Notes under the pieces: model-generated
Told to the model about the DNA's origin: nothing
What the model saw: the letters and a program-made list of their open reading frames with translations, nothing else
Databases searched by the model: none
Assembly: GCF_900218065.1 (NCBI RefSeq)
Contig: NZ_OBMU01000001.1
Location: 995,196-1,059,195 of the forward strand
Length of the DNA: 64,000 bases
DNA from: Novosphingobium sp. Chol11
Lineage (GTDB): Bacteria; Pseudomonadota; Alphaproteobacteria; Sphingomonadales; Sphingomonadaceae
Direction of reading: 5' to 3'
Position numbers and translations under genes: made by a program
In this document: positions 1 through 64,000 of the stretch, one piece after another
Layout of the letters: the number at the start of each line of letters is the position of its first letter
Numbering within the stretch: position 1 is the stretch's first letter

Positions 1-33
1 CATCTCAGGAGGGTAGGGCGCAGGGCGAGGGAG

Positions 34-53
34 ACCCCAGCTTTCGCTGGGGT
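34..53. repeat. short inverted repeat (REP-like or terminator hairpin)
   Basis: Two perfect 8-base arms (ACCCCAGC and GCTGGGGT) flank a TTTC loop, just past the 3' end of the minus-strand yghU-like gene. Intergenic GC hairpins of this look are common in sphingomonad genomes. It could serve as a terminator for yghU or be a scattered REP-type element; no T-run follows on either strand, so the repeat reading is slightly favoured. Copy number cannot be judged from one window. Confidence 0.45.
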
Positions 54-75
54 GACAGAATGGATGCTGTCGGAG

Positions 76-948
76 TCAACCCGCCGCCTCAACCTTGTCC
101 TGCGTCTTGGTATCGAAATCGCTCGCATCATGCCGCTCATGCAGCTGCTCTTCCAGCGGCCCATTGGCGCGATTGACGATCCTGCCCCGCTTTACCGCAG
201 GCCGGGCATCCACCTGCTTCGCCCAGCGCTGAACATTGGCATAGCTCTGCACGTCCAGAAATTCGCCAGCGCCGACATAGGTGCGGTCTAGCGCCACCCC
301 GCCATACCATGGCCAAATCGCGATATCGGCGATCGTGAACTCATCCCCGGCGACATATTCATTCTCGCCAAGCTGCCGGTCCAGCACGTCGAACTGCCGC
401 TTCACCTCCATCGTGTATCGGTTGATGGCATATTCGATCTTTTCAGGCGCATAGGCGAAGAAATGGCCAAAGCCGCCGCCCAGCAACGGTGCGCTGCCTA
501 TCTGCCAGAACAGCCATGACAAGGTCGCGGTGCGTTTGGCCGGTTCGGTAGGCAGGAACGCGCCGAACTTCTCGGCCAGATAGACCAGGATCGCGCCCGA
601 CTCGAACACCCGCTGGGGCGGCGAAACGCTGTGGTCCATCAGCGCCGGGATCTTGCTGTTCGGATTGACGGAGACAAAGCCGCTTCCGAACTGGTCGCCT
701 TCGCCGATGTTGATCAGCCAGGCGTCATATTCCGCGCCGTGATGACCCGCCGCCAGCAGCTCCTCCAGCATGATCGTCACTTTCTGCCCGTTGGGCGTGC
801 CCAGCGAGTAGAGCTGCAATGGATGCTTGCCGACCGGCAACGCCTTGTCATGGGTAGCGCCTGCGACCGGCCGATTGATGTTGGCGAAGGCGCCACCATT
901 ATCCTTGTCCCATGTCCAGACCCGGGGCGGAGTATAGCTGTCGGTCAT
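76..948 (-). CDS. yghU: GST-family disulfide-bond oxidoreductase (YghU-like)
   Basis: Predicted 290-residue cytosolic glutathione-dependent disulfide-bond reductase of the Nu-class GST family; E. coli YghU is almost the same length. The N-terminus carries the family signature VWTWDK...GGAFANINRPV, then the thioredoxin-like segment LYSLGTPNGQKVTIMLEELL (about residues 45-65), NPNSKIPAL (about 95) and a C-terminal helical domain with AGDEFTIADIAIWPWYG and RPAVKRGRIVNR. Family members bind two glutathione molecules and lack a catalytic cysteine. The ATG at 948 gives the family-type N-terminus MTDSYTPP; codons further upstream look non-coding. It is followed on the same strand only by the short inverted repeat. 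Identification is firm at family level. Confidence 0.93.
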   Translation of the reverse strand: MTDSYTPPRVWTWDKDNGGAFANINRPVAGATHDKALPVGKHPLQLYSLGTPNGQKVTIMLEELLAAGHHGAEYDAWLINIGEGDQFGSGFVSVNPNSKIPALMDHSVSPPQRVFESGAILVYLAEKFGAFLPTEPAKRTATLSWLFWQIGSAPLLGGGFGHFFAYAPEKIEYAINRYTMEVKRQFDVLDRQLGENEYVAGDEFTIADIAIWPWYGGVALDRTYVGAGEFLDVQSYANVQRWAKQVDARPAVKRGRIVNRANGPLEEQLHERHDASDFDTKTQDKVEAAG

Positions 949-1042
949 TAGGCGATTTCTCCCACGGTGCGATGTCGCCTCGCAGGTAGGAAGTTGAACG
1001 GCGCGCCGCAACCGCTCGTCCCGCCCGTTTTACCGATCCGGT

Positions 1043-1468
1043 CTATGCCCGCACGACCAGCACGCTGACAGGCGACTGGTGGACGATGGCCGACGCGTTC
1101 GATCCCAGCAGCTTTGAGGATAGCGATGGTTGATGCGATCCGATGACGATCAGGTCGGCGCCTTGCCGTTCGGCCTCCGCCAGCACTTCGTCGCGAACAC
1201 GGCCCCGCCGCGTCGCTATTTCCACCTGATCATCGCCGATGCCAAGATCGCCGCACCATTGTCGCATGGCCGCCAAAGCGTCCTCCTGTTCCCGCGCATC
1301 GAAATCGCCCGCCAAAAGGTCTGAATAGCGGGAGGGCAGGTGATAGCGGACATAGAGCAGCCGCAGCCGTCCCTGCGGTCCTGCAATCGCGCTGGCCCGC
1401 GCCAACGCCGCCCGGCCATTGTCGGGATCGCTGACGTCTATCGCAACGATGATCGTGGAAAACTGCAT
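1043..1468 (-). CDS. universal stress protein (UspA family)
   Basis: 141-residue single-domain universal stress protein. It starts with the beta strand TIIVAIDVSD and ends with the nucleotide-binding pattern GADLIVIGSH followed by LLGSNASAIVHQSPVSVLVVRA, a variant of the G-2x-G-9x-G(S/T) ATP-binding motif of the Usp fold. Members are cytosolic and help survival under stress; substrates are not predictable from sequence. The ATG at 1468 is preceded by AGGAG at good spacing, so the longer upstream reading frame is not used. It stands divergent from groES across a 389-base intergenic region. Confidence 0.9.
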   Translation of the reverse strand: MQFSTIIVAIDVSDPDNGRAALARASAIAGPQGRLRLLYVRYHLPSRYSDLLAGDFDAREQEDALAAMRQWCGDLGIGDDQVEIATRRGRVRDEVLAEAERQGADLIVIGSHQPSLSSKLLGSNASAIVHQSPVSVLVVRA

Positions 1469-1685
1469 CCTTCGCTCCTGTTTCTGCGGTCTGCTAGCCA
1501 AGGCAACGTTGGCAGAAGGGTGGGGATGCGGCCGACATGAAAGAACGCGCACCGGCAACGGCAAGGCGATAGTCGCAACAATCCCGCAAGCTGGCGCTCC
1601 GCGCGTGACAAAGCCGTCGATCAGGCGCAACAACGCCGCCGGGCTCTGAAGGGGCCTTCAATCCTAAAAAAATATGCCTCCTTGT

Positions 1686-1714
1686 CTTGACGGTTATTTT
1701 CACCGCTCCATATT
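1686..1714 (+). promoter_or_regulatory. putative RpoH (heat-shock sigma) promoter of groES-groL
   Basis: CTTGAC at 1686-1691 and CTCCATATT at 1706-1714 resemble the CTTG and CC-AT-rich halves of sigma-32-type promoters, with 18 bases between CTTG and CCATAT. It lies directly upstream of CIRCE, so transcription would begin at or just before the operator, the usual geometry for dual RpoH and HrcA control. The -10 half is not a perfect alphaproteobacterial match. Confidence 0.5.
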
Positions 1715-1722
1715 CCGCAGCG

Positions 1723-1749
1723 CTGGCACTCTCTAACCAGGAGTGCTAA
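1723..1749 (+). promoter_or_regulatory. CIRCE element (HrcA operator)
   Basis: CTGGCACTC, nine bases, GAGTGCTAA. The consensus is TTAGCACTC-N9-GAGTGCTAA; the right arm is perfect and the left arm differs only in its first bases. CIRCE is the binding site of the HrcA repressor, which controls groESL in many bacteria. hrcA itself is not in this window. Confidence 0.92.
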
Positions 1750-1857
1750 CAGCAACTGGTTCATACGGGAGAAGGAACGGCATCAGGCAGATTCGCTGGG
1801 GGATTTTCCCGCGATCGCCCGCCCGACCAATCCCAAAAAGAGGGAAAGGTACTCAAC

Positions 1858-2145
1858 ATGGCATTTCGTCCGTTGCATGACCGCGTTCTCGTCCGTCGCG
1901 TAGAGGCGGAAGAGAAGACGGCCGGTGGCATCATCATCCCCGACACCGCCAAGGAAAAGCCGCAGGAAGGCGAAATCGTCGCTGTCGGCACCGGCTCGAA
2001 GGCTGAAGATGGCAAGGTGACGCCGCTGGACGTCAAGGCTGGTGACCGCATCCTGTTCGGCAAGTGGTCGGGCACGGAAGTGAAGGTCGACGGCGAAGAC
2101 CTGCTGATCATGAAGGAATCGGACATCCTGGGCGTTGTCGCCTAA
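1858..2145 (+). CDS. groES: co-chaperonin GroES
   Basis: 95-residue co-chaperonin that caps the GroEL ring in the cytosol. The start [27 protein letters not shown] is classic: beta core followed by the mobile loop (GGIIIPD, about residues 22-28) that contacts GroEL. The end [15 protein letters not shown] is the standard family C-terminus. Length is normal. A purine-rich GGGAAAGG lies about 10 bases before the ATG. It heads the groES-groL operon behind the CIRCE operator and heat-shock-like promoter, with groL starting 130 bases downstream. Confidence 0.98.
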
Positions 2146-2269
2146 AGGCGACGGGCTCGGGTTCGTTGCGTAAAGCTGCGAACCGGACCGCTATTCCAAT
2201 TTCCCGCGGATTTCAGCCACTCAGAACGGTGTGAACTTCGCAAGATTTGCAATTCTCAAAGAGAGGTAA

Positions 2270-3922
<1,653 letters not shown>

Positions 3923-3933
3923 AGCGATCGTAG

Positions 3934-3955
3934 CAGTCGGGCTTCGGCCCGGCTG
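3934..3955 (+). terminator. GC-rich hairpin with TTCG tetraloop after groL
   Basis: Nine-base stem CAGTCGGGC / GCCCGGCTG (one G-T pair) closed by TTCG, starting 12 bases after the groL stop codon. UUCG tetraloops are unusually stable, so this may act as terminator or as protection of the groESL mRNA 3' end. No T-tract follows. Confidence 0.5.
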
Positions 3956-3997
3956 TGGTTCGATCGCGATGGCAAAGTCCCTCGCTCAAGCGAACAG

Positions 3998-4030
3998 GGA
4001 AGGGCCGGGGAGCAATCCACCGGCCCTTCC
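3998..4030 (+). terminator. second hairpin after groL, probable terminator
   Basis: Perfect 11-base arms GGAAGGGCCGG (3998-4008) and CCGGCCCTTCC (4020-4030) around an 11-base loop. The downstream sequence has only a weak T content, so it could be a rho-independent terminator of imperfect type or act with the first hairpin. Position and stem quality support an end to the groESL transcript. Confidence 0.6.
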
Positions 4031-4232
4031 ATTGTAGGCTGGAGAAATTTTCAGCCTCCGATCGCCCCCCGCCTCCGTCATGCCAGCGGAAGTCGGCATC
4101 TCAAGCGCAAAGCTCGGCCCAAACCTGAACTATCGACCCCCATCGGGCGGCCACCCGATAGCTCCATTTTGGGCATCTTCCCCTTCCAAATTTACCAAAT
4201 GGAAATCATGTTTAGCCAAAGGTGGCGGAGAC

Positions 4233-6224
4233 GTGTCGTGCCTCTTCCATCATTGGAGCGCAAAACTGCGCGCGCATCTTGCGCCCGATACTCAGCAAAG
4301 CGCTGAGGTGCAGGACAGCCTTGTCAAATCGCTCTACGCGTCACCTGCATCACTGATGATCGGCGCTTTGGCTGGCGGCGCGCTTAGCTTCGTCGTCGCC
4401 TATCATGCTGGCCGCGCCGAAATCACGACGATCGCGACCTTGATTTTCCTGGTCGCGGTCAGCCGATCCATCTCTGCCGTCTACTTTCTGCGACAACTGG
4501 CTCATCATGAGGGGCCAACGCAGCAAGCCTGGGGACTGGCCTATGAACTGGGCGCGTGGGGCTATGCCGCATTGCTCGGTCTGCTCGCTTTCTCGACGCT
4601 CATCTTAACCGGAGACGCGTCGCTGCATATTTTAAGCGTCTGCCTTGTCGCGGCCTATTCAGGTGGCATCGCCGGACGCAATGCCGGGCGCGTGCATATC
4701 GCGGTTGGCCAGACCTGCTTTGCGCTGCTTCCGACCTCGCTCGGCCTCTGCATCGCGGGTGGGCTGGGCTATTGGGTGCTGGCGACGATGTTGTTCCTGA
4801 TGATTTTCGCCATGGCGGAAATCACCCGCACGACCCACCGGATCGTCGTCGAAGCGTTGCAGGGCAATTACGAAAAATCGCAGCTGGCCACCAAGTTCGA
4901 GAGGCTGGCGCGGTTCGACAGTTTGACCGGCGTGGAAAACCGCATGGCGATGCAGATGCGGTTGCGCGAACTGTTCGACAAACGCCGGTCCGATCAGGAT
5001 TCGATGGCCGTCTTCTGGATGGATCTTGATCGCTTCAAGGAAATAAATGATTCGCTGGGGCACATCATCGGCGATCAACTGCTCTGCACCGTTGCGGCGC
5101 GTCTTTCGCACGCGCTGGACGGTCGCGGCCATGTCGCTCGCTTCGGCGGAGATGAGTTCATCCTGATATGCCCCGGGACCGATCGCGCCGTGGCCGGGGA
5201 GATTGCGCACGATGTGATGGCTGAGTTCGGCCATGACTTCGATGTCAGCGGCTATCATCTGACGGTGACGGCATCGATGGGCATCGCTGTCGCGCCCGAA
5301 GATGGGTGCGACAGCGAAGAGTTGCTGCAACATGCCGATATGGCGCTGTATCAGGCAAAGCGTGCGGGACGGAACCGCCATGCCCATTTCGACTGGGCCA
5401 TGAAAGAGCGGCAAAATCGTACCTATGAGCTCGAGATGGGCCTTCGCAGCGCCATGGCAAATGGCGAACTTTTGTTGCACTACCAGCCGATATTCGACAC
5501 GGTCACTGGCAAGATCGCCATCTGCGAAGCGCTGATGCGGTGGGATCATCCCACCATGGGCCGCATTTCGCCGGCCGAGTTCATTCCGGTGGCGGAAAGC
5601 TGCTCTCTCATCGAACCGATAACCGCCTGGGCGCTGGAACAAGCGTGCCGGGATGCGATGCAGTGGGAGGAACATGTCCGCGTCGCCGTCAATATCTCGC
5701 CCGCGCTCATCAAGAGCGACGGGCTTCCGCGCGCGGTCATCGCTGCGCTCATGGGATCGGGCTTGAAAGCCAAGCGGCTCGAACTTGAAGTGACCGAATC
5801 GATCTTCCTGGAAGATAGCGGCCGCACCAGCCTGATCCTGTCAGAGCTGCAGCGTATTGGACTACGCCTTGCCTTGGACGATTTCGGAACAGGCTATTCC
5901 TCGCTCGGCTATCTGCGTGATTATGCGTTCGATACGCTCAAGGTCGATCAAAGCTTCATGCGAAGCGTCGGCGAAGAAGGGCGCGACCGCGCCATCGCCC
6001 AATCCGTCGCATATCTGGCGCACTCACTTGACGTGGAGACGGTGGCAGAGGGCATCGAGACGGAAGAACAGCTACGCTATGCGCGCGAGCTGGGCTTTAG
6101 CAATGTGCAAGGCTTTGTTCTAAGCCGCCCCATGCCTGCCGCAGATCTGCTCACGATGATGGCCGACATGAAACGTGAGAAAAGCAACGTCGTCACGTTG
6201 ATGCAGAACCGCCGCCGAGCCTGA
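4233..6224 (+). CDS. membrane GGDEF-EAL cyclic-di-GMP enzyme
   Basis: Bifunctional diguanylate cyclase/phosphodiesterase, 663 residues from the GTG at 4233. About residues 40-200 hold five or six hydrophobic helices of no family I recognise, presumably the sensor. The GGDEF domain has an intact GGDEF (about 305-309) but no RxxD inhibitory site before it (the aligned segment reads DGRG). The EAL domain keeps ICEALMRW (about 431), NISP, EVTES, DDFGTGYSSL, the lysine of LKVDQSFM, VAEGIE and VQGF, so both activities are plausible. The start is uncertain: an in-frame ATG at 4080 exists but its product looks non-coding. It converges on the rpfF-like gene with a four-base gap, which suggests a functional link. 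Confidence 0.9.
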   Translation: MSCLFHHWSAKLRAHLAPDTQQSAEVQDSLVKSLYASPASLMIGALAGGALSFVVAYHAGRAEITTIATLIFLVAVSRSISAVYFLRQLAHHEGPTQQAWGLAYELGAWGYAALLGLLAFSTLILTGDASLHILSVCLVAAYSGGIAGRNAGRVHIAVGQTCFALLPTSLGLCIAGGLGYWVLATMLFLMIFAMAEITRTTHRIVVEALQGNYEKSQLATKFERLARFDSLTGVENRMAMQMRLRELFDKRRSDQDSMAVFWMDLDRFKEINDSLGHIIGDQLLCTVAARLSHALDGRGHVARFGGDEFILICPGTDRAVAGEIAHDVMAEFGHDFDVSGYHLTVTASMGIAVAPEDGCDSEELLQHADMALYQAKRAGRNRHAHFDWAMKERQNRTYELEMGLRSAMANGELLLHYQPIFDTVTGKIAICEALMRWDHPTMGRISPAEFIPVAESCSLIEPITAWALEQACRDAMQWEEHVRVAVNISPALIKSDGLPRAVIAALMGSGLKAKRLELEVTESIFLEDSGRTSLILSELQRIGLRLALDDFGTGYSSLGYLRDYAFDTLKVDQSFMRSVGEEGRDRAIAQSVAYLAHSLDVETVAEGIETEEQLRYARELGFSNVQGFVLSRPMPAADLLTMMADMKREKSNVVTLMQNRRRA

Positions 6225-6228
6225 CCGC

Positions 6229-7185
6229 TTACTTGGTCAGCCGTGTCTGCGCCGAGGCAAGGCGCCGCATCATCCGCAGATCCTTCGGATCGAGCTTGAG
6301 CGCCGTCGCCGCCCAATTTTCAACGATGTCCTTCAGCTCGGCATAATCGAGCGGATCGACGCGGCGTCCGGCTTCGAAGACGCCGACATGGCCGGCATGG
6401 TGCGGACGGTTGCCGGTGATATAGTCACGCACGGCCTGCTCGCCTTCGCCATCCTCGGCAAGGATGGTGACGACGCCCATGTCGTACATTTCTTCGGCGG
6501 TGTAGACCTTGCCGGACAGGATCATGCGCTCTGCCATGCGGCGTCCAAGCTTCCGCGCCAGGATGGAATAGGCCCCCATTCCGGGGAAAAGGCCGAAAAG
6601 CATTTCGGGAAGGCCGAAACGGGCGCTTCGCTCCGCGACGACGACATCGAAACAAAGAAGAGCCTCAAACCCGCCCCCCAAGGCATCGCCCTGCGCCAAG
6701 GCGATGGAGATGAGCGGCATGTCGGCATTGCGCCATGCGCGATGAACCACATCGATGCACGCATGACCATATTTAACCAGGCCGGGCAGGTCGCCGCGCT
6801 CGATGCACGCCGCGAACAGCTCAAGGTCTCCACCCAGATTGAAGACGCCGGGAAAGCGGGAACCAAGTACCATATATTTGAGCGGCAATATACCCTCGTC
6901 GAACAGCCGCTTCGCCTCTGTCTGCCAAAGCCGGATGTCGCGCAGCATCGGCAGATTATAGTTCGGCCGATTCGCCGGGGTCATGAAGGCCCAAAGGGTG
7001 TCGATCGGTTCATCGAAAGTGACATCGACCTGTCCCAGGTCGAACAGCATCGAATGTCCGCTTTCGCGTGCCTGGAGCGCTGCATCCGTAGCGGCAACGG
7101 CGTGAATGTTTTCGACAGGCAGGTGCATTGGCGAAGCGTCCTCCACCTCATCGCGTGCCGGATTAAACCGTCCGGAATCAATCAT
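6229..7185 (-). CDS. rpfF: RpfF-like DSF synthase (crotonase family)
   Basis: Crotonase-fold protein of 318 residues resembling RpfF, which makes cis-2-unsaturated fatty acid signals (diffusible signal factor) from acyl-ACP. The match rests on FNLGGDLELF (about 115), QGDALGGGFEA (about 165) and GLPEMLFGLFPGMGAYS (about 191). The two catalytic glutamates of Xanthomonas RpfF (141 and 161) correspond to E174 and E194 here, with the same 20-residue spacing. The ATG at 7185 has a GGGGG ribosome-binding site five bases away; ATG at 7209 and TTG at 7242 are alternatives without one. No rpfC or rpfG lies nearby; the only possible signal partner is the convergent GGDEF-EAL gene. An unrelated enoyl-CoA hydratase is possible but less likely. 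Confidence 0.82.
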   Translation of the reverse strand: MIDSGRFNPARDEVEDASPMHLPVENIHAVAATDAALQARESGHSMLFDLGQVDVTFDEPIDTLWAFMTPANRPNYNLPMLRDIRLWQTEAKRLFDEGILPLKYMVLGSRFPGVFNLGGDLELFAACIERGDLPGLVKYGHACIDVVHRAWRNADMPLISIALAQGDALGGGFEALLCFDVVVAERSARFGLPEMLFGLFPGMGAYSILARKLGRRMAERMILSGKVYTAEEMYDMGVVTILAEDGEGEQAVRDYITGNRPHHAGHVGVFEAGRRVDPLDYAELKDIVENWAATALKLDPKDLRMMRRLASAQTRLTK

Positions 7186-7328
7186 CTGTGCCCCCGCATT
7201 TCGATCCATGCTGAGGAAAACAACATTGTTCCTTCGATGCAACCGTCAGTGGATCAATCGGCGCCTCGTTAACCCTTTTTATTGCGTACTGTTGCTGCTA
7301 AGTCGCCAAAAAGACGCGCCTGCCATGG

Positions 7329-7343
7329 TTAACGTTGCATTAA
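7329..7343. promoter_or_regulatory. candidate CtrA binding site
   Basis: Exact match to TTAA-N7-TTAA, the full CtrA box of alphaproteobacteria, in an AT-rich 226-base gap between the rpfF-like gene (minus) and a small gene (plus). Further TTAA tetramers lie at 7269, 7358, 7396 and 7406. CtrA is the cell-cycle and motility master regulator in this class. A match of this length can occur by chance, but AT-rich words are rare in this GC-rich window. Confidence 0.5.
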
Positions 7344-7349
7344 TGCAAC
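7334..7349. repeat. 16-base perfect palindrome
   Basis: GTTGCATTAATGCAAC is perfectly self-complementary and overlaps the right half of the CtrA-like box. Palindromes of this size upstream of genes usually bind dimeric regulators; which one is unknown. It may control rpfF or the small downstream gene. Confidence 0.5.
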
Positions 7350-7411
7350 AAAGGCCGTTAAGTAAGTTTCAGGCGATTTGGTTGTCAGGTCTTTGTTAAC
7401 CTTTATTAATT

Positions 7412-7603
7412 ATGACATGGTGCATGGACAGACATCGCACCGATCCCCAGATTGTGACGCTCCTGCTTCATGATGAAGAGGGGAAAAGCTGGCGCCTCAA
7501 CATCGCTGCCGATTGCCTCTGCTTCATCGGCAATTACCGCCGGGTGAAGGGCTTTGACATCGACGCGGTGGTTGCCTTCGACGGTTTGCGCAAGGCGGGC
7601 TGA
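7412..7603 (+). CDS. small hypothetical protein
   Basis: Open frame of 63 residues between the AT-rich regulatory stretch and tgt. The product is mildly basic with no membrane segment and no domain I know. There is no Shine-Dalgarno sequence; the ATG follows TTTATTAATT directly, so translation would have to be leaderless or begin at the ATG at 7424. It may be co-transcribed with tgt, which begins 64 bases further on. It could also be a chance frame. Confidence 0.4.
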
Positions 7604-7667
7604 TCCGGGCGGCCAATCGATAAAAAGCGGTTCCCTCTTGTCCGTGCGATGTTCTAGAGCGCGCAAC

Positions 7668-8798
7668 GTGACTCAATCCCGCTTTTCCTTCACGATCGCC
7701 GCAACCGACGGCAAGGCCCGCACGGGCGCGATTCAGATGCGCCGCGGCGAAATCCGGACGCCTGCATTCATGCCGGTTGGCACCGCCGCCACGGTTAAGG
7801 CGATGCGCCCGGCGGAGGTCCGCGCCACCGGCGCTGATATCATCCTCGGCAACACCTATCATCTGATGCTTCGTCCGGGCGCGGAGCGGGTCGCTCGGCT
7901 GGGAGGCTTGCACAGATTCATGGGTTGGGACCGGCCGATCCTGACCGACAGCGGCGGCTATCAGGTCATGAGCCTGTCCGCGCTCACCAGAATGAGCGAG
8001 GATGGCGTCGCCTTCGCCAGCCATATCGACGGTTCCCGTCACATGCTGACGCCCGAACGCTCGATGGAGATCCAGCGTCTGCTCGACAGCGACATTGTCA
8101 TGGCCTTCGACGAGTGCACGAAAAACGGCTGCACCCATGATGAGGCGGCGCACAGCATGGAGCGATCCATGCGCTGGGCGAAGCGATCCCGTGATGGCTT
8201 CAATGCCGGTGGCCAGCATGCCGAACGAGCGGCGCTTTTCGGCATTCAGCAGGGATCGCTCGACGAAAATCTGAGGCGCATCTCTGCGCAGAAGCTGACC
8301 GAAATCGGTTTTGACGGATATGCCGTAGGCGGCCTGGCGGTAGGGGAGGGGCAGGAGGCCATGTTCGCATGCCTCGATTACGCTCCCGGCATGCTGCCGA
8401 GCGAAAAGCCGCGTTATCTGATGGGCGTGGGCAAGCCCGACGACATCGTCGGGGCTGTCGAACGCGGCATCGACATGTTCGATTGTGTCCTGCCGACCCG
8501 CAGCGGCCGAAATGGTCAGGCCTTCACCTGGGCAGGCCCGCTCAACATCCGCAACGCGCGTTTTGCCGAGGATCTTTCGCCGCTCGATCCCCGCTGCACC
8601 TGTCCGGTCTGCGGGATGTGGAGCCGCGCCTATCTGCATCATCTGGTGAAATCTGGCGAAATGCTCGGCGCCATGTTGATGACGCAGCACAATATCCACT
8701 TCTACCAGGCGCTGATGCAGGCGATACGGGACAGCATCGCACAAGCCCGGTTCGCAGCCTTCGCATCGGACTTCCGCCGCGATTATCAGCGGGTCTGA
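7668..8798 (+). CDS. tgt: queuine tRNA-ribosyltransferase
   Basis: 376-residue tRNA-guanine transglycosylase (E. coli 375), which exchanges the wobble guanine of tRNAs with GUN anticodons for preQ1. Visible are [11 protein letters not shown] (about 60), the nucleophile region [12 protein letters not shown] (about 90), FGIQQGS (about 193), AVGGLAVGE (about 218), [13 protein letters not shown] (about 275) and the zinc site CTCPVC with downstream histidines (about 308-340). The GTG at 7668 gives the usual N-terminus before [10 protein letters not shown]; sequence upstream looks non-coding. It converges on phyP with three bases between stops. Other queuosine genes are not in the window. Confidence 0.96.
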
Positions 8799-8801
8799 GA
8801 A

Positions 8802-10352
8802 TCAGGGAATGACATTGATCGCGATGGCATAATCGCCAGCGACCGGATCATGGTTGAGCGGCGCGCGCAGCTGACGGGAAAGGCCTGTCAGTACGCGCCC
8901 ATATCGTTCTTCGATCCGCGCGCTCATCAGCTCCGATCCGCGCAACGCGGGGGAACTCAGATGCAGCACGGCCCGGTCGTCACGTCCCGGTTCCAGCTGC
9001 ACGGATATGCGCATGCCCGTCCGGGGATCGGACAGCATCGCCAACTCCACCAATTCCGTCAGCAGGAATGCGATCGGCACGGCCACATCCTGGCTGATAT
9101 GAAGATTGTCGCTGTCGATCTGAATACCGAACCGCCGTGCTTCCGCGGGAGCCGTGCCCCGCAGGCTTGCGGAAAGCTCGCTCACCAGTGAGCGGACCCC
9201 GACACCGCGATGCTCCTCCAGCTCCGCATAATGATTGCGGTGCACGACTGAGAGGGCATCGACGCGGCGCTGGATTGATGCATAGGCCTCGACCGCTTCG
9301 GGTTCATGTGCGGCACGGGCATGCAGGCTGATGAGGCTGGCGATGATCTGGAGGTTGTTCTTGACGCGGTGATGAACTTCGCGCGTCAGTTTGCGCTGAG
9401 TATCCAGCCCCTCCGCCATCTCGGCCTCATGGGTCGCCACATCTTCGCTGATTTCGCGGAAGGTTTCGCCGAGCGCCACGATCTCCTGCGCCGGGGTACG
9501 AATGCGGCGCATGGGTTCCAGCACTTCGCCGGGATGATAGGCGGCCACCGTACGCCTCAGCACGACGAGCGGGCGGATCAGCAACCGGTTGACGACGAAC
9601 CATCCGATCGCCGCCGCCGCGAACCACATGACGAGAGGCAGGAACAGCGAAAGCATGCGCGCGAGCGTCACCGGCGGGTCACGCAGCGTCATGGTGAGCA
9701 GGATATCCGGCGGATCGAGCCGAGCCGACAGACTGGTGCTTTTGCCGTGCAAGTCGTTTGACGGCTGGCTGACCACCAAGATGTGATCGCCCTGCTGAAG
9801 GCTCAGCTGCCGGTTTTGCAGGGCTGTCGTCGGGCTCGCTATCGTTTCCAGATACGTACGCGAATAATAGGCAAGCGCAACGACTTGCCTGTTGTCACTG
9901 ACTACGCGGCTGACAAGATAGCCGGATGCCGGAAGCAGCATCGCTGGCGCGCCATGGAATCGAGCGGTTTTCGTGAGTCCTCGCGGTTCAGGCTGAGAAG
10001 ACCCGCAAATACGCTCGCCTTCGCGATTGTAGATGTAGTAGCGGCCGCCTTCCCGATCGTGGGAGGTCAGGAAAATGGAAAGCCGCTGACACATTTCCGG
10101 CCCTTCGCTGCCGGTCGACAGCGCGTTGGCGGTCAGCATCAAAGCGGTTCGATCGGAAGCCAGATCTTCGGTTAGCTTGCGTGCGCTCTGTGTCACAGAC
10201 ACACGAAGCAGCGCTTCCTTCTCCAGATCGGAAGTGCGGATCGCCTGAAGCGAAGCTACAAGCGCAATAAGGCCCAGAGGTAAAAGGGCCAGCGTCAGGA
10301 TGAGGAACATCTTGACGCCCGTGGACTGGATCAGGCTGTTTAAGTTGCGCAT
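8802..10352 (-). CDS. phyP: PhyP-type HisKA_2 membrane sensor with degenerate ATPase domain
   Basis: 516-residue inner-membrane protein: membrane helix at about 14-36, a periplasmic region of about 195 residues, a second helix (about 232-256), HAMP-like linker, and a HisKA_2 dimerisation domain with HHRVKNNLQ at about 327-335. The ATP-binding domain is eroded: the N-box reads LTELVELAM (about 431) without its asparagines, and no DxGxG box is visible. This fits PhyP, described in Sphingomonas next to phyR as a negative regulator acting as a PhyR phosphatase rather than a kinase. The kinases that phosphorylate PhyR must be elsewhere. The ATG at 10352 has no strong ribosome-binding site. Being next to nepR and phyR supports the assignment. 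Confidence 0.85.
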   Translation of the reverse strand: MRNLNSLIQSTGVKMFLILTLALLPLGLIALVASLQAIRTSDLEKEALLRVSVTQSARKLTEDLASDRTALMLTANALSTGSEGPEMCQRLSIFLTSHDREGGRYYIYNREGERICGSSQPEPRGLTKTARFHGAPAMLLPASGYLVSRVVSDNRQVVALAYYSRTYLETIASPTTALQNRQLSLQQGDHILVVSQPSNDLHGKSTSLSARLDPPDILLTMTLRDPPVTLARMLSLFLPLVMWFAAAAIGWFVVNRLLIRPLVVLRRTVAAYHPGEVLEPMRRIRTPAQEIVALGETFREISEDVATHEAEMAEGLDTQRKLTREVHHRVKNNLQIIASLISLHARAAHEPEAVEAYASIQRRVDALSVVHRNHYAELEEHRGVGVRSLVSELSASLRGTAPAEARRFGIQIDSDNLHISQDVAVPIAFLLTELVELAMLSDPRTGMRISVQLEPGRDDRAVLHLSSPALRGSELMSARIEERYGRVLTGLSRQLRAPLNHDPVAGDYAIAINVIP

Positions 10353-10547
10353 GAGCAATCAACTGGTTGGGACGCAGCCGCCCCGTTCATGCGATGATCA
10401 GATGTGCGTTGATCCGTTCGGGATCAGGAATTTCAGCGATCTCAGTCAAAGCCAAATCGCCTTGCTCCGCACCTGTGCCAGTATCGAAAAGCACCAATCT
10501 GCCCTCCGCCCGGGACACGCCAATTCGGCGACCCTCAAGGCCGATGC

Positions 10548-10772
10548 TTAATCCAGCTTTCTAAGAAGGTCGAGCATCTCGGCAGGAATGTCTTCGTCCA
10601 CGGCGCGCTGGTATACAGAGCGCAGCACATTGGCGACGTTCCCATCCCCCTTGGCAGGGGCAGAGCGCCGCTTGCGGGAGGCGTTGCCAGTCACGCCCGA
10701 ATCCGGGGTGTTGGCGCCGACATCTTTCCTGTCCCCTCCCTTCACATCCCGTTCCGTCGTTGAAGCAACCAA
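10548..10772 (-). CDS. nepR: NepR anti-sigma factor
   Basis: 74-residue cytosolic anti-sigma factor of the alphaproteobacterial general stress response. The C-terminal LRSVYQRAVDEDIPAEML (about 52-69) is the conserved NepR helical motif that binds EcfG in unstressed cells and phosphorylated PhyR during stress. The N-terminal half is charged and probably disordered, as usual. The start is a TTG at 10772 with a good AGAGGGG ribosome-binding site six bases before it. It is divergent from phyR, and phyP follows on the same strand after 195 bases. A candidate EcfG promoter with one mismatch lies upstream. Confidence 0.9.
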   Translation of the reverse strand: MVASTTERDVKGGDRKDVGANTPDSGVTGNASRKRRSAPAKGDGNVANVLRSVYQRAVDEDIPAEMLDLLRKLD

Positions 10773-11070
10773 AATACGCCCCTCTGCAACGCTACCATGT
10801 CAACCGGCTTTTCTTTTGCGGCTTTCCCGCGTGACGTCAATCGACCGCCAGCGGAGCTTTACATCAAAATCCAGATTTCAGTTAAAAAACCGAACGGCAG
10901 TGAAACAAATCTTTTTCTCGTTGGTTCCACTCCCCGAGCATTTTTTGCCACCGTCCGCAGGGCGGCTGAAAAGGGGGCGGGGGCTTGCCACATCGGCATT
11001 GGCAATCCATCCTTCCGCGCAGCGAATGTTTAGTAGCAATGCGCCCTATGGGCTGGGAGAAGATTTACAG
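10773..11070. other. nepR-phyR intergenic region
   Basis: 298 bases between divergent nepR and phyR. It contains the minus-strand EcfG-like promoter at 10904-10928 and an AT-rich segment at about 10860-10920, unusual for this genome and consistent with promoters. No convincing open frame: the plus-strand frame running through it in phase with phyR has no protein-like composition. Confidence 0.5.
10904..10928 (-). promoter_or_regulatory. candidate EcfG promoter for nepR
   Basis: On the minus strand GGAAC, 16 bases, TGTT. The EcfG consensus is GGAAC-N16/17-CGTT, so one base differs. It points towards nepR with a leader of about 125 bases. Feedback control of nepR by EcfG is common in this system. 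Confidence 0.5.
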
Positions 11071-11865
11071 ATGTCGCTTGGACAGCAACTGCACCCCCAT
11101 CTTCCTTTCTTGCGCCGCTATGCCCGCGCCCTGACGGGCAGCCAGGGGCATGGCGACGCCTATGTGCGTGCGACGCTGGAAGCGATCGTGGCCGCGCCTG
11201 AAGAATTCCCGTCTGACGTCGATCCTCGCCTTGGTCTTTACAAGACGTTTCACGCGATCTGGTCGTCTTCCCATCTGGAAGATGGTCCGGTGCTGACGGG
11301 CAGCGATGGGCAGGAAGCGGTAGCGCAGGCGCGGCTTGCGCGATTGACGCCGCTGCCTCGCCAAGCCTTGTTGCTCACGGCATTGGAAGGTTTCACGGTC
11401 GACGACGTCGCTTACCTGATCGGTCTTGACGCCGCCGATGTCGAGGCGCTTGTGGAAGAGGCGCTCAGCGAGATCGAGGCTCAGACGCGGGCGAAGGTCT
11501 TGATCATCGAGGATGAACCCATCATCGCGATGGACATCGAAACCATCGTCCGTGACCTTGGCCATGAAGTGACTGCAATCGCCGTAACGCGCGAGGATGC
11601 GGTTCGTGAAGCGATGGCAGAGCGTCCCGGCCTGGTACTCGCCGACATTCAACTCGCGGACGATTCCAGCGGCATCGATGCCGTGAAGGATATTCTCGCG
11701 GAATTTTCCGTGCCCGTGATCTTCATCACCGCATTCCCAGAACGTCTGCTGACCGGTGAGCGTCCTGAACCGACCTTCCTCATCACGAAGCCCTTCCAGC
11801 GTTCGACCGTCAAGGCGGCTATTTCGCAAGCCTTGTTCTTTGACGAAGCTACGGCTCCGGCCTGA
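11071..11865 (+). CDS. phyR: PhyR anti-anti-sigma response regulator
   Basis: 264-residue regulator with an N-terminal sigma-like domain (about 5-135) and a C-terminal receiver domain (about 141-260). The receiver has acidic residues IIEDEP (about 145), phospho-acceptor aspartate D192 in LADIQLAD, threonine in IFITAFPE and lysine in ITKPF. When phosphorylated, the sigma-like domain mimics EcfG and pulls NepR away. The sigma-like part retains LTPLPRQALLLTALEGFTVDDVAYLIGL but is not expected to bind promoters. The ATG at 11071 follows GGGAGAAG; the longer upstream frame is rejected. Length matches known PhyR proteins. Confidence 0.96.
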   Translation: MSLGQQLHPHLPFLRRYARALTGSQGHGDAYVRATLEAIVAAPEEFPSDVDPRLGLYKTFHAIWSSSHLEDGPVLTGSDGQEAVAQARLARLTPLPRQALLLTALEGFTVDDVAYLIGLDAADVEALVEEALSEIEAQTRAKVLIIEDEPIIAMDIETIVRDLGHEVTAIAVTREDAVREAMAERPGLVLADIQLADDSSGIDAVKDILAEFSVPVIFITAFPERLLTGERPEPTFLITKPFQRSTVKAAISQALFFDEATAPA

Positions 11866-11906
11866 CGATCTGCACGAGTTCCGCCGCAAAAGACTGAAGG
11901 AGCGGC

Positions 11907-11931
11907 GGAACCCGAGTCATGCCTCCGCGTT
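11907..11931 (+). promoter_or_regulatory. EcfG-dependent promoter
   Basis: GGAAC (11907-11911), 16 bases, CGTT (11928-11931): a perfect match to the consensus for the general stress sigma factor EcfG. It lies 30 bases before the ATG of the 46-residue membrane protein and upstream of ecfG, so the sigma factor would activate its own operon. Confidence 0.88.
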
Positions 11932-11960
11932 ATTGATGCGTAACGATCGGGAGGTATTAA

Positions 11961-12101
11961 ATGGCGGAACAGGAAAAGCACGTTGCTACCGAAGACGCCC
12001 GCTCAGGATCGACGCCACACATAGTCCGGTACATTCTGGGCATATCGCTGCCGCTGGTCATCATTGGCATGCTGATCGTGCTGTGGAGCTATTACGGGTA
12101 A
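11961..12101 (+). CDS. 46-residue single-pass membrane protein in the stress locus
   Basis: Begins at an ATG six bases after a near-perfect GGGAGG ribosome-binding site and just 30 bases after a perfect EcfG promoter. The first 20 residues are polar; residues about 24-43 (YILGISLPLVIIGMLIVLWS) form one membrane helix, ending SYYG. No known family is recognised. Position between phyR and ecfG, strong start signals and the promoter argue that it is real and stress-induced, though too short for most gene callers. It may modulate PhyP, another membrane regulator, or simply protect the membrane; both are guesses. Confidence 0.8.
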   Translation: MAEQEKHVATEDARSGSTPHIVRYILGISLPLVIIGMLIVLWSYYG

Positions 12102-12208
12102 ACATCATTGGTTCCGTTGAACAATGAGTATAGGATGCGGACGCAAATATGGCTTTGACGGCTTCGGTTCATGAGGCGAGGGCGACAGCCAGTAAGAGGG
12201 TTGTTCCC

Positions 12209-12877
12209 ATGAGCGAAGGGCTTGGCCAAGAGGCGGAGCACCAGGAAGTAGAGCGGCAGTCGCTCTCCGATTCGGATTTCAAGCGTGAGCTGGCTGCGGT
12301 GATCCCGCATCTGCGCGCTTTCGGCCGATCGCTTTCCGGTAATCGCGATGTGGCGGACGATCTCGTCCAGGAAACGCTGTTGAAGGCATGGGCGGCGCGC
12401 GGCCGTTTCCAGGCCGGAACCAACATGCGTGCGTGGACTTTCATCATTCTGCGCAACCATTATCTGTCGCAGATGCGGCGCTCTCGCTTCCGTGGCGATT
12501 GGGATGACTTGACCGCGGATCGCCTGCTCGCGGCTCCGGCAGGGCAGGACAAGCATGTCGAACTTTCCGACATGCAGCGCGCCCTGCTGCAACTGCCTCA
12601 GCCTCAGCGTGAAGCGCTGATCCTCGTCGGTGCTGGCGGTTTCGCTTATGAAGAGGCGGCGGAGATTTGCGGCGTAGCGGTTGGCACCATCAAGAGCCGC
12701 GTCGCGCGCGGCCGCGCGGCGCTCGAGCAGATACTCGACAGCGGCGACCTTCCGTCACGGCGGACGCAGGAAACGACTGACACGGCTGTGCTGGACGAGA
12801 TCATGGATGATGTCGACCGCCTCAGCCGGGGCCGCGAGACCAGGCAGGAATCCGATCTGGATGCCAATGATGTTTAA
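12209..12877 (+). CDS. ecfG: general stress sigma factor EcfG
   Basis: ECF-type sigma factor of 222 residues. Region 2 shows DDLVQETLLKAWAARGRFQ and MRAWTFIILRNHYLS (about 51-95); region 4 shows LQLPQPQREALILVG, then the helix-turn-helix EEAAEICGVAVGTIKSRVARGR (about 167-188). A charged tail of about 30 residues follows. EcfG directs RNA polymerase to GGAAC-N16/17-CGTT promoters and is held by NepR until PhyR is phosphorylated. I chose the ATG at 12209 because AAGAGGG precedes it; an in-frame ATG at 12149 would add 20 residues. The gene follows the 46-residue membrane protein, very likely in one transcript from the EcfG promoter. Confidence 0.93.
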   Translation: MSEGLGQEAEHQEVERQSLSDSDFKRELAAVIPHLRAFGRSLSGNRDVADDLVQETLLKAWAARGRFQAGTNMRAWTFIILRNHYLSQMRRSRFRGDWDDLTADRLLAAPAGQDKHVELSDMQRALLQLPQPQREALILVGAGGFAYEEAAEICGVAVGTIKSRVARGRAALEQILDSGDLPSRRTQETTDTAVLDEIMDDVDRLSRGRETRQESDLDANDV

Positions 12878-12985
12878 GACCGGTTCCTGCGAACCTTCCC
12901 AGATGGGGAGGGCGATGGGAGAGGGAGGATGGTTGAGGTTGGAGGGAGAGGCGACCCTCCTCAGGACGAGGAGCGGCCGGACGAT

Positions 12986-13201
12986 ATGATCCAGGCGGAA
13001 AAATCACGCGGCAGCGGCGTGATTTTCGCGCTGGTAGCTATCGCCCTGATCCTGGCCATCGGTTTCTTCTACCTCACCAAGGAACGCGAGGACAAGGAAA
13101 GCCGCGTCATAACGGAAGCCGCTGAATCGGCGGACAGCGCCACGCGGGTCATCGAAAACGCTGCGCATGATGCGGCGAGCAGCTTGCGGCGGCAAAATTG
13201 A
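12986..13201 (+). CDS. small membrane-anchored protein downstream of ecfG
   Basis: 71-residue protein with one membrane helix at about 11-29 (VIFALVAIALILAIGFFYL) and a soluble tail rich in Glu, Ala, Ser and Asp that looks helical and ends SSLRRQN. No named family is recognised. A GAGGAG lies 12 bases before the ATG, inside a CTCCTC/GAGGAG hairpin. An in-frame ATG at 12929 would add 19 residues of glycine- and proline-rich, unlikely sequence. It is 108 bases after ecfG on the same strand and may belong to the stress locus, although no EcfG promoter is visible directly upstream. Confidence 0.7.
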   Translation: MIQAEKSRGSGVIFALVAIALILAIGFFYLTKEREDKESRVITEAAESADSATRVIENAAHDAASSLRRQN

Positions 13202-13378
13202 AACTTGTAGTCCTGCTCTCCTGACCGCGCTTTTGCTTTTGCGCCGAGCCATCTTCAGAGAATCTTTGGGAATTTCCTTCACAGTCGTGCACGATCGGTT
13301 CTTCGCAGCCGCGGTGAGCTGATCCGACTCCAACAAGGTTACCAATTCAAGGGTAGCAGCGAGAAATACGCGCGACTG

Positions 13379-14767
13379 ATGATCAGGCTCTTCAAACATT
13401 ATGTGCCGCACGCCGTCCTGCTGCTGGGCCTGCTTGACCTTGTCCTGCTTTTAGGTGCGGCCGAAGCAGGATGGATATTGAGAGCGCGCCAGATCGGCAT
13501 GGATGTCGATGAGATCACGACCCGCGCTGCCCCGCTGCTAAGCTTCGCGCTGGCGATTCAAACGGCGATGATCGCGGTGGGCGTCTATGGCACTGAAGCG
13601 CTTCAGTCGATCCGCTTTGCCTTGGCACGCCTGCTCGTTGCCATTTCGCTGGGCGTCATATTCCTTTCCGTCATGCATTTTGTGCTGCCGGACCTCACGC
13701 TTTGGCGGTCCAATTCCCTTTATGCGATGGGCCTGGCGGTGACGTTGCTGCTTGCGGTCAGGCTGCTGCTGGGTTCGATGCTGGGTGGGGAAGCGTTCAA
13801 GCGGCGCCTCGTCGTACTGGGCGCAGGCAATCGCGCTAACCGCATCCGCGAGCTTGAACAGCGCAAGGGTTCCGGCTTTCTCGTGGTCGGCTACATCGCG
13901 ATGAACGATGGCGCGCAGGTCATCCCTGAAGCGATCAACCGCAGCGCCATCTATAATCTCGCCGATTTTGTGGTCCGGCTGGGTGCGAGTGAGGTCGTTC
14001 TGGCGCTTGAGGAAAGGCGCAACGCATTGCCCTTGTCCGACCTGCTGCGCATCAAGACGACCGGCGTGCATGTGAACGAAATTTCGACGTTCCTCGAACG
14101 CGAAACGGGACGCGTTGACCTTGATAGCGTGAACCCAAGCTGGCTGATCTTCTCCGATGGTTTTTCCGCTGGCCGCCGTCTGTCCAGCATTGCCAAGCGC
14201 TTGTTCGACATCATCGCCAGTTCGATCCTGCTGCTGCTGACCGGCCCCATCATCCTGATCGCTGCGATCCTGGTGAAGCTCGACAGCAAAGGTCCGGCCT
14301 TCTACCGCCAACAACGCGTGGGCCTTTTCGGCGAGGAATTCTGGATCGTGAAGCTGCGCACGATGCGGCAGGATGCTGAAATCAGCGGGCAGGCGGTTTG
14401 GGCGGAAAAGGACGACCCGCGCATCACGCGCCTGGGCTACTGGCTCCGCAAGCTGCGCATCGACGAACTGCCGCAGACATGGACTGTGCTGAAGGGCGAG
14501 ATGAGCTTCGTCGGCCCTCGCCCCGAACGGCGCCAGTTCGTCGAGGATCTTGAGCAGCACCTGCGCTACTATGCCGAACGCCATATGGTGAAGCCCGGCA
14601 TCACGGGTTGGGCTCAGATCAACTATCCCTATGGCGCGTCTATCGAGGACAGCCGCAACAAATTGGAATATGATCTTTATTATGCGAAGAACTATACGCC
14701 CTTCCTGGACCTGCTGATCCTGATCCAGACCTTGCGCGTCATTCTTTGGCCGGAAGGCGCGCGCTAG
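13379..14767 (+). CDS. exopolysaccharide sugar transferase (EpsB, PEP-CTERM associated type)
   Basis: 462-residue membrane phosphoglycosyl transferase that attaches the first sugar-phosphate to undecaprenyl phosphate for exopolysaccharide synthesis. Four hydrophobic helices span about 12-135, a nucleotide-binding-like domain starts at RLVVLGAGNRA (about 142), and the C-terminal bacterial sugar transferase domain begins near KRLFDIIASS with PAFYRQQRVGL, FWIVKLRTM, LRKLRIDELPQ, MSFVGPRPER and KPGITGWAQINY. The arrangement matches the PEP-CTERM-associated subfamily. No other exopolysaccharide genes lie beside it, so its cluster may be scattered. Start ATG 13379; an upstream GTAGCAGCGAG is a weak ribosome-binding site. 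Confidence 0.92.
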   Translation: MIRLFKHYVPHAVLLLGLLDLVLLLGAAEAGWILRARQIGMDVDEITTRAAPLLSFALAIQTAMIAVGVYGTEALQSIRFALARLLVAISLGVIFLSVMHFVLPDLTLWRSNSLYAMGLAVTLLLAVRLLLGSMLGGEAFKRRLVVLGAGNRANRIRELEQRKGSGFLVVGYIAMNDGAQVIPEAINRSAIYNLADFVVRLGASEVVLALEERRNALPLSDLLRIKTTGVHVNEISTFLERETGRVDLDSVNPSWLIFSDGFSAGRRLSSIAKRLFDIIASSILLLLTGPIILIAAILVKLDSKGPAFYRQQRVGLFGEEFWIVKLRTMRQDAEISGQAVWAEKDDPRITRLGYWLRKLRIDELPQTWTVLKGEMSFVGPRPERRQFVEDLEQHLRYYAERHMVKPGITGWAQINYPYGASIEDSRNKLEYDLYYAKNYTPFLDLLILIQTLRVILWPEGAR

Positions 14768-14798
14768 GATGATGCGACCGGCCAGTCGTGCGCCGGAG

Positions 14799-15143
14799 TT
14801 AGGCTAGCCGAAGGCCCAGTTCATCGGCCGAAATTCCAAGCCGCCTGATCTGGTCGGCGACAAGAGGCCAGCATTCTTCCAGGAAGCGACGCCGTTCCGC
14901 TTCACGCAGGCGGCGGGTGGCTCCTTCGGCCACAAACATCCCGACGCCCCGCTTGACCAGGACTAGCCCGTCGTCCTGGAAACATTGGTAAGCTTTTGCG
15001 ACGGTCAGCGGATTTGCGCCTTCCTGGGCAGCAAGAGCACGGACGGAAGGGAGCATGTCGCCGTCGCGATAATCGCCATCGAGTATGGAGGCCGCGATGG
15101 TATCGCGAAGCCGGAGATAGACGGGCTTTGACTCATCGGCCAT
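14799..15143 (-). CDS. GntR-family regulator (YtrA-like)
   Basis: 114-residue transcription factor. An N-terminal winged helix-turn-helix (about 5-75) contains VYLRLRDTIAASILDGDY, MLPSVRALA, ANPLTVAKAYQ and GLVLVKRGVGMFV, typical of GntR. The C-terminal part is only about 40 residues, as in the short YtrA subgroup, without an effector domain of the FadR or HutC type. YtrA-type regulators often control ABC transporters or act within membrane-stress operons, but none is adjacent; the neighbouring nitroreductase on the same strand, 72 bases upstream, may be a co-transcribed partner. Start at 15143 removes 12 implausible residues. Confidence 0.85.
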   Translation of the reverse strand: MADESKPVYLRLRDTIAASILDGDYRDGDMLPSVRALAAQEGANPLTVAKAYQCFQDDGLVLVKRGVGMFVAEGATRRLREAERRRFLEECWPLVADQIRRLGISADELGLRLA

Positions 15144-15215
15144 GAGTGCATCAGTGCCATAACACAGCGATGCGGACAAGGTGACCGACCGATGGACGCA
15201 GTCGTTCCGACCTAT

Positions 15216-15794
15216 CTACTTGTCCCAAATGGAAACTATCTGCTCATAGGCGGGGCGCGGCCGTTCTTCCTGTGGACGCCCAGGCGTACCGATGAAAATG
15301 AAGCCAGCCAGCCGTTCTGCGCCCACCGCGAAAGCCTGCCGGACATCTTCGTTATAAGCTGGCCATCCGGTCAGCCACCCTGCCGCAAAGCCCAGGGCAT
15401 GGCTGGCATGCAGTAGATTCATGATTGCGGCGCCCGCCGACAATTGCTGCTCCCACGCTGGGATCTTGCTCCCCTCTACCGGCGCGGAGAGAGCAACGAC
15501 CAAGGCGGGAGCCTGAAGCGCGAATTGCCGCATGGATTCCAATTCGAGCCGTCCCGCGTCCGGCTTCTCACGCCTGTAAGCGCTTTCGAGCAGGGCGGCG
15601 AAGGCTTCGCGCTTCTCATCCGGAACGACCACGAACCGCCAGGGCGCCAGCTTCCCATGGTCAGGCGTACGAAGGGCGATCTCCAGGATCTCGCGCAACT
15701 GTCCAGCATCCGGGCCAGGAGCGATCAGGTCGCGGGGCTTGCCGGAACGGCGCGTGCGCAGGAGCGAGAGAGGCGTGGTGGCGTCATTGAACAT
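15216..15794 (-). CDS. nitroreductase family protein (YdjA-like)
   Basis: 192-residue flavin-dependent nitroreductase-fold oxidoreductase of the small YdjA type. Seen are LRTRRSGKPRDLIAPGPD (about 12-30), the FMN-contact region LRTPDHGKLAPWRFVVV (about 41-57), AAIMNLLHASHALGFAAGWLTG (about 125-145) and the terminal IGTPGRPQEERPRP. FMN and NAD(P)H use is known for the family; the natural substrate is not predictable. It probably shares a transcript with the downstream GntR regulator gene and is divergent from the peptide transporter gene. Confidence 0.9.
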   Translation of the reverse strand: MFNDATTPLSLLRTRRSGKPRDLIAPGPDAGQLREILEIALRTPDHGKLAPWRFVVVPDEKREAFAALLESAYRREKPDAGRLELESMRQFALQAPALVVALSAPVEGSKIPAWEQQLSAGAAIMNLLHASHALGFAAGWLTGWPAYNEDVRQAFAVGAERLAGFIFIGTPGRPQEERPRPAYEQIVSIWDK

Positions 15795-15901
15795 GGCGCT
15801 TCAAATGGCGCGGCTGGGCGCGGGGCGCAAGTGGGGCCTGCTTTGACACAGGCGGGATTTCCGATCTAGGCTCGGCAGCATCCAAGCCCGATGGGAAACA
15901 G

Positions 15902-17482
15902 ATGGCGACCGCATCTCCTACGACACTCCCATCGGGAAAGACATGGCTGGGCCACCCGCGCGGTCTTTTCCTTCTGTTCTTCGTCGAGATGTGGGAACGC
16001 TTCTCCTTCTACGGAATGCGCGCGCTGCTGATCTTCTATCTCACGCAGCATTTCCTGTTTTCGGATCGCGACGCCGCTCATTCCTATGGCGCCTACATGT
16101 CGCTGATCTACATCTCGCCGTTGATGGGGGGCTATCTGGCCGACCGCTATCTGGGGCAGCGCAAGGCGGTATTGTTCGGCGGGATAGTGATCGCCGCCGG
16201 GCACATCATTCTTGGGCTGGAAGCGGACGGTTCAGCTGATGCGATGGGCCTTGGCCTGTTCTGGTTGGGACTGGCGACGGTCATCGTCGGCACGGGATTT
16301 TTGAAAGCCAGCGTGTCGGCCATGGTGGGGCAGCTTTATCCCCGCGACGATATGCGCCGCGACCCGGCTTATACGATCTTCTACATGGGCATCAACGTTG
16401 GCGCGACCATCGGGCCGCTGATCTGCGGTTATCTTGGCCAGCGCTGGGGTTGGCATTGGGGCTTCGGTGCTGCGTCTGTCGGGATGATCGCAGGCGTTAT
16501 CGGCTTCCTGCTGTGCAAGCCGTTGTTGCAGGGCAAGGGAGAACCGCCCGATCCAGCGCGGCTTGCCGAGCGGGTCGGCGGTGTGATCAGCCGCGAATGG
16601 CTCGTCTACCTGTCGAGCCTCCTGGCCATCCTGCTTTGCTGGCTGTTGATTCAGCAGCACGCGGTAGTGGGATGGATGCTGGCGGGCGCGAGCGTCCTTA
16701 TGGTGCTTTATATATTGTGGGAAGCGTTCGGGCGCATGGATCGGATAGGGCGGGACCGTATGCTGGCTGCCCTGTTCCTGCTCTTCATAAACCCGCTTTT
16801 CTGGGGCCTTTATGAGCAGACCGGATCGTCGCTCAGCCTCTTTACGGCACGCTATACCGACAGGAACATCCTTGGCTTTGATGTGCCTGCATCGATGTTC
16901 CAGTCGGTGAATGCGGCTTACATCCTGATCTTCGGCCCCGTCTTCGCGGCGCTGTGGATTGCTCTGGCGAAGCGGGGGCGGGAGCCGTCTACCCCGGCCA
17001 AGTTCGGGCTGGCGCTCATATTGGTCGGCGCGGGCTTCCTGATACTCGTCGCAGGCACAGGCGCACCGGGGACACTGACGCCCATCCTGTTCATCTTCCT
17101 TCTTTATCTCTGTCACACTCTGGGAGAGCTGTGCCTGTCCCCTGTAGGGCTGTCGGCCATGTCGAAACTGGCGCCCTCCCGGATGATCGGCCTGATCATG
17201 GGGATATGGTTCCTCGCCATGGCGCTCGGCGAATATGTTGCCGGGATGATCGCTGGGGCAACCGGCGGCTCTGATGGCGCGGCGTCGCGCGACGCGGTGC
17301 TGGCGGTCTATGGCAATATCGGTTGGTGGTCGATCGGCATCGGCATTTTCGTCATCGCCGTTGCACCGTTCGTGAAGAGGCTGATGCACGCCGGGGAACT
17401 GAGCGGAGAAGAAGGCGCGGAAGCAGGAGCGCAGCGTGACAGCTTCGCCATCGCCGATCGGGTGGAAGACAAGCCCGCCTGA
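15902..17482 (+). CDS. POT-family proton-coupled peptide transporter
   Basis: 526-residue inner-membrane major facilitator of the PTR/POT family, importing di- and tripeptides with protons. The signature EMWERFSFYGMRALL (about 30-44) is the POT ExxERFxYYG motif; GGYLADRYLGQRKAVLFGG (about 78-96) and GTGFLKASVS, then FYMGINVGATIGPLICG complete the pattern. About 14 hydrophobic segments are visible. The C-terminal 30 residues are charged and cytosolic. The gene stands alone, converging on the SH3 gene with a four-base gap. Confidence 0.94.
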   Translation: MATASPTTLPSGKTWLGHPRGLFLLFFVEMWERFSFYGMRALLIFYLTQHFLFSDRDAAHSYGAYMSLIYISPLMGGYLADRYLGQRKAVLFGGIVIAAGHIILGLEADGSADAMGLGLFWLGLATVIVGTGFLKASVSAMVGQLYPRDDMRRDPAYTIFYMGINVGATIGPLICGYLGQRWGWHWGFGAASVGMIAGVIGFLLCKPLLQGKGEPPDPARLAERVGGVISREWLVYLSSLLAILLCWLLIQQHAVVGWMLAGASVLMVLYILWEAFGRMDRIGRDRMLAALFLLFINPLFWGLYEQTGSSLSLFTARYTDRNILGFDVPASMFQSVNAAYILIFGPVFAALWIALAKRGREPSTPAKFGLALILVGAGFLILVAGTGAPGTLTPILFIFLLYLCHTLGELCLSPVGLSAMSKLAPSRMIGLIMGIWFLAMALGEYVAGMIAGATGGSDGAASRDAVLAVYGNIGWWSIGIGIFVIAVAPFVKRLMHAGELSGEEGAEAGAQRDSFAIADRVEDKPA

Positions 17483-17486
17483 GCGC

Positions 17487-17957
17487 TCAGTTGGTCGCTC
17501 CCCAGATGTCAGCGGCGCGCACAAAACCGCGCTGGCCGCCCACATCGAAACCGCACCAGCCATCGCCGCACGACGACAGGCGGCCTACGACGCCCTTTTC
17601 CGCGCGGAAGACCGTGCGCGCGCCTTCGCTTGCAGCCTGCCGCATCGGGGCGACTGATGCCGTGACGATCGCGGTCGGGGTATCGCTGAGCAGCCGAACG
17701 TGCATCCATCCTTGCGTGCCGCTCGGATCCTCGACCTTGCGCCAGAGGCCCAGCACCTGCACCACCTTCACGGGCAGGTCGCGGCGCCGATAGACCCAGT
17801 TCGACGGATAATCCAGGCTGGGGCCGACCCGCATGCGGGCTTCGTCCTGGTTGATCGAAGCCCAATAAGGAACAGGCTTTGACGGAGCCGCCGATGTGCC
17901 GCCTGCGAAACATAGCGCGGCTGCGACAATCGCGCCATGAGGCAGATACCCCTTCAT
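17487..17957 (-). CDS. secreted SH3-domain protein
   Basis: 156-residue exported protein. The ATG at 17957 starts a typical signal peptide (MKGYLPHGAIVAAALCFAGG, cleavage probably after TSAA). Two SH3-type repeats follow: ARMRVGPSLDYPSNWVYRRRDLPVKVVQVLGLWRKV (about 41-76) with DPSGTQGWMH, and a second around residues 115-150. Family members of this SH3_4 type are periplasmic and may bind cell-wall material; function is unproven. It is divergent from the hydroxyacid dehydrogenase gene. Confidence 0.88.
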   Translation of the reverse strand: MKGYLPHGAIVAAALCFAGGTSAAPSKPVPYWASINQDEARMRVGPSLDYPSNWVYRRRDLPVKVVQVLGLWRKVEDPSGTQGWMHVRLLSDTPTAIVTASVAPMRQAASEGARTVFRAEKGVVGRLSSCGDGWCGFDVGGQRGFVRAADIWGATN

Positions 17958-18082
17958 CCCTGTTCTTTTCCCCTTTGCGTGACGCACCGTTATAGCGTCC
18001 CGCCAACTCTGCCGACAACCATTGTCTTGGCCTGAAAGCATAAGCGCTTGACCACCGTCACGGCCCGGCATAGCGGCTGTGC

Positions 18083-19081
18083 ATGGCCAAGAAACCGCGT
18101 CCTGCCAAGCCGCGCGTCGTCGTCACGCGCCGCCTGCCTCCCAATGTGGAAGCCCGCATGGCCGAATTGTTCGACGCGGTATTCAATGTCGGCGATGTGC
18201 CCATGGACCGCACGGCGCTGACCCGCGCGATGGCGCAATGCGATGTGCTGGTTCCCTCGGTGACGGATCAGATCGACGCGGCGCTGATCGACCTTGCCCC
18301 TGAACGCCTGCAACTCATCGCGAGCTTTGGCAGCGGGGTCGATCATATCGATCTTGGCGCAGCGCGGCGAAAGGGCATCATCGTCACCAACACGCCCGGC
18401 GTCCTGACAGAGGATACGGCCGACATGACGATGGCGCTCATTCTGTCGGTTCCCCGCAGACTGGCGGAGGGTGAAAAGCTGGTCCGGTCCGGCACCTGGT
18501 CTGGCTGGAGCCCCTCGGGCATGCTCGGCCACCGCATCGGCGGCAAGAAGCTTGGCATCATCGGCATGGGCCGGATCGGGCGGGCGGTTGCGAAGAGAGC
18601 GGCGGCGTTCGGCCTGTCGATCGCATATCACAACCGTCATCGCCTGCCTTTCGAGGTCGAGCATGAACTGGAAGCAGCGTGGCACCCCGATGTCGACACG
18701 CTGCTGAGCGAATGCGACATCGTGTCCATAAACTGCCCGCTCAATGCCGACAGCCGGAGCATGATCGATGCGCGCCGTATCGCGATGATGCGGCCGGACG
18801 CATATCTCATCAACACGTCGCGCGCTGAAATCACCGATGAACCGGCGCTGATCGCGGCATTGGCGGAAGGGCGGATCGCAGGCGCAGGGCTGGACGTCTA
18901 TGCGCATGAGCCTGCCGTGGATTCGCGTCTGCTCGCGCTGTCGAACGTGGTTCTGCTGCCGCACATGGGTTCGGCGACGTTTGAGGGACGCGACGCGACC
19001 GGCGCGCGAGTCATCGCCAACATCCGCAGTTGGGTTGATGGCCACCGTCCACCCAACCAGGTGCTCGAAGGTTGGATCTAG
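18083..19081 (+). CDS. D-2-hydroxyacid dehydrogenase (glyoxylate/hydroxypyruvate reductase type)
   Basis: 332-residue NAD(P)-dependent dehydrogenase. The dinucleotide motif GIIGMGRIGRAVAKR is at about 154-168. The catalytic set is recognisable: arginine in NTSRAEI (about 245), glutamate in LDVYAHEP (about 272) and histidine in LLPHMGSAT (about 291). Sequence is closest in feel to glyoxylate/hydroxypyruvate reductases such as GyaR, acting in the cytosol; another 2-ketoacid as substrate cannot be excluded. Only 17 bases separate it from copA, so the three genes could be one transcript, though no functional tie to copper is evident. Confidence 0.9.
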   Translation: MAKKPRPAKPRVVVTRRLPPNVEARMAELFDAVFNVGDVPMDRTALTRAMAQCDVLVPSVTDQIDAALIDLAPERLQLIASFGSGVDHIDLGAARRKGIIVTNTPGVLTEDTADMTMALILSVPRRLAEGEKLVRSGTWSGWSPSGMLGHRIGGKKLGIIGMGRIGRAVAKRAAAFGLSIAYHNRHRLPFEVEHELEAAWHPDVDTLLSECDIVSINCPLNADSRSMIDARRIAMMRPDAYLINTSRAEITDEPALIAALAEGRIAGAGLDVYAHEPAVDSRLLALSNVVLLPHMGSATFEGRDATGARVIANIRSWVDGHRPPNQVLEGWI

Positions 19082-19098
19082 TCTGAAGTGAGCGTCTC

Positions 19099-20841
19099 AT
19101 GAGTGGTCTTCACCGGCGCGAGCTGCTGCATGGCCTCGGCATGGCGGGCGGCGCGTTCGCGCTGAGCCGCTTCGTTCCTGCCTGGGCGCAAAGCGGCACG
19201 TCCGGGCTGGTTTCATCACCAGGAGCACTGACTGGCGAGAATATCGCCCTCACCGTCAGTGAAGGGCATTTCTCGACAGGCGGGCGATCCGCCCATGCCG
19301 TGATGATCAATGGCACTCTGCCAGCCCCGCTGATCCGGCTGAAGGAAGGGCAGAATGTCCGCCTGCATGTCACCAACCGGCTGAAGGAAGATACCTCCAT
19401 ACACTGGCACGGGCTGATCGTGCCTTTCCAGATGGATGGTGTCCCCGGCATCAGCTTTCCCGGCATCCGGCCAGGCGAGACCTTCATCTACGATTTTCCG
19501 GTGCGGCAGTCGGGCACCTATTGGTATCATAGCCATTCGGGCATGCAGGAGGCGGTTGGCCATTATGGCCCGATCGTCATAGATCCTGCCGGTCTGGACC
19601 CGGTTCAGGCTGACCGCGAACATGTGATCGTCCTGTCCGACTGGAGCCCGCTCCATCCCCACATCCTGCTCAAGCGGCTGAAGCAGATGAGCGGCTATTT
19701 CAATATGCAGAAGCAGACGCTGGCCGGTTTGCTCGCGGGCAAGGACCAGAGTGCAAGGGATCGCCTGCGATGGGGCGCAATGCGCATGGACCCCACCGAC
19801 ATATCGGACGTGACGGGATCGACCTACAGCTTCCTCGTCAACGGGCATGGGACGGCGGAAAACTGGACGGGCCTTTTCACGCCAGGTGAGAGGGTTCGCC
19901 TGCGGATCATAAATGCATCGGCGATGACGAACTTCAATGTCCGGCTGCCCGGCCTGCCGATGACCGTAGTGCAATGCGATGGGCAGCATGTGCAGCCAGT
20001 CGAAACGGACGAGTTCCAGATCGGCGTCGCAGAAACCTATGATGTCGTCATTCGCCCCAATGAGGCGCGGGCCTACGGCTTGATCGCGGAAGCGATCGAC
20101 CGGTCATGCCTCGTGCGCGCGACATTGGCGCCGCGGACCGGCATGATCGCGGAAGTACCTGAACTGAGACAGCGCCCACTGCTGGGCATGAAGGATATGG
20201 GCATGGACATGTCCGGTATGGATATGGGCCATGGCGGTGCGATCGGCTACGGCGACCCTGCCACTGAAGGCAGGGCTGGGCATTCCATGAAGATGCGGGA
20301 CAAGTCCGTCGCGCCGCAGGTCCGCATGGGTCCCGGCGTCGCAACGCTTTCGCCAATGCCCATGGACCGGACTGCCGACCGCCCTACGGGTCTGGAAGAT
20401 GTGCCCCATCGGGTGCTGACCTATGCCGACCTAAAATCGCTGCTGCCGCACAGGGACCGGCGGCCACCGACACGCACGTTGGACATCCATCTCACCGCGA
20501 ACATGGAACGCTACATGTGGTCCTTCGATGGGGTGAAGCTGTCCGACGGTGCGGAACCCATCGCGTTCCGTCACATGGAGCGGGTGAGGGTGAACCTCAT
20601 CAATGACACGATGATGCCGCATCCCATCCATCTTCACGGCCATTTTTTCGAGCTGGTCACGGGCGCGGATGAGCATAATCCGCTCAAGCATACGGTGAAC
20701 GTACTGCCCGGTGGCAAGGTCAGCTTCGACCTGACGACCGACGCCTTGGGCGACTGGGCATTTCACTGCCATATGCTGATGCACATGCATTCGGGCATGA
20801 TGCGGGTGGTGACGGTGCGTCATGAGGGGGGGGCGCCATGA
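19099..20841 (+). CDS. copA: copper resistance multicopper oxidase CopA
   Basis: 580-residue periplasmic multicopper oxidase exported folded by the Tat system; the start LHRRELLHGLGMAGGAFALS is a twin-arginine signal. Copper ligands appear as IHWHG (about 98), YWYHSHSG (about 140), HPIHLHGHFFE (about 510) and HCHMLMHMHSGM (about 555). A methionine- and histidine-rich stretch, GMKDMGMDMSGMDMGHGG (about 363-380), is the usual copper-binding insert of CopA. It oxidises Cu(I) and binds copper. The stop overlaps the copB start by four bases (ATGA), so the two are translationally coupled. No copper-responsive regulator gene is adjacent. Confidence 0.97.
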   Translation: MSGLHRRELLHGLGMAGGAFALSRFVPAWAQSGTSGLVSSPGALTGENIALTVSEGHFSTGGRSAHAVMINGTLPAPLIRLKEGQNVRLHVTNRLKEDTSIHWHGLIVPFQMDGVPGISFPGIRPGETFIYDFPVRQSGTYWYHSHSGMQEAVGHYGPIVIDPAGLDPVQADREHVIVLSDWSPLHPHILLKRLKQMSGYFNMQKQTLAGLLAGKDQSARDRLRWGAMRMDPTDISDVTGSTYSFLVNGHGTAENWTGLFTPGERVRLRIINASAMTNFNVRLPGLPMTVVQCDGQHVQPVETDEFQIGVAETYDVVIRPNEARAYGLIAEAIDRSCLVRATLAPRTGMIAEVPELRQRPLLGMKDMGMDMSGMDMGHGGAIGYGDPATEGRAGHSMKMRDKSVAPQVRMGPGVATLSPMPMDRTADRPTGLEDVPHRVLTYADLKSLLPHRDRRPPTRTLDIHLTANMERYMWSFDGVKLSDGAEPIAFRHMERVRVNLINDTMMPHPIHLHGHFFELVTGADEHNPLKHTVNVLPGGKVSFDLTTDALGDWAFHCHMLMHMHSGMMRVVTVRHEGGAP

Positions 20842-21749
20842 AATACGCCCTCGCGGCCCTGCTGCTGCCAGTCGCACTTCCAGCCCATGCGCAGCAGATG
20901 GATCACAGCCATATGCATCATGGCGGCATGGAGCAGGCTCCGGAGGCGAAGGACAATCCCTCTCCAGACATTGCCGATCCTCATGCGGGCCATCTCGCCG
21001 TTCCAGCCACACCTAAGGGGACAGCCCCGCCACCGCCAAGCGATCATGCCGCTGACGCATATTACAACCCTGCCGAAATGGCTCGCGCCCGGGCCGCCAT
21101 GCGCAGGGAAAATGGCGGCATGACCTTCTCGCAATTGATGCTCGACCGCCTTGAATATCGCCTGGGCCAGGGCGCCGACGCCTACCACTGGCAGGGTGAA
21201 GGCTGGATCGGCGGGGACATCAACCGCCTCGCGTTCAAGACGGAGGGCGAGGGGGAGGTCGGCGGTAGGCTGGAAGAGGCGGAGGTCCAGGCGCTTTACA
21301 GCCGCGCGATCGATCCATGGTTCAATCTCGAAGCCGGATTGCGGCATGACTTTCGTCGCGGGCAGGACCGAAGCTATGCTGTGATCGGCATAGATGGCTT
21401 GGCTCCATATTGGTTTGAGGTCGGCGCGCAGGCATTCCTGTCCGCCAAAGGGGATGCGCATCTCCGGCTGGAGGCAAATTATGATCAGCGCATCACCCAG
21501 CGTTTGATCCTGCAACCGGCCGCCGAAATGAACTTAGCCGCGCAGAATGTGCCTGAACTTGGGCTTGGATCAGGATTGTCGGACGTCGAACTGGGTCTAC
21601 GGCTGCGCTATGAATTTGCCCGCGAATTCGCGCCCTATATTGGCGTGAATTGGGAGCGGAAGCTTGGCAAGACCGCCCGGATCGCGCGCGCCGGGGGCGA
21701 TGATGCTTCCGGGACGAGCTTGGTGATGGGCATCCGTTTCTGGTTCTAG
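20838..21749 (+). CDS. copB: copper resistance outer-membrane protein CopB
   Basis: 303-residue protein with a cleavable signal peptide (MKYALAALLLPVALPAHA), a short His/Met-rich copper-binding stretch (QMDHSHMHHGGMEQ), a proline-rich linker and the CopB domain from NPAEMARARAAM to the C-terminus. The last strand ends in SLVMGIRFWF, with terminal phenylalanine as in outer-membrane beta-barrels. CopB works with CopA in copper tolerance. The ATGA overlap with copA shows coupled translation. The gene converges on gabD with only one base between. Confidence 0.95.
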   Translation: MKYALAALLLPVALPAHAQQMDHSHMHHGGMEQAPEAKDNPSPDIADPHAGHLAVPATPKGTAPPPPSDHAADAYYNPAEMARARAAMRRENGGMTFSQLMLDRLEYRLGQGADAYHWQGEGWIGGDINRLAFKTEGEGEVGGRLEEAEVQALYSRAIDPWFNLEAGLRHDFRRGQDRSYAVIGIDGLAPYWFEVGAQAFLSAKGDAHLRLEANYDQRITQRLILQPAAEMNLAAQNVPELGLGSGLSDVELGLRLRYEFAREFAPYIGVNWERKLGKTARIARAGGDDASGTSLVMGIRFWF

Positions 21750-21750
21750 C

Positions 21751-23214
21751 CTAAAGCTTCAACCCGCCGACGTGGAACGTCTTGGTCCCAAGATATTCCT
21801 CGATCCCCATATGCGCGCCCTCGCGGCCAAAGCCTGACATCTTGACCCCGCCAAAGGGCGCCATCTCCATCGATATGCCGCCCGTGTTCAGCGCGACCAT
21901 GCCAGCCTCCAGGCGCTCGGCCACGCGAAAGGCGCGATGCAGGTTCTCGGTGTAGAAATAGCTGGCAAGGCCATAGCTGGTGCCATTGGCGATTTCGATG
22001 CCTTCATCTTCATGGGTGAAGCGGAAGAGGGGTGCTACGGGTCCGAAAGTCTCTTCGTCCGCCAGCCGCATGTCGCGCGTCGCTCCGGTCAGCACCATGG
22101 GCGTCGCGAAGCGCTCGCCCTTCGCGCCTTCCGGCGCCTGGGCATAGATTTTGGCGCCATGGTGCAGAGCGTCGTCCACATGCTCCTTCACCTTGTCGAC
22201 GGCAGCGCTGTTGATGAGGGGCCCGATCGTGGCACCTTCCTGATCGCCGGGCGCGACCTTGAGGGCGGAGACCGCCTTGGCCAGCCGCTCGGCAAACGCG
22301 TCGTGAATGCCGTCCTGCACCAATATGCGGTTGGCACAGACGCAGGTTTGCCCTGCGTTGCGGAACTTGCTCGCCATGGCGCTCGCGACGGCGAGGTCGA
22401 GGTCCGCGTCATCGAACACGATCAACGGCGCATTGCCGCCAAGCTCCAGGCTTAGCCGTTTCAAGGTGCCGGCGGATTGCTGCATCAGTTGCACGCCCAC
22501 GCGCGTAGAGCCGGTAAAGGACAGCTTCCGCACGATCGGACTCGACGTCATGACCCCGCCGATAGCTTTTGCATCCCCGGTGACGATGCTGAAGACGCCT
22601 GCGGGAAAGCCCGCCATTTCCGCCAGCTTCGCCAGGGCGAGCGCGGAGTAGGGCGTCAGTTCGGACGGCTTGATGACGACCGGACAACTCGCTGCGAGGG
22701 CGGGGGCGCATTTCCGCGTGATCATCGCGGCGGGGAAGTTCCACGGCGTTATCGCGGCCGACACACCCACCGGTTCTTTCATGACCAATATGCGGCGATT
22801 GGTTTCGGGTGCTGGTATGATGGCTCCATCGACCCGGCGTGCTTCCTCCGCGAACCATTTTATGAAGGTCGCGGCGTAGCGGATTTCCCCCTCTGCTTCG
22901 GCCAGGGGCTTCCCTTGTTCAGCCGTCATGATCCGTGCGAGGTCCGCGATATTTTCCAACACAAGCGCATGCCAGCGTTCCAGCAGCGCGGCGCGGTCAT
23001 TGGCCGTGCGCGCGCGCCAGGCAGGATAAGCCCGCTCAGCCGCCAAAATGGCCGCGCGCGTATCCTCTTCACCGCAATCTGGGACCGTGCCGATGACCGC
23101 CCCGGTCGCAGGATTGTCGACGGGCACGGTCGCGCCGGATTTCGCACTGATCCATTCGCCGCCTATGAAGGCGCGGTCGGTCAGCAATGCGGGATTGTCG
23201 AGCGAAAGGGTCAT
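21751..23214 (-). CDS. gabD: NAD(P)-dependent succinate-semialdehyde dehydrogenase
   Basis: 487-residue aldehyde dehydrogenase. Diagnostic pieces are ITPWNFPAAMITRKCAPALAA (about 148), FTGSTRVG (about 224), catalytic glutamate in LELGGNAPLIVFDDAD (about 252) and catalytic cysteine in NAGQTCVCANRILVQ (about 288), the last being typical of GabD. It oxidises succinate semialdehyde to succinate, in the GABA route. No gabT or gabP is adjacent, so related semialdehydes are possible substrates. ATG at 23214 is preferred over a GTG four codons upstream. Confidence 0.94.
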   Translation of the reverse strand: MTLSLDNPALLTDRAFIGGEWISAKSGATVPVDNPATGAVIGTVPDCGEEDTRAAILAAERAYPAWRARTANDRAALLERWHALVLENIADLARIMTAEQGKPLAEAEGEIRYAATFIKWFAEEARRVDGAIIPAPETNRRILVMKEPVGVSAAITPWNFPAAMITRKCAPALAASCPVVIKPSELTPYSALALAKLAEMAGFPAGVFSIVTGDAKAIGGVMTSSPIVRKLSFTGSTRVGVQLMQQSAGTLKRLSLELGGNAPLIVFDDADLDLAVASAMASKFRNAGQTCVCANRILVQDGIHDAFAERLAKAVSALKVAPGDQEGATIGPLINSAAVDKVKEHVDDALHHGAKIYAQAPEGAKGERFATPMVLTGATRDMRLADEETFGPVAPLFRFTHEDEGIEIANGTSYGLASYFYTENLHRAFRVAERLEAGMVALNTGGISMEMAPFGGVKMSGFGREGAHMGIEEYLGTKTFHVGGLKL

Positions 23215-23292
23215 GGATGCCTGCACCGCTGAGAGGAGTTTCTGGCGTCAGTAACGGCTCAGGGCCGGAAAATCTCCGGCCATAACGGATGC

Positions 23293-23318
23293 GGAACCTG
23301 CAAGCGGCGTCATCCGTT
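23293..23318 (+). promoter_or_regulatory. EcfG-dependent promoter of the DUF1328 operon
   Basis: GGAAC (23293-23297), 17 bases, CGTT (23315-23318): a perfect match to the EcfG consensus. Transcription would start about 25-30 bases before the DUF1328 start codon. It places this operon in the regulon of the ecfG gene at 12.2 kb. Confidence 0.82.
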
Positions 23319-23352
23319 CAGCCCGCATCTGTTTATAGTGAAGGATTTCATC

Positions 23353-23538
23353 ATGATCCGCCTGGCAATCATATCGCTGGTCATCGCGGCAGTGCTCGCG
23401 ATCCTGGGTTTTGGCGGCGCTGCCGGCACCTTTGTCGGCATCGCCAAGATACTGTTCTTCCTTGCGATCGCGCTGTTCGTGATCTTCCTCGTTCTGGGCC
23501 TGCTGGCTGGAAAAGGGATCAAGAACGCAATAGATTGA
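23353..23538 (+). CDS. DUF1328 small membrane protein
   Basis: 61-residue protein with two membrane helices (about 3-20 and 28-51) separated by GFGGAAGTFVGIAK, the DUF1328 (YtjA) pattern. Function is unknown; family members are often induced by stress. The ATG at 23353 has AAGGA nine bases before it. A perfect EcfG promoter lies upstream, and a DUF5818-like gene starts five bases after the stop, so the two form an operon. Confidence 0.9.
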   Translation: MIRLAIISLVIAAVLAILGFGGAAGTFVGIAKILFFLAIALFVIFLVLGLLAGKGIKNAID

Positions 23539-23542
23539 TCGC

Positions 23543-23746
23543 ATGATAGAGATTGGCGCTGGAATCGATGAAACGGGCAGGCTGATACGGGACGAAGCCG
23601 GTTTCCTGCTCCAGCGCGATCTCGGCGGCACCTTTCGCCTGGTCCTCCTGCGCGTACCCGTCGATCATGTCGAAAAGCGCGTACGCGTGCAGGGCTATTA
23701 TGCGGGCGAGGGAATAGTCGAGGTCGAAGGCGTCGCCGCCGCCTGA
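23543..23746 (+). CDS. small DUF5818-like protein
   Basis: 67-residue soluble protein predicted to be a small beta barrel: ETGRLIRDEAGFLLQRDLGG, FRLVLL and KRVRVQGYYAGEGIVEVEGV. This resembles short DUF5818-type proteins common in sphingomonads; I am not certain of the family. It follows the DUF1328 gene by four bases and so probably responds to the same EcfG promoter. Confidence 0.72.
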   Translation: MIEIGAGIDETGRLIRDEAGFLLQRDLGGTFRLVLLRVPVDHVEKRVRVQGYYAGEGIVEVEGVAAA

Positions 23747-23772
23747 ATTGCTTCAGCGGCAGCGATGATATG

Positions 23773-24030
23773 TCAGGCGGTCACGGGATCGCCGGGCGTG
23801 ATCGGATTGTTGGTCTGCACGAAGCGTGCGCACGCACCTACGCCACGGTTATTTTCCAGCGGCAGGGCGGTTTCGCAATAGGCGCATTCAGCCATAAGGC
23901 GGCCGACGATCCACTGGCTCCGGCCGCAGCTGGGACAATGGTTGGCCTCGCCAAGATGATAATGAATGATATATCCCCTTAGGGCCGGGTCAAATGACTT
24001 GCCGGTCGCGAGGCTCGAAACTGGGCGCAT
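23773..24030 (-). CDS. small zinc-ribbon-like hypothetical protein
   Basis: 85-residue protein with a likely metal knuckle pair: CPSCG (about 32-36) and CAYC (about 49-52). No DNA-binding or enzymatic domain is recognised. The ATG at 24030 is chosen because GAGGAGG stands upstream at good distance; an ATG at 24051 adds seven acidic residues but has no ribosome-binding site. It converges on the DUF5818-like gene, ending 26 bases away. Confidence 0.72.
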   Translation of the reverse strand: MRPVSSLATGKSFDPALRGYIIHYHLGEANHCPSCGRSQWIVGRLMAECAYCETALPLENNRGVGACARFVQTNNPITPGDPVTA

Positions 24031-24429
24031 CGTCTCTTCCTCCTCAGACATATATTATCGAGCACCCAGTGAAAAATATCATCGATATTTCAAAACACTG
24101 CGATGCGACGATTTAAGTCAGAGCGCGCGACCCGCTTTATTTCATGGTAACCCGCTCCGACTGCCAGAACGCGGCTACAGCTCAATGTATCCCGTGCCGT
24201 CGGACCCCGTCTATAATAAAGATTGGTGACATGTCTCATTTCGCGCCTTCGCATTGACTTGACGGGTGCAGGCGCTATGGCGGCGGCCATCAAGGGACAT
24301 ACCCGCTTCGGCCATCGGTTGGGGCGCATCCCGCCACTGTGAGGCCGCCATGATGTGGGGGCATGCGCCGGCGGAATGTCGTTATCCTCCTAGCCCCTTG
24401 GCCGGGCATTGCGAGGAGACGCACGACTC
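24031..24429. other. acnA upstream region
   Basis: 399 bases between the zinc-ribbon gene (minus) and acnA (plus). It holds an AT-rich inverted repeat, AAATATC-ATC-GATATTT, at 24074-24090, probably part of a promoter or operator for the minus-strand gene, and a candidate sigma-70 promoter at 24254-24281. No gene or structured RNA is convincing here. The acnA leader would be about 140 bases. Confidence 0.5.
24254..24281 (+). promoter_or_regulatory. candidate promoter of acnA
   Basis: TTGACT (24254-24259), 16 bases, TATGGC (24276-24281), a fair sigma-70-type match pointing towards acnA. Only the sequence match supports it. Confidence 0.35.
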
Positions 24430-27099
<2,670 letters not shown>

Positions 27100-27124
27100 T
27101 CCGCTGCAATGCCGAGCTAAGACG

Positions 27125-27155
27125 AAAGGCTCTCTCCGGCAGGAGGGAGCCTTTT
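27125..27155 (+). terminator. rho-independent terminator of acnA
   Basis: A 13-base stem, AAAGGCTCTCTCC (27125-27137) with GGAGGGAGCCTTT (27142-27154), one G-T pair and a GGCA loop, followed by TTTTG. It begins 26 bases after the acnA stop codon. Confidence 0.9.
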
Positions 27156-27242
27156 GTATGTCGAGATGGGCTGCAATTTCCTGCGCCGAAAACTCTTAAC
27201 TGCTCACCCGCACACCAGTAAGACGCACGCCGAAAGGACCGC

Positions 27243-27500
27243 ATGGCAATCATCGTGGAAATCGTCGGCTGGGTGGGCGCTGTCCTGGTCCTGGGCGCTT
27301 ACATCCTCGTCTCGATAGGCCGCCTTTCTGGCGGATCGGCGCTTTTCCAGTGGATGAACGCGTTGGGCGCCGGTTTCTTCGTGCTGAACACCTGGTGGCA
27401 CGGCGCCATACCTTCGATGGTGCTGAATATCGTCTGGAGCGCGATCGGTTTTGCGGCGCTCTGGCGCATCTGGCGCGCCAAGGCGACAGATAGCCGATAG
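27243..27500 (+). CDS. CBU_0592-type small membrane protein
   Basis: 85-residue protein with three hydrophobic segments (about 4-24, 33-50 and 56-74). The pattern GWVGAVLVLGAYILVS, LFQWMNALGAGFFVLN and IVWSAIGFAAL is that of the CBU_0592 family, of unknown function. A GAAAGGA sequence is eight bases before the start. It stands alone between the acnA terminator and the amidotransferase gene. Confidence 0.85.
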   Translation: MAIIVEIVGWVGAVLVLGAYILVSIGRLSGGSALFQWMNALGAGFFVLNTWWHGAIPSMVLNIVWSAIGFAALWRIWRAKATDSR

Positions 27501-27572
27501 GAGGGTTATCGGCTCCTCAAGAAAGCCTGGGGTGGCGAGCGTCCGTCCAATCCGTTAGGCATCCCATCAGCA

Positions 27573-28274
27573 ATGAAAAAAGCACTCATCGTCCGTCATG
27601 TGCCGCGAGAGGGAGCGGCCGGGTTTCTCCAGCCGATCGAAGCCGCAGGCTTTCAGATCGAGAGGATCGACGTAGCGAGCCCTGAATTTGCCGATGTCGA
27701 TCTGTGCACGCCTGACCTGCTGATCATGATGGGCGGGCCCATGGGCGTCTATGAGCATGACATCCATCCGTGGATTCCGGTGCAGGTCGGCAAACTGGCC
27801 GCGCGGCTGGAGCAGGATCTTCCAACCTTGGGCGTCTGCCTTGGCAGTCAGATGATCGCGGCAGCACTGGGCGCACGGGTCTATCCCGGCGAGGTGATGG
27901 AACTAGGCTTCGCGCCTGTCACTCTAAATGGGGCAGGGGCCGATTCGCCCTTGAGGCACATCCGGGATGTGCCCGTTCTCCACTGGCATAGCGATACCTT
28001 CGAATTGCCGCGTGGCGTCGAACTGCTGGCATCGACGGGTGCCTATGCGCATCAGGCTTTTCGGCGCGGACGCAACCTTCTGGCGCTGCAATTCCATGCC
28101 GAAATGGGCGAAGACCCGCGCTTCGATGACTGGCTGACCCATTTCTGGGCGGACCTCGACGTGGCTCGGCAGTGCGGCGTGGCGCTGCGCCGGGACCATG
28201 ACGAACATGGTCCTGCGGCCGTCGCAGCGGGCCGTGCGATGATCGGTGATTGGTTGGCCCAGCTGAAGGCCTGA
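27573..28274 (+). CDS. class I glutamine amidotransferase-like protein
   Basis: 233-residue stand-alone glutamine amidotransferase domain. It has the oxyanion strand LLIMMGGPMGVYE (about 50), nucleophile cysteine in TLGVCLGSQMIA (about 89) and catalytic histidine with following glutamate in LALQFHAEM (about 172). Such proteins resemble the GuaA amidotransferase domain but lack a synthetase partner; the acceptor is unknown, and gamma-glutamyl hydrolase-like activity is also possible. Neighbours give no pathway clue. Confidence 0.9.
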   Translation: MKKALIVRHVPREGAAGFLQPIEAAGFQIERIDVASPEFADVDLCTPDLLIMMGGPMGVYEHDIHPWIPVQVGKLAARLEQDLPTLGVCLGSQMIAAALGARVYPGEVMELGFAPVTLNGAGADSPLRHIRDVPVLHWHSDTFELPRGVELLASTGAYAHQAFRRGRNLLALQFHAEMGEDPRFDDWLTHFWADLDVARQCGVALRRDHDEHGPAAVAAGRAMIGDWLAQLKA

Positions 28275-28303
28275 CCAGTCCAGCCGCGTCAAAACTCCCA
28301 GCG

Positions 28304-28960
28304 TCAAAATTCTACGTCGAGTTCCTCCACCTCGTCAGGCTCCTTGCGCGCGTCATCGATCCACTCGCGCATCAGGTCCCAGCTGTTCACCGTATCGCAA
28401 TAGGCAGCCGCTGGACCCTGCAACTTCACGGCATAGGTCAGGAAGCGCTGCACGACCGGCGCGAACATCGCATCCGCCACGGTGGGGCTGTCGCCGAACA
28501 GCCATGGCCCGCCATAGGACCCAAGACATTCGGTCCAGATCGCCTCCACCCGTTCGATGTCGGGCTTGGCGCCAGAGAAGATCGGGAATTTCTTGTGCCG
28601 GACCTTGAGGTTCATCGGCAAGGCGGATCGCAGGTTCGCAAAACCGGAATGAATCTCGCCCGAAACCGACCGGCAATGCGCGCGCGCGATCCGGTCCTTC
28701 GGGTACATGCCGGCGTTCGGATAAAGCTCATGCAGATATTCCGCGATCGCCAGCGTGTCCCAGACACTAGCCCCTTCATGCGTCAGTCTCGGCACCAGAA
28801 CGGACGGCGTCAGCAGCAGAAGTTCGGCGCGGTTTTCCAGATTTTCCAGCGCCACCATCTTCTCCGTGACGCGCAGCCCGGCCAACCGGCACAGCAGCCA
28901 ACCTCTCAATGACCAGGAGGAATAGATCTTGCTCGATATCGTCAATTCCGTAGCGGCCAT
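28304..28960 (-). CDS. glutathione S-transferase family protein
   Basis: 218-residue two-domain GST. The N-terminal thioredoxin-like domain has IYSSWSLRGWLLCRLAGL (about 12-29), SVLVPRL with the cis-proline (about 55), and the glutathione-contact serine-like region WDTLAIAEYLHELYP (about 68-82). The helical domain includes DSPTVADAMFAPVV (about 156). The tail of acidic residues DARKEPDEVEELDVEF is unusual. The start is fixed by a strong GGGAGG ribosome-binding site. Substrate unknown. It is divergent from the PHA depolymerase gene. Confidence 0.9.
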   Translation of the reverse strand: MAATELTISSKIYSSWSLRGWLLCRLAGLRVTEKMVALENLENRAELLLLTPSVLVPRLTHEGASVWDTLAIAEYLHELYPNAGMYPKDRIARAHCRSVSGEIHSGFANLRSALPMNLKVRHKKFPIFSGAKPDIERVEAIWTECLGSYGGPWLFGDSPTVADAMFAPVVQRFLTYAVKLQGPAAAYCDTVNSWDLMREWIDDARKEPDEVEELDVEF

Positions 28961-29085
28961 GGCGATCCTCCCGATATTCCCACATTTTTCCATCAAACAT
29001 GATGCAGTGCAATACGCAAAAACAGTATATCGAACGGAGGGGGCCGAATCGGCCTGGGGGAACATTTTGGGGCGCCGTTCATATT

Positions 29086-30309
29086 ATGACGATGCTGTAC
29101 ACTGGCTATCAAGCTCTTGAAGACATGCTGGCTCCGGCTCGTTTCGGTGCTGAACTCGCCTTGGGTCTTCGGGACAAAATGGGACCGGTAGCCGATTGGC
29201 CCATGCCCCGCCGCGTGTTCGCGCTCATGGATGTGTTCCAGGGGGCGCGCCTCACCCACAAGCGGCCGTCCTACGGAATAGACGAAGTCCGTAGCGGCAA
29301 TGCCCTTGTTGCAGTGCGGGAAGAAGTGCTGCTCGACCTGCCTTTTGGCAATCTGCTGCACTTCGCCAAGGATGATGTCGAAACAGAACAGCCGCGCATA
29401 TTGCTCGTCGCTCCGATGTCCGGCCACTTCGCGACACTGTTGCGGAGCACCGTTCGGACGCTGTTGCGCGACCATGACGTCTACATCACCGACTGGAAAA
29501 ATGCGCGCGACGTGCCTTTGTCGGCCGGACGGTTCGGGTTCGACGATTATGTCGACTATGTGATCACCTTCATGCAGGAACTGGGGCCGGGCGCGCATAT
29601 GCTGTCGGTCTGCCAGCCCTGCGTGCCCGCCTTCGCTGCTGTCGCGCTGATGGCGGAGGATGACGACGCGGCCACTCCGCGTTCCATGACCTTGATGGGT
29701 GGGCCGATCGATCCGCGCGCCGCGCCTACCGTGGTCAACGAACTGTCGAACGAGCGTCCGATCCAATGGTTCGAACGAAACCTCATCACATCGGTCCCGC
29801 TACGCTATGCCGGTGCGGGCCGCCGCGTCTATCCCGGTTTCCTGCAGCTATCCGCTTTCCTGTCGATGAATTTGGAGCGCCACGGCGCCCAGCATCGCGA
29901 GCTTTACCAGCTTCTGGCGGACGGGAAGGAAGCAGAGGCAGCGAAGATCAAGGATTTCTATCAGGAATATTTCGCCGTCCTCGACATGACCGCCGAATTC
30001 TACCTGGAAACTGTCGATCGGGTATTCCAGCGGACCCTGCTGGCCAAGGGCGAACTCAAGCATCGCGGCCGCCCGGTCAATCCCGGTGCCATTCGGAAAA
30101 CGGCGCTGCTGACCGTTGAGGGTGAAAAGGACGATATCTGCGCGGTCGGGCAAACCGCGGCCGCCCATGCGCTCTGCACCGGGCTGCGCCCCCACTTGAA
30201 ACGTCATCACCTGCAAATCGGCGCGGGTCATTATGGCGTCTTCTCGGGCCGCAAATGGGAAAAGGAAGTCTTCCCGCAAGTCCGCAACATGATCCTGGCG
30301 ATGAACTGA
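29086..30309 (+). CDS. phaZ: intracellular polyhydroxyalkanoate depolymerase
   Basis: 407-residue PhaZ-type hydrolase that mobilises stored polyhydroxyalkanoate granules. The catalytic triad of this family is visible: cysteine in LSVCQPCVPAF (about 171), aspartate in VEGEKDDI (about 345) and histidine in GAGHYGVFSGRKW (about 384). Length and the N-terminus LYTGYQALEDML fit. The exact start is unclear: ATG at 29086 or 29092, neither with a good ribosome-binding site. No PHA synthase, phasin or phaR gene is in the window. It ends seven bases before the convergent DUF454 gene. Confidence 0.93.
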   Translation: MTMLYTGYQALEDMLAPARFGAELALGLRDKMGPVADWPMPRRVFALMDVFQGARLTHKRPSYGIDEVRSGNALVAVREEVLLDLPFGNLLHFAKDDVETEQPRILLVAPMSGHFATLLRSTVRTLLRDHDVYITDWKNARDVPLSAGRFGFDDYVDYVITFMQELGPGAHMLSVCQPCVPAFAAVALMAEDDDAATPRSMTLMGGPIDPRAAPTVVNELSNERPIQWFERNLITSVPLRYAGAGRRVYPGFLQLSAFLSMNLERHGAQHRELYQLLADGKEAEAAKIKDFYQEYFAVLDMTAEFYLETVDRVFQRTLLAKGELKHRGRPVNPGAIRKTALLTVEGEKDDICAVGQTAAAHALCTGLRPHLKRHHLQIGAGHYGVFSGRKWEKEVFPQVRNMILAMN

Positions 30310-30316
30310 CGCCGCT

Positions 30317-30676
30317 TCAGGCGTTATCTTCCGGACGTGTCCATATCCAGGTGCCGCCGATCAGCGCGGCCGCCAGCGGCATGAGGAACCAGGGAAAGGG
30401 CGCGAGGAGCAGCGCCAGCAGGGCGCTGAACGCGAAAGCCGCCAGCGCCGCCCGCTTCCCCTTCCGGCTGATGGCGCCCTTGTCCCGCCAGCGCCGGATA
30501 TGCGGTCCGAAATGGGAATGATCCAGCAGTCTCGCTTCCAGTGCCGGGCTCGACCGGGCAAAGCAGAATGCCGCCAATATCATGAAGGGCACCGTAGGCA
30601 GCAGAGGCAGGAAAATGCCGATCGCACCTAAGCCGAGCGATAGAAACCCGGCGGAAAGATAGAGCGTCCGCCGCAT
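30317..30676 (-). CDS. DUF454 (YbaN-like) inner-membrane protein
   Basis: 119-residue protein with three to four membrane segments. It shows the DUF454 signature GAIGIFLPLLPTVPFMILAAFCFARSSP (about 17-44) and HSHFGPHIRRW, GAISRKGK. Function is unknown. Its start overlaps the stop of the upstream histidine kinase by one base (TGATG), so it is translationally coupled and part of the two-component operon. Confidence 0.92.
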   Translation of the reverse strand: MRRTLYLSAGFLSLGLGAIGIFLPLLPTVPFMILAAFCFARSSPALEARLLDHSHFGPHIRRWRDKGAISRKGKRAALAAFAFSALLALLLAPFPWFLMPLAAALIGGTWIWTRPEDNA

Positions 30677-32037
30677 CAGGCCGCTGGCAGACGCAACCGC
30701 ATGAGGAGACCGCCCAGGTCCTCGCTTTCCTCCATGCTGATCGACCCGCCATAAATTTCGGCCACATCGCGCACAATGGCGAGGCCAAGACCGGTGCCCG
30801 GCTTTCCTGAATCCAGCCGCACGCCCCGGTCGAAAATGCGGGTACGTTCCTCTTCGGGAATGCCCAGGCCGTCATCTTCAACCAATATCTCGACCATGGA
30901 CCCAGCGCGGTTGACGGTGGCAAAGACGCTGCCTCCGCCATATTTCGCGGCATTTTCGATGAGGTTGCCAAGCATCTCGTCCAGGTCCTGACGCTCCACC
31001 CGAACCGCGACCTCCTTGTCGCCATCCATGTCGATCCGCGTTTCGGGATAGAGGCGCTGCACGGCGCGCTCGACCGCCTGCAAGCTCGCCCATACCTCCG
31101 CGCGGCTCTGCGCGGCTCCGCGCCGCCCGACGGCACGAGCGCGGGCGAGATGGTGATCCACCTGACGCCGCATCGTCGTCGCCTCGCGGATCACGGTCTC
31201 GCCCAGGTCGGCCGACTGGGCCGTCGCCGCATTCATGATGACGGTCAGCGGCGTCTTCAGCGCATGAGCAAGATTGCCCGCATGGGTTCGCGCCTCTTCC
31301 GCCTGCCGCTCATTATGGGCGAGCAGCGCGTTCAGTTCCTCGACCATCGGCAACACTTCGGATGGCATGGGATCGGTGACGCGGTTCTTTTCGCCCGCAC
31401 GCATCCGCACGATCTCCTTGCGCACCCGGCGCAGCGGCCGCAATCCATAAAGCGTTTGGAGGGTCGTCAAAACGATCAGGCCAAGCGCCAGCAGCGCGAA
31501 GCTCTGCGTCAAGGTTGATCGCAACGTCCTGATCTGATCATCCAGCCCCGCGCGGGCGGCGGCGACCATGAACATCCACCGCGTATCGGAGCCCGGCAGG
31601 ACGATGGTCCGTTCCATGATGCGCAAATCCTCGCCCGGAAACTGCTTGCTGTCATAGGCGTGGAAGCTGCGATCATCATGCTCGGGCAGCACCCTCAGCG
31701 CGCGGTCCCACAGCGAACGTGACCGCCAATCCTCATGCCCTTTGGCGCTGATCTGATAATAAAGGCCGCTATTGGGCTCCAGAAAGCGCTGGTCGGCGAG
31801 GGGGCGATTGAACAGCACTTCGCCATCCGGGCCGATCTCGGCCGACGCGATCATTGCGGTCAGCACATAGTTGAGGCCATCGTCAAAATTGCGGGTGATG
31901 GCTTGCGACAGCACCCGATCGAGCGCCAGCCCGCCGCCCAGCAGCAATATGCTGATCCACAGCGCCGCAATGCCGATCATGCGGCGGCTGATCGACCCGG
32001 TGGAACGAACCGGGGGAGGGGCACTGGACTCGCTCAT
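30676..32037 (-). CDS. OmpR-type sensor histidine kinase
   Basis: 453-residue inner-membrane kinase. Membrane helices at about 22-44 and 172-196 flank a periplasmic domain; then HAMP, phospho-acceptor histidine in NLAHALKTPLTVI (about 259), N-box LIENAAKYGG (about 365), G1 VEDDGLGIPEE (about 395) and G2 GTGLGLAIVRDVAEIYGG (about 422). All catalytic boxes are intact, in contrast to phyP. Sequence resembles PhoQ- and FeuQ-like kinases, so divalent cations or envelope stress are possible signals. The response regulator gene lies 123 bases upstream on the same strand and DUF454 overlaps its end. Confidence 0.95.
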   Translation of the reverse strand: MSESSAPPPVRSTGSISRRMIGIAALWISILLLGGGLALDRVLSQAITRNFDDGLNYVLTAMIASAEIGPDGEVLFNRPLADQRFLEPNSGLYYQISAKGHEDWRSRSLWDRALRVLPEHDDRSFHAYDSKQFPGEDLRIMERTIVLPGSDTRWMFMVAAARAGLDDQIRTLRSTLTQSFALLALGLIVLTTLQTLYGLRPLRRVRKEIVRMRAGEKNRVTDPMPSEVLPMVEELNALLAHNERQAEEARTHAGNLAHALKTPLTVIMNAATAQSADLGETVIREATTMRRQVDHHLARARAVGRRGAAQSRAEVWASLQAVERAVQRLYPETRIDMDGDKEVAVRVERQDLDEMLGNLIENAAKYGGGSVFATVNRAGSMVEILVEDDGLGIPEEERTRIFDRGVRLDSGKPGTGLGLAIVRDVAEIYGGSISMEESEDLGGLLMRLRLPAA

Positions 32038-32160
32038 TGGTAATTGCCGGAACCTCCCTGTCCGTCCGCCACGAGGGTGTTGAAGGTTCTACCTTCTTGC
32101 GGGAAGTAAAGCGCGCAATGGGTTCGATCAGGGGAATAAGCCGTCCGAACCCGCGAAGGA

Positions 32161-32826
32161 TCAGCGGCCCGGCTCGTCCAGACTGTAGCCCAGGCCGCGT
32201 ATCGTCGTGATCACGTCCGCGCCCAGCTTCTTGCGGATGCGGGTGACGAACACTTCAATCGTGTTGGAATCGCGATCGAAATCCTGGTCGTAGATATGTT
32301 CGATCAACTCGGTACGGCTCACCACCTTCCCCTTGTGGTGGAGAAGGTAGGACAGCAGCTTATATTCTTGCGCGGTCAGCTTCACCGGCTCGCCTTTCAG
32401 CGTCACCTTGCCCGAACGCGTGTCGAGCCGCACATCGCCCGCGATCAGTTCGCTAGACGCGTTGCCCGAAGCACGACGGATGAGCGCGCGCAGCCGGGCG
32501 ATGAGTTCCTCGCTTTGGAAAGGCTTGGCCAGATAATCGTCGGCGCCCGCGTCCAGCCCAGCGACCTTGTCGGACCAGCTGTCCCGTGCGGTCAGCACCA
32601 GCACCGGGAAGCTGCGCCCTTCCTTGCGCCACCGGTCGAGCACGGTAAGCCCATCGATCGTCGGCAGGCCAAGGTCCAGCACGACCGCGTCATAGCTTTC
32701 CGTCGCGCCAAGGAAATGTCCGTCCTCGCCATCGGTCGCGAGGTCCACGGCATAGCCCGCGCCCTCCAGCGTGTTGCGGAGCTGTTGCCCAAGGCTTGGT
32801 TCATCTTCGACGATCAGCAGACGCAT
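32161..32826 (-). CDS. OmpR-family response regulator
   Basis: 221-residue transcription factor with a receiver domain (acidic pair in LLIVEDEPS, phospho-acceptor D51 in VVLDLGLPTIDG, lysine in LAKPFQSEEL at about 101) and a C-terminal winged helix (LTAQEYKLLSYLLHHKGKVVSR, about 149; IEVFVTRIRKKLG, about 190; TIRGLGYSL). The type is PhoP/FeuP-like. It sits between the PepSY gene (36 bases upstream) and the kinase, all in one direction, forming a probable pepSY-regulator-kinase-DUF454 operon. Confidence 0.96.
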   Translation of the reverse strand: MRLLIVEDEPSLGQQLRNTLEGAGYAVDLATDGEDGHFLGATESYDAVVLDLGLPTIDGLTVLDRWRKEGRSFPVLVLTARDSWSDKVAGLDAGADDYLAKPFQSEELIARLRALIRRASGNASSELIAGDVRLDTRSGKVTLKGEPVKLTAQEYKLLSYLLHHKGKVVSRTELIEHIYDQDFDRDSNTIEVFVTRIRKKLGADVITTIRGLGYSLDEPGR

Positions 32827-32862
32827 ATGGCTCCGTTTCTTTGTATTTTGCCCTTTGGCGCG

Positions 32863-33168
32863 TCAGTGCGCCCTGCCCATTATATTGCCCGTGCGTCCAT
32901 CCGCATCAACCCAAACCACCTTGCCGTCCTTCACATATTTCAGCCGATAGCGGTTCGAAGCGGGATTGAATTCCGCGCCAAGGTAGGTTGCGCCACCCAT
33001 GTCCGCGTCGACCCGCCGCTTGATGAGGGAAAATGGCATGGTCTGCCCTTCCAGCATCGCTCGGCGCGCGGCATCCTGTTCGCCGCGCTGACCGGCCTCG
33101 GCATAGGAGGGTACGGCCACCATCGCGGCGATGGCGGCCATACCGGCAATCAGGCTGCTAAGCTTCAT
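32863..33168 (-). CDS. periplasmic PepSY-domain protein
   Basis: 101-residue exported protein from the ATG at 33168: signal peptide MKLSSLIAGMAAIAAMVAVPSYAEA, then a PepSY-like fold (MPFSLIKRRVDADMGGATYLGAEFNPASNRYRLKYVKDGKVVWVDADGRTG). PepSY proteins of this type often accompany two-component systems and may sense or inhibit in the periplasm. In-frame ATGs at 33174 and 33186 would lengthen the N-terminus. It heads the two-component operon. Confidence 0.87.
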   Translation of the reverse strand: MKLSSLIAGMAAIAAMVAVPSYAEAGQRGEQDAARRAMLEGQTMPFSLIKRRVDADMGGATYLGAEFNPASNRYRLKYVKDGKVVWVDADGRTGNIMGRAH

Positions 33169-33246
33169 CGTCATGTGGCATGCCATAGGCGATAAGCATT
33201 GAACAGGTGGTGAATGGTGCTGTCAGCGGGGCGACAGGCTACCGGA

Positions 33247-33978
33247 TCAGCGTTCCAGCGCATATTGGACGGTGAGCGTCACCGACGATCCCACCTGGCC
33301 CGGCTCCACCGGCGTCGCTTCGGCTGCGTCTGCCTTGAAACGGGTGGTGAGCATTGGCATGGGCGGGCGGCCACCGCTGTTGTTTTCCGAGATCGAAATG
33401 AGCCGTGCCGAGCGATAGCCCGCCGCCTGCGCATAGAAGTCGGCCTGCGTCTTGGCGCTCTTCAAGGCTGCCGCGCGCGCCTGAGCCAGCATCGGGGTCG
33501 GGTCCTCGATCGCGAACGACGGCCCGCTGACATTGGTCGCGCCTGCTTCGACCAGCGTGTCCAGCAACTGTCCGGTCTTCTTGATGTCGCGCAGCTTGAT
33601 CGTCACCTGGTTCGACGCTTCATAACCGATGAAGCGCGGCCCGGCGGGCTGGCCGTTCTGATTGCTGTAGTCATATTGGGCGTTCAGGTTGATGCCGCTG
33701 GTCTGTATGTCCTTCTTGGCGATCCCCGCCTTGGCGAGGGTGGCGATCAACCGGTCCATCTTCGCCGCATTTTCCCGCATCGCCTGCGCAGCAGTCGGCG
33801 CACGTGTCTGAACGCCAGTGCCGACCACCGCCTGATCCGGCGCGGCTTCCACCGTCTCGGTGACGTTCAGCGTCACCACGGGCGCCGTTTCGGCAATTGT
33901 CACATTGGTCTGCGCGACGGCCAGGGCGGGAATCGAGACAGCGGCAGCGGCGGCCATCAGGGCCAGGGCGGACTTCAT
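33247..33978 (-). CDS. SIMPL (DUF541) domain periplasmic protein
   Basis: 243-residue protein with signal peptide (MKSALALMAAAAAVSIPALAVA) followed by a SIMPL/DUF541 domain: VTLNVTETVEAAPDQAVVGTGVQTRAPTA (about 34-62), GIAKKDIQTSGINLNAQYDY (about 85), ISENNSGGRPPMPM (about 198). Family members form oligomeric periplasmic or outer-membrane-associated rings; function is poorly known, with links to oxidative stress. AAGGAGATAC precedes the start. It may be transcribed with the PepSY operon, 78 bases downstream. Confidence 0.9.
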   Translation of the reverse strand: MKSALALMAAAAAVSIPALAVAQTNVTIAETAPVVTLNVTETVEAAPDQAVVGTGVQTRAPTAAQAMRENAAKMDRLIATLAKAGIAKKDIQTSGINLNAQYDYSNQNGQPAGPRFIGYEASNQVTIKLRDIKKTGQLLDTLVEAGATNVSGPSFAIEDPTPMLAQARAAALKSAKTQADFYAQAAGYRSARLISISENNSGGRPPMPMLTTRFKADAAEATPVEPGQVGSSVTLTVQYALER

Positions 33979-34120
33979 GAGCGTATCTCCTTGAAAAAGC
34001 GATGCAGCTCATTTGTAACGGCTGCGATGAATGGGGGCTGACGCGCGTTGAAAACATTGAGGCGGCATGTGGTTCCACGCGCTCTTGCCCCGGCGCGTTG
34101 GAAGTCCTAGCTGCACGGCC

Positions 34121-35902
34121 ATGGCCGCACCCATATTCTCGTTCGAAAATCTTGGTCTCAGTCAGGGCTCCCACTGGCTTTTCCGTCACCTCGACATCTT
34201 TGTCGGGGAGCGGGATCGGCTGGCACTGATCGGCCGCAACGGCGCAGGCAAGACGACGCTGCTGAAGCTCATCGCCGGGCAGGTCGAGCCTGACGAAGGG
34301 ACGCGTTCCGTTCGACCAGGCGCGCGCGTCATCATGCTGGAGCAGGACCCGGACGTCGCAGGCTTTGCCACCCTGCGCGATTTCGCGCTGGCAGGCCAAT
34401 ATGCGCCGCCCGCGCATGAGGTGGAGGCGATCGCCAGCCAACTCGGCATTGATCTCTCACGCGAAGCAGCGACCGCCAGCGGGGGCGAGCGCCGCCGCGC
34501 CGCCATCGCCCGCGCGCTCGCCAGCGAGCCTGACCTTTTGCTGCTGGACGAGCCTACCAACCATCTCGACATCGACGCCATCGACTGGCTGGAAGGATGG
34601 CTCGGCCGCTATTCGGGCGCCTTCATCGTCATCAGCCATGACCGCGCCTTCCTGACCCGGCTCACGCGGCAGACCTTGTGGCTGGATCGCGGCTCGATCC
34701 GGCGTAATGAAATCGGCTTCGGCGGCTTCGAAGAGTGGATGGAAGCGGTCTATGCCGAAGAGGCGCGTGCCGCCGAAAAGCTCGACGCCAAGCTCAAGAT
34801 CGAGGCGCATTGGCTGGAGCGCGGCGTCACCGCCCGGCGCAAGCGCAATCAGGGCCGCCTCGCCAAGCTCTACGAGATGCGTGAACAACGCGCGGCAATG
34901 GTGGGGCCGCAGGGCGTCGCGAAGATCGCGGTCGCTGCCGACGACAGCAAGACCAAGAGCGTCATCACCGCCGAGCATGTGACGAAGAATTTCGGAGATC
35001 GCACCGTCATCAAGGATTTCTCGCTGCGCATCCAGCGTGGCGACCGCATCGGCATCGTCGGCGGCAACGGCGCGGGCAAGACCACGCTCTTGAAGCTGCT
35101 GACGGGTGAACTCGCGCCGGATAGCGGCGTGATCAAGCAGGCAAAGTCGCTCGACATGATCTTCATCGATCAGCAGCGCAGCCTGATGCAGCCCGACAAG
35201 CGCGTCCGCGACGTGCTTGCGGAGGGCGGCGACTGGATCGACGTGCGCGGGTCACGCAAGCATGTCCACGGCTATCTCAAGGAATTTCTGTTCGACCCCT
35301 CGCTTGCCGAGGCGCGCGTCGGCACCCTGTCGGGCGGCGAGCGGTCGCGCCTGCTCTTTGCCCGGGAATTCGCCCGCGAATCGAACCTGCTGGTGCTGGA
35401 CGAGCCGACCAACGATCTCGACCTTGAAACGCTCGACCTGCTGCAGGAAGTGATTGCCGACTATGACGGCACGGTCCTGATCGTCAGTCACGACCGCGAC
35501 TTCCTCGACCGCACGGTCACGGTGACGCTTGGTCTTGATGGATCGGGTCAGGTCGACGTCATCGTCGGCGGCTATGCCGACTGGGTCGCCAAGCGCCAGC
35601 CCCGGAACGGACCCCGCCCGGAAAAGAAAGCGCCTGCCGCTCTCCCGCCGCCGAAGACGGCATCGACGAAGCTCAGCTACAAGGATCAGCGCGATCTCGA
35701 CATGCTGCCCCAGACGATCGAGAAGCTGGAGCAGGATATCGCACGGGATGAGGAGGCACTCGCCGACCCATCGCTCTACACGCGCGATCCCAAGCGGTTC
35801 GCCGCCCTGACGAAAGCGATAGAGCAAGCCCGCGCCGACAAGGACGCAGCGGAGGAACGCTGGCTGGAACTGGCCGAAAAGGCCGAAGGCCTGAGCGGCT
35901 GA
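34121..35902 (+). CDS. uup: ABC-F family ATPase (Uup-like)
   Basis: 593-residue cytosolic protein with two ATP-binding cassettes and no membrane domain. Walker A GRNGAGKTTLL (about 37) and GGNGAGKTTLL (about 315); signature sequences TASGGERRRAAIARAL (about 119) and TLSGGERSRLLFAREF (about 402); Walker B LLLLDEPTNHLDI and LLVLDEPTNDLDL. The C-terminal charged coiled-coil extension (about 500-593) is that of Uup, an ABC-F protein acting on ribosomes or branched DNA. Start at 34121 gives the standard N-terminus. The VIT transporter gene follows after 16 bases. Confidence 0.93.
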   Translation: MAAPIFSFENLGLSQGSHWLFRHLDIFVGERDRLALIGRNGAGKTTLLKLIAGQVEPDEGTRSVRPGARVIMLEQDPDVAGFATLRDFALAGQYAPPAHEVEAIASQLGIDLSREAATASGGERRRAAIARALASEPDLLLLDEPTNHLDIDAIDWLEGWLGRYSGAFIVISHDRAFLTRLTRQTLWLDRGSIRRNEIGFGGFEEWMEAVYAEEARAAEKLDAKLKIEAHWLERGVTARRKRNQGRLAKLYEMREQRAAMVGPQGVAKIAVAADDSKTKSVITAEHVTKNFGDRTVIKDFSLRIQRGDRIGIVGGNGAGKTTLLKLLTGELAPDSGVIKQAKSLDMIFIDQQRSLMQPDKRVRDVLAEGGDWIDVRGSRKHVHGYLKEFLFDPSLAEARVGTLSGGERSRLLFAREFARESNLLVLDEPTNDLDLETLDLLQEVIADYDGTVLIVSHDRDFLDRTVTVTLGLDGSGQVDVIVGGYADWVAKRQPRNGPRPEKKAPAALPPPKTASTKLSYKDQRDLDMLPQTIEKLEQDIARDEEALADPSLYTRDPKRFAALTKAIEQARADKDAAEERWLELAEKAEGLSG

Positions 35903-35918
35903 ACAGGAGGGGGCGACC

Positions 35919-36653
35919 ATGGCGGCGGTGGAAGGATCAGCTTCAGGCGCACTTGAGCATGCGCGTGCGCACCATGCCGTCCATTATGTCAACCGCGTCG
36001 GCTGGCTGCGCGCAGCGGTTCTGGGCGCGAATGACGGTATCGTCTCGACCGCCAGCCTGCTCGCCGGTGTCGCTGCGTCGGGTGCTGCGCGCGACACGAT
36101 CCTGCTGTCGGGCATAGCCGCTCTATTCGCGGGCGCGATGTCGATGGCGGCAGGGGAATATGTTTCCGTCAGCGCGCAGTCGGACACGGAGCGGGCCGAC
36201 CTTGCGAAGGAAAAGCATGCGATCGCGCAGCAGCCAGAGGTGGAATGGCAGGAACTGCGCAACATCTATGTGGAACGTGGCCTGACACCCCAGCTGGCGG
36301 GAGAAGTCGCGCGGCAGCTGATGGACGCCGATGCACTGGCGGCCCATGCCCGCGACGAACTGGGCATTTCGGAGATCAGCACGGCTCGTCCGGTGCAGGC
36401 GGCGCTGACGTCGGCCGCCACCTTTTCGGCAGGAGCACTTGCGCCCCTTCTTGCAGCGGTCGCCAGCCCGTCTTCGCTGGCCTTGCCAGTCATCGTGCTG
36501 GCGTCGCTCCTGTGCCTTGCACTCCTGGGCTATGCGGGCGCGCGGCTCGGCGGGGCGAACACAGGCCGTTCCCTCATGAGGGTGCTATTCTGGGGTGTGC
36601 TCGCCATGGTGGTCACGGCGGGTGCGGGCAGGCTTTTCGGCGCGGCGATATAA
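35919..36653 (+). CDS. VIT1/CCC1-family metal transporter
   Basis: 244-residue membrane protein related to vacuolar iron transporters, moving Fe(II) or Mn(II). The signature HYVNRVGWLRAAVLGANDGIVSTASLLAGV (about 22-52) and MSMAAGEYVSVSAQSDTERAD (about 73-93) are diagnostic; five membrane helices and a short cytosolic helix bundle with conserved glutamates (EVEWQELRNIYVERGL) are visible. A strong GGAGGGGG precedes the start. It follows uup by 16 bases and precedes a glutathione peroxidase gene by 40, all in one direction. Confidence 0.94.
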   Translation: MAAVEGSASGALEHARAHHAVHYVNRVGWLRAAVLGANDGIVSTASLLAGVAASGAARDTILLSGIAALFAGAMSMAAGEYVSVSAQSDTERADLAKEKHAIAQQPEVEWQELRNIYVERGLTPQLAGEVARQLMDADALAAHARDELGISEISTARPVQAALTSAATFSAGALAPLLAAVASPSSLALPVIVLASLLCLALLGYAGARLGGANTGRSLMRVLFWGVLAMVVTAGAGRLFGAAI

Positions 36654-36693
36654 TGGCAAGGTCCGCGCCATCCGGATTCTCAAGGAGATGATC

Positions 36694-37239
36694 ATGACTG
36701 CTATCCAGCAAATTCCGCTCAAGACGATCAAGGGCGCCGACGCCAGCCTGGCCGACTATGCGGGGAAGGTGGTCCTGGCTGTCAACGTCGCCTCCAAATG
36801 CGGCCTCACCCCGCAATATGAAGGGCTGGAAAAGCTGTACCGCGACTATAAGGACAAGGGGCTGGTGGTCGCCGGATTCCCCGCCAATGATTTTGCGGGC
36901 CAGGAACCGGGCAGCAATGACGAGATCGCTGAATTCTGCACGACCAATTTCGGGGTCGAATTCCCGATGTTCGAAAAGATCGTCGTGACAGGCCCGGAAA
37001 AGCATCCGCTCTACGCCGCCCTCACCAGTGAGCAGCCCAAGGCTGACGGCGATGGCGATGACTTCCGCGAAAAGCTGCGCGGCTACGGCATGACGCCGAC
37101 GGAAGAGCCCGAAGTGCTGTGGAACTTCGAAAAATTCCTGATCGCCAAGGACGGCTCGGTCGCCGCCCGCTTTGCACCCGGCACCACGCCCGACGATCCG
37201 GCCCTGGTTTCCGCGATCGAGGCTGAACTCGCGAAATAG
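36694..37239 (+). CDS. glutathione peroxidase-like peroxiredoxin
   Basis: 181-residue thiol peroxidase. The peroxidatic cysteine lies in NVASKCGLTPQYEGLEKLY (about residue 37), glutamine in GFPANDFAGQEPGSNDEIAEFC (about 70), and tryptophan-asparagine in LWNFEKFLIAKDG (about 147). The cysteine is not selenocysteine, so it is the CysGPx kind that generally uses thioredoxin. Detoxifies hydroperoxides in the cytosol. AAGGAG six bases before the ATG fixes the start. A rho-independent terminator follows. Confidence 0.95.
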   Translation: MTAIQQIPLKTIKGADASLADYAGKVVLAVNVASKCGLTPQYEGLEKLYRDYKDKGLVVAGFPANDFAGQEPGSNDEIAEFCTTNFGVEFPMFEKIVVTGPEKHPLYAALTSEQPKADGDGDDFREKLRGYGMTPTEEPEVLWNFEKFLIAKDGSVAARFAPGTTPDDPALVSAIEAELAK

Positions 37240-37252
37240 GAAGCGAGCATCC

Positions 37253-37291
37253 GGGCCGGCGCTGTTGACCCTGCCGGCCCGAATGTTTTTA
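37253..37291 (+). terminator. rho-independent terminator after glutathione peroxidase gene
   Basis: Perfect eight-base arms GGGCCGGC (37253-37260) and GCCGGCCC (37273-37280), 12-base loop, then GAATGTTTTTA. Begins 13 bases after the stop codon. Confidence 0.9.
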
Positions 37292-37307
37292 TTTGGCTAA
37301 TTGCTTC

Positions 37308-37946
37308 ATGCTTTCGCCTGCCACCGCTTTCCAGCAAATCGGCCCGGTGCTGGAAACGCTCAGCATCGTCGGCATTTTCGTGTTCGCCGCATCCGGCGCT
37401 TTGGCCGCCGCTCGCTTGGGTCAGACGCTCGTCACCTTCGCTTTTTTCGCGCTGGTCACGGGGGTAGGGGGTGGCACCGTGCGCGACCTGTTGATCGGCG
37501 CGCCGGTCTTCTGGGTGCATGATCCGGTCCCGGCAATAACCTGCATGGTCGCGGCCCTGCTCATCTGGTTCACGCCGCGCCGCTTTTGGAGCGACCGGGC
37601 GCTCGACTGGCTCGACGCGATAGGCCTTGCCGCCTTCGCCGTGTTCGGAGCCGCCAAGGCGATGAGCTACGGCATCCCGCCGTTCGTCGCTGCGATGATG
37701 GGCGTCGTCACCGGCTGCGTCGGCGGCATATTGCGCGATCTGCTGGCGCATGAGCCCTCCATCCTGTTGCGCCCGGAACTTTATGTGACCGCCGCCGCCT
37801 TCGCCTCCGGCCTGTTCGTCATGCTACGCTGGTGGGGTCTGGATGTCCCCGTTGCTGGCCTGATCGCAGCCGTTCTAGGCTTCCTGCTTCGCGCAGTCGC
37901 GATCTGGCGAAGCATCGGCCTGCCCACATATCGAGGTGGCCGGTGA
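37308..37946 (+). CDS. TRIC/UPF0126 family membrane channel
   Basis: 212-residue inner-membrane protein with about seven helices in two homologous halves, each carrying the glycine-rich motif of TRIC-type cation channels: VTGVGGGTVRDLLIGAPVFWVHDP (about 47-70) and VTGCVGGILRDLLAHEPSILLRPELY (about 133-158). Bacterial relatives are potassium-permeable trimers. ATG at 37308 is used; a TTG five codons earlier is less likely. It lies right after the terminator of the preceding gene, so it needs its own promoter. Confidence 0.92.
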   Translation: MLSPATAFQQIGPVLETLSIVGIFVFAASGALAAARLGQTLVTFAFFALVTGVGGGTVRDLLIGAPVFWVHDPVPAITCMVAALLIWFTPRRFWSDRALDWLDAIGLAAFAVFGAAKAMSYGIPPFVAAMMGVVTGCVGGILRDLLAHEPSILLRPELYVTAAAFASGLFVMLRWWGLDVPVAGLIAAVLGFLLRAVAIWRSIGLPTYRGGR

Positions 37947-38012
37947 GGAGAGAATGACGGTCAGAAGAAGCGCCATGGGCGCGACCCGCAGTCTATAGCT
38001 AAGCCGTCCGCC

Positions 38013-39896
38013 TCACCGCCACAGACTGGTCAGCAATGCCAGCAAGCCACGCTCATCCGCAGCACTCGCCCGCCGTGGCGCACCATATCCACGGCACTCC
38101 AGGCAATCCGCCCGCACGCCGGCCCCGCTGATGAGGCCGCGCACGTCTGCAATCGCCTGCATTGCCCAGCGCCGCTGGATCATCGCCTGTCGGCTCAACA
38201 TGTCGCGGGGAGCATCTGCATCCTCATCATCCCGCTCCGTCATCGACTGGAGGAACTCCGCAAATTTGTCCGGTTCCTTTTCGATGCGATAGGCTTTTGC
38301 CTTGGCGGGATCGATCTTGGCCAGCTTCGCTGCCTCGGCAATCGCGTCCTCCAGCCCGCCGAAGCGATCGACAAGGCCGATCTGCCTCGCCGTGCCCCCA
38401 TCCCACACGCGGCCTTGAGCGATCGTGTCGATCTGCTCGGGCGATTTGCGCCGCGCCTGCGCCACCAGCCCGACAAAGCGGCCGTAAATATCTTCGATCC
38501 CCATCTGCATGATGCGGTCGAACTCAGGCGTCGTACCGCCAGCAAGATCCGGCTGCCCTGAAAGCGGCGTGGTCCTCACCCCGTCGGTCGTGATGCCGAG
38601 TTTGGCGAGTGTGCCTTCGAAGCTTGGCAAGATGCCGAACACCCCGATTGACCCTGTGATCGTGCCGGGTTCCGCAAAGATGAGGTTGGCGGGCGTGGAT
38701 ATCCAATAGCCGCCGCTCGCCGCGACATTGCCCATCGATACGACGACCGGCAGGCCCTCTCGCTTGGCTTCCATGATGGCTTGCCGGATCTTCTCGGACG
38801 CCATCACCGACCCGCCAGGAGAATCGACGCGCACGACCAGCGCCTTCAGGTCCTTTTCCGACAATGCCTTGTAGAGCAGGGCAGAGATGGTGTCGCCGGC
38901 AGCGCTGCCGGGGCCACCATCACCATCCACGATGTCGCCAGCCACGGTGATCACGCCGATCTGCCCGTCATTGGCGGGTCGGTGGGCCTTGGCATAGCTG
39001 CTAAGGTCAATGCTCGCAAAATCCCCGACGCGATCGTCGGACGGCTCCCCTGCGACCTGCGCTACGCGCTTGCCGAACGCGGCCTCGTCGCCCAGCTTGT
39101 CCACGAGGCCCGCATTTTGTGCCGCCCTGGCAAGATTGCCCCGCGCCGCCTCCGCCGCACCCGCCGGGTTCGCGACATAGGCAGCCAGCTTCGCGCGCGG
39201 GCGAGCCTTGGTGACTTCCTCCTGCCAATCCTGCCACAATGCATCGGCCAGCGCCTGATTGGCCTGGCGTGCTTCGGGCGATTGTTCCGTGCGGATGAAG
39301 GGTTCGACGAAGCTCTTGTACGTCCCGACGCGATAGACATGCGTGTTGACGCCCAGCTTGTCGATCAGGCCCTTGTAGTAAAGGCCGGATCCGCCGCGCC
39401 CCAGGATGGCCACGCCGCCAAGGGGATCAACCCATGTCTCGCTGGCGTGCGCGGCTAGCTGGTAGCTGTCATCGCTATAGATGGTCGCGAAAGCGAAGAC
39501 CGGCTTGTTGGCGGCACGCACCGCATCCAGCGCCTTGCCTACGCGGGAAAGCGCGACCTGACCGCCGCCAAGGAACCCGTCGAGGTTCAGGACCACCGCC
39601 TTGACCTTGCCGTCGGTCTTTGCCGCCTCCAATGCGGTGACGACATCGGACAGGCGATATTCTTTCGTCTGCGGCCCGGATGATGTCAGCAGCGAAAAGG
39701 GGTCGGCTTCTGCCGGTTGCTCGACAATGGTGCCGTCCAGCTTCAGCAGCAGAGCGCCACTGCTCACGCTGCGCGCGGGCTTGGGCGACCAGGACAGGGC
39801 AGCATAGAGCAGGCCGAAGAAGCCGAGCAGGAATAGCAGAACCAGCCCGTCCTTGATCGCGACCAATATGCGCCAGACGCCCTTTACAAATGCCAA
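38013..39896 (-). CDS. sppA: signal peptide peptidase SppA, 67-kDa type
   Basis: 627-residue inner-membrane serine protease that degrades cleaved signal peptides. One N-terminal anchor helix (about 14-36), then two tandem SppA domains. The catalytic lysine lies in [11 protein letters not shown] (about 199) of the first, the serine in [11 protein letters not shown] (about 400) of the second, with [10 protein letters not shown] and [11 protein letters not shown] around it, the same order as E. coli SppA. The C-terminal region after [11 protein letters not shown] contains a CLEC pair. The start is a TTG at 39896 with AAGGA eight bases upstream; longer upstream frames are implausible. Divergent from gpmA. 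Confidence 0.94.
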
Positions 39897-40047
39897 ATGC
39901 CGCTTCCTTATGCTTGCTTGCCCGGAGCTATCCGATCGCCCGGCCCACTGCAATGTGGGACGGCCGTCTGGCCGCGCAAGCTTGCGCCCGTCATTTCCGG
40001 CGTTATGGGAAGCGCCATCATCGCTCTTAGTGCAGGAGATGCGTTAC

Positions 40048-40734
40048 ATGTCCACCCTTGTTCTCATCCGTCATGGCCAATCGGCCTGGAATCTGGAAAA
40101 CCGCTTCACCGGCTGGTGGGACGTGGACCTGACGGAAAAGGGCGTGGAGGAAGCGCGGGCCGCTGGCCAGCTGATGTCGGCAAAGGGCCTCGACTTCGAC
40201 TGCTGCTTCACTTCGGTCCAGACCCGAGCGATCAAGACGCTGAATCTTGCGCTTGAGGAAATGGGGCGTCTCTGGCTGCCGGTGGAAAAGGACTGGCACC
40301 TCAATGAACGTCATTATGGCGGCCTCACCGGCCTCAACAAAGCGGAGACGGCCGCCAAGCATGGCGACGCGCAGGTGAAGATCTGGCGCCGCAGCTTCGA
40401 CATTCCGCCGCCGGTGCTGGAGCCGGGCGGTGAGTTCGACCTGTCGAAGGATCGCCGCTATGACGGCATCGCCATCCCCTCGACGGAGTCCCTCAAGGAC
40501 ACCATTGCCCGCGTGCTGCCCTATTGGGAGAGCCGCATCGTGCCGGAGCTGAAGGCTGGCAAGCGCGTCCTCATCTCAGCTCACGGCAATTCGCTCCGCG
40601 CGTTGGTGAAGCATCTGTCGGGCATTCCCGACGACGAAATCACGGAGCTGGAAATCCCGACCGGTCAGCCCATCGTCTATGACCTTGCCGACGATCTGAC
40701 GGCCAAGGACCGCTATTATCTGTCGGAGCGTTAA
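40048..40734 (+). CDS. gpmA: 2,3-bisphosphoglycerate-dependent phosphoglycerate mutase
   Basis: 228-residue glycolytic enzyme interconverting 3- and 2-phosphoglycerate. The phospho-histidine motif [18 protein letters not shown] (about 6-23) and the second histidine in [15 protein letters not shown] (about 181-195) are present, with [14 protein letters not shown] (about 89) between. Length is a little shorter than E. coli GpmA. AGGAG precedes the ATG at 40048; the track of codons upstream is non-coding. A terminator follows. Confidence 0.97.
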
Positions 40735-40752
40735 GCGCGCAAATCTCGCATT

Positions 40753-40789
40753 GCCCCCTGCCGGTCGCCCGGCTAAGGGGCTTTGCTTT
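40753..40789 (+). terminator. probable terminator of gpmA
   Basis: Two-part stem: GCCCC (40753-40757) with GGGGC (40777-40781), and inside it GCCGG (40760-40764) with CCGGC (40769-40773), then TTTGCTTT. Begins 19 bases after gpmA and precedes purE. Confidence 0.7.
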
Positions 40790-40815
40790 CCGCGCCATCA
40801 GGGGAAGTCAGGCGA

Positions 40816-41307
40816 ATGACCGGAGAGAGCGCCGCCAGCGTCGGCATTATCATGGGATCGCGATCCGACTGGGAAACCATGCGCCACGCGGCCGAAACGC
40901 TGAGTGCACTTGGTGTTCCGCATGAATGCAGGGTCGTGTCCGCTCACCGGACGCCGCAGCGCCTCTATGATTATGCCACCGGCGCGGTGGGGCGCGGGCT
41001 GAAGGTCATCATAGCGGGGGCAGGGGGCGCGGCTCATCTTCCCGGCATGGCGGCCTCGATGACGCGTCTGCCGGTCCTTGGTGTGCCTGTCGAGTCAAAG
41101 GCGTTGAAGGGCATGGATTCCCTTCTATCCATCGTCCAGATGCCCGGCGGTATTCCGGTCGGCACTCTCGCCATCGGCAAGCCCGGTGCGATCAACGCGG
41201 CCCTGCTGGCCGCTTCGATCCTCGCCACGACCGACGAAGAACTGGCCGAGCGGCTGGACATGTGGCGCGAAAAGCAGACGGACGATGTCGCGGAGACGCC
41301 TGAATAA
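40816..41307 (+). CDS. purE: N5-carboxyaminoimidazole ribonucleotide mutase
   Basis: 163-residue class I PurE, which converts N5-CAIR to CAIR in purine synthesis. Substrate residues are seen in [11 protein letters not shown] (about 12-22), the catalytic histidine in [15 protein letters not shown] (about 44) and [14 protein letters not shown] (about 70). ATG at 40816 gives the normal length. Only one base separates its stop from purK, its pathway partner, so the two are translationally coupled. Confidence 0.97.
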
Positions 41308-41308
41308 G

Positions 41309-42379
41309 ATGACGACCATAGCGCCCGGTTCCACCATCGGCATTCTTGGCGGCGGCCAGCTCGGCCGCATGATCGCGATCGCCGCCGCGCAGCTTGGCTA
41401 TCGCACGCATATCTACGCGCCGGAAGAAAGCGGTCCCGCCGCAGACGTGTCCCGCTGTTGGACCCGAGGCGCTTACGAAGACGCCGCCGCGCTGTCCGCC
41501 TTCGCCGACAGCGTCGATGTCGTTACCTACGAGTTCGAGAATATCGACCCCGCCGCCGTCGAGGTCCTCTCCACCCACGGCCTCGTCCGCCCCGGTGCGC
41601 AGGCTCTCCGCGTGGCACAGGACCGGCTTGCCGAAAAGAATTTCGTTCGCGATCTTGGCGGCCTCACCGCGCCTTTCGCCTCGGTCGAAAGCCTGGATGA
41701 TCTGGAGCGAGCAATCGCCACGGTCGGCAACCGCTCGATCCTGAAGACCAATCGCATGGGCTATGATGGCAAAGGGCAAGCGCGCCTGAACGGGCCAGCG
41801 GATGCTCCTGCGGCATGGGATGCCATCGGTCGGCAAAGCGCCATCCTGGAAGGCTTCGTGACCTTCGAGGAGGAGTTTTCCGTCATCCTTGTACGCGGCG
41901 CGAATGGCGAAGTCCGCTTCTGGGACTCGCCCGCCAATGTCCATGTCGACGGCATCCTCTCTACCTCCACCGCTCCCGGCGGCCCTCGCATCGAGGCGCA
42001 GGTGCAAGCGGCGCGCGCTCTCGCCGCGCAGGTTGCCGAAGCGCTCGGCTATGTCGGTGTCCTGACGCTCGAATTTTTCGCCAGCGCCGATGGCCCCGTC
42101 TTCAACGAAATGGCTCCCCGCGTCCACAATAGCGGTCACTGGACGATCGAAGGCGCGGTCACCAGCCAGTTCGAAAACCATGTTCGCGCCATCTGCGGCC
42201 TGCCCTTGGGCGACACCAGGCTGGCAGCGCGGCGAGTGCAGATGCACAACCTCATCGGCGAGGAAGCTGACGCCTGGCAAGCGATCCTGTCCGATCCCTC
42301 CGCTCATCTGCATCTCTACGGAAAGCATGAAGCCCGCCCAGGCCGCAAGATGGGCCATGTTACCCGGCTGACCCTGTGA
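41309..42379 (+). CDS. purK: N5-carboxyaminoimidazole ribonucleotide synthase
   Basis: 356-residue ATP-grasp enzyme producing N5-CAIR from AIR, bicarbonate and ATP. The start IGILGGGQLGRMIAIAA (about 10-26) is the PurK N-domain; the ATP-grasp part has ILKTNRMGYDGKGQ (about 147), LEGFVTFEEEFSVI (about 180) and FNEMAPRVHNSGHWT (about 265). Follows purE directly and overlaps folA by four bases (GTGA). Confidence 0.97.
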   Translation: MTTIAPGSTIGILGGGQLGRMIAIAAAQLGYRTHIYAPEESGPAADVSRCWTRGAYEDAAALSAFADSVDVVTYEFENIDPAAVEVLSTHGLVRPGAQALRVAQDRLAEKNFVRDLGGLTAPFASVESLDDLERAIATVGNRSILKTNRMGYDGKGQARLNGPADAPAAWDAIGRQSAILEGFVTFEEEFSVILVRGANGEVRFWDSPANVHVDGILSTSTAPGGPRIEAQVQAARALAAQVAEALGYVGVLTLEFFASADGPVFNEMAPRVHNSGHWTIEGAVTSQFENHVRAICGLPLGDTRLAARRVQMHNLIGEEADAWQAILSDPSAHLHLYGKHEARPGRKMGHVTRLTL

Positions 42380-42876
42380 CCGACCGCCAGGAAGTCGTCC
42401 TCGTCCTCGCCCGCGCCGACAATGGCGTTATCGGCAAGGATGGGGGGCTGCCCTGGCGGCTTCCTGCCGACCTCAAGCATTTCAAGGCGTTGACCCTCGG
42501 TCACGCGATGATCATGGGCCGAAAGACGTTCGACAGCCTGCCCGGCCTGCTTCCAGGCCGCCGCCACATTGTCCTCACCCGTGACAAAGGCTGGAGTGGG
42601 GAGGGGGCGGAGGTCGCCCATGACGTCACGTCCGCCCTGCGCCTGGCGGGCGGTCCCGCTGCCATGGTGATAGGTGGGGCAGAGGTCTACCATCTCTTCC
42701 TGCCCCATGCCGACCGCATCGAATTGACCGAAGTGCATATCGACGCACCCGGCGACGCAGCGATCCCTTATCCTGATGTCGCGCAATGGCAGGAAACCGC
42801 CCGCAGCGATCATCCGGACGAGGGCACATATCCCGCCTACAGCTTCGTCACCTTCCGCCGCCGGGCTGGCTCTTGA
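42376..42876 (+). CDS. folA: dihydrofolate reductase
   Basis: 166-residue NADPH-dependent dihydrofolate reductase making tetrahydrofolate. Recognisable: LARADNGVIGKDGGLPWRLPADLKHF (about 11-36) with the substrate-binding acidic residue, IMGRKTFDSLPGLLPGRRHIVLTR (about 46-69), and VIGGAEVYHLFLP (about 98). Starts at GTG 42376 inside the purK stop, so it is part of the purEK-folA-ribF operon. ribF begins 43 bases after the stop. Confidence 0.96.
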   Translation: MTDRQEVVLVLARADNGVIGKDGGLPWRLPADLKHFKALTLGHAMIMGRKTFDSLPGLLPGRRHIVLTRDKGWSGEGAEVAHDVTSALRLAGGPAAMVIGGAEVYHLFLPHADRIELTEVHIDAPGDAAIPYPDVAQWQETARSDHPDEGTYPAYSFVTFRRRAGS

Positions 42877-42919
42877 AGCCGCATTGCCAGCGCCCGGCCA
42901 TCTCCCTATAGCCACCGCC

Positions 42920-43861
42920 ATGGAGCGGCTGGAAAGCGGCGTCCCGATCCCTGCCCATCTGCGCGGGAGCATCATGGCGCTGGGCAATTTTGACGGATTT
43001 CACCTCGGTCATCAGGCGGTCGTCGGCCGCGCGGTGGAGCGTGCCCGCGCGGAGGGGCGTCCCGTCATCGTCGCGACGTTCGACCCGCATCCCATGCGCC
43101 TGTTCCGCCCGGAAAACCCGTGGTTCCGTCTCACCAGCCTCGACCAGCGGCAGCGCCTGTTCGCCGCAGCCGGTGCCGACGCGATGCTCGTTTTCGCCTT
43201 TACCCGTCAACTGGCCGCCTTGAGCCCGGAGGATTTCGTCGATCTGCTGGTCGACGGCATGGGCGTCGCGGGCGTGGTGACGGGTCAGGACTTTACCTTT
43301 GGTCAGGGCCGCACCGGCACGGTGGGCACGCTCGCCGAACTTGGCGCCGCGCGGGGCATGAGCGCCCAAGCCGTCGCGCCAGTAACGGACCAAGGCGGAG
43401 AGGTGGTTTCCTCCAGCCGTATCCGCGCCGCACTGAAAGCCGGTGACTGCGCCACGGCAACGCGCCTGCTGACGCGCCCCTTCGCGGTGCAAGGGCTGGT
43501 CCAGCATGGCGACAAGGTTGGCCGCACGATCGGCTTCCCCACCGCCAATGTCGATCTTGGGCATTATCTTCGCCCGGCCTATGGCATTTATGCCGTGCGA
43601 GGGCTGTTGTCCGATGGCCGTATTCTCGACGGTGCTGCAAACCTTGGCACCCGGCCCAGTTTCGACCCGCCAAAGGAGTTGCTGGAGCCGCACTTCTTCG
43701 ATTTTTCCGAAAGCCTTTACGATCAATGCATCGAGGTGCAGTTGATCCAATTCCTTCGGCCAGAGGCGAAATATGAAGGGCTCGATGCCCTCACGGCCCA
43801 GATTGCGAAGGACTGCGACGCCGCACGGCAAATCCTTGCGGGAACGCCGCGCCTCGCCTAA
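42920..43861 (+). CDS. ribF: bifunctional riboflavin kinase / FAD synthetase
   Basis: 313-residue enzyme making FMN then FAD. The N-terminal adenylyltransferase domain contains ALGNFDGFHLGHQAVV (about 17-32) and ATFDPHPMRLF (about 52); the C-terminal kinase domain contains GRTIGFPTANV (about 200) and YGIYAVRG (about 220), with LGTRPSF (about 245). ATG at 42920 is the natural start. Last gene of the purE-purK-folA-ribF run. Confidence 0.96.
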   Translation: MERLESGVPIPAHLRGSIMALGNFDGFHLGHQAVVGRAVERARAEGRPVIVATFDPHPMRLFRPENPWFRLTSLDQRQRLFAAAGADAMLVFAFTRQLAALSPEDFVDLLVDGMGVAGVVTGQDFTFGQGRTGTVGTLAELGAARGMSAQAVAPVTDQGGEVVSSSRIRAALKAGDCATATRLLTRPFAVQGLVQHGDKVGRTIGFPTANVDLGHYLRPAYGIYAVRGLLSDGRILDGAANLGTRPSFDPPKELLEPHFFDFSESLYDQCIEVQLIQFLRPEAKYEGLDALTAQIAKDCDAARQILAGTPRLA

Positions 43862-43885
43862 TGCACCGGGCACATTTTCTCACCC

Positions 43886-43910
43886 GTTCGGGCTGAGCCT
43901 GTCGAAGCCC
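43886..43910. repeat. REP-like intergenic repeat
   Basis: The sequence beginning GTTCGGGCTGAGCC and ending GTCGAAGCCC belongs to a short repeat seen many times in sphingomonad and xanthomonad intergenic regions. It can fold through GGGCT/AGCCC. It lies in the 113-base gap between ribF and ileS. Identification is from memory of the motif; no second copy is in this window. Confidence 0.6.
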
Positions 43911-43974
43911 TTTCCCTTTTCTTAATGGGGCGCAGTCTTGGGCCGAATGGCAAGGCAAGCAGATACCAGATCAG

Positions 43975-46827
43975 ATGACCGACCAGCCCGACTATAAAAG
44001 CACCGTTTTCCTCCCCGTAACCGACTTTCCCATGAAGGCCGGCCTGGCGCAGAAGGAACCGGCAATCCTCGCCCGCTGGGAGGAAATGGACCTATACGGC
44101 AAGCTGCGCGAGCGGCGGAAGGGCCGCGAACGCTTCATCCTCCACGACGGCCCGCCCTACGCCAATGGCGACATCCATATGGGCCATGCGATGAACAAGG
44201 TGCTGAAGGACATCATCGTCCGCAGCCAGTCGCTCCTCGGCAAGGATGCGCCCTATGTTCCCGGTTGGGACTGCCACGGCCTTCCGATCGAATGGAAGAT
44301 CGAGGAGGAATATCGCAAGAAGAAGCAGAACAAGGACGAGGTTCCCGCACAGGAATTCCGCGCCCAATGTCGTGCCTATGCGGACAAATGGGTCGGCGTG
44401 CAGAAGGAGCAGTTCAAGCGGCTTGGCGTGATGGGCGATTGGGATGATCCCTATCTCACCATGAAGTTCGACGCTGAAGCTACCATCGTGTCTGAACTGC
44501 TGAAGTTCGCGGAGAGCGGCCAGCTCTATCGCGGCGCCAAGCCGGTCATGTGGTCCCCCGTCGAAAAGACCGCGCTGGCCGAGGCGGAGGTCGAATATGA
44601 GGATATCGTCTCGACCCAGATCGACGTGGCGTTCGAGATAGTCGAAGCTCCGAACGCGCCGGAACTGGTCGGCGCCCATGCGGTGATCTGGACGACGACC
44701 CCATGGACGATTCCGGTCAATCAGGCTTTGGCTTATGGACCGGAAGTTGATTATGTGGTTTTCGAGGAAGTGGGGCGTGGTCGTCGCTATCTGATCGCTG
44801 GACAATTGGAAGACGCCTTCTTCCAGCGCGTTGCCGCAGGGCATGATAATTTCGCTTTGAAAGCAGTGTGGAAGGGCAAAGGCACCGACCTCGCCGGAGC
44901 CGTCGCCCGTCACCCGATGCACTCTCTCGGTGGCTTCTTCGCCAAGCCGCGCCCCTTCCTCGCAGGGGATTTCGTCACCACCGACGCGGGCACCGGTCTC
45001 GTCCACATGGCGCCCGACCATGGCGAGGACGACTTCGCGCTCTGCAAGGCGAACGGCATCAACCCGGTGTTCGCCGTCGAGAATGACGGCAAATATCGGG
45101 AGGATTGGGCTTGGCTCGGTGGTCAGGGCTCCGTCATCAACCCCAAGTTCGTCAGCAAGGACGGCCCGATCTGCACTGACCTGCGCGAAGCAGGCGGCCT
45201 GCTCGCCGCATCCGACGACTTCAAGCACAGCTATCCGCACAGCTGGCGCTCCAAGGCGAAGATCATCTTCCGCTGCACCCCGCAATGGTTCATCCCTATG
45301 GACCGGGCGATCAACGACGGCATCATGCCCCGCTGCGCCGAGGAAGAGGCGATCCTTGCGCGCCAGGGCAACGGTGCAACTCTGCGCGGTACGGCCCTCG
45401 ATGCGATCGAGAAAACCCGGTGGGTGCCCGAACGCTCGATCAATCGCATTCGCTCGATGGTGGAGGGGCGCCCCGACTGGGTGATCAGCCGTCAGCGCGC
45501 GTGGGGCGTCCCCATCGCCCTCTACGTCCATCGCAAGACAGGCGAATATCTTGTTGATAAGGCGGTAAATCAGCGCATCGTCGAAGCCTTCAAGGCTGGC
45601 GGAGCCGATGCCTGGTTCGGCGCGGACCACCAAGCGCTGCTCGGCCCCGATTACGACCTCAACGACTATGAGGTGGTCAACGATATCCTTGATGTCTGGT
45701 TCGATAGTGGCTCGACCCACAGCTTTGTGGTCGAAGGCCGCTATGGCGAAGGCGTTCGCGCGGATCTCTATCTTGAAGGGTCCGACCAGCATCGTGGCTG
45801 GTTCCAATCCTCGCTCCTGGAAAGCAGCGGCACCCGTGGCCGCGCGCCCTATGACGCCGTTCTGACCCACGGCTTCGCGCTCGACGGGCAGGGGCGGAAA
45901 ATGTCCAAGAGCCTCGGCAATGTCGTTGACCCGCTGAAGGTGATTGCCGAGTCCGGCTCAGACATCCTCCGCGTCTGGGTTGCCAGCACCGATTATTTCG
46001 ACGATGTCCGTATCGGCAAGGAAGTGCTGGCTGGCTCTTCCGACGCATATCGTAAACTTCGCAATACTTTCCGATATTTTCTCGGTGCTCTTTCCGATTT
46101 CTCCGAAGAAGAGCGCGTTCCGGTCGAGGAAATGCCGGAGCTGGAGCGATACATGCTCCATCTGCTGGCTAAGCTGGATGCCGAACTCAAGGCGGTCGTC
46201 GAGAAGGCAGCGGGCAGCGAAAACTGGCTGGAGTTCAGCCGCTATACCCGCGCGCTGTTCGACTTCGCCAACAGCGACCTGTCGGCCTTCTTCTTCGACA
46301 TTCGCAAGGACTGCCTCTACTGTGATGCGAAGAGCGATCCCAAGCGCCGCGCCTACCGCACGGTGCTCGACACGCTCTTCCACGCGCTGGTCCGCTACGC
46401 CGCCCCGATCATCCCCTTCACGGCTGAAGAAGTGTGGCAAAGCCGCTATGCAAACCACGCAGAAAGCGTCCATTTCCTCGAATGGCCCGAGGTTGAGGCT
46501 GCATGGCTAAACCAGCGCTTGGATGATAAATGGACCGAAATCCGCAGCCAGCGCGATCAGGTCAACGAAGCCATCGAACCGCTCCGCCGTGAAAAGGTCA
46601 TCCGCTCCAGCCTGGAAGCCGATGTAACCATGGGCATGACCGTTCCCAGCGACGGTGTGAACTTCGCCGAAATCGCCATCGTCGCCCGCATCGAAACGGG
46701 GGTCGGCGACGGCATCATCGTCAAGCCGAGCGAGTGGCACAAATGTGGTCGTTGCTGGCGATTGCTGCCGGAAGTCGAGGAAGACGGCACTCTCTGCAGC
46801 CGCTGTGACGAAGTGCTGGCGGGGTAA
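43975..46827 (+). CDS. ileS: isoleucyl-tRNA synthetase
   Basis: 950-residue class I synthetase charging tRNA-Ile. HIGH motif as GDIHMGHAMNK (about 64), KMSKS motif as GRKMSKSLGN (about 641), editing domain with WTTTPWTIPVN (about 241), and the C-terminal zinc site CGRCW...CSRC (about 923-946). Length is normal. No T-box or other leader element is visible in the 113 bases upstream. The minus-strand 592-codon frame inside it is a composition artefact. Confidence 0.99.
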   Translation: MTDQPDYKSTVFLPVTDFPMKAGLAQKEPAILARWEEMDLYGKLRERRKGRERFILHDGPPYANGDIHMGHAMNKVLKDIIVRSQSLLGKDAPYVPGWDCHGLPIEWKIEEEYRKKKQNKDEVPAQEFRAQCRAYADKWVGVQKEQFKRLGVMGDWDDPYLTMKFDAEATIVSELLKFAESGQLYRGAKPVMWSPVEKTALAEAEVEYEDIVSTQIDVAFEIVEAPNAPELVGAHAVIWTTTPWTIPVNQALAYGPEVDYVVFEEVGRGRRYLIAGQLEDAFFQRVAAGHDNFALKAVWKGKGTDLAGAVARHPMHSLGGFFAKPRPFLAGDFVTTDAGTGLVHMAPDHGEDDFALCKANGINPVFAVENDGKYREDWAWLGGQGSVINPKFVSKDGPICTDLREAGGLLAASDDFKHSYPHSWRSKAKIIFRCTPQWFIPMDRAINDGIMPRCAEEEAILARQGNGATLRGTALDAIEKTRWVPERSINRIRSMVEGRPDWVISRQRAWGVPIALYVHRKTGEYLVDKAVNQRIVEAFKAGGADAWFGADHQALLGPDYDLNDYEVVNDILDVWFDSGSTHSFVVEGRYGEGVRADLYLEGSDQHRGWFQSSLLESSGTRGRAPYDAVLTHGFALDGQGRKMSKSLGNVVDPLKVIAESGSDILRVWVASTDYFDDVRIGKEVLAGSSDAYRKLRNTFRYFLGALSDFSEEERVPVEEMPELERYMLHLLAKLDAELKAVVEKAAGSENWLEFSRYTRALFDFANSDLSAFFFDIRKDCLYCDAKSDPKRRAYRTVLDTLFHALVRYAAPIIPFTAEEVWQSRYANHAESVHFLEWPEVEAAWLNQRLDDKWTEIRSQRDQVNEAIEPLRREKVIRSSLEADVTMGMTVPSDGVNFAEIAIVARIETGVGDGIIVKPSEWHKCGRCWRLLPEVEEDGTLCSRCDEVLAG

Positions 46828-46968
46828 AAACGTCCTGTCCTACAAGCTCAGCCTTAGGCTATAGCCGACGGCCTGCGCTTGGCAGAAAATGAACCGGATC
46901 ATGATGGCGCTCTTCAGGAATATGCTCGTGTCACCCTCATCTCCCAAAACGCATATGGCCCGCCGCTG

Positions 46969-47481
46969 ATGGTGGCTGTCAATCACCGCCCGCTCGGTCT
47001 CACCGTCGCGATCGTTACGCTGGCACTCGACCAGCTCATCAAATATACCGTCACCTATCCGCTCGCGCTCAAAAGTCGGATGGATGAGGGCATCGAGCTG
47101 TTGCCGATCTTCCGTCTTCGCTGGCTTGAAAATCGTGGCGTTTCCATGGGCTTTCTTCATGCCAGTACGGACATGATGCGTTGGCTGCTTGTCGGCATGA
47201 CCATATTGATCGCCACTTTTGTCGGTGTCTGGATGTGGCGCGAAAAAGCCCGGCAGGATGTTGCGGCGCTTGGGCTGGTGCTTGGCGGTGCGATCGGAAA
47301 CATCGTCGACCGCGTTCGGCTCGGCTATGTCATCGACTATGCCGATCTGCATTTTGGGGAATGGCGGCCCTTCCTGATATTCAACCTGGCCGACGCCGCC
47401 ATAACGATCGGCGTGCTGATCCTGCTTGCGCGGGCGTTGCTGCTGCGCGAGAAGGGCGCAAAGACGGAGTCACTGAACTGA
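46969..47481 (+). CDS. lspA: lipoprotein signal peptidase
   Basis: 170-residue inner-membrane aspartyl protease (signal peptidase II) that removes lipoprotein signal peptides. Four membrane helices; conserved LDQLIKYTV (about 20), ENRGVSMGFL (about 50), and the catalytic aspartates in GNIVDRVRLGYVIDY (about 108-122) and FNLADAAITIG (about 133). The ATG at 46969 is used. The stop overlaps the next gene by one base, and that gene encodes one of its likely substrates. Confidence 0.95.
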   Translation: MVAVNHRPLGLTVAIVTLALDQLIKYTVTYPLALKSRMDEGIELLPIFRLRWLENRGVSMGFLHASTDMMRWLLVGMTILIATFVGVWMWREKARQDVAALGLVLGGAIGNIVDRVRLGYVIDYADLHFGEWRPFLIFNLADAAITIGVLILLARALLLREKGAKTESLN

Positions 47482-47894
47482 TGCGTAAACTGATCCTCGC
47501 CGCTGGCCTCATTTCCATGCTGTCCGCTTGTGGCGGTGGCGGCGGCCTGTTCAATCGGGAGCGTCCTGACGAATTTGCCGTCTCCCGCCAGGCGCCCCTT
47601 GTGATCCCGCCTGACTATGCGCTCGTTCCTCCTGCTCCGGGCACCCCGGCAGCCGCTTCGGTCGATTCCAGTCGTGCCGCGATGGAAACCATGTTCGGTG
47701 GCCCCGCCCAGCGCAGCGCGGCGGAAAGCGCGGCCTTGACCGAGGCCGGGCGCGCCAATGCAGCGGCCGGTATTCGGTCGTCCGTGGGTGATCCGGCGAC
47801 GGAAGTCGTCGACAAGGGCGCCGCGACCCGCGAAATCATAGCCGCGCCGGAGGGTGATGGGCAAGACGCCCGCGCCGCGATCCCCGAGCAGTAA
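47481..47894 (+). CDS. DUF3035 lipoprotein
   Basis: 137-residue lipoprotein with lipobox LSAC (cysteine at about 17) after a typical signal sequence. The rest is low-complexity: VIPPDYALVPPAPGTPAA (about 42-59), and Ala/Glu-rich helices. DUF3035 proteins are found directly after lspA in many alphaproteobacteria and resemble beta-barrel assembly lipoproteins such as BamF in Caulobacter, but function here is inferred. Overlaps lspA by one base (TGATG). Confidence 0.9.
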   Translation: MRKLILAAGLISMLSACGGGGGLFNRERPDEFAVSRQAPLVIPPDYALVPPAPGTPAAASVDSSRAAMETMFGGPAQRSAAESAALTEAGRANAAAGIRSSVGDPATEVVDKGAATREIIAAPEGDGQDARAAIPEQ

Positions 47895-47905
47895 CAAGCA
47901 TGGGT

Positions 47906-48235
47906 TTAGGGCTGGCTCTCGACAAACATCTTGAGCCTGCCCAACGCGTCATCCCACTGAGCGGAGACTTGCGTGAGCCAACGACGCGCTTGCGCGACCG
48001 TCTTTGGCTCCAGAACAAATAATACCTCACGACCTCGCCGCGTTCTCCTGACCAGGCCGACGCTCTGCAGAACGTCTAGATGCTTCGCCACGGCTTGGCG
48101 GCTGATGGGCAATTCCTCGCCCAGTTGCGCGATGGATTGCTCCGCACCATTTGACAGGCGCTTGATCAGTCCCAATCGTGTGGCATCGCCTAATGCGGCG
48201 AACAGCCGCGCGGGCGATTCCTCAAGGTTCAACAT
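47906..48235 (-). CDS. ArsR-family repressor
   Basis: 109-residue winged helix-turn-helix regulator: ARLFAALGDATRLGLIKRL (about 8-26), recognition region QLGEELPISRQAVAKHLDVLQSVGLV (about 38-63) and wing RRTRRGREVLFVL. It lacks the ELCVCDL cysteine metal box, so it is not an arsenic sensor of the classical kind. It begins inside the end of the SRPBCC gene (14-base overlap), a pairing common across bacteria in which the repressor controls both genes. Two matching operators lie upstream of the pair. Confidence 0.93.
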   Translation of the reverse strand: MLNLEESPARLFAALGDATRLGLIKRLSNGAEQSIAQLGEELPISRQAVAKHLDVLQSVGLVRRTRRGREVLFVLEPKTVAQARRWLTQVSAQWDDALGRLKMFVESQP

Positions 48236-48677
48236 AGCGGCGAATATTCTGAACCTGTTCCGTCCAACCCCCGTCATTGGATCGCATGACGTTGCTCCGA
48301 CGCGGTTCCGGCACCTTGTCAAATCCGCTTTCGATGACTGTCAGCAAGGTGCCTTGGCCCGCAGGCTCAAGCAAAAACTCGACCAACGTCCATTCCGCTA
48401 CCCGCGTGCCGTTTTCGATCAGCTGCTTGTCACCGCCAGTCGCCGGCCACTCAAAAGAAAAGCGCCGCATTGGCTCGATCGCAATTACCCGCGCTTCCCA
48501 ACGATAATCTTCATAGCCAGGATAGGTCATATGACCGGTCGATGCCCCACCCACCGCAAAAGGCTGATCCAGAGCCACGCGGAACCACGCGCCGAACTTT
48601 TCATGGTCGATCAACGCATCCCACACCCGCTCGACAGGTGCAGCGATTTCGACGGTCTTCGTGATTGAGTCAGTCAT
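48222..48677 (-). CDS. SRPBCC (AHSA1-like) domain protein
   Basis: 151-residue START-like hydrophobic-ligand-binding protein: KTVEIAAPVERVWDALIDHEKFGAWF (about 6-31), TYPGYEDYRWEARVIAIEPMRRFSFEWP (about 51-78), and RSNDGGWTEQVQNIRRYVEP at the end. AHSA1-like domains are typical partners of ArsR repressors. The ATG at 48677 has AGGAGG nine bases upstream, both inside a perfect inverted repeat; a second ATG at 48701 in the other arm could add eight residues. It begins 65 bases after dxs. Confidence 0.92.
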   Translation of the reverse strand: MTDSITKTVEIAAPVERVWDALIDHEKFGAWFRVALDQPFAVGGASTGHMTYPGYEDYRWEARVIAIEPMRRFSFEWPATGGDKQLIENGTRVAEWTLVEFLLEPAGQGTLLTVIESGFDKVPEPRRSNVMRSNDGGWTEQVQNIRRYVEP

Positions 48678-48704
48678 ATGAGCAACCTCCTGGTTGCTCA
48701 TATG
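48675..48704 (-). promoter_or_regulatory. perfect 13-base inverted repeat over the SRPBCC start codon
   Basis: CATATGAGCAACC (48675-48687), TCCT, GGTTGCTCATATG (48692-48704). On the mRNA strand the AGGA loop and following GG form the ribosome-binding site, and the ATG start is the last three bases of the stem. The core GCAACC-N4-GGTTGC (48682-48697) equals the operator at 48724-48739. It may therefore act as an ArsR operator in DNA, as a translation-blocking hairpin in RNA, or both. Confidence 0.85.
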
Positions 48705-48723
48705 CGCCCCATTCTGCTTTTAT

Positions 48724-48739
48724 GCAACCATATGGTTGC
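48724..48739. promoter_or_regulatory. ArsR operator palindrome
   Basis: GCAACCATATGGTTGC, perfectly self-complementary, between the dxs stop and the SRPBCC gene. Palindromes of the type AACCATATGGTT are typical ArsR-family sites. Its centre is 42 bp from the centre of the first GCAACC-N4-GGTTGC site, four helical turns. It probably overlaps the promoter of the SRPBCC-arsR operon. Confidence 0.82.
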
Positions 48740-48742
48740 TGA

Positions 48743-50677
48743 TTAAGCGCGTGCCTCTGTTGCTACACCACCGCTGTTATGCCGTAACGCAGTCAATACC
48801 GTATCGATGATCGCAGCTGCATCCAGCTTTGCATCGGCATATTGCTGCTCCGGCTTGTCCTGATCCTGGAAGATGTCAGGCAGGCGCATCGTCCGTAGCT
48901 TCAAGCCATTGTCGATCAGTCCGAGGTCACTTGCCAGTGTCAACACATGCGCGCCCAGACCGCCAATCGCGCCTTCCTCGATCGTCACTGCCACTTCATG
49001 CGTAGTCAAAAGGCGGCGGATCATCGCTTCGTCGAGCGGCTTGGCAAAGCGCAAGTCAGCAACGGTGGTGGACAAACCCCGAGCTTCCAATGCCTCCGCA
49101 GCGTGCAGTGCTTCCTCAAGTCGCGTCCCGAGTGAGAGGATCGCAACCTGCCGTCCGTCCTTTACGATCCGACCCTTGCCGATCTCGAGCTTTTCAGGCG
49201 CCGCTGGCAACAAGACACCGGTGCCGTTGCCGCGTGGATATCTGACGGCGATCGGCCCGCTGTCGTGAACCGCGCAGGTGTGCACCATGTGCACCAGTTC
49301 CGCCTCGTCAGCCGCAGCCATGACCACCATGTTGGGCAGGGTCGCGAGATATGTCACGTCAAAGCTGCCTGCATGCGTCGATCCGTCCGCACCTACTAGC
49401 CCCGCCCGATCGATGGCAAAGCGTACCGGCAGGTTTTGGATCGCGACGTCATGCACCACCTGATCATAGGCGCGCTGCAGGAAGGTGGAATAGATGGCGC
49501 AGAAGGGCCGCATGCCCTGCGCCGCAAGGCCTGCGGCGAAGGTCACAGCATGCTGTTCGGCGATGCCTACGTCGAAGGAGCGATCCGGGAAGGCTTGCGC
49601 GAATTTATCAAGGCCAGTGCCCGAGGGCATCGCGGCGGTGATCGCGCAGATGCTGCTGTCGCGTTGCGCTTCGGCGATGAGGGCGTCGGCGAACACGGCT
49701 GTGTAGCTCGGCGGCCCCGGAGGCGCTTTTGCTTGGGTCCCCGTGATCACATCAAATTTCTGAACGCCGTGATATTTGTCCGCCGCCGCTTCCGCCGGAG
49801 CGTAACCCTTGCCCTTCTGCGTCACGACATGGACCAGGCAAGGCCCCTCTGCCGCGTCCCGGACATTCTCCAGTACAGGGATGAGCTGTTCAAGATTATG
49901 CCCGTCGATCGGACCGACATAATAGAAGCCCAATTCTTCGAACAATGTGCCGCCCATCGCCATGCCGCGAGCAAATTCGTCAGTCTTGCGGGCGGCATTG
50001 TGCAGCGGACGAGGCAGTTTGCGGGCCAGACGCTTGGCAAGGTCGCGTAGTCCAAGGAATTCACGGCTTGATACCAGGCGCGCCAAATAGGCGGAGAGAC
50101 CGCCTACCGGCGGAGCGATCGACATGTCATTGTCGTTCAGGATGACGATCAGCCTGTTTCCCGCCTCCCGCGCGTTGTTCATCGCTTCATAAGCCATGCC
50201 AGCCGACATCGCTCCGTCGCCAATGACGGCGATGCCCTTGCCCGGTTTACCTGCAAGCTTGCTCGCAACTGCAAAGCCGAGAGCCGCGCTGATGGAGGTC
50301 GAGCTATGCGCCGCGCCAAAGGGATCATATTCGCTTTCGGCCCGCTTCGTGAAGCCCGACAAGCCTCCACCCTGGCGCAGCGTGCGAATGCGATCGCGCC
50401 GCCCGGTCAGTATCTTATGAGGATAGCATTGGTGGCCGACGTCCCAAACCAGCTTGTCATTGGGCGTGTCGAAAACATAATGGATGGCGGTAGTAAGCTC
50501 GACCACCCCCAGTCCGGATCCCAAATGGCCCCCGGTCACGCCGACGGCGGAAATCACCTCCTGCCGCAATTCGTCAGCCAGCTGAGGAAGCTGCTCAGGC
50601 TTGAGGGCGCGAAGATCTTGCGGCCAGATCACCTGGTCGAGCAGCGGAGTGGAGGGGCGATCATTCATGAAAGACAT
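48743..50677 (-). CDS. dxs: 1-deoxy-D-xylulose-5-phosphate synthase
   Basis: 644-residue thiamine-diphosphate enzyme, first step of the MEP isoprenoid pathway. Visible are [21 protein letters not shown] (about 49-69), [19 protein letters not shown] (about 77-95), [17 protein letters not shown] (about 153-169, thiamine-diphosphate motif), and the transketolase middle domain [20 protein letters not shown] (about 369). Feeds carotenoid, quinone and undecaprenol synthesis. A GGGAG lies before the ATG at 50677. Same direction as the zur-like gene 49 bases upstream. Confidence 0.98.
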
Positions 50678-50726
50678 AGACTCCCAAGCGCGCTAGGCCG
50701 TTCCTGATCAAAGCGCAACGGCCGCG

Positions 50727-51191
50727 TCACGCCACGCACTTGGCGCACGTTCCCAATATTTCGATTACCGGCCGTTCGGCCCGGAATCCCTGATGTTCTG
50801 CAACGGCGCGAACATCGCCTGTCACCACGTCATCATCGACATGGGTCGCTTCCTTGCAGTTGCGGCAAACAAGGAAGATGCAGTCGTGATGGCAACCAGG
50901 ATGAGCGTTGGCGATATAGGCGTTCGCACTCTCAACGCGCATCGCGATATTGTTCGCGACGAACAGGTCGAGGATGCGATAGACGCTGTTTGGCGCAACC
51001 CGCTTGCCCCGCAATTTGGAGACATTGTCAGCAATGTCATAGGCGGACGTCGGTTTTTCTTCAGCCGCGAGGGCATCGAAGATGGCAGCGCGCATTGGCG
51101 TCCACTGCTCATTCTGAGCCTCCAAAGCGTTGCGGGCTGCGTCTGCCAAGTTCGCGCCGGTCGGTTCGTGATGATGATGGTGTTCGGCCAT
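50727..51191 (-). CDS. zur: Fur-family metal regulator (Zur-like)
   Basis: 154-residue Fur-superfamily repressor. N-terminal histidine run (EHHHHHEPTG) then the winged helix: WTPMRAAIFDALAAEEKPTSAYDIADNVS (about 30-58) and VAPNSVYRILDLFVANNIAMRVES (about 65-88). The structural zinc site shows two CxxC pairs, CRNC (about 112) and CAKC (about 149), as in Zur. The histidine-rich stretch and AYIANAHPGCHHDCIFLVC suggest zinc sensing; Fur or Irr identity is less likely. Starts at ATG 51191, 46 bases after the DUF423 gene on the same strand. Confidence 0.87.
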   Translation of the reverse strand: MAEHHHHHEPTGANLADAARNALEAQNEQWTPMRAAIFDALAAEEKPTSAYDIADNVSKLRGKRVAPNSVYRILDLFVANNIAMRVESANAYIANAHPGCHHDCIFLVCRNCKEATHVDDDVVTGDVRAVAEHQGFRAERPVIEILGTCAKCVA

Positions 51192-51237
51192 ATATGTTAA
51201 TCTATGCGTGGGTGAGGTTCGGGGCAAGGGTGGGCTG

Positions 51238-51564
51238 TCACCCGCGCCAATAGGTCCAAGCTGCCCACAACCAACCGGCTATCATCAATGAACCGCCGAT
51301 CGGCGTCACCGCACCTAGCCAGCGCGGGCCGCCAGCCGCCATGATATAGAGGGTGAACGCGAAGATCGCTGCTCCGATGAGGAGCAGCAGTGCCGGGCCT
51401 TGCCCACTCTTCGCCAGCGTCAGTGCGGCCACGGCATGGATAAGCTGATAGAAGCCGCCTGTCCGTAACCATTCCGCTGCTTCGTGGTTGGATGCGCCGT
51501 GTGCTCCAAAAGCGCCCGCCGAAATGGCGAGGGCTGCCGACAATGAGGCAAGTAGCGGGATCAT
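51238..51564 (-). CDS. DUF423 membrane protein
   Basis: 108-residue inner-membrane protein with four helices. The start LSAALAISAGAFGAHGA (about 8-24), FYQLIHAVAALTLA and the end TPIGGSLMIAGWLWAAW match DUF423 (YgdD-like). Function unknown. Its start overlaps the stop of the Kef-type antiporter gene by four bases, so it is coupled to it. Confidence 0.92.
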   Translation of the reverse strand: MIPLLASLSAALAISAGAFGAHGASNHEAAEWLRTGGFYQLIHAVAALTLAKSGQGPALLLLIGAAIFAFTLYIMAAGGPRWLGAVTPIGGSLMIAGWLWAAWTYWRG

Positions 51565-53381
51565 GCTCTTTCCTCTTCTTCTCCGCGGGTCAGCAAGCGC
51601 ATCCTTCTGCCAGGTCTGAACATGAGTTCCTTGGCGGCGAGGAGCGTTCCTTGTTCGCCCTGGACGGTGAGGCGCTGATCGTCATTTTCGCGATATTTGC
51701 GCTCGACTTCTTCGATTTCCGCCTGGGGCACGCCGAGCGCTTCCATTGCCTGAACCCCCATGCAAATCGCGGATTCGAATACTTCGCGTACGACGCCGGT
51801 TATGTCCATGTCCTTCAGGGCCAGCAACTGCCGCCGGTCAAAGGCCCGGACAAGCAATGCAGCCTGAGGAAAGGTTTCGGCTATCGGCTCCAATACGCGG
51901 CGATCGAACGAGGGATCGTCGTGACAAAAGGCGATCAGGCGCGCTTCATCAGCGCCCGATCGGCGTAACAGATCGATCCGCGTGCCATCGCCATAATAGA
52001 CTTTCATGTCGAATCGGCTCGACACCTCGATTTGAGCGGGCTTTTTGTCGATCAGTACGACTTCGAATCCGTGTCCCATCAGCATTTGGGCGACAGTTTG
52101 GCCAAAACGGCCGTAGCCGACGATGATCGCGGTCCCGCGTGTCGCCTCATCAGGGCCTTCCGGGTTCCGCTGACCTTTAGGCTGCGCGAATTCCAGTCTC
52201 CGGGCGAAGAGCATGAGGAAGGGGGTTGTGGCCATGGAGAAGGTCACGATTGCGCTGAACAGGCTCGCGCCCTGCGGAGCGATCAGCAAGGCGTTTTGCG
52301 CTTGGGCGAACAGGACGAAACCAAATTCGCCGCCTTGGCTGAGTAACAAACCAGCCCCGATGGCTTGCGTCCATTCCATGCCGAATAGCCTGGCGAGGCC
52401 GGTTATCAGCAAGGCCTTGGTGATGACTAGCATTGCAGCCATGCCGATGACGAACAAGGGATTCGCCGCAACTGCTTGCAGGTCAAGCACCATGCCGACA
52501 GCGAGGAAGAACAATCCGAGAAGGATCGACCGGAACGGCTCTACGTCCGCCTCTATCTCATGCCGATAGGGGGAGTCGGCAAGCATCACACCTGCAACGA
52601 AAGCCCCGAGGGCAGTGGACAGGTGAAGCGCATGCATGATTGCCGCTGCCGCGAGCACGGTGAAGAGGCCGACCGCTACGAACAACTCGCGCTCGCCTAG
52701 CTTTCCAACCAGTTGCAGCAGAGGGCGTAGGATGAACCGGCCAGCCAATACGAGCCCCGCGATCGCGGCCACCGTGTAGCCGGCCAGCTGGATCCCCGGA
52801 GGACCTCCAGCATCAACCGGATTGCGCGATAATGCTGCCACGATGGTGATGAGTGGAACAATGGAAAGATCCTGGAACAGCAGGATCGAAAAGACTTTTT
52901 CGCCAAAAGGGGAGTTGATGCGGCCACTGCTTTTAAGACTGGGCAGTACCTGCGCTGTCGAGGAGAGGGCGAGCGGAAGGCCGAGGGCGATGGCGGCGCC
53001 CCAAGTGAAACCAGTCAAATAATAGATAAGCGCGGTCAGGGCCAAGCCGCAGATCACGACCTGAGCAAGGCCAAGAGCGAAGATGTCGCGCTTCAACCGC
53101 CATAGCCGCGCCGGGTGAAGTTCAAGGCCTACAAGGAAAAGCAGCAGCACAATGCCGATCTCGGCGATCGCAAGCTTCGATTCTGCGCCACCTACAAGGC
53201 CGAGACCCTGCGGTCCGACTAGCGCACCCGCGACGAGATAACCAAGTACGGCGCCCAAGCCGAAGCGGCGGAAGAGCATGACGAAGAGCACGGCGGCACC
53301 CAGCAGAATGACGCCTTCGGACAACAGGACATCGGTCGCGGAAAGAGGCGCGTGGGACACTGCTGTTGGCGAATTCGGCAT
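51561..53381 (-). CDS. Kef-type monovalent cation/proton antiporter (CPA2)
   Basis: 606-residue inner-membrane antiporter with about 12 helices (residues 20-400) and a C-terminal TrkA-N/RCK domain beginning TAIIVGYGRFGQTVAQML (about 416) that binds NAD or nucleotides. GYLVAGALVGPQGLGL (about 47), SSTAQVLPSLKSSGR (about 140) and FVAGVMLADSPYRHEIEADVEPFRSILLGLFFLAVGM (about 265) are CPA2 hallmarks. Resembles KefB/KefC glutathione-gated potassium efflux. Overlaps the preceding scaffold gene by one base and DUF423 by four. Confidence 0.93.
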   Translation of the reverse strand: MPNSPTAVSHAPLSATDVLLSEGVILLGAAVLFVMLFRRFGLGAVLGYLVAGALVGPQGLGLVGGAESKLAIAEIGIVLLLFLVGLELHPARLWRLKRDIFALGLAQVVICGLALTALIYYLTGFTWGAAIALGLPLALSSTAQVLPSLKSSGRINSPFGEKVFSILLFQDLSIVPLITIVAALSRNPVDAGGPPGIQLAGYTVAAIAGLVLAGRFILRPLLQLVGKLGERELFVAVGLFTVLAAAAIMHALHLSTALGAFVAGVMLADSPYRHEIEADVEPFRSILLGLFFLAVGMVLDLQAVAANPLFVIGMAAMLVITKALLITGLARLFGMEWTQAIGAGLLLSQGGEFGFVLFAQAQNALLIAPQGASLFSAIVTFSMATTPFLMLFARRLEFAQPKGQRNPEGPDEATRGTAIIVGYGRFGQTVAQMLMGHGFEVVLIDKKPAQIEVSSRFDMKVYYGDGTRIDLLRRSGADEARLIAFCHDDPSFDRRVLEPIAETFPQAALLVRAFDRRQLLALKDMDITGVVREVFESAICMGVQAMEALGVPQAEIEEVERKYRENDDQRLTVQGEQGTLLAAKELMFRPGRRMRLLTRGEEEERA

Positions 53382-53800
53382 CAGGCGGCCGCCATTCGGG
53401 CAGCTTCGGCAACGGCCTCGAAACTCAGGCGGATGGAAGCGTGGCGGGCAGGATATGCGCGCGCAGGAGCAAGTATGGCGAGTCCCGGCCAGAATTCCAG
53501 GTCATCGCCTTCGCCCGCAAGATAAGCCGCCAATCTGTCGCGAGCTTTCTCGAGTTCAGAGACGGTCATGCCGACTGCCTGAGCAGCCATCAGCGCGGCC
53601 GAAGCCTGCCCCAGCGCGCAGGCTTTGACGTCCAGCCCGAGTTCGGCGAGATTTCCTTCCTCCATTCGAACATCCGCAATCACGCGCGATCCGCAAGTTG
53701 GAGACCTTCTTTCCACAGTGGCTTGCGGCTGCGCGAGGCGCTGATGATGCGGAATGCTGGCGGCAAGGCGCAATATATCCTTGTTGTAGAGGGCGCTCAT
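53381..53800 (-). CDS. IscU/NifU-like iron-sulfur scaffold family protein
   Basis: 139-residue protein of the IscU/SufU fold. It keeps SPTCGSRVIADV (cysteine at about 36) and LDVKACALGQASAALM (cysteine at about 61), but the position of the third ligand cysteine reads PARHASIRLSFEAV, without cysteine. It may be a scaffold variant, a sulfur-transfer protein or a non-cluster relative. No isc or suf genes are adjacent. Overlaps the antiporter start by one base (TGATG). Confidence 0.85.
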   Translation of the reverse strand: MSALYNKDILRLAASIPHHQRLAQPQATVERRSPTCGSRVIADVRMEEGNLAELGLDVKACALGQASAALMAAQAVGMTVSELEKARDRLAAYLAGEGDDLEFWPGLAILAPARAYPARHASIRLSFEAVAEAARMAAA

Positions 53801-53846
53801 GCTCTCGCTTTAGGACAGCCGAAGCGCTTGAGGAAGGCTGCACATA

Positions 53847-55013
53847 TTATTTGTAGATGATCTTGAGCTTGGCTGCTGCGCTCGCAGCCAATTTGCGCGC
53901 GCTGTCCGTATTATCAGCCAGCGCCAACGCCACGCCCATCCGCCGGTACGGGCGGGTTGATGGTTTGGCAAAGATGCGGAGATCCACTTCTCCGCCCGAT
54001 GCGTCCAGTGCATCGGCGGCACCTTCAATTGCGAAATGTTCCGATGCGCGGTCAGCCAGCAGCACGGCTGAAGCAGATGCACCGTTCAACCGCACCTGGG
54101 GTACGTGCAAGCCCAGGATCGCTCTGGCATGCAGATCGAACTCGCTCAGATTCTGTGAAATCAGCGTCACCATCCCGGTATCGTGAGGCCGGGGGGACAG
54201 TTCGGAGAAGATGACATCCTCTCCCTTCACGAAGAACTCGACGCCAAATATCCCATAGCCGCCTAGATTATCGACGACGGCACGGGCCATATCCTCTGCC
54301 TTGGCCAAAGCAGCCGGATGCATTGGCGCAGGTTGCCAGCTTTCCTGATAATCCCCGCGTTCTTGCCTATGCCCGATCGGCGGACAGAAGCTGACCCCAT
54401 CGCGGCTTCGAACGGTCAGCAGCGTGATCTCATAATCGAAATCGATAAACTGTTCGACGATTACCCGGCTGCGGTCGCCGCGCATGTTGGCCACGGCATA
54501 GTCCCAGGCCTGTTCCAGCTCATCTGTAGAATGGATCGTGCTCTGTCCTTTTCCTGAAGACGACATGACCGGTTTGATCACGCATGGAAAACCGGTGTGC
54601 TCAGCGCCCTGGCGCACCTCTTCCAAACTTTCCGCATAGCGATAGCGGGATGTGCGGAGGCCTAGCTCCACCGCTGCCACCTCCCTGATGCGATCGCGGT
54701 TCATCGTCATGATGGTGGCACGGGCGGATGGAACGACCGTCAAACCCTGCGCTTCGACTTCCGCCAGCACCTCGGTACGGATGGCTTCGATTTCCGGCAC
54801 GATATAGTCCGGTTGGTGCCGCTCTATCGCATCGCGCAGCAAGCTCTCGTCGAGCATGGAGAAGACTTCAAAACCGTCCGCAACCTGCATGGCGGGTGCA
54901 CCGGCGTAGCTGTCGCAAGCGATGACCTCACAGCCGAGCCGCTTGGCGGAGATAACGAACTCACGGCCGAGCTCGCCTGACCCCAACAGCAATATCTTCG
55001 CGGTAAATGCCAT
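53847..55013 (-). CDS. purT: formate-dependent phosphoribosylglycinamide formyltransferase
   Basis: 388-residue ATP-grasp enzyme that formylates GAR using formate, an alternative to PurN. The N-domain has [21 protein letters not shown] (about 7-27); the ATP-grasp part has [15 protein letters not shown] (about 149), [19 protein letters not shown] (about 184), and [28 protein letters not shown] (about 252). Length matches E. coli PurT (392). Same direction as the scaffold gene, 46 bases downstream. Confidence 0.96.
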
Positions 55014-55080
55014 CTCTATCCTCGAATCGCCCCCTGTTGCGGAGAGGCATGCCGCCCGCCTGCTTCAGCCGTCAATCATC

Positions 55081-57129
55081 TCAAGGTTCCCCGCCTTCAT
55101 CCACTGGCTGAGTGGGTGCGATGCGGGGCGGGGGTGCCGCCGGGGCAGGGGGAAGCGGCGGCGCGTCAGGCTGGCCAATGGGCAGGCGCAACTGATTGGG
55201 GCCGATGTTGACTGACATGCCATCTTCATCGACCCCAACGCTCATATTGCCGACGCCTGTCTCTATCGTCACATTCGCGATTGCGTTGACCAAGTCGCTA
55301 TCCTGCTGCTCGGGCGGCGTTTCGACAGGCTCGTTGATCGCTCCCGACATGAAGTTGCGCCAAATTCGCGCAGGCACGCCCCCTCCTGCGCTACCCCCAG
55401 GAAGGGGTGTATTATCATCATTGCCGACCCATACAGCCGTCACCAGCCCACCCGCATAGCCCACGAAGATGGCGTCCCGGCTGTCCTGCGTCGTTCCGGT
55501 CTTGCCGAAGGTGCTTGTGCGCAGCGCCGCAGCGCTGCCAGTGCCGCGGTTTGCAGCCGAGGACAGTAGGTCCCGGATCATCTCCAACTCATCCTGGCTG
55601 AAGTGCCGTTGTCGGCTCATCAGCCGCTCGAACCATCCCTGCTCCTCTGGCGGCAGACCGTGGGCGATGACAGGATAGGCGCCCGCCGCCACGGTTGCGT
55701 AAGCCTGTGCAAGTTCGATGAGCGGGATTTCCGATGTGCCGAGCGCGAGGCTGAGATCCTCGGTCAGTGGCGCAGTTACGCCGAGATCACGAGCGACCTT
55801 GATGACGGCGTCCACTCCGACCTTTTGCGTCAGCCTTACGGCGGCGACATTGCTCGACGCTGCGAAAGCCTGACGCAAGGTGATGCGTCCTCGATATTTG
55901 CCGCCGTGATTGGATGGACGATAGGTGCCGCTGGTAATCGGCGTGTCCTCAACAAAATCCTCCGGCGTCATTCCAGCGCGGAAGGCCGCGAGATAGACGA
56001 ACAGTTTGAAGGTCGATCCTGGCTGCCGTTTTGCCTGCACAGCCCTGTTGAAGCTGCTCGTGCGATAATTTTTGCCGCCAATCATCGCTACGACGCTGCC
56101 ATCAGGCTTCATGGCCACAAGCGCCGCTTCCGCCTTTCCCAGCGGCGCTCTGCGGATTGCTGTCTCGGCAAGCCTCTGAATTCGCCAATCCAGCGTAGTA
56201 GGAATGGTCTGCGCGCCATAAACAGCACCTGCGCGATCACGCGCCTCTGGCAGCACCCAGTCGGCGAAGTAGGTGCCGGTAGTCGAATTGGGCGTCTCAC
56301 GTACGTCCAGACGGGCAGGACGTAGGGCGTTGCGTTCAGCCTTGCTGAGATAACCGGCATCCACCATCGCCTGCGTCACGAGGGCTGCGCGCGTTCTTGC
56401 GCCCTTGATGTTCGTCGTGGGTGCCAGGCGGGACGGCGCCTTCAGCAACCCGGCGAGCATCGCAGCCTGGGGAATGGTCAGCCGCTCGGGCTGACGGTTG
56501 AAATAATGAAGTGAAGCTGCGCGAAGGCCATAAACATTGTCGCCGAAATAGACGTTAGACAGATAGCGTTCGAAAATCTGGTCCTTGGTCAGCCATGCCT
56601 CAAGCCAGAATGCTATCAGGGCTTCCCGAGCCTTGCGGCCGAACGTTCTGTCGCTTGACAGGAACACGCCCTTGGCGAGTTGTTGCGTAATCGTACTCCC
56701 GCCCTGCGATGACCCCTCCGACCAAAGATTATGCCAAGCCGCCCGCAAGATGCCGCGAGGATCAACGCCCCAATGGCTGTAGAAGCGCCGATCCTCGATC
56801 GCCATGAAGGCCTGTGGCACATGCTTGGGAAGATCCGTCATAGATACTGGGCGATCGATGATCGCGCCACGGCGAGCGATCAGATGACCGTCGGCGGACA
56901 TGAGGCTGACGCTTGGCGGGGCGATCGGCTTCAACGATCTCGACATCGGCGCTGTGACTGCCAACCAGGCGATCACCAGCATCAGCAGGGCCAGCAATCC
57001 CGCGACGATCCAGCCGACGATCTGAAGTCGCCGACGCCAGGGTGTAGGGGGTGCGAATGCGCTGGGCGGGCCAGCGCCGAACTCGCGTGCAGGCTGATCT
57101 GGCTGAGGCGCGGGCAGGGGGTCTCTCAT
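55081..57129 (-). CDS. class A penicillin-binding protein (PBP1A-type)
   Basis: 682-residue bifunctional murein synthase. A membrane anchor (about 38-60) follows a proline-rich cytosolic tail. The glycosyltransferase domain shows EDRRFYSHWGVDPRGILRA (about 111) and GGSTITQQLAKG (about 142); the transpeptidase domain shows SxxK as QPGSTFKLF (about 370), SSN (about 428) and KTGT as FGKTGTTQDSRDAIFVGYA (about 545). The C-terminal 70 residues are proline-rich. It polymerises and crosslinks peptidoglycan in the periplasm. Confidence 0.95.
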   Translation of the reverse strand: MRDPLPAPQPDQPAREFGAGPPSAFAPPTPWRRRLQIVGWIVAGLLALLMLVIAWLAVTAPMSRSLKPIAPPSVSLMSADGHLIARRGAIIDRPVSMTDLPKHVPQAFMAIEDRRFYSHWGVDPRGILRAAWHNLWSEGSSQGGSTITQQLAKGVFLSSDRTFGRKAREALIAFWLEAWLTKDQIFERYLSNVYFGDNVYGLRAASLHYFNRQPERLTIPQAAMLAGLLKAPSRLAPTTNIKGARTRAALVTQAMVDAGYLSKAERNALRPARLDVRETPNSTTGTYFADWVLPEARDRAGAVYGAQTIPTTLDWRIQRLAETAIRRAPLGKAEAALVAMKPDGSVVAMIGGKNYRTSSFNRAVQAKRQPGSTFKLFVYLAAFRAGMTPEDFVEDTPITSGTYRPSNHGGKYRGRITLRQAFAASSNVAAVRLTQKVGVDAVIKVARDLGVTAPLTEDLSLALGTSEIPLIELAQAYATVAAGAYPVIAHGLPPEEQGWFERLMSRQRHFSQDELEMIRDLLSSAANRGTGSAAALRTSTFGKTGTTQDSRDAIFVGYAGGLVTAVWVGNDDNTPLPGGSAGGGVPARIWRNFMSGAINEPVETPPEQQDSDLVNAIANVTIETGVGNMSVGVDEDGMSVNIGPNQLRLPIGQPDAPPLPPAPAAPPPRIAPTQPVDEGGEP

Positions 57130-57249
57130 CGGCTCCGATATGCTGTATTATAGGATTGATACGGTCAAGAGCGTCCTGTCGTGGGACAGTCACCGGTTAA
57201 CCACGATTGAGGATAGCCGAATTGGTGAATCAGACGTTAACTTGCCGCT

Positions 57250-57432
57250 ATGCGAACACGTCCGCTGATCCTTACCAACGAATCCTCGCGTCATCCTTTC
57301 CGCCAGGCCTTGCCGCGCCATGTGCTGACAGTGCAGGTGAGTTCGGTTTCGGCGTCAGACGATAGCGATTGGAAGCTTTTCCTTCTCAGCTTCTGCGCCT
57401 TTTTCACGGCCTTCTACAGCTTCATCTTTTAG
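57250..57432 (+). CDS. small membrane-tailed hypothetical protein
   Basis: 60-residue open frame. The first 40 residues are polar and basic; the end WKLFLLSFCAFFTAFYSFIF (about 41-60) is a single membrane helix reaching the C-terminus. Tail-anchored small proteins with this ending occur in sphingomonads, but I cannot name a family. It lies between the minus-strand PBP and LplT-like genes; no strong ribosome-binding site is visible. Confidence 0.45.
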   Translation: MRTRPLILTNESSRHPFRQALPRHVLTVQVSSVSASDDSDWKLFLLSFCAFFTAFYSFIF

Positions 57433-57442
57433 GACGACTTGA

Positions 57443-58738
57443 TCAGTCGCAGGCCTTGTGAAGCCTCCAGGCCAGCCAGGCGCAAGGAAGGCATAGGACA
57501 GCAACCAGCAGCAACTGATTGACGACGGACATGCCCGCGATGCTGAGGCTGATGGCAAAGAGCGACCCCAGCACCATGGCCCCGGAATTCACGATGTTGT
57601 TAGCCGCTACAGTCCGGGCGGCTTCACACTTTTCGACCGTCGTGGTGAGAAAGGCGTAAAGCGGGACCACGAACATGCCGCCGAACGTCGCTACGCCTAG
57701 CAGGCATGCCGACAATGCAAGCGCCAGCGGATGGGCCAGAAAGCCTTGAAGCGAGAGCATGCCGCCGCCAGCCGCCGGCGTCCACAAGTCGCACACGATG
57801 TGGAAGGCAATGATGCACAGACCCATGCCGATGACGGCAGCTGGCGCATAGCGGGCAGACACATGCCCTTTCAGCAGGCGATTGATGGCGATCGAACCAA
57901 TGGCGATCCCAACGGAAAAGATCGCGAGGAACAGGCTCGCCACGGGCTTGTCCGCCGACAGCACATTTTTGACGAGTGGGGGGAACTGGATAAAAAGTAT
58001 CGATCCAACCGCCCAGAACAAGCTGATCGCCATGATCGCCAGAAACAGGCGGCGGATGTGCATGGTGCCGCGCACCAGCGTGACTGATGATCGGATGATG
58101 TGGAAGTCGATCGGCTGTCGCCCAAGCAGCGATGGCGCGGGCGGTACTTCCCTGCCTGCCACATATCCGATGGCGGCTGTCACAACGATGCCGATCGCGG
58201 CAACCTCGACTGGAATGATGCCTGCCAGGATGGTGCCGGCGAGAATGGCTATATAGGTCCCTGCCTCGACCAGGCCCGTGCCGCCGAGAACTTCGTCATC
58301 ATGCAGGTGTTGAGGGAGAATCGCGTATTTGATCGGGCCGAAGAATGTCGAGTGAACCCCCATAGCAAAGAGAGCACAAAGCAGCAGCGGGATCGCGAGG
58401 CTATGGATCGCGATGCCGCTCCAGATCAAAGCGAGGCCCGCTGCGCCAACCAGCATTATGACGATTTCCGCCGCTTTGACGTAACGGATGATGACCGCCT
58501 TGTCCCGCTGATCGGCAAGCTGCCCTGAGAGTGCCGAAAGGAGAAAGAAAGGCAGGATGAATATGCCGGTCGCCAAGGCGCTGAACCAGGTCTCGGACCG
58601 CTCGTCATTATAGACGCTGTACACGACGAACAGGACCATCGCGTTCTTGAACAGATTGTCGTTGAAGGCGCCGAGCAGCTGAGTGATGAAAAGCGGCAGA
58701 AAACGTCGCTTGTTAAGGAGCCTGAGGGAGGCTTGCAT
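57443..58738 (-). CDS. MFS transporter of the LplT lysophospholipid type
   Basis: 431-residue, 12-helix major facilitator. The start FLPLFITQLLGAFNDNLFKNAMVLFVVYS (about 14-42) is characteristic of LplT, which flips lysophospholipids across the inner membrane; HSTFFGPIKYAILPQHL (about 128) and VGRE-like linkers support this. In enterobacteria LplT works with the acyltransferase Aas; here no acyltransferase domain or neighbour is present, so substrate is inferred. ATG at 58738; a TTG two codons upstream is rejected. Divergent from pgsA. Confidence 0.88.
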   Translation of the reverse strand: MQASLRLLNKRRFLPLFITQLLGAFNDNLFKNAMVLFVVYSVYNDERSETWFSALATGIFILPFFLLSALSGQLADQRDKAVIIRYVKAAEIVIMLVGAAGLALIWSGIAIHSLAIPLLLCALFAMGVHSTFFGPIKYAILPQHLHDDEVLGGTGLVEAGTYIAILAGTILAGIIPVEVAAIGIVVTAAIGYVAGREVPPAPSLLGRQPIDFHIIRSSVTLVRGTMHIRRLFLAIMAISLFWAVGSILFIQFPPLVKNVLSADKPVASLFLAIFSVGIAIGSIAINRLLKGHVSARYAPAAVIGMGLCIIAFHIVCDLWTPAAGGGMLSLQGFLAHPLALALSACLLGVATFGGMFVVPLYAFLTTTVEKCEAARTVAANNIVNSGAMVLGSLFAISLSIAGMSVVNQLLLVAVLCLPCAWLAWRLHKACD

Positions 58739-58883
58739 AGGCAAGAAGGTCTTCTTCGCTGTGGACGAGCGGAGCGCGGTCTAGCGGCTGCGGCTGCGAC
58801 TGTCCAACCCATCCGGACAATAAGCGATCCCAGCCTCTCCACCGCTGCTTGTACAACGCTGCGGACTGTGGCAGTCCGCGCCC

Positions 58884-59447
58884 ATGCTGACGCTGCCCAA
58901 TTTGCTGACGCTTTCGCGGATATTGACTGTGCCTTTGCTGGTCGCGTTGCTGTGGCCTGCAGAGGTCGGTGCGCGTTGGACGACTGGCTATGCCCTGGCA
59001 TTCGCTCTTTACTGCCTGATGGGCATTACCGACTATTTTGACGGCTATCTGGCGCGAGCGCAGGGTACTGTGTCGAAGCTGGGCGTTTTCCTTGATCCTA
59101 TCGCAGACAAGATCATGGTCGGCGCGGTTATCCTGATGTTGGCAGCAACCCGGGATATCGCGGGTATTCACATCGCGGCCGCCATGATCATTCTGCTGCG
59201 CGAAATCGCGGTGTCGGGCCTTCGCGAATTTTTGGCCGGGCTCCAGGTTTCGGTCCCCGTCTCCCGCTTGGCGAAGTGGAAAACGGCGTTTCAGCTTATC
59301 GCTTTGGGCGCATTGATATTTGCGGGCGCGGTGCCAGCCTTCCCGTTGGTGCAGTTGCTGGGGATCGCTACGCTGTGGGCGGCTGCCATACTGACGCTGA
59401 TCACCGGATGGGACTATCTGCGCGTCGGCATCAAGCATATGGATTGA
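58884..59447 (+). CDS. pgsA: phosphatidylglycerophosphate synthase
   Basis: 187-residue inner-membrane enzyme transferring phosphatidyl from CDP-diacylglycerol to glycerol-3-phosphate. The CDP-alcohol phosphatidyltransferase motif is complete: TDYFDGYLARAQGTVSKLG then FLDPIADKI (about 50-77), matching D-x2-DG-x2-AR-x8-G-x3-D-x3-D. N-terminus LTLPNLLTLSRI is typical. moaD follows after three bases, so it may share a transcript. Confidence 0.96.
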   Translation: MLTLPNLLTLSRILTVPLLVALLWPAEVGARWTTGYALAFALYCLMGITDYFDGYLARAQGTVSKLGVFLDPIADKIMVGAVILMLAATRDIAGIHIAAAMIILLREIAVSGLREFLAGLQVSVPVSRLAKWKTAFQLIALGALIFAGAVPAFPLVQLLGIATLWAAAILTLITGWDYLRVGIKHMD

Positions 59448-59450
59448 GGG

Positions 59451-59711
59451 GTGGCTAAGCTCGACATCCTCTACTTCGCTTGGGTCCGGGAGATCATCGG
59501 CTGCGATAGCGAGCAAGTCGATCAACCTCCGGCAGGCGTGACGGTAGCTGACCTGATCGAACAACTGGCGGCCCGTGACGGCGGCTACGGCCAAGCATTG
59601 GGTGACCAGTTACGATTGCGCGCTGCGCTGGACCAGCGGTTCGTACCGCTGGACAGCCTGGTCGGTGAAGCGCTGGAGCTGGCAATCTTCCCGCCGGTCA
59701 CCGGCGGATGA
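59451..59711 (+). CDS. moaD: molybdopterin synthase small subunit
   Basis: 86-residue ubiquitin-like sulfur carrier ending in the essential GG (PPVTGG), which is thiocarboxylated and donates sulfur to precursor Z. The N-terminus DILYFAWVREIIGCDSEQV and LRAALDQRFVPLDS fit MoaD. Starts at GTG 59451, three bases after pgsA; stops within the start of moaE (ATGA overlap). No moaA or moaC is in the window. Confidence 0.93.
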   Translation: MAKLDILYFAWVREIIGCDSEQVDQPPAGVTVADLIEQLAARDGGYGQALGDQLRLRAALDQRFVPLDSLVGEALELAIFPPVTGG

Positions 59712-60151
59712 GCCGGGTCTCCATCCAAGAAGAAGGCTTTGACGCTGGTGCTGAACTCGCGTTGCTCGAAGCGGCAGGTGGGGGCGCCGTCGCTAGCTTC
59801 ACCGGCGTTGTGCGTGGAGAAAATGACTTGGTGGCGTTGGAGCTTCATCACTATCCAGCGATGACAGCTGCTCAGGTCGAGCGGATAGTTGACGAAGCGA
59901 TGGATCGCTGGCCGCTGCTAGGCGTGCGCGTCATCCATCGCTTTGGACGACTAAAGCCGGGCGAACATATAGTTTTTGTCGGAACGGCATCGCGCCACAG
60001 ATCGGCTGCTCTGGAAAGCTGCGCCTTCCTTATCGACTGGTTGAAGTCCGAAGCGCCGTTTTGGAAAAAGGAATATTTCCCTGACGGCGGAGCCAACTGG
60101 GTCGAAGCGCGTGTCGAGGACGAGGCGAAAGCCAGAGGCTGGACCCGCTAA
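59708..60151 (+). CDS. moaE: molybdopterin synthase large subunit
   Basis: 147-residue catalytic subunit inserting sulfur into the pterin dithiolene. VASFTGVVRGENDLVALELHHYPAM (about 28-52), VRVIHRFGRLKPGEHIVFVGTASRHR (about 75-100), and the lysines of LIDWLKSEAPFWKKEYFPDGGANWVEA (about 108-134) are conserved. Overlaps moaD by four bases. Ends two bases before the convergent oxyR stop. Confidence 0.95.
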   Translation: MSRVSIQEEGFDAGAELALLEAAGGGAVASFTGVVRGENDLVALELHHYPAMTAAQVERIVDEAMDRWPLLGVRVIHRFGRLKPGEHIVFVGTASRHRSAALESCAFLIDWLKSEAPFWKKEYFPDGGANWVEARVEDEAKARGWTR

Positions 60152-60153
60152 GA

Positions 60154-61080
60154 TCAGGCGGCGGCGCTGGATTGCGGGAGATCGGCAGCATCTCGCAATA
60201 GTTCGGCCAGGAGGCGAAATTCCTTCTCCCTCGGACTGTTCTTGCGCCAGACCAAAGCGATGTCGCGATGTGACCGGTCGGATCGCAAAGGGCGCGCGGT
60301 GATCTGGGTATGATCCAATATACCGCCGGCGATCGCCATTTCCGGCATGATAGTCATGCCAAGGCCGTTATCGACCATCTGCACCAGCGTGTGCAGGGAC
60401 GTCCCCATCATCATGGCGCTTGAACGAATTTCCGGCCGGTTGCAGGCCGCCAACGCATGGTCCTTCAGGCAGTGCCCGTCTTCCAGCAGAAGCAGCTTTG
60501 TTTCATCGATCATGTCCGGCGCGATCCATTCGGGCGGGTCGCGTGGATCATCCTGTGGGAAGGCGACATATAACCGGTCTTGGAAAAGCAGTTCGCTGTC
60601 CAGTTCGCCAGTCGGGAAAGGCAGGGCCAGGAGAACGCAATCAACATTCCCGTGGCGCAGCGATTCGATAGCTGTTTGCGTTGTCTCTTCCCGAAGGTAG
60701 AGCTTGAGTTCGGGCCTGTCCGCCCGCAGCCGTGGGAGCAGCCGGGGCAGCAGGAATGGCGCGATCGTCGGAATCACGCTCATGCGTAACTCGCCCGTGA
60801 GCGGCTTCCCCGATGCTTCGGCGATGGCGGCCAGTTCTTCCGCTTCACGCAAGACGCGATGCGCCTTCTCGACTATGCGATCGCCCAAGGCAGTAAAGCG
60901 AACAACCCTTCGTGTTCGCTCAACCAGGGTCACACCGATGAGCGATTCAAGCTCTCGAATGCCCGCGGAAAGCGTGGACTGTGTCACATAGCAGCTGTCC
61001 GCTGCCTTGCCGAAATGCCCATGCTGCTTCAGCGCCACAAGATATTGCAGCTGCTTGAGCGTTGGCATGTAGCTCGACAT
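60154..61080 (-). CDS. oxyR: LysR-family peroxide sensor OxyR
   Basis: 308-residue regulator. Helix-turn-helix QLQYLVALKQHGHFGKAADSCYVTQSTLSAGIRELES (about 10-46). The effector domain carries the two redox cysteines eight residues apart, in EDGHCLKDHALAACNRP (about 206-215), the same spacing as C199 and C208 of E. coli OxyR, which form a disulfide with peroxide. AAAGG precedes the ATG at 61080. No catalase or ahpC is adjacent; its targets must be elsewhere. Confidence 0.94.
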   Translation of the reverse strand: MSSYMPTLKQLQYLVALKQHGHFGKAADSCYVTQSTLSAGIRELESLIGVTLVERTRRVVRFTALGDRIVEKAHRVLREAEELAAIAEASGKPLTGELRMSVIPTIAPFLLPRLLPRLRADRPELKLYLREETTQTAIESLRHGNVDCVLLALPFPTGELDSELLFQDRLYVAFPQDDPRDPPEWIAPDMIDETKLLLLEDGHCLKDHALAACNRPEIRSSAMMMGTSLHTLVQMVDNGLGMTIMPEMAIAGGILDHTQITARPLRSDRSHRDIALVWRKNSPREKEFRLLAELLRDAADLPQSSAAA

Positions 61081-61119
61081 CAATCGCCTTTCTCGATCAG
61101 AACGGCGAAGATAAGAGCA

Positions 61120-61893
61120 TTAACCGATATATCCAAGCCATTTGGCGACGCCGAACAAGGATGTGAGCGTCAGGATCGTTCCAACTGCCGTGAATAGCAT
61201 GCGCGGTGCGACATGGCGGGCGAGCATCGCGCCAAAGGGTGCAGCGATGATGCCGCCTAGCAGGAGGCCAACGGTGTAGGTCGTGAAAGCTTGCCACCCC
61301 AGATGCAGGATGAAGGTCAGGCTGATCGAGAGGGTCAGTACGAACTCGACAGAGTTGACCGTCCCGATAGTATGGCGCGGGCTTGACCCCTGAATAAGCA
61401 AATTCGATGTCACGATCGGACCCCAGCCACCGCCTCCTGTCGCGTCCATGAAGCCGCCAACCAACCCGAGGGGCGCTACCCATTTCGGATCGCGCGGTTG
61501 CGGCGGCAGGTGGAAGCCGCGCCAGATCAGATAAATCCCGATCGCGGTCAGGTAGACTTGAACGAAGGGCTTTATCACTGAACCATCGATGTTCGAGAGG
61601 ATATACGCCCCCGTTACGCCGCCGATGACGCCGGGAATGATGAGGCGAGCGAAAAGTCGCCAATCAACATTCCGGTGCGCGATGTGACTTATCGCTGAAA
61701 CTGCCGTCGTGAATGTCTCTGCCGCGTGAACGCTTGCCGACGCGCGGCTAGGTGGTACGCCCAGCGCCAAAAGCAGGGTGCTTGAGATAACGCCGTACGC
61801 CATCCCCAGCGCACCGTCGATCATCTGGGCTCCAAACCCAATGAGAATGAACGGTAGGAGTTCGCTGAGATGAGCGAGAACGGGATCGGTCAT
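61120..61893 (-). CDS. TauE/SafE-family anion exporter
   Basis: 257-residue inner-membrane protein with about eight helices. GFGAQMIDGALGMAYGVISSTLLLALGVPPSRASASVHAAE (about 18-58) and LGLVGGFMDATGGGGWGPIVTSNLLIQG (about 142-169) are the two family repeats. Members export sulfite, sulfoacetate or similar anions. The gene is divergent from cysE, which would fit sulfur metabolism, and lies 39 bases upstream of oxyR on the same strand. Confidence 0.93.
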   Translation of the reverse strand: MTDPVLAHLSELLPFILIGFGAQMIDGALGMAYGVISSTLLLALGVPPSRASASVHAAETFTTAVSAISHIAHRNVDWRLFARLIIPGVIGGVTGAYILSNIDGSVIKPFVQVYLTAIGIYLIWRGFHLPPQPRDPKWVAPLGLVGGFMDATGGGGWGPIVTSNLLIQGSSPRHTIGTVNSVEFVLTLSISLTFILHLGWQAFTTYTVGLLLGGIIAAPFGAMLARHVAPRMLFTAVGTILTLTSLFGVAKWLGYIG

Positions 61894-62050
61894 TCAAGGG
61901 GCCCCTGGTTGATTGTCTACCGCAGTGATAGGTATATCATGGCACGCCAAGAAACATTCTGTTTTATGGTCAGAAGCCGAAATAGCCGACATCTGGAAAA
62001 AACTTGGCCGTGGCCTTATGTATGACCCTTCGATTTTCAGGGGCCGCTGC

Positions 62051-62773
62051 ATGTTACGCAATCTTATCGGCTATTTGGACTCGGTCAAATCCCGTGATCC
62101 AGCTCCACGTTCCCGGGCTGAAATCCTCCTTTATCCGGGTGTTTGGTCGCTCGGATTTCATCGGGTCGCGCATGGCCTTTATCGCGCGCGGCTTTATTTC
62201 CTGGCGCGTGCCGTCAATCATTTTTCCCGGTTTCTTACCGGAAACGACATTCATCCAGGCGCGCGCATCGGCAAGCGTTTCTTCATTGATCATGGGTTCA
62301 CGGTCATCGGGGAAACCGCAGAGATCGGGGATGATGTTACCCTCTATCAGAATGTAACCCTTGGCGGCACAGATCCTGCGAATGGCATTGCCGGAAAGCG
62401 CCATCCGACGCTTGCCGACGGGGTGATCGTGGGTTCAGGCGCGCAGGTGCTCGGCCCTGTACATGTTGGCCCAAGGGCACGCGTGGGCGCCAACGCCGTG
62501 GTCACGAAAGATGTGCCTGAAGGTGCTACAATGGTTGGCATTCCTGCCCGCCAGATGCTGGTCGACGTCACGGCCTATCGTCGTGAGTTCCTACCTTATG
62601 GCACGCCCTGCAGCGACTGCTACGATCCTGAAAAGCATAAGCTGGAGCAGCTTCAGCATGAAGTTGAACAGTTGCAGAAGCGGCTGGCGGAACTTCTTGA
62701 ACAAAAGAAAGAAGGGTCGCTTAGTCCCGATGATGACATCCCTCTGTTCAGGGAGCGTGGTCGCGCCTCATGA
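62051..62773 (+). CDS. cysE: serine O-acetyltransferase (EpsC/CysE type)
   Basis: 240-residue enzyme acetylating serine for cysteine synthesis. The left-handed beta-helix hexapeptide region starts at GNDIHPGARIGKRFFIDHGFTVIGETAEIGDDVTLYQNVTLGGT (about 74-117) with the catalytic histidine and aspartate; RVGANAVVTKDVPEGATMVGIPAR (about 149-172) ends it. The C-terminus is a charged coiled coil with a CSDC pair. ATG at 62051 after CAGGGGCC gives a normal N-terminus; an in-frame upstream ATG at 61913 is unlikely. DUF2794 overlaps by four bases. Confidence 0.95.
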   Translation: MLRNLIGYLDSVKSRDPAPRSRAEILLYPGVWSLGFHRVAHGLYRARLYFLARAVNHFSRFLTGNDIHPGARIGKRFFIDHGFTVIGETAEIGDDVTLYQNVTLGGTDPANGIAGKRHPTLADGVIVGSGAQVLGPVHVGPRARVGANAVVTKDVPEGATMVGIPARQMLVDVTAYRREFLPYGTPCSDCYDPEKHKLEQLQHEVEQLQKRLAELLEQKKEGSLSPDDDIPLFRERGRAS

Positions 62774-63114
62774 CCAACGTGACCCCGTTCCCCTCCAAAG
62801 CCTCCGCAGCGGGGCAAACGGGGTTTGATCGTTTGGAGTTGCAGCGCATCATGGACCTTTACGGCCGCATGGTTTCAGCCGGGCACTGGCGTGACTATGC
62901 AATTGATCTGGGCCGTGATGCCGCCGTCTTTTCGGCGTTTCGCAGAGCAGCCGAACGTCCTGAATATCGCATTGAAAAACGGCCCTCGCTTCGCCATCGC
63001 CAGGGAATGTGGGCCCTGATCGGGGAAGCAGGCGGCATTTTGAAGCGTGGGACCGAACTGCAGGGCATTCTTGCCCCTGTAGAACGCAGATTGCTCAAGA
63101 TCGTTAACGACTAG
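62770..63114 (+). CDS. DUF2794 protein
   Basis: 114-residue soluble protein with FDRLELQRIMDLYGRMVSAGHWRDYAIDLGRDAAVFSAFRRAAERPEY (about 19-66) and RHRQGMWALIGEAGGILKRG (about 74-93), the full DUF2794 pattern of alphaproteobacteria. Function unknown. Overlaps cysE by four bases (ATGA), as it does in related genomes, suggesting a link with cysteine supply. Confidence 0.92.
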   Translation: MTNVTPFPSKASAAGQTGFDRLELQRIMDLYGRMVSAGHWRDYAIDLGRDAAVFSAFRRAAERPEYRIEKRPSLRHRQGMWALIGEAGGILKRGTELQGILAPVERRLLKIVND

Positions 63115-63196
63115 CTGCGCTCGTGCGTCTCATATACCCGATCCACAGGCGCACGGCTCGGCCTTCCGCAAGATCGGACAACTGATAGGATTGTTA

Positions 63197-64000
63197 ATGA
63201 CCTTGCCGGCGCTGCTTCGAGAACGCTTATCATTGCCACTGATCGCGTCGCCGATGTTCATCGTCTCCCAGCCCGCGCTGGTAGTCGCACAGTGCAGGGC
63301 CGGGATCGTGGGATCCTTCCCGTCCCTCAACGCCCGGCCTTCAGGTGTATTCGAGGATTGGCTTCAACTTCTGAACCGCGAACTGACTGATCAGGACGCG
63401 CCATTCGCCGTCAACCTCATTGTCCATAAAACGAACGCCCGGCTGGAAGAAGATCTTGCGCTCTGCGTGAAATATCGCGTTCCGGTTGTGATCACCTCTT
63501 TAGGCGCCCGCACTGACGTCAATGAGGCTGTGCACAGCTATGGTGGCATCGTCCTCCATGATGTCATCAACAATATGTTCGCCAGGAAGGCCGTCGAAAA
63601 GGGGGCTGACGGACTGATCGCGGTTGCGGCGGGGGCAGGGGGCCATGCAGGTACTTTGTCGCCATTCGCCCTGGTCGAGGAAATCCGCGCCTGGTTTGAT
63701 GGTCCTTTGATCTTGTCGGGGGCCATCGCGACGGGCCGTTCGATCGCCGCCGCCCAGATGATGGGGGCTGATTTGGCCTATATGGGGTCAGCTTTCATTG
63801 CGACCGAAGAGGCGAATGCGGACCAAAGATACAAGCAGATGATCGTGGACAGCAGTTCAGGCGACATCGTCTATTCCGACTATTTTACCGGCGTCCTCGG
63901 CAATTACCTACGGCCTAGCATCACGGCAGCTGGTTTCGATGCAGACAGGTTGCCGCAAGCCAGAGACATGGACATCGCTTCCATGGCCGAAGAGGACAAA
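63197..64000 (+). CDS. NAD(P)H-dependent flavin oxidoreductase / nitronate monooxygenase (partial)
   Basis: 268 codons in frame to the right edge with no stop, so the C-terminus is missing. Starts at ATG 63197 with AGGA at good spacing. LPLIASPMFIVSQPALVVAQCRAG (about 13-36) is the N-terminal FMN-barrel strand; VVITSLGAR (about 97), AVAAGAGGHAGTLSPFALVEEIR (about 142-164) and PLILSGAIATGRSIAAAQMMGADLAYMGSAFI (about 170-201) are the FMN-phosphate regions of nitronate monooxygenases and related enoyl reductases. Oxidises alkyl nitronates or reduces related compounds; substrate uncertain. Confidence 0.93.
   Translation, partial: MTLPALLRERLSLPLIASPMFIVSQPALVVAQCRAGIVGSFPSLNARPSGVFEDWLQLLNRELTDQDAPFAVNLIVHKTNARLEEDLALCVKYRVPVVITSLGARTDVNEAVHSYGGIVLHDVINNMFARKAVEKGADGLIAVAAGAGGHAGTLSPFALVEEIRAWFDGPLILSGAIATGRSIAAAQMMGADLAYMGSAFIATEEANADQRYKQMIVDSSSGDIVYSDYFTGVLGNYLRPSITAAGFDADRLPQARDMDIASMAEEDK

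Follow-up and report, generated by a model that had tools for sequence, protein, structure and literature searches.

A tail-to-tail pair of an RpfF-like synthase and a membrane GGDEF-EAL protein in Sphingomonadales suggests a third way of sensing fatty-acid signals

Introduction

When the gene for a putative DSF synthase lies tail to tail with the gene for a membrane GGDEF-EAL protein, is the neighbour the receptor of the signal? Two core modes of DSF sensing are described in a review that also raises, as a question, whether the Pseudomonas system is a third widely conserved class (PMC4504480). The present locus lies in the window, the whole 64,000-nucleotide stretch of Novosphingobium sp. Chol11 DNA that was analysed, and the first-pass annotation read it as a possible DSF/cyclic-di-GMP circuit of a different type. 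A search by title and abstract opening found no paper on DSF signalling in the soil, plant and water bacteria concerned.

Results

The open reading frame coordinates agree with the initial description of an RpfF-like crotonase gene ending four bases from a membrane GGDEF-EAL gene on the opposite strand. The features are as follows.

6229–7185, minus strand: rpfF-like DSF synthase candidate, 318 aa (NF006452 and NF053515 scores, PDB matches, tree)
6664–6666, minus strand: codon of E174 (alignment to 3m6m; E in 85/85 homologues of the order)
6604–6606, minus strand: codon of E194 (alignment to 3m6m; E in 85/85 homologues of the order)
6225–6228, no strand: gap of 4 bases between the convergent stop codons
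4233–6224, plus strand: membrane GGDEF-EAL protein, 663 aa from GTG 4233 (Pfam GGDEF 149 bits, EAL 230 bits)
4344–4892, plus strand: predicted six-helix membrane domain, candidate DSF receptor, residues 38–220 (AlphaFold2 model)
4677–4682, plus strand: codons of R149-N150 (RNAGR motif), located where a short turn links helix 4 to helix 5 of the predicted membrane domain
4911–5378, plus strand: GGDEF domain (Pfam, residues 227–382), with the GGDEF motif at 5145–5159, residue 305
5442–6131, plus strand: EAL domain (Pfam, residues 404–633), with the EAL motif at 5526–5534, residue 432

The GTG start at 4233 was chosen by alignment with relatives, the mechanical reading frame beginning at 4080, and an in-frame ATG at 7209 would lengthen the RpfF-like protein by 8 residues, with a similar stretch present there in L067. 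The GGDEF-EAL gene is intact, as had been claimed: no change was seen in GGDEF, in EAL or in any further EAL motif examined.

The RpfF-like protein matches NF006452 with 371 bits (cut-off 177). Its score of 177.7 bits against NF053515, the NCBI RpfF equivalog, lies below the cut-off of 550, which counts against the reading preferred here, and we class the protein among homologues of the RpfF clade without assigning it to that equivalog. Among PDB sequences the best matches are chains of the RpfF type, with E from 4e-49 to 8e-44, and the next is an enoyl-CoA hydratase at 1e-15. Phylogeny places the protein inside the RpfF clade, grouping it with chains 3m6m, 7zq7 and 6dgn and separating it from six hydratase-like paralogues of the same genome (support 100/99), in a tree whose hydratase branches are long and flagged and which took in 19 of the 55 D-type sequences (GGDEF-EAL unlinked) and 16 of the 32 phylum-level or later ones. 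Both catalytic glutamates named by the first-pass annotation, E174 and E194, are present and align with the two glutamates of 3m6m. We take 3m6m to be the Xanthomonas enzyme, with a numbering offset of 16 residues, so that E174 and E194 would be E141 and E161. The latter two are reported to be critical in RpfF, and G86 and G138 to act with them in thioesterase activity (PMC9040811). The ordinary enoyl-CoA hydratase 4fzw has both glutamates as well, and they were accordingly rejected as proof of RpfF, since alone they do not identify it. Six residues (G118, G119, G171, E174, E194 and W291) are conserved in all 85 homologues of the order and in 3m6m; G119 and G171 are the glycines scored here for the thioesterase pair.

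For the GGDEF-EAL protein, the earlier proposal of a multi-helix membrane sensor in place of PAS agrees with the AlphaFold2 model of residues 1–221 (mean pLDDT 88.6), which is all-helical, with six long helices after an initial segment of some 37 residues that forms two short ones. The same residues have no Pfam match at E 0.1, PAS and the named membrane sensor families included, and no NCBIfam match at E 0.001. In relatives from another family (L240, L244), the same domain occurs together with PAS_7. The best structural neighbours of the domain are the membrane domains of ImcA (8wcn; Z 12.9 over 196 residues, rmsd 4.0, 8% identity) and of adenylyl cyclase 9 (Z 9.7). While the ImcA score stands above the lower entries of the structural listing, helical bundles can reach about 13 by chance, a caveat that counts against the preferred reading; a Foldseek search with the domain gave nothing at E<=0.001. 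Sequence kinship with the RpfC membrane domain was rejected (hhalign probability 0.2%). ImcA and adenylyl cyclase 9 are among the top neighbours of the AlphaFold models of both the new domain and the RpfC membrane domain, which is a hint, at the level of models, that the two might be kin. A literature search on MASE domains and fatty acids listed work on gut chemoreceptors.

The RpfF of this locus occurs in 85 of 396 Sphingomonadales genomes. A GGDEF-EAL protein with the same N-terminal membrane domain is encoded in 73 of these, as a convergent neighbour in 18 and elsewhere in 55, which bears out the expectation that the pair is conserved in relatives. Both genes are thus present in 73 genomes, rpfF only in 12, the membrane GGDEF-EAL gene only in 14 and neither in 297. 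Within ten variable genera, 44 genomes have both, against 20.7 expected (Mantel-Haenszel). Because of this co-occurrence in the genome survey, the pairing is more than chance. Counted as both/rpfF only/domain only/neither, the genomes per genus number 9/0/0/5 in g1, 4/0/0/41 in g2, 21/0/1/19 in g3 and 5/0/0/27 in g16, and in the genera where co-occurrence is weak 0/0/3/10 (g4), 1/0/4/25 (g7) and 2/0/4/2 (g27); the genus lists and E-values behind this count were transcribed by hand from survey listings. The 14 genomes that carry the GGDEF-EAL gene but lack rpfF (g4, g7 and g27 account for 11) count against the preferred reading, as do G582, G669 and G752 of the class survey, where the domain is present and RpfF was not found. 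The trees of 38 linked pairs are largely congruent, and the distances for RpfF and sensor correlate at 0.916, those for the GGDEF-EAL protein's own two halves at 0.900. As neither contrary outcome (a pair not conserved, a crotonase outside the RpfF clade) occurred, the earlier interpretation is supported.

The membrane GGDEF-EAL gene adjoins rpfF in 46 of 80 named loci (39 convergent, 7 divergent; L335, where it is split over two frames, was scored convergent), and a tandem order occurs in G937 and G1104. RpfC is found in 10 of the 80 and never together with an adjoining membrane GGDEF-EAL gene. Among the 12 rpfF genomes that lack the membrane domain, eight have RpfC and a REC-PAS-GGDEF-EAL gene beside rpfF and four have REC-PAS-HK; RpfC is seen in two of these four C-type genomes, the other two being incomplete bins with the locus at a contig edge. 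RpfC thus lies beside rpfF in 10 of the 12, with REC-PAS-HK as its usual neighbour; its absence from a search of the whole of G033 and G040, incomplete C-type bins, weighs against our reading. A search for the RpfC membrane domain in 36 chosen genomes found it in 0 of the 25 carrying both rpfF and the membrane GGDEF-EAL gene and in 2/2 B-type controls. With the L061 RpfC-like protein as query, the genome studied here returned matches to the kinase and receiver core and none to residues 1–148, and no kinase, receiver or Hpt gene adjoins rpfF in the window. In the class survey, where 20 of 22 matches outside the family were taken with wide flanks (G610 and G626 were left out, G626 being added later as L245), 17 of 20 rpfF loci adjoin an RpfC-like kinase, and G675 has rpfF with no adjoining GGDEF-EAL gene, a further count against the preferred reading; at phylum level 62 genomes exceeded the cut-off and wide flanks were read for a few loci. 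In most of the rpfF-bearing alphaproteobacteria read, the RpfC-like kinase holds the same convergent slot. Where the GGDEF-EAL gene is unlinked, the 14 loci inspected (9 with rpfF, 5 without) share one conserved site regardless of rpfF, a point against the preferred reading. A clean empty site of the pair was sought in G272, a Sphingobium-genus genome without rpfF, and rejected as unreadable: tgt is present and ten other window genes, groEL, a kinase gene and phyR among them, were not found within 17 kb, so that joint insertion or loss cannot be read.

The R149-N150 pair tracks rpfF: it is RN in 58/58 proteins from rpfF genomes (all 18 linked and 40 of 55 unlinked), whereas of all 14 proteins whose genomes lack rpfF four keep it and ten have it changed. 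Among named linked loci R is kept in 46/46 and N in 45/46; the exception, L308 with N150D, counts against the preferred reading. Sensor change rose after rpfF loss in four of six lineages; because catalytic sites also changed more in three of those four, a strictly sensor-only relaxation is not supported, again a point against the preferred reading. The GGDEF motif is altered to AGDEF or GSDEF in 7 of the 14 proteins whose genomes lack rpfF and in 0/58 whose genomes have it, and since such variants may be active, a conclusion on activity is withheld.

Discussion

A partnership of synthase and membrane GGDEF-EAL protein is well supported, and we think it probable that the two genes encode a signal synthase and its receptor, the fatty acid being sensed by the membrane protein and shifting the cyclic-di-GMP balance. 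Judging from its clade and catalytic residues, RpfF would produce a DSF-family signal, a cis-2-unsaturated fatty acid, which would partition into the inner membrane and there, we infer, be bound by the six-helix domain, its carboxylate perhaps held at the Arg-Asn turn. In the attached GGDEF and EAL domains, binding would change how much cyclic-di-GMP is made relative to how much is degraded; if RpfR is a guide, degradation would be the more probable direction. One membrane protein would then stand where most of the rpfF-bearing alphaproteobacteria read here have the RpfC-like kinase, and the arrangement is most likely a third DSF/cyclic-di-GMP architecture.

This architecture shares features with several known systems. 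As in RpfF/RpfR of Burkholderia and Cronobacter, the synthase gene is convergent with that of a single GGDEF and EAL protein (PMC4504480, PMC6361424). However, RpfR is soluble with N-terminal FI and PAS domains, whereas a six-helix membrane domain with no PAS match is predicted here, and the tree sets the present RpfF branch apart from the RpfF of that system. With RpfF/RpfC/RpfG of Xanthomonas, as described in PMC4504480, it shares a convergent sensor gene, a sensor with membrane helices and cyclic-di-GMP output; unlike the RpfC side of that comparison, rpfF in the window has no adjoining kinase, receiver or Hpt gene and the genome has no RpfC-type membrane part. ImcA of Pseudomonas aeruginosa likewise joins a six-helix membrane module to GGDEF, although it is described as a membrane part and GGDEF only, within an iron-response module (PMC10904736). 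Adenylyl cyclases also carry a six-helix module ahead of a nucleotide cyclase, but the output here is GGDEF-EAL, not adenylate cyclase. In mammalian adenylyl cyclases, isoform 9 among them, the membrane domains are reported to act as receptors for fatty acids (PMC11606603), and a Vibrio quorum receptor is reported to substitute for a cyclase membrane anchor (PMC4821796).

The partnership could instead work by protein contact, the GGDEF-EAL protein binding RpfF and controlling signal synthesis while itself sensing something else, a reading we consider unlikely. The FI domain of RpfR is reported to bind and inhibit RpfF (PMC6361424), an interaction of RpfF with RpfC is treated in PMC4504480, and RpfF and sensor distances correlate no less closely than those of the GGDEF-EAL halves. 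However, the model has no FI-like soluble domain in the short segment before the membrane helices, and the conserved Arg-Asn pair sits in the short turn that joins two predicted membrane helices; moreover, sensing and contact are compatible, as in RpfR. It is somewhat less likely again that RpfF serves membrane or exopolysaccharide metabolism by making or removing an acyl chain, with no diffusible signal, and that the GGDEF-EAL protein reads the state of the membrane. NF006452 is named simply for the crotonase family, the equivalog score falls short of its cut-off, and an asparagine synthase or XrtA-like exosortase gene lies in the rpfF locus of 17 of the 80 named loci, but the protein groups in the tree with structurally characterised RpfF chains, its six conserved residues are invariant across the order, and most class-survey loci adjoin an RpfC-like kinase. 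Very improbable is the accident of two vertically inherited genes without joint function: linked cases lie mostly in related genera, any two such genes give correlated distances and our statistics were computed without a species tree, and the unlinked gene keeps its site with or without rpfF, yet all three gene orders occur, presence and absence are joint inside g1, g2, g3 and g16, and the co-occurrence holds for unlinked genes and is accompanied by RpfC exclusion.

Taking the two proteins as synthase and receptor, the tail-to-tail pair and its joint occurrence in relatives suggest a third way of sensing fatty-acid signals. We lean, with some reserve, towards a third core class of DSF perception, in which the six-helix domain would be a direct fatty-acid receptor in one polypeptide with its GGDEF-EAL output, replacing RpfC/RpfG or RpfR across Sphingomonadales and parts of Hyphomicrobiales; the Arg-Asn turn would contact the signal and decay upon loss of the synthase, and this same six-helix cyclase-type module may have a distant relative in the membrane domain of RpfC. 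If true, the pair would constitute a third DSF sensing class, present in bacteria common in soil, in water and on plants, and a simple one-protein route by which a fatty-acid signal reaches cyclic-di-GMP, for which R149 and N150 give a prediction at residue level; it would also bear on the question of whether lipids are the ligands of the six-helix membrane parts that cyclases carry.

Results

The gene pair of the window

The two genes lie tail to tail, and the 4 bases between their stop codons bear out the first-pass annotation, which had described an RpfF-like crotonase ending four bases from a GGDEF-EAL gene on the opposite strand:

4233-6224, plus strand: GGDEF-EAL protein, 663 residues
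6229-7185, minus strand: rpfF-like crotonase, 318 residues

The catalytic motifs are intact, and inspection by eye found no RxxD, the inhibitory site, ahead of the GGDEF motif. The genes around the pair run groES-groEL, the pair, tRNA-guanine transglycosylase, HWE-type kinase, PhyR and EcfG-like sigma factor. The last three, general stress response genes, lie beside the pair at 8802-12877, and the kinase and PhyR do likewise in 9/9 rpfF-bearing loci of the genus Sphingobium that were compared.

The crotonase scores well over the cut-off of NF006452 and far under that of the NCBI RpfF equivalog model. Its best PDB sequences are 6dgn, 5fus, 7zq7 and 3m6m (E 4e-49 to 8e-44), followed by a hydratase at 1e-15. 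Against the possibility, raised at first pass, that it belongs with hydratases outside the RpfF clade, a tree of 94 proteins grouped it with RpfF and split it from six hydratase-like paralogues of its own genome (support 100/99), the program having flagged the long hydratase branches. Of the NF006452 members sampled across the phylum, some fell on the branch of 3m6m and 7zq7 and others on that of 6dgn.

Four arrangements of rpfF in the Sphingomonadales

RpfF exceeded the cut-off in 85 of 396 genomes of the order, and all 85 loci were read and sorted into four arrangements. In type A (18 genomes), rpfF is convergent with the membrane GGDEF-EAL gene at gaps of -70 to 22 bases, so that the pair, whose absence from relatives had been named as the outcome counting against it, recurs in 18 of the 85. 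It is present in all 13 records named Sphingobium among the best 80 loci of a named scan, which finds only rpfF genomes; neither gene occurs in 5/14 genomes of the genus Sphingobium in the order survey.

In type B (8 genomes), rpfF is convergent with an RpfC-like kinase gene followed by a REC-PAS-GGDEF-EAL gene, the domains having been confirmed by Pfam in one locus, L061. There (332-4983) and at seven similar loci the kinase adjoins REC-PAS-GGDEF-EAL in place of an HD-GYP RpfG, and pairs of similar kind occur in Gluconacetobacter, Microvirga and Xanthobacteraceae loci. Type C (4 genomes, from other families of the order) has an RpfF with an extra C-terminal domain, encoded divergently from a REC-PAS-HK gene:

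L038, 3989-6016: RpfF with C-terminal domain
L039, 1994-3880: RpfF with C-terminal domain
L040, 4820-6886: RpfF with C-terminal domain
L041, 4019-5911: RpfF with C-terminal domain

In L041 this domain is Haem_oxygenas_2 (iron-containing redox enzyme), which the other three match at 61-71% identity. RpfC comes next in 2/4 type C genomes; the contig ends at that point in the other two, incomplete bins (78% and 64%) in which the RpfC membrane domain was not found. Type D (55 genomes) has rpfF at other sites, often near asparagine synthase and exosortase genes (labels assigned by eye). Such genes, the exosortase XrtA-like, stand beside rpfF in L044, L060 and many other D loci, including named Erythrobacter and Novosphingobium records, and the setting is likely a polysaccharide locus.

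The RpfF tree unites types A and D in a single clade (100/100), together with L182 of genome G1013, from outside the order. Because D is nested within A, the linked arrangement looks, on this phylogeny, older than the separated one.

Co-occurrence with the membrane domain and exclusion by RpfC

With residues 1-221 as query, one copy of the membrane domain was found in the window's genome, and a profile of the domain matched strongly, at E 1e-20 or better, in 87/396 genomes of the order. Both rpfF and the domain occur in 73 genomes, rpfF only in 12, the domain only in 14 and neither in 297. The 73 are made up of every A genome (18) and every D genome (55), and therefore D genomes retain the same GGDEF-EAL gene elsewhere; the 12 are all the B and C genomes. 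Unlinked GGDEF-EAL genes have recurrent neighbours in the 14 loci read (9 with rpfF, 5 without), among them a malate-dehydrogenase-like gene, so labelled by eye. Among genera in which presence varies, rpfF and the domain were present or absent jointly without exception in three (g1, g2, g16) and with one exception in a fourth (g3); 11 of the 14 domain-only genomes fall in g4, g7 and g27, and in g11 the genomes with rpfF are of type B. Exclusion by RpfC was seen in the genomes tested: its membrane domain was found in 0/25 A or D genomes and in 2/2 B controls. In genome G143, with no RpfF over the cut-off, an RpfC-type membrane domain (G143:C1:3540875-3541273, E 4.9e-20) lies in a 642-aa open frame, possibly that of an eavesdropper.

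Among the best 80 named loci, ranked by likeness to the window's RpfF and in part from the same genomes as the order survey, the membrane GGDEF-EAL gene is convergent with rpfF in 39 (including Sphingobium, Sphingomonas and Parasphingopyxis records and Chelatococcus albus) and divergent in 7 (Pseudolabrys, other Hyphomicrobiales and unassigned bins). RpfC occurs at 10 (e.g. Microvirga, Gluconacetobacter, Plastoroseomonas), an asparagine synthase or exosortase gene at 17, and nothing recognised at 7; the membrane domain and RpfC occur together at none of the 80.

Distribution beyond the order

Outside the order the membrane domain is rare, with 8/385 genomes of the Alphaproteobacteria, of which 3 belong to the family of the window; RpfF was found in 24/385. 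An RpfC-like gene is convergent with rpfF in 17 of 20 class loci read (one truncated at a contig end), and therefore the convergent slot is usually held by RpfC, the membrane GGDEF-EAL gene occupying it in the window's type. In the remaining three there is REC-PAS-HK alone (one), a contig end just past rpfF (one), and neither kinase gene (one). At most of the 20 loci (e.g. L149, L152, L154) RpfC is followed by a gene that matches the L041 REC-PAS-histidine kinase, not GGDEF-EAL; L165 has REC-PAS-GGDEF-EAL in that position.

In family f77, rpfF lies beside a membrane-domain GGDEF-EAL gene in three genomes, convergent in G1013 (membrane-domain score 172) and in tandem in G937 (68) and G1104 (96, with RpfF slightly under the cut-off); in a fourth, G675, no GGDEF-EAL gene adjoins rpfF at the locus read. 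In loci L240 and L244 the membrane domain is separated from GGDEF by a PAS_7 domain. Genomes G582, G669 and G752 (L237, L236, L234), in which the class survey found no RpfF, carry the membrane domain in open frames of 687-793 aa, with a GGDEF-EAL part detected in L237 and L234.

Paired trees and the Arg-Asn turn

The main groups agree between RpfF and GGDEF-EAL trees of 38 linked pairs, with several forks not resolved and Sphingobium sp. DEHP117 differing in position. Distances correlated at 0.916 between RpfF and the membrane domain and at 0.824 between RpfF and the catalytic part, values reached by 0/1000 permutations, and at 0.900 between the two parts of GGDEF-EAL itself; these correlations carry no species-tree control and therefore do not alone demonstrate co-evolution. 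In both trees the pair of Altericroceibacterium xinjiangense groups among Sphingomonas, while a second species of the genus, A. endophyticum, shows the D setting (L334, L350); therefore the two genes may have been transferred jointly, or the contig, of 15 kb, may come from another organism.

R149 and N150 lie in an RNAGR turn that joins helices 4 and 5 of the predicted membrane module, and both are kept in 58/58 proteins of rpfF genomes (18 A, 40/55 D). In a partly overlapping set of 46 linked proteins from the best 80 named loci, R149 is kept in 46/46 and N150 in 45/46, the exception being L308. Of 14 proteins whose genomes lack rpfF, 7 have a changed R149 and another 3 a changed N150. On the catalytic-half tree rpfF status must have changed six times or more, and these 14 proteins fall in six lineages, in four of which the Arg-Asn pair is changed; it is unchanged in the single genomes G091 and G140 and in 2/4 of the g27 lineage. 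In sister comparisons sensor sites changed more in 4/6 lineages, and catalytic sites were likewise raised in 3 of those 4. This substitution pattern fits a ligand contact freed after loss of the ligand, and also a general relaxation.

Predicted structure of the membrane domain

The first-pass proposal of a helical membrane sensor in place of PAS accords with the structure prediction it had called for: AlphaFold2 (21 sequences) predicted two short helices and then six long ones over residues 38-220 (mean pLDDT 88.6), and the window protein has no FI-PAS match. The domain had no match in Pfam at E 0.1 or in NCBIfam at E 0.001, and Foldseek with the model returned nothing at E 0.001. In VIA-align, ImcA ranked first (Z 12.9, 196 aligned, rmsd 4.0), followed by entries for human adenylyl cyclase 9 (Z 9.7). 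For a B genome, a model of the RpfC membrane domain likewise had six helices (pLDDT 80.3), and its matches began with adenylyl cyclase 9 (Z 11.3), with ImcA fourth (Z 9.7) and unrelated proteins between; Xanthomonas RpfC is described with five (PMC4504480). The ImcA and cyclase matches of these models could reflect a common helical arrangement. The cyclase-like matches are of interest because mammalian adenylyl cyclase membrane domains are reported to bind fatty acids (PMC11606603) and a Vibrio quorum-sensing receptor is reported to be able to replace a cyclase anchor (PMC4821796).

Discussion

In both described core DSF systems (PMC4504480) the receptor gene is convergent with rpfF, and the window's putative receptor gene resembles those of RpfF/RpfC/RpfG and RpfF/RpfR in this respect. 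Unlike RpfR, its product lacks an FI-PAS match, and unlike the RpfC system, the pair contains no kinase; it is neither of the two described core systems. Open-access papers on RpfF and DSF in sphingomonads or Alphaproteobacteria, searched at the level of titles and opening lines of abstracts and with subscription literature mostly outside this scope, contained no description of such a system. We propose that a cis-2 fatty acid made by RpfF would be bound by the predicted six-helix membrane module and that the GGDEF-EAL output would then shift cyclic-di-GMP. Because signal binding is reported (PMC6361424, PMC4504480) to trigger the phosphodiesterase activity of RpfR, breakdown of cyclic-di-GMP is, by analogy, the likelier direction of this output.
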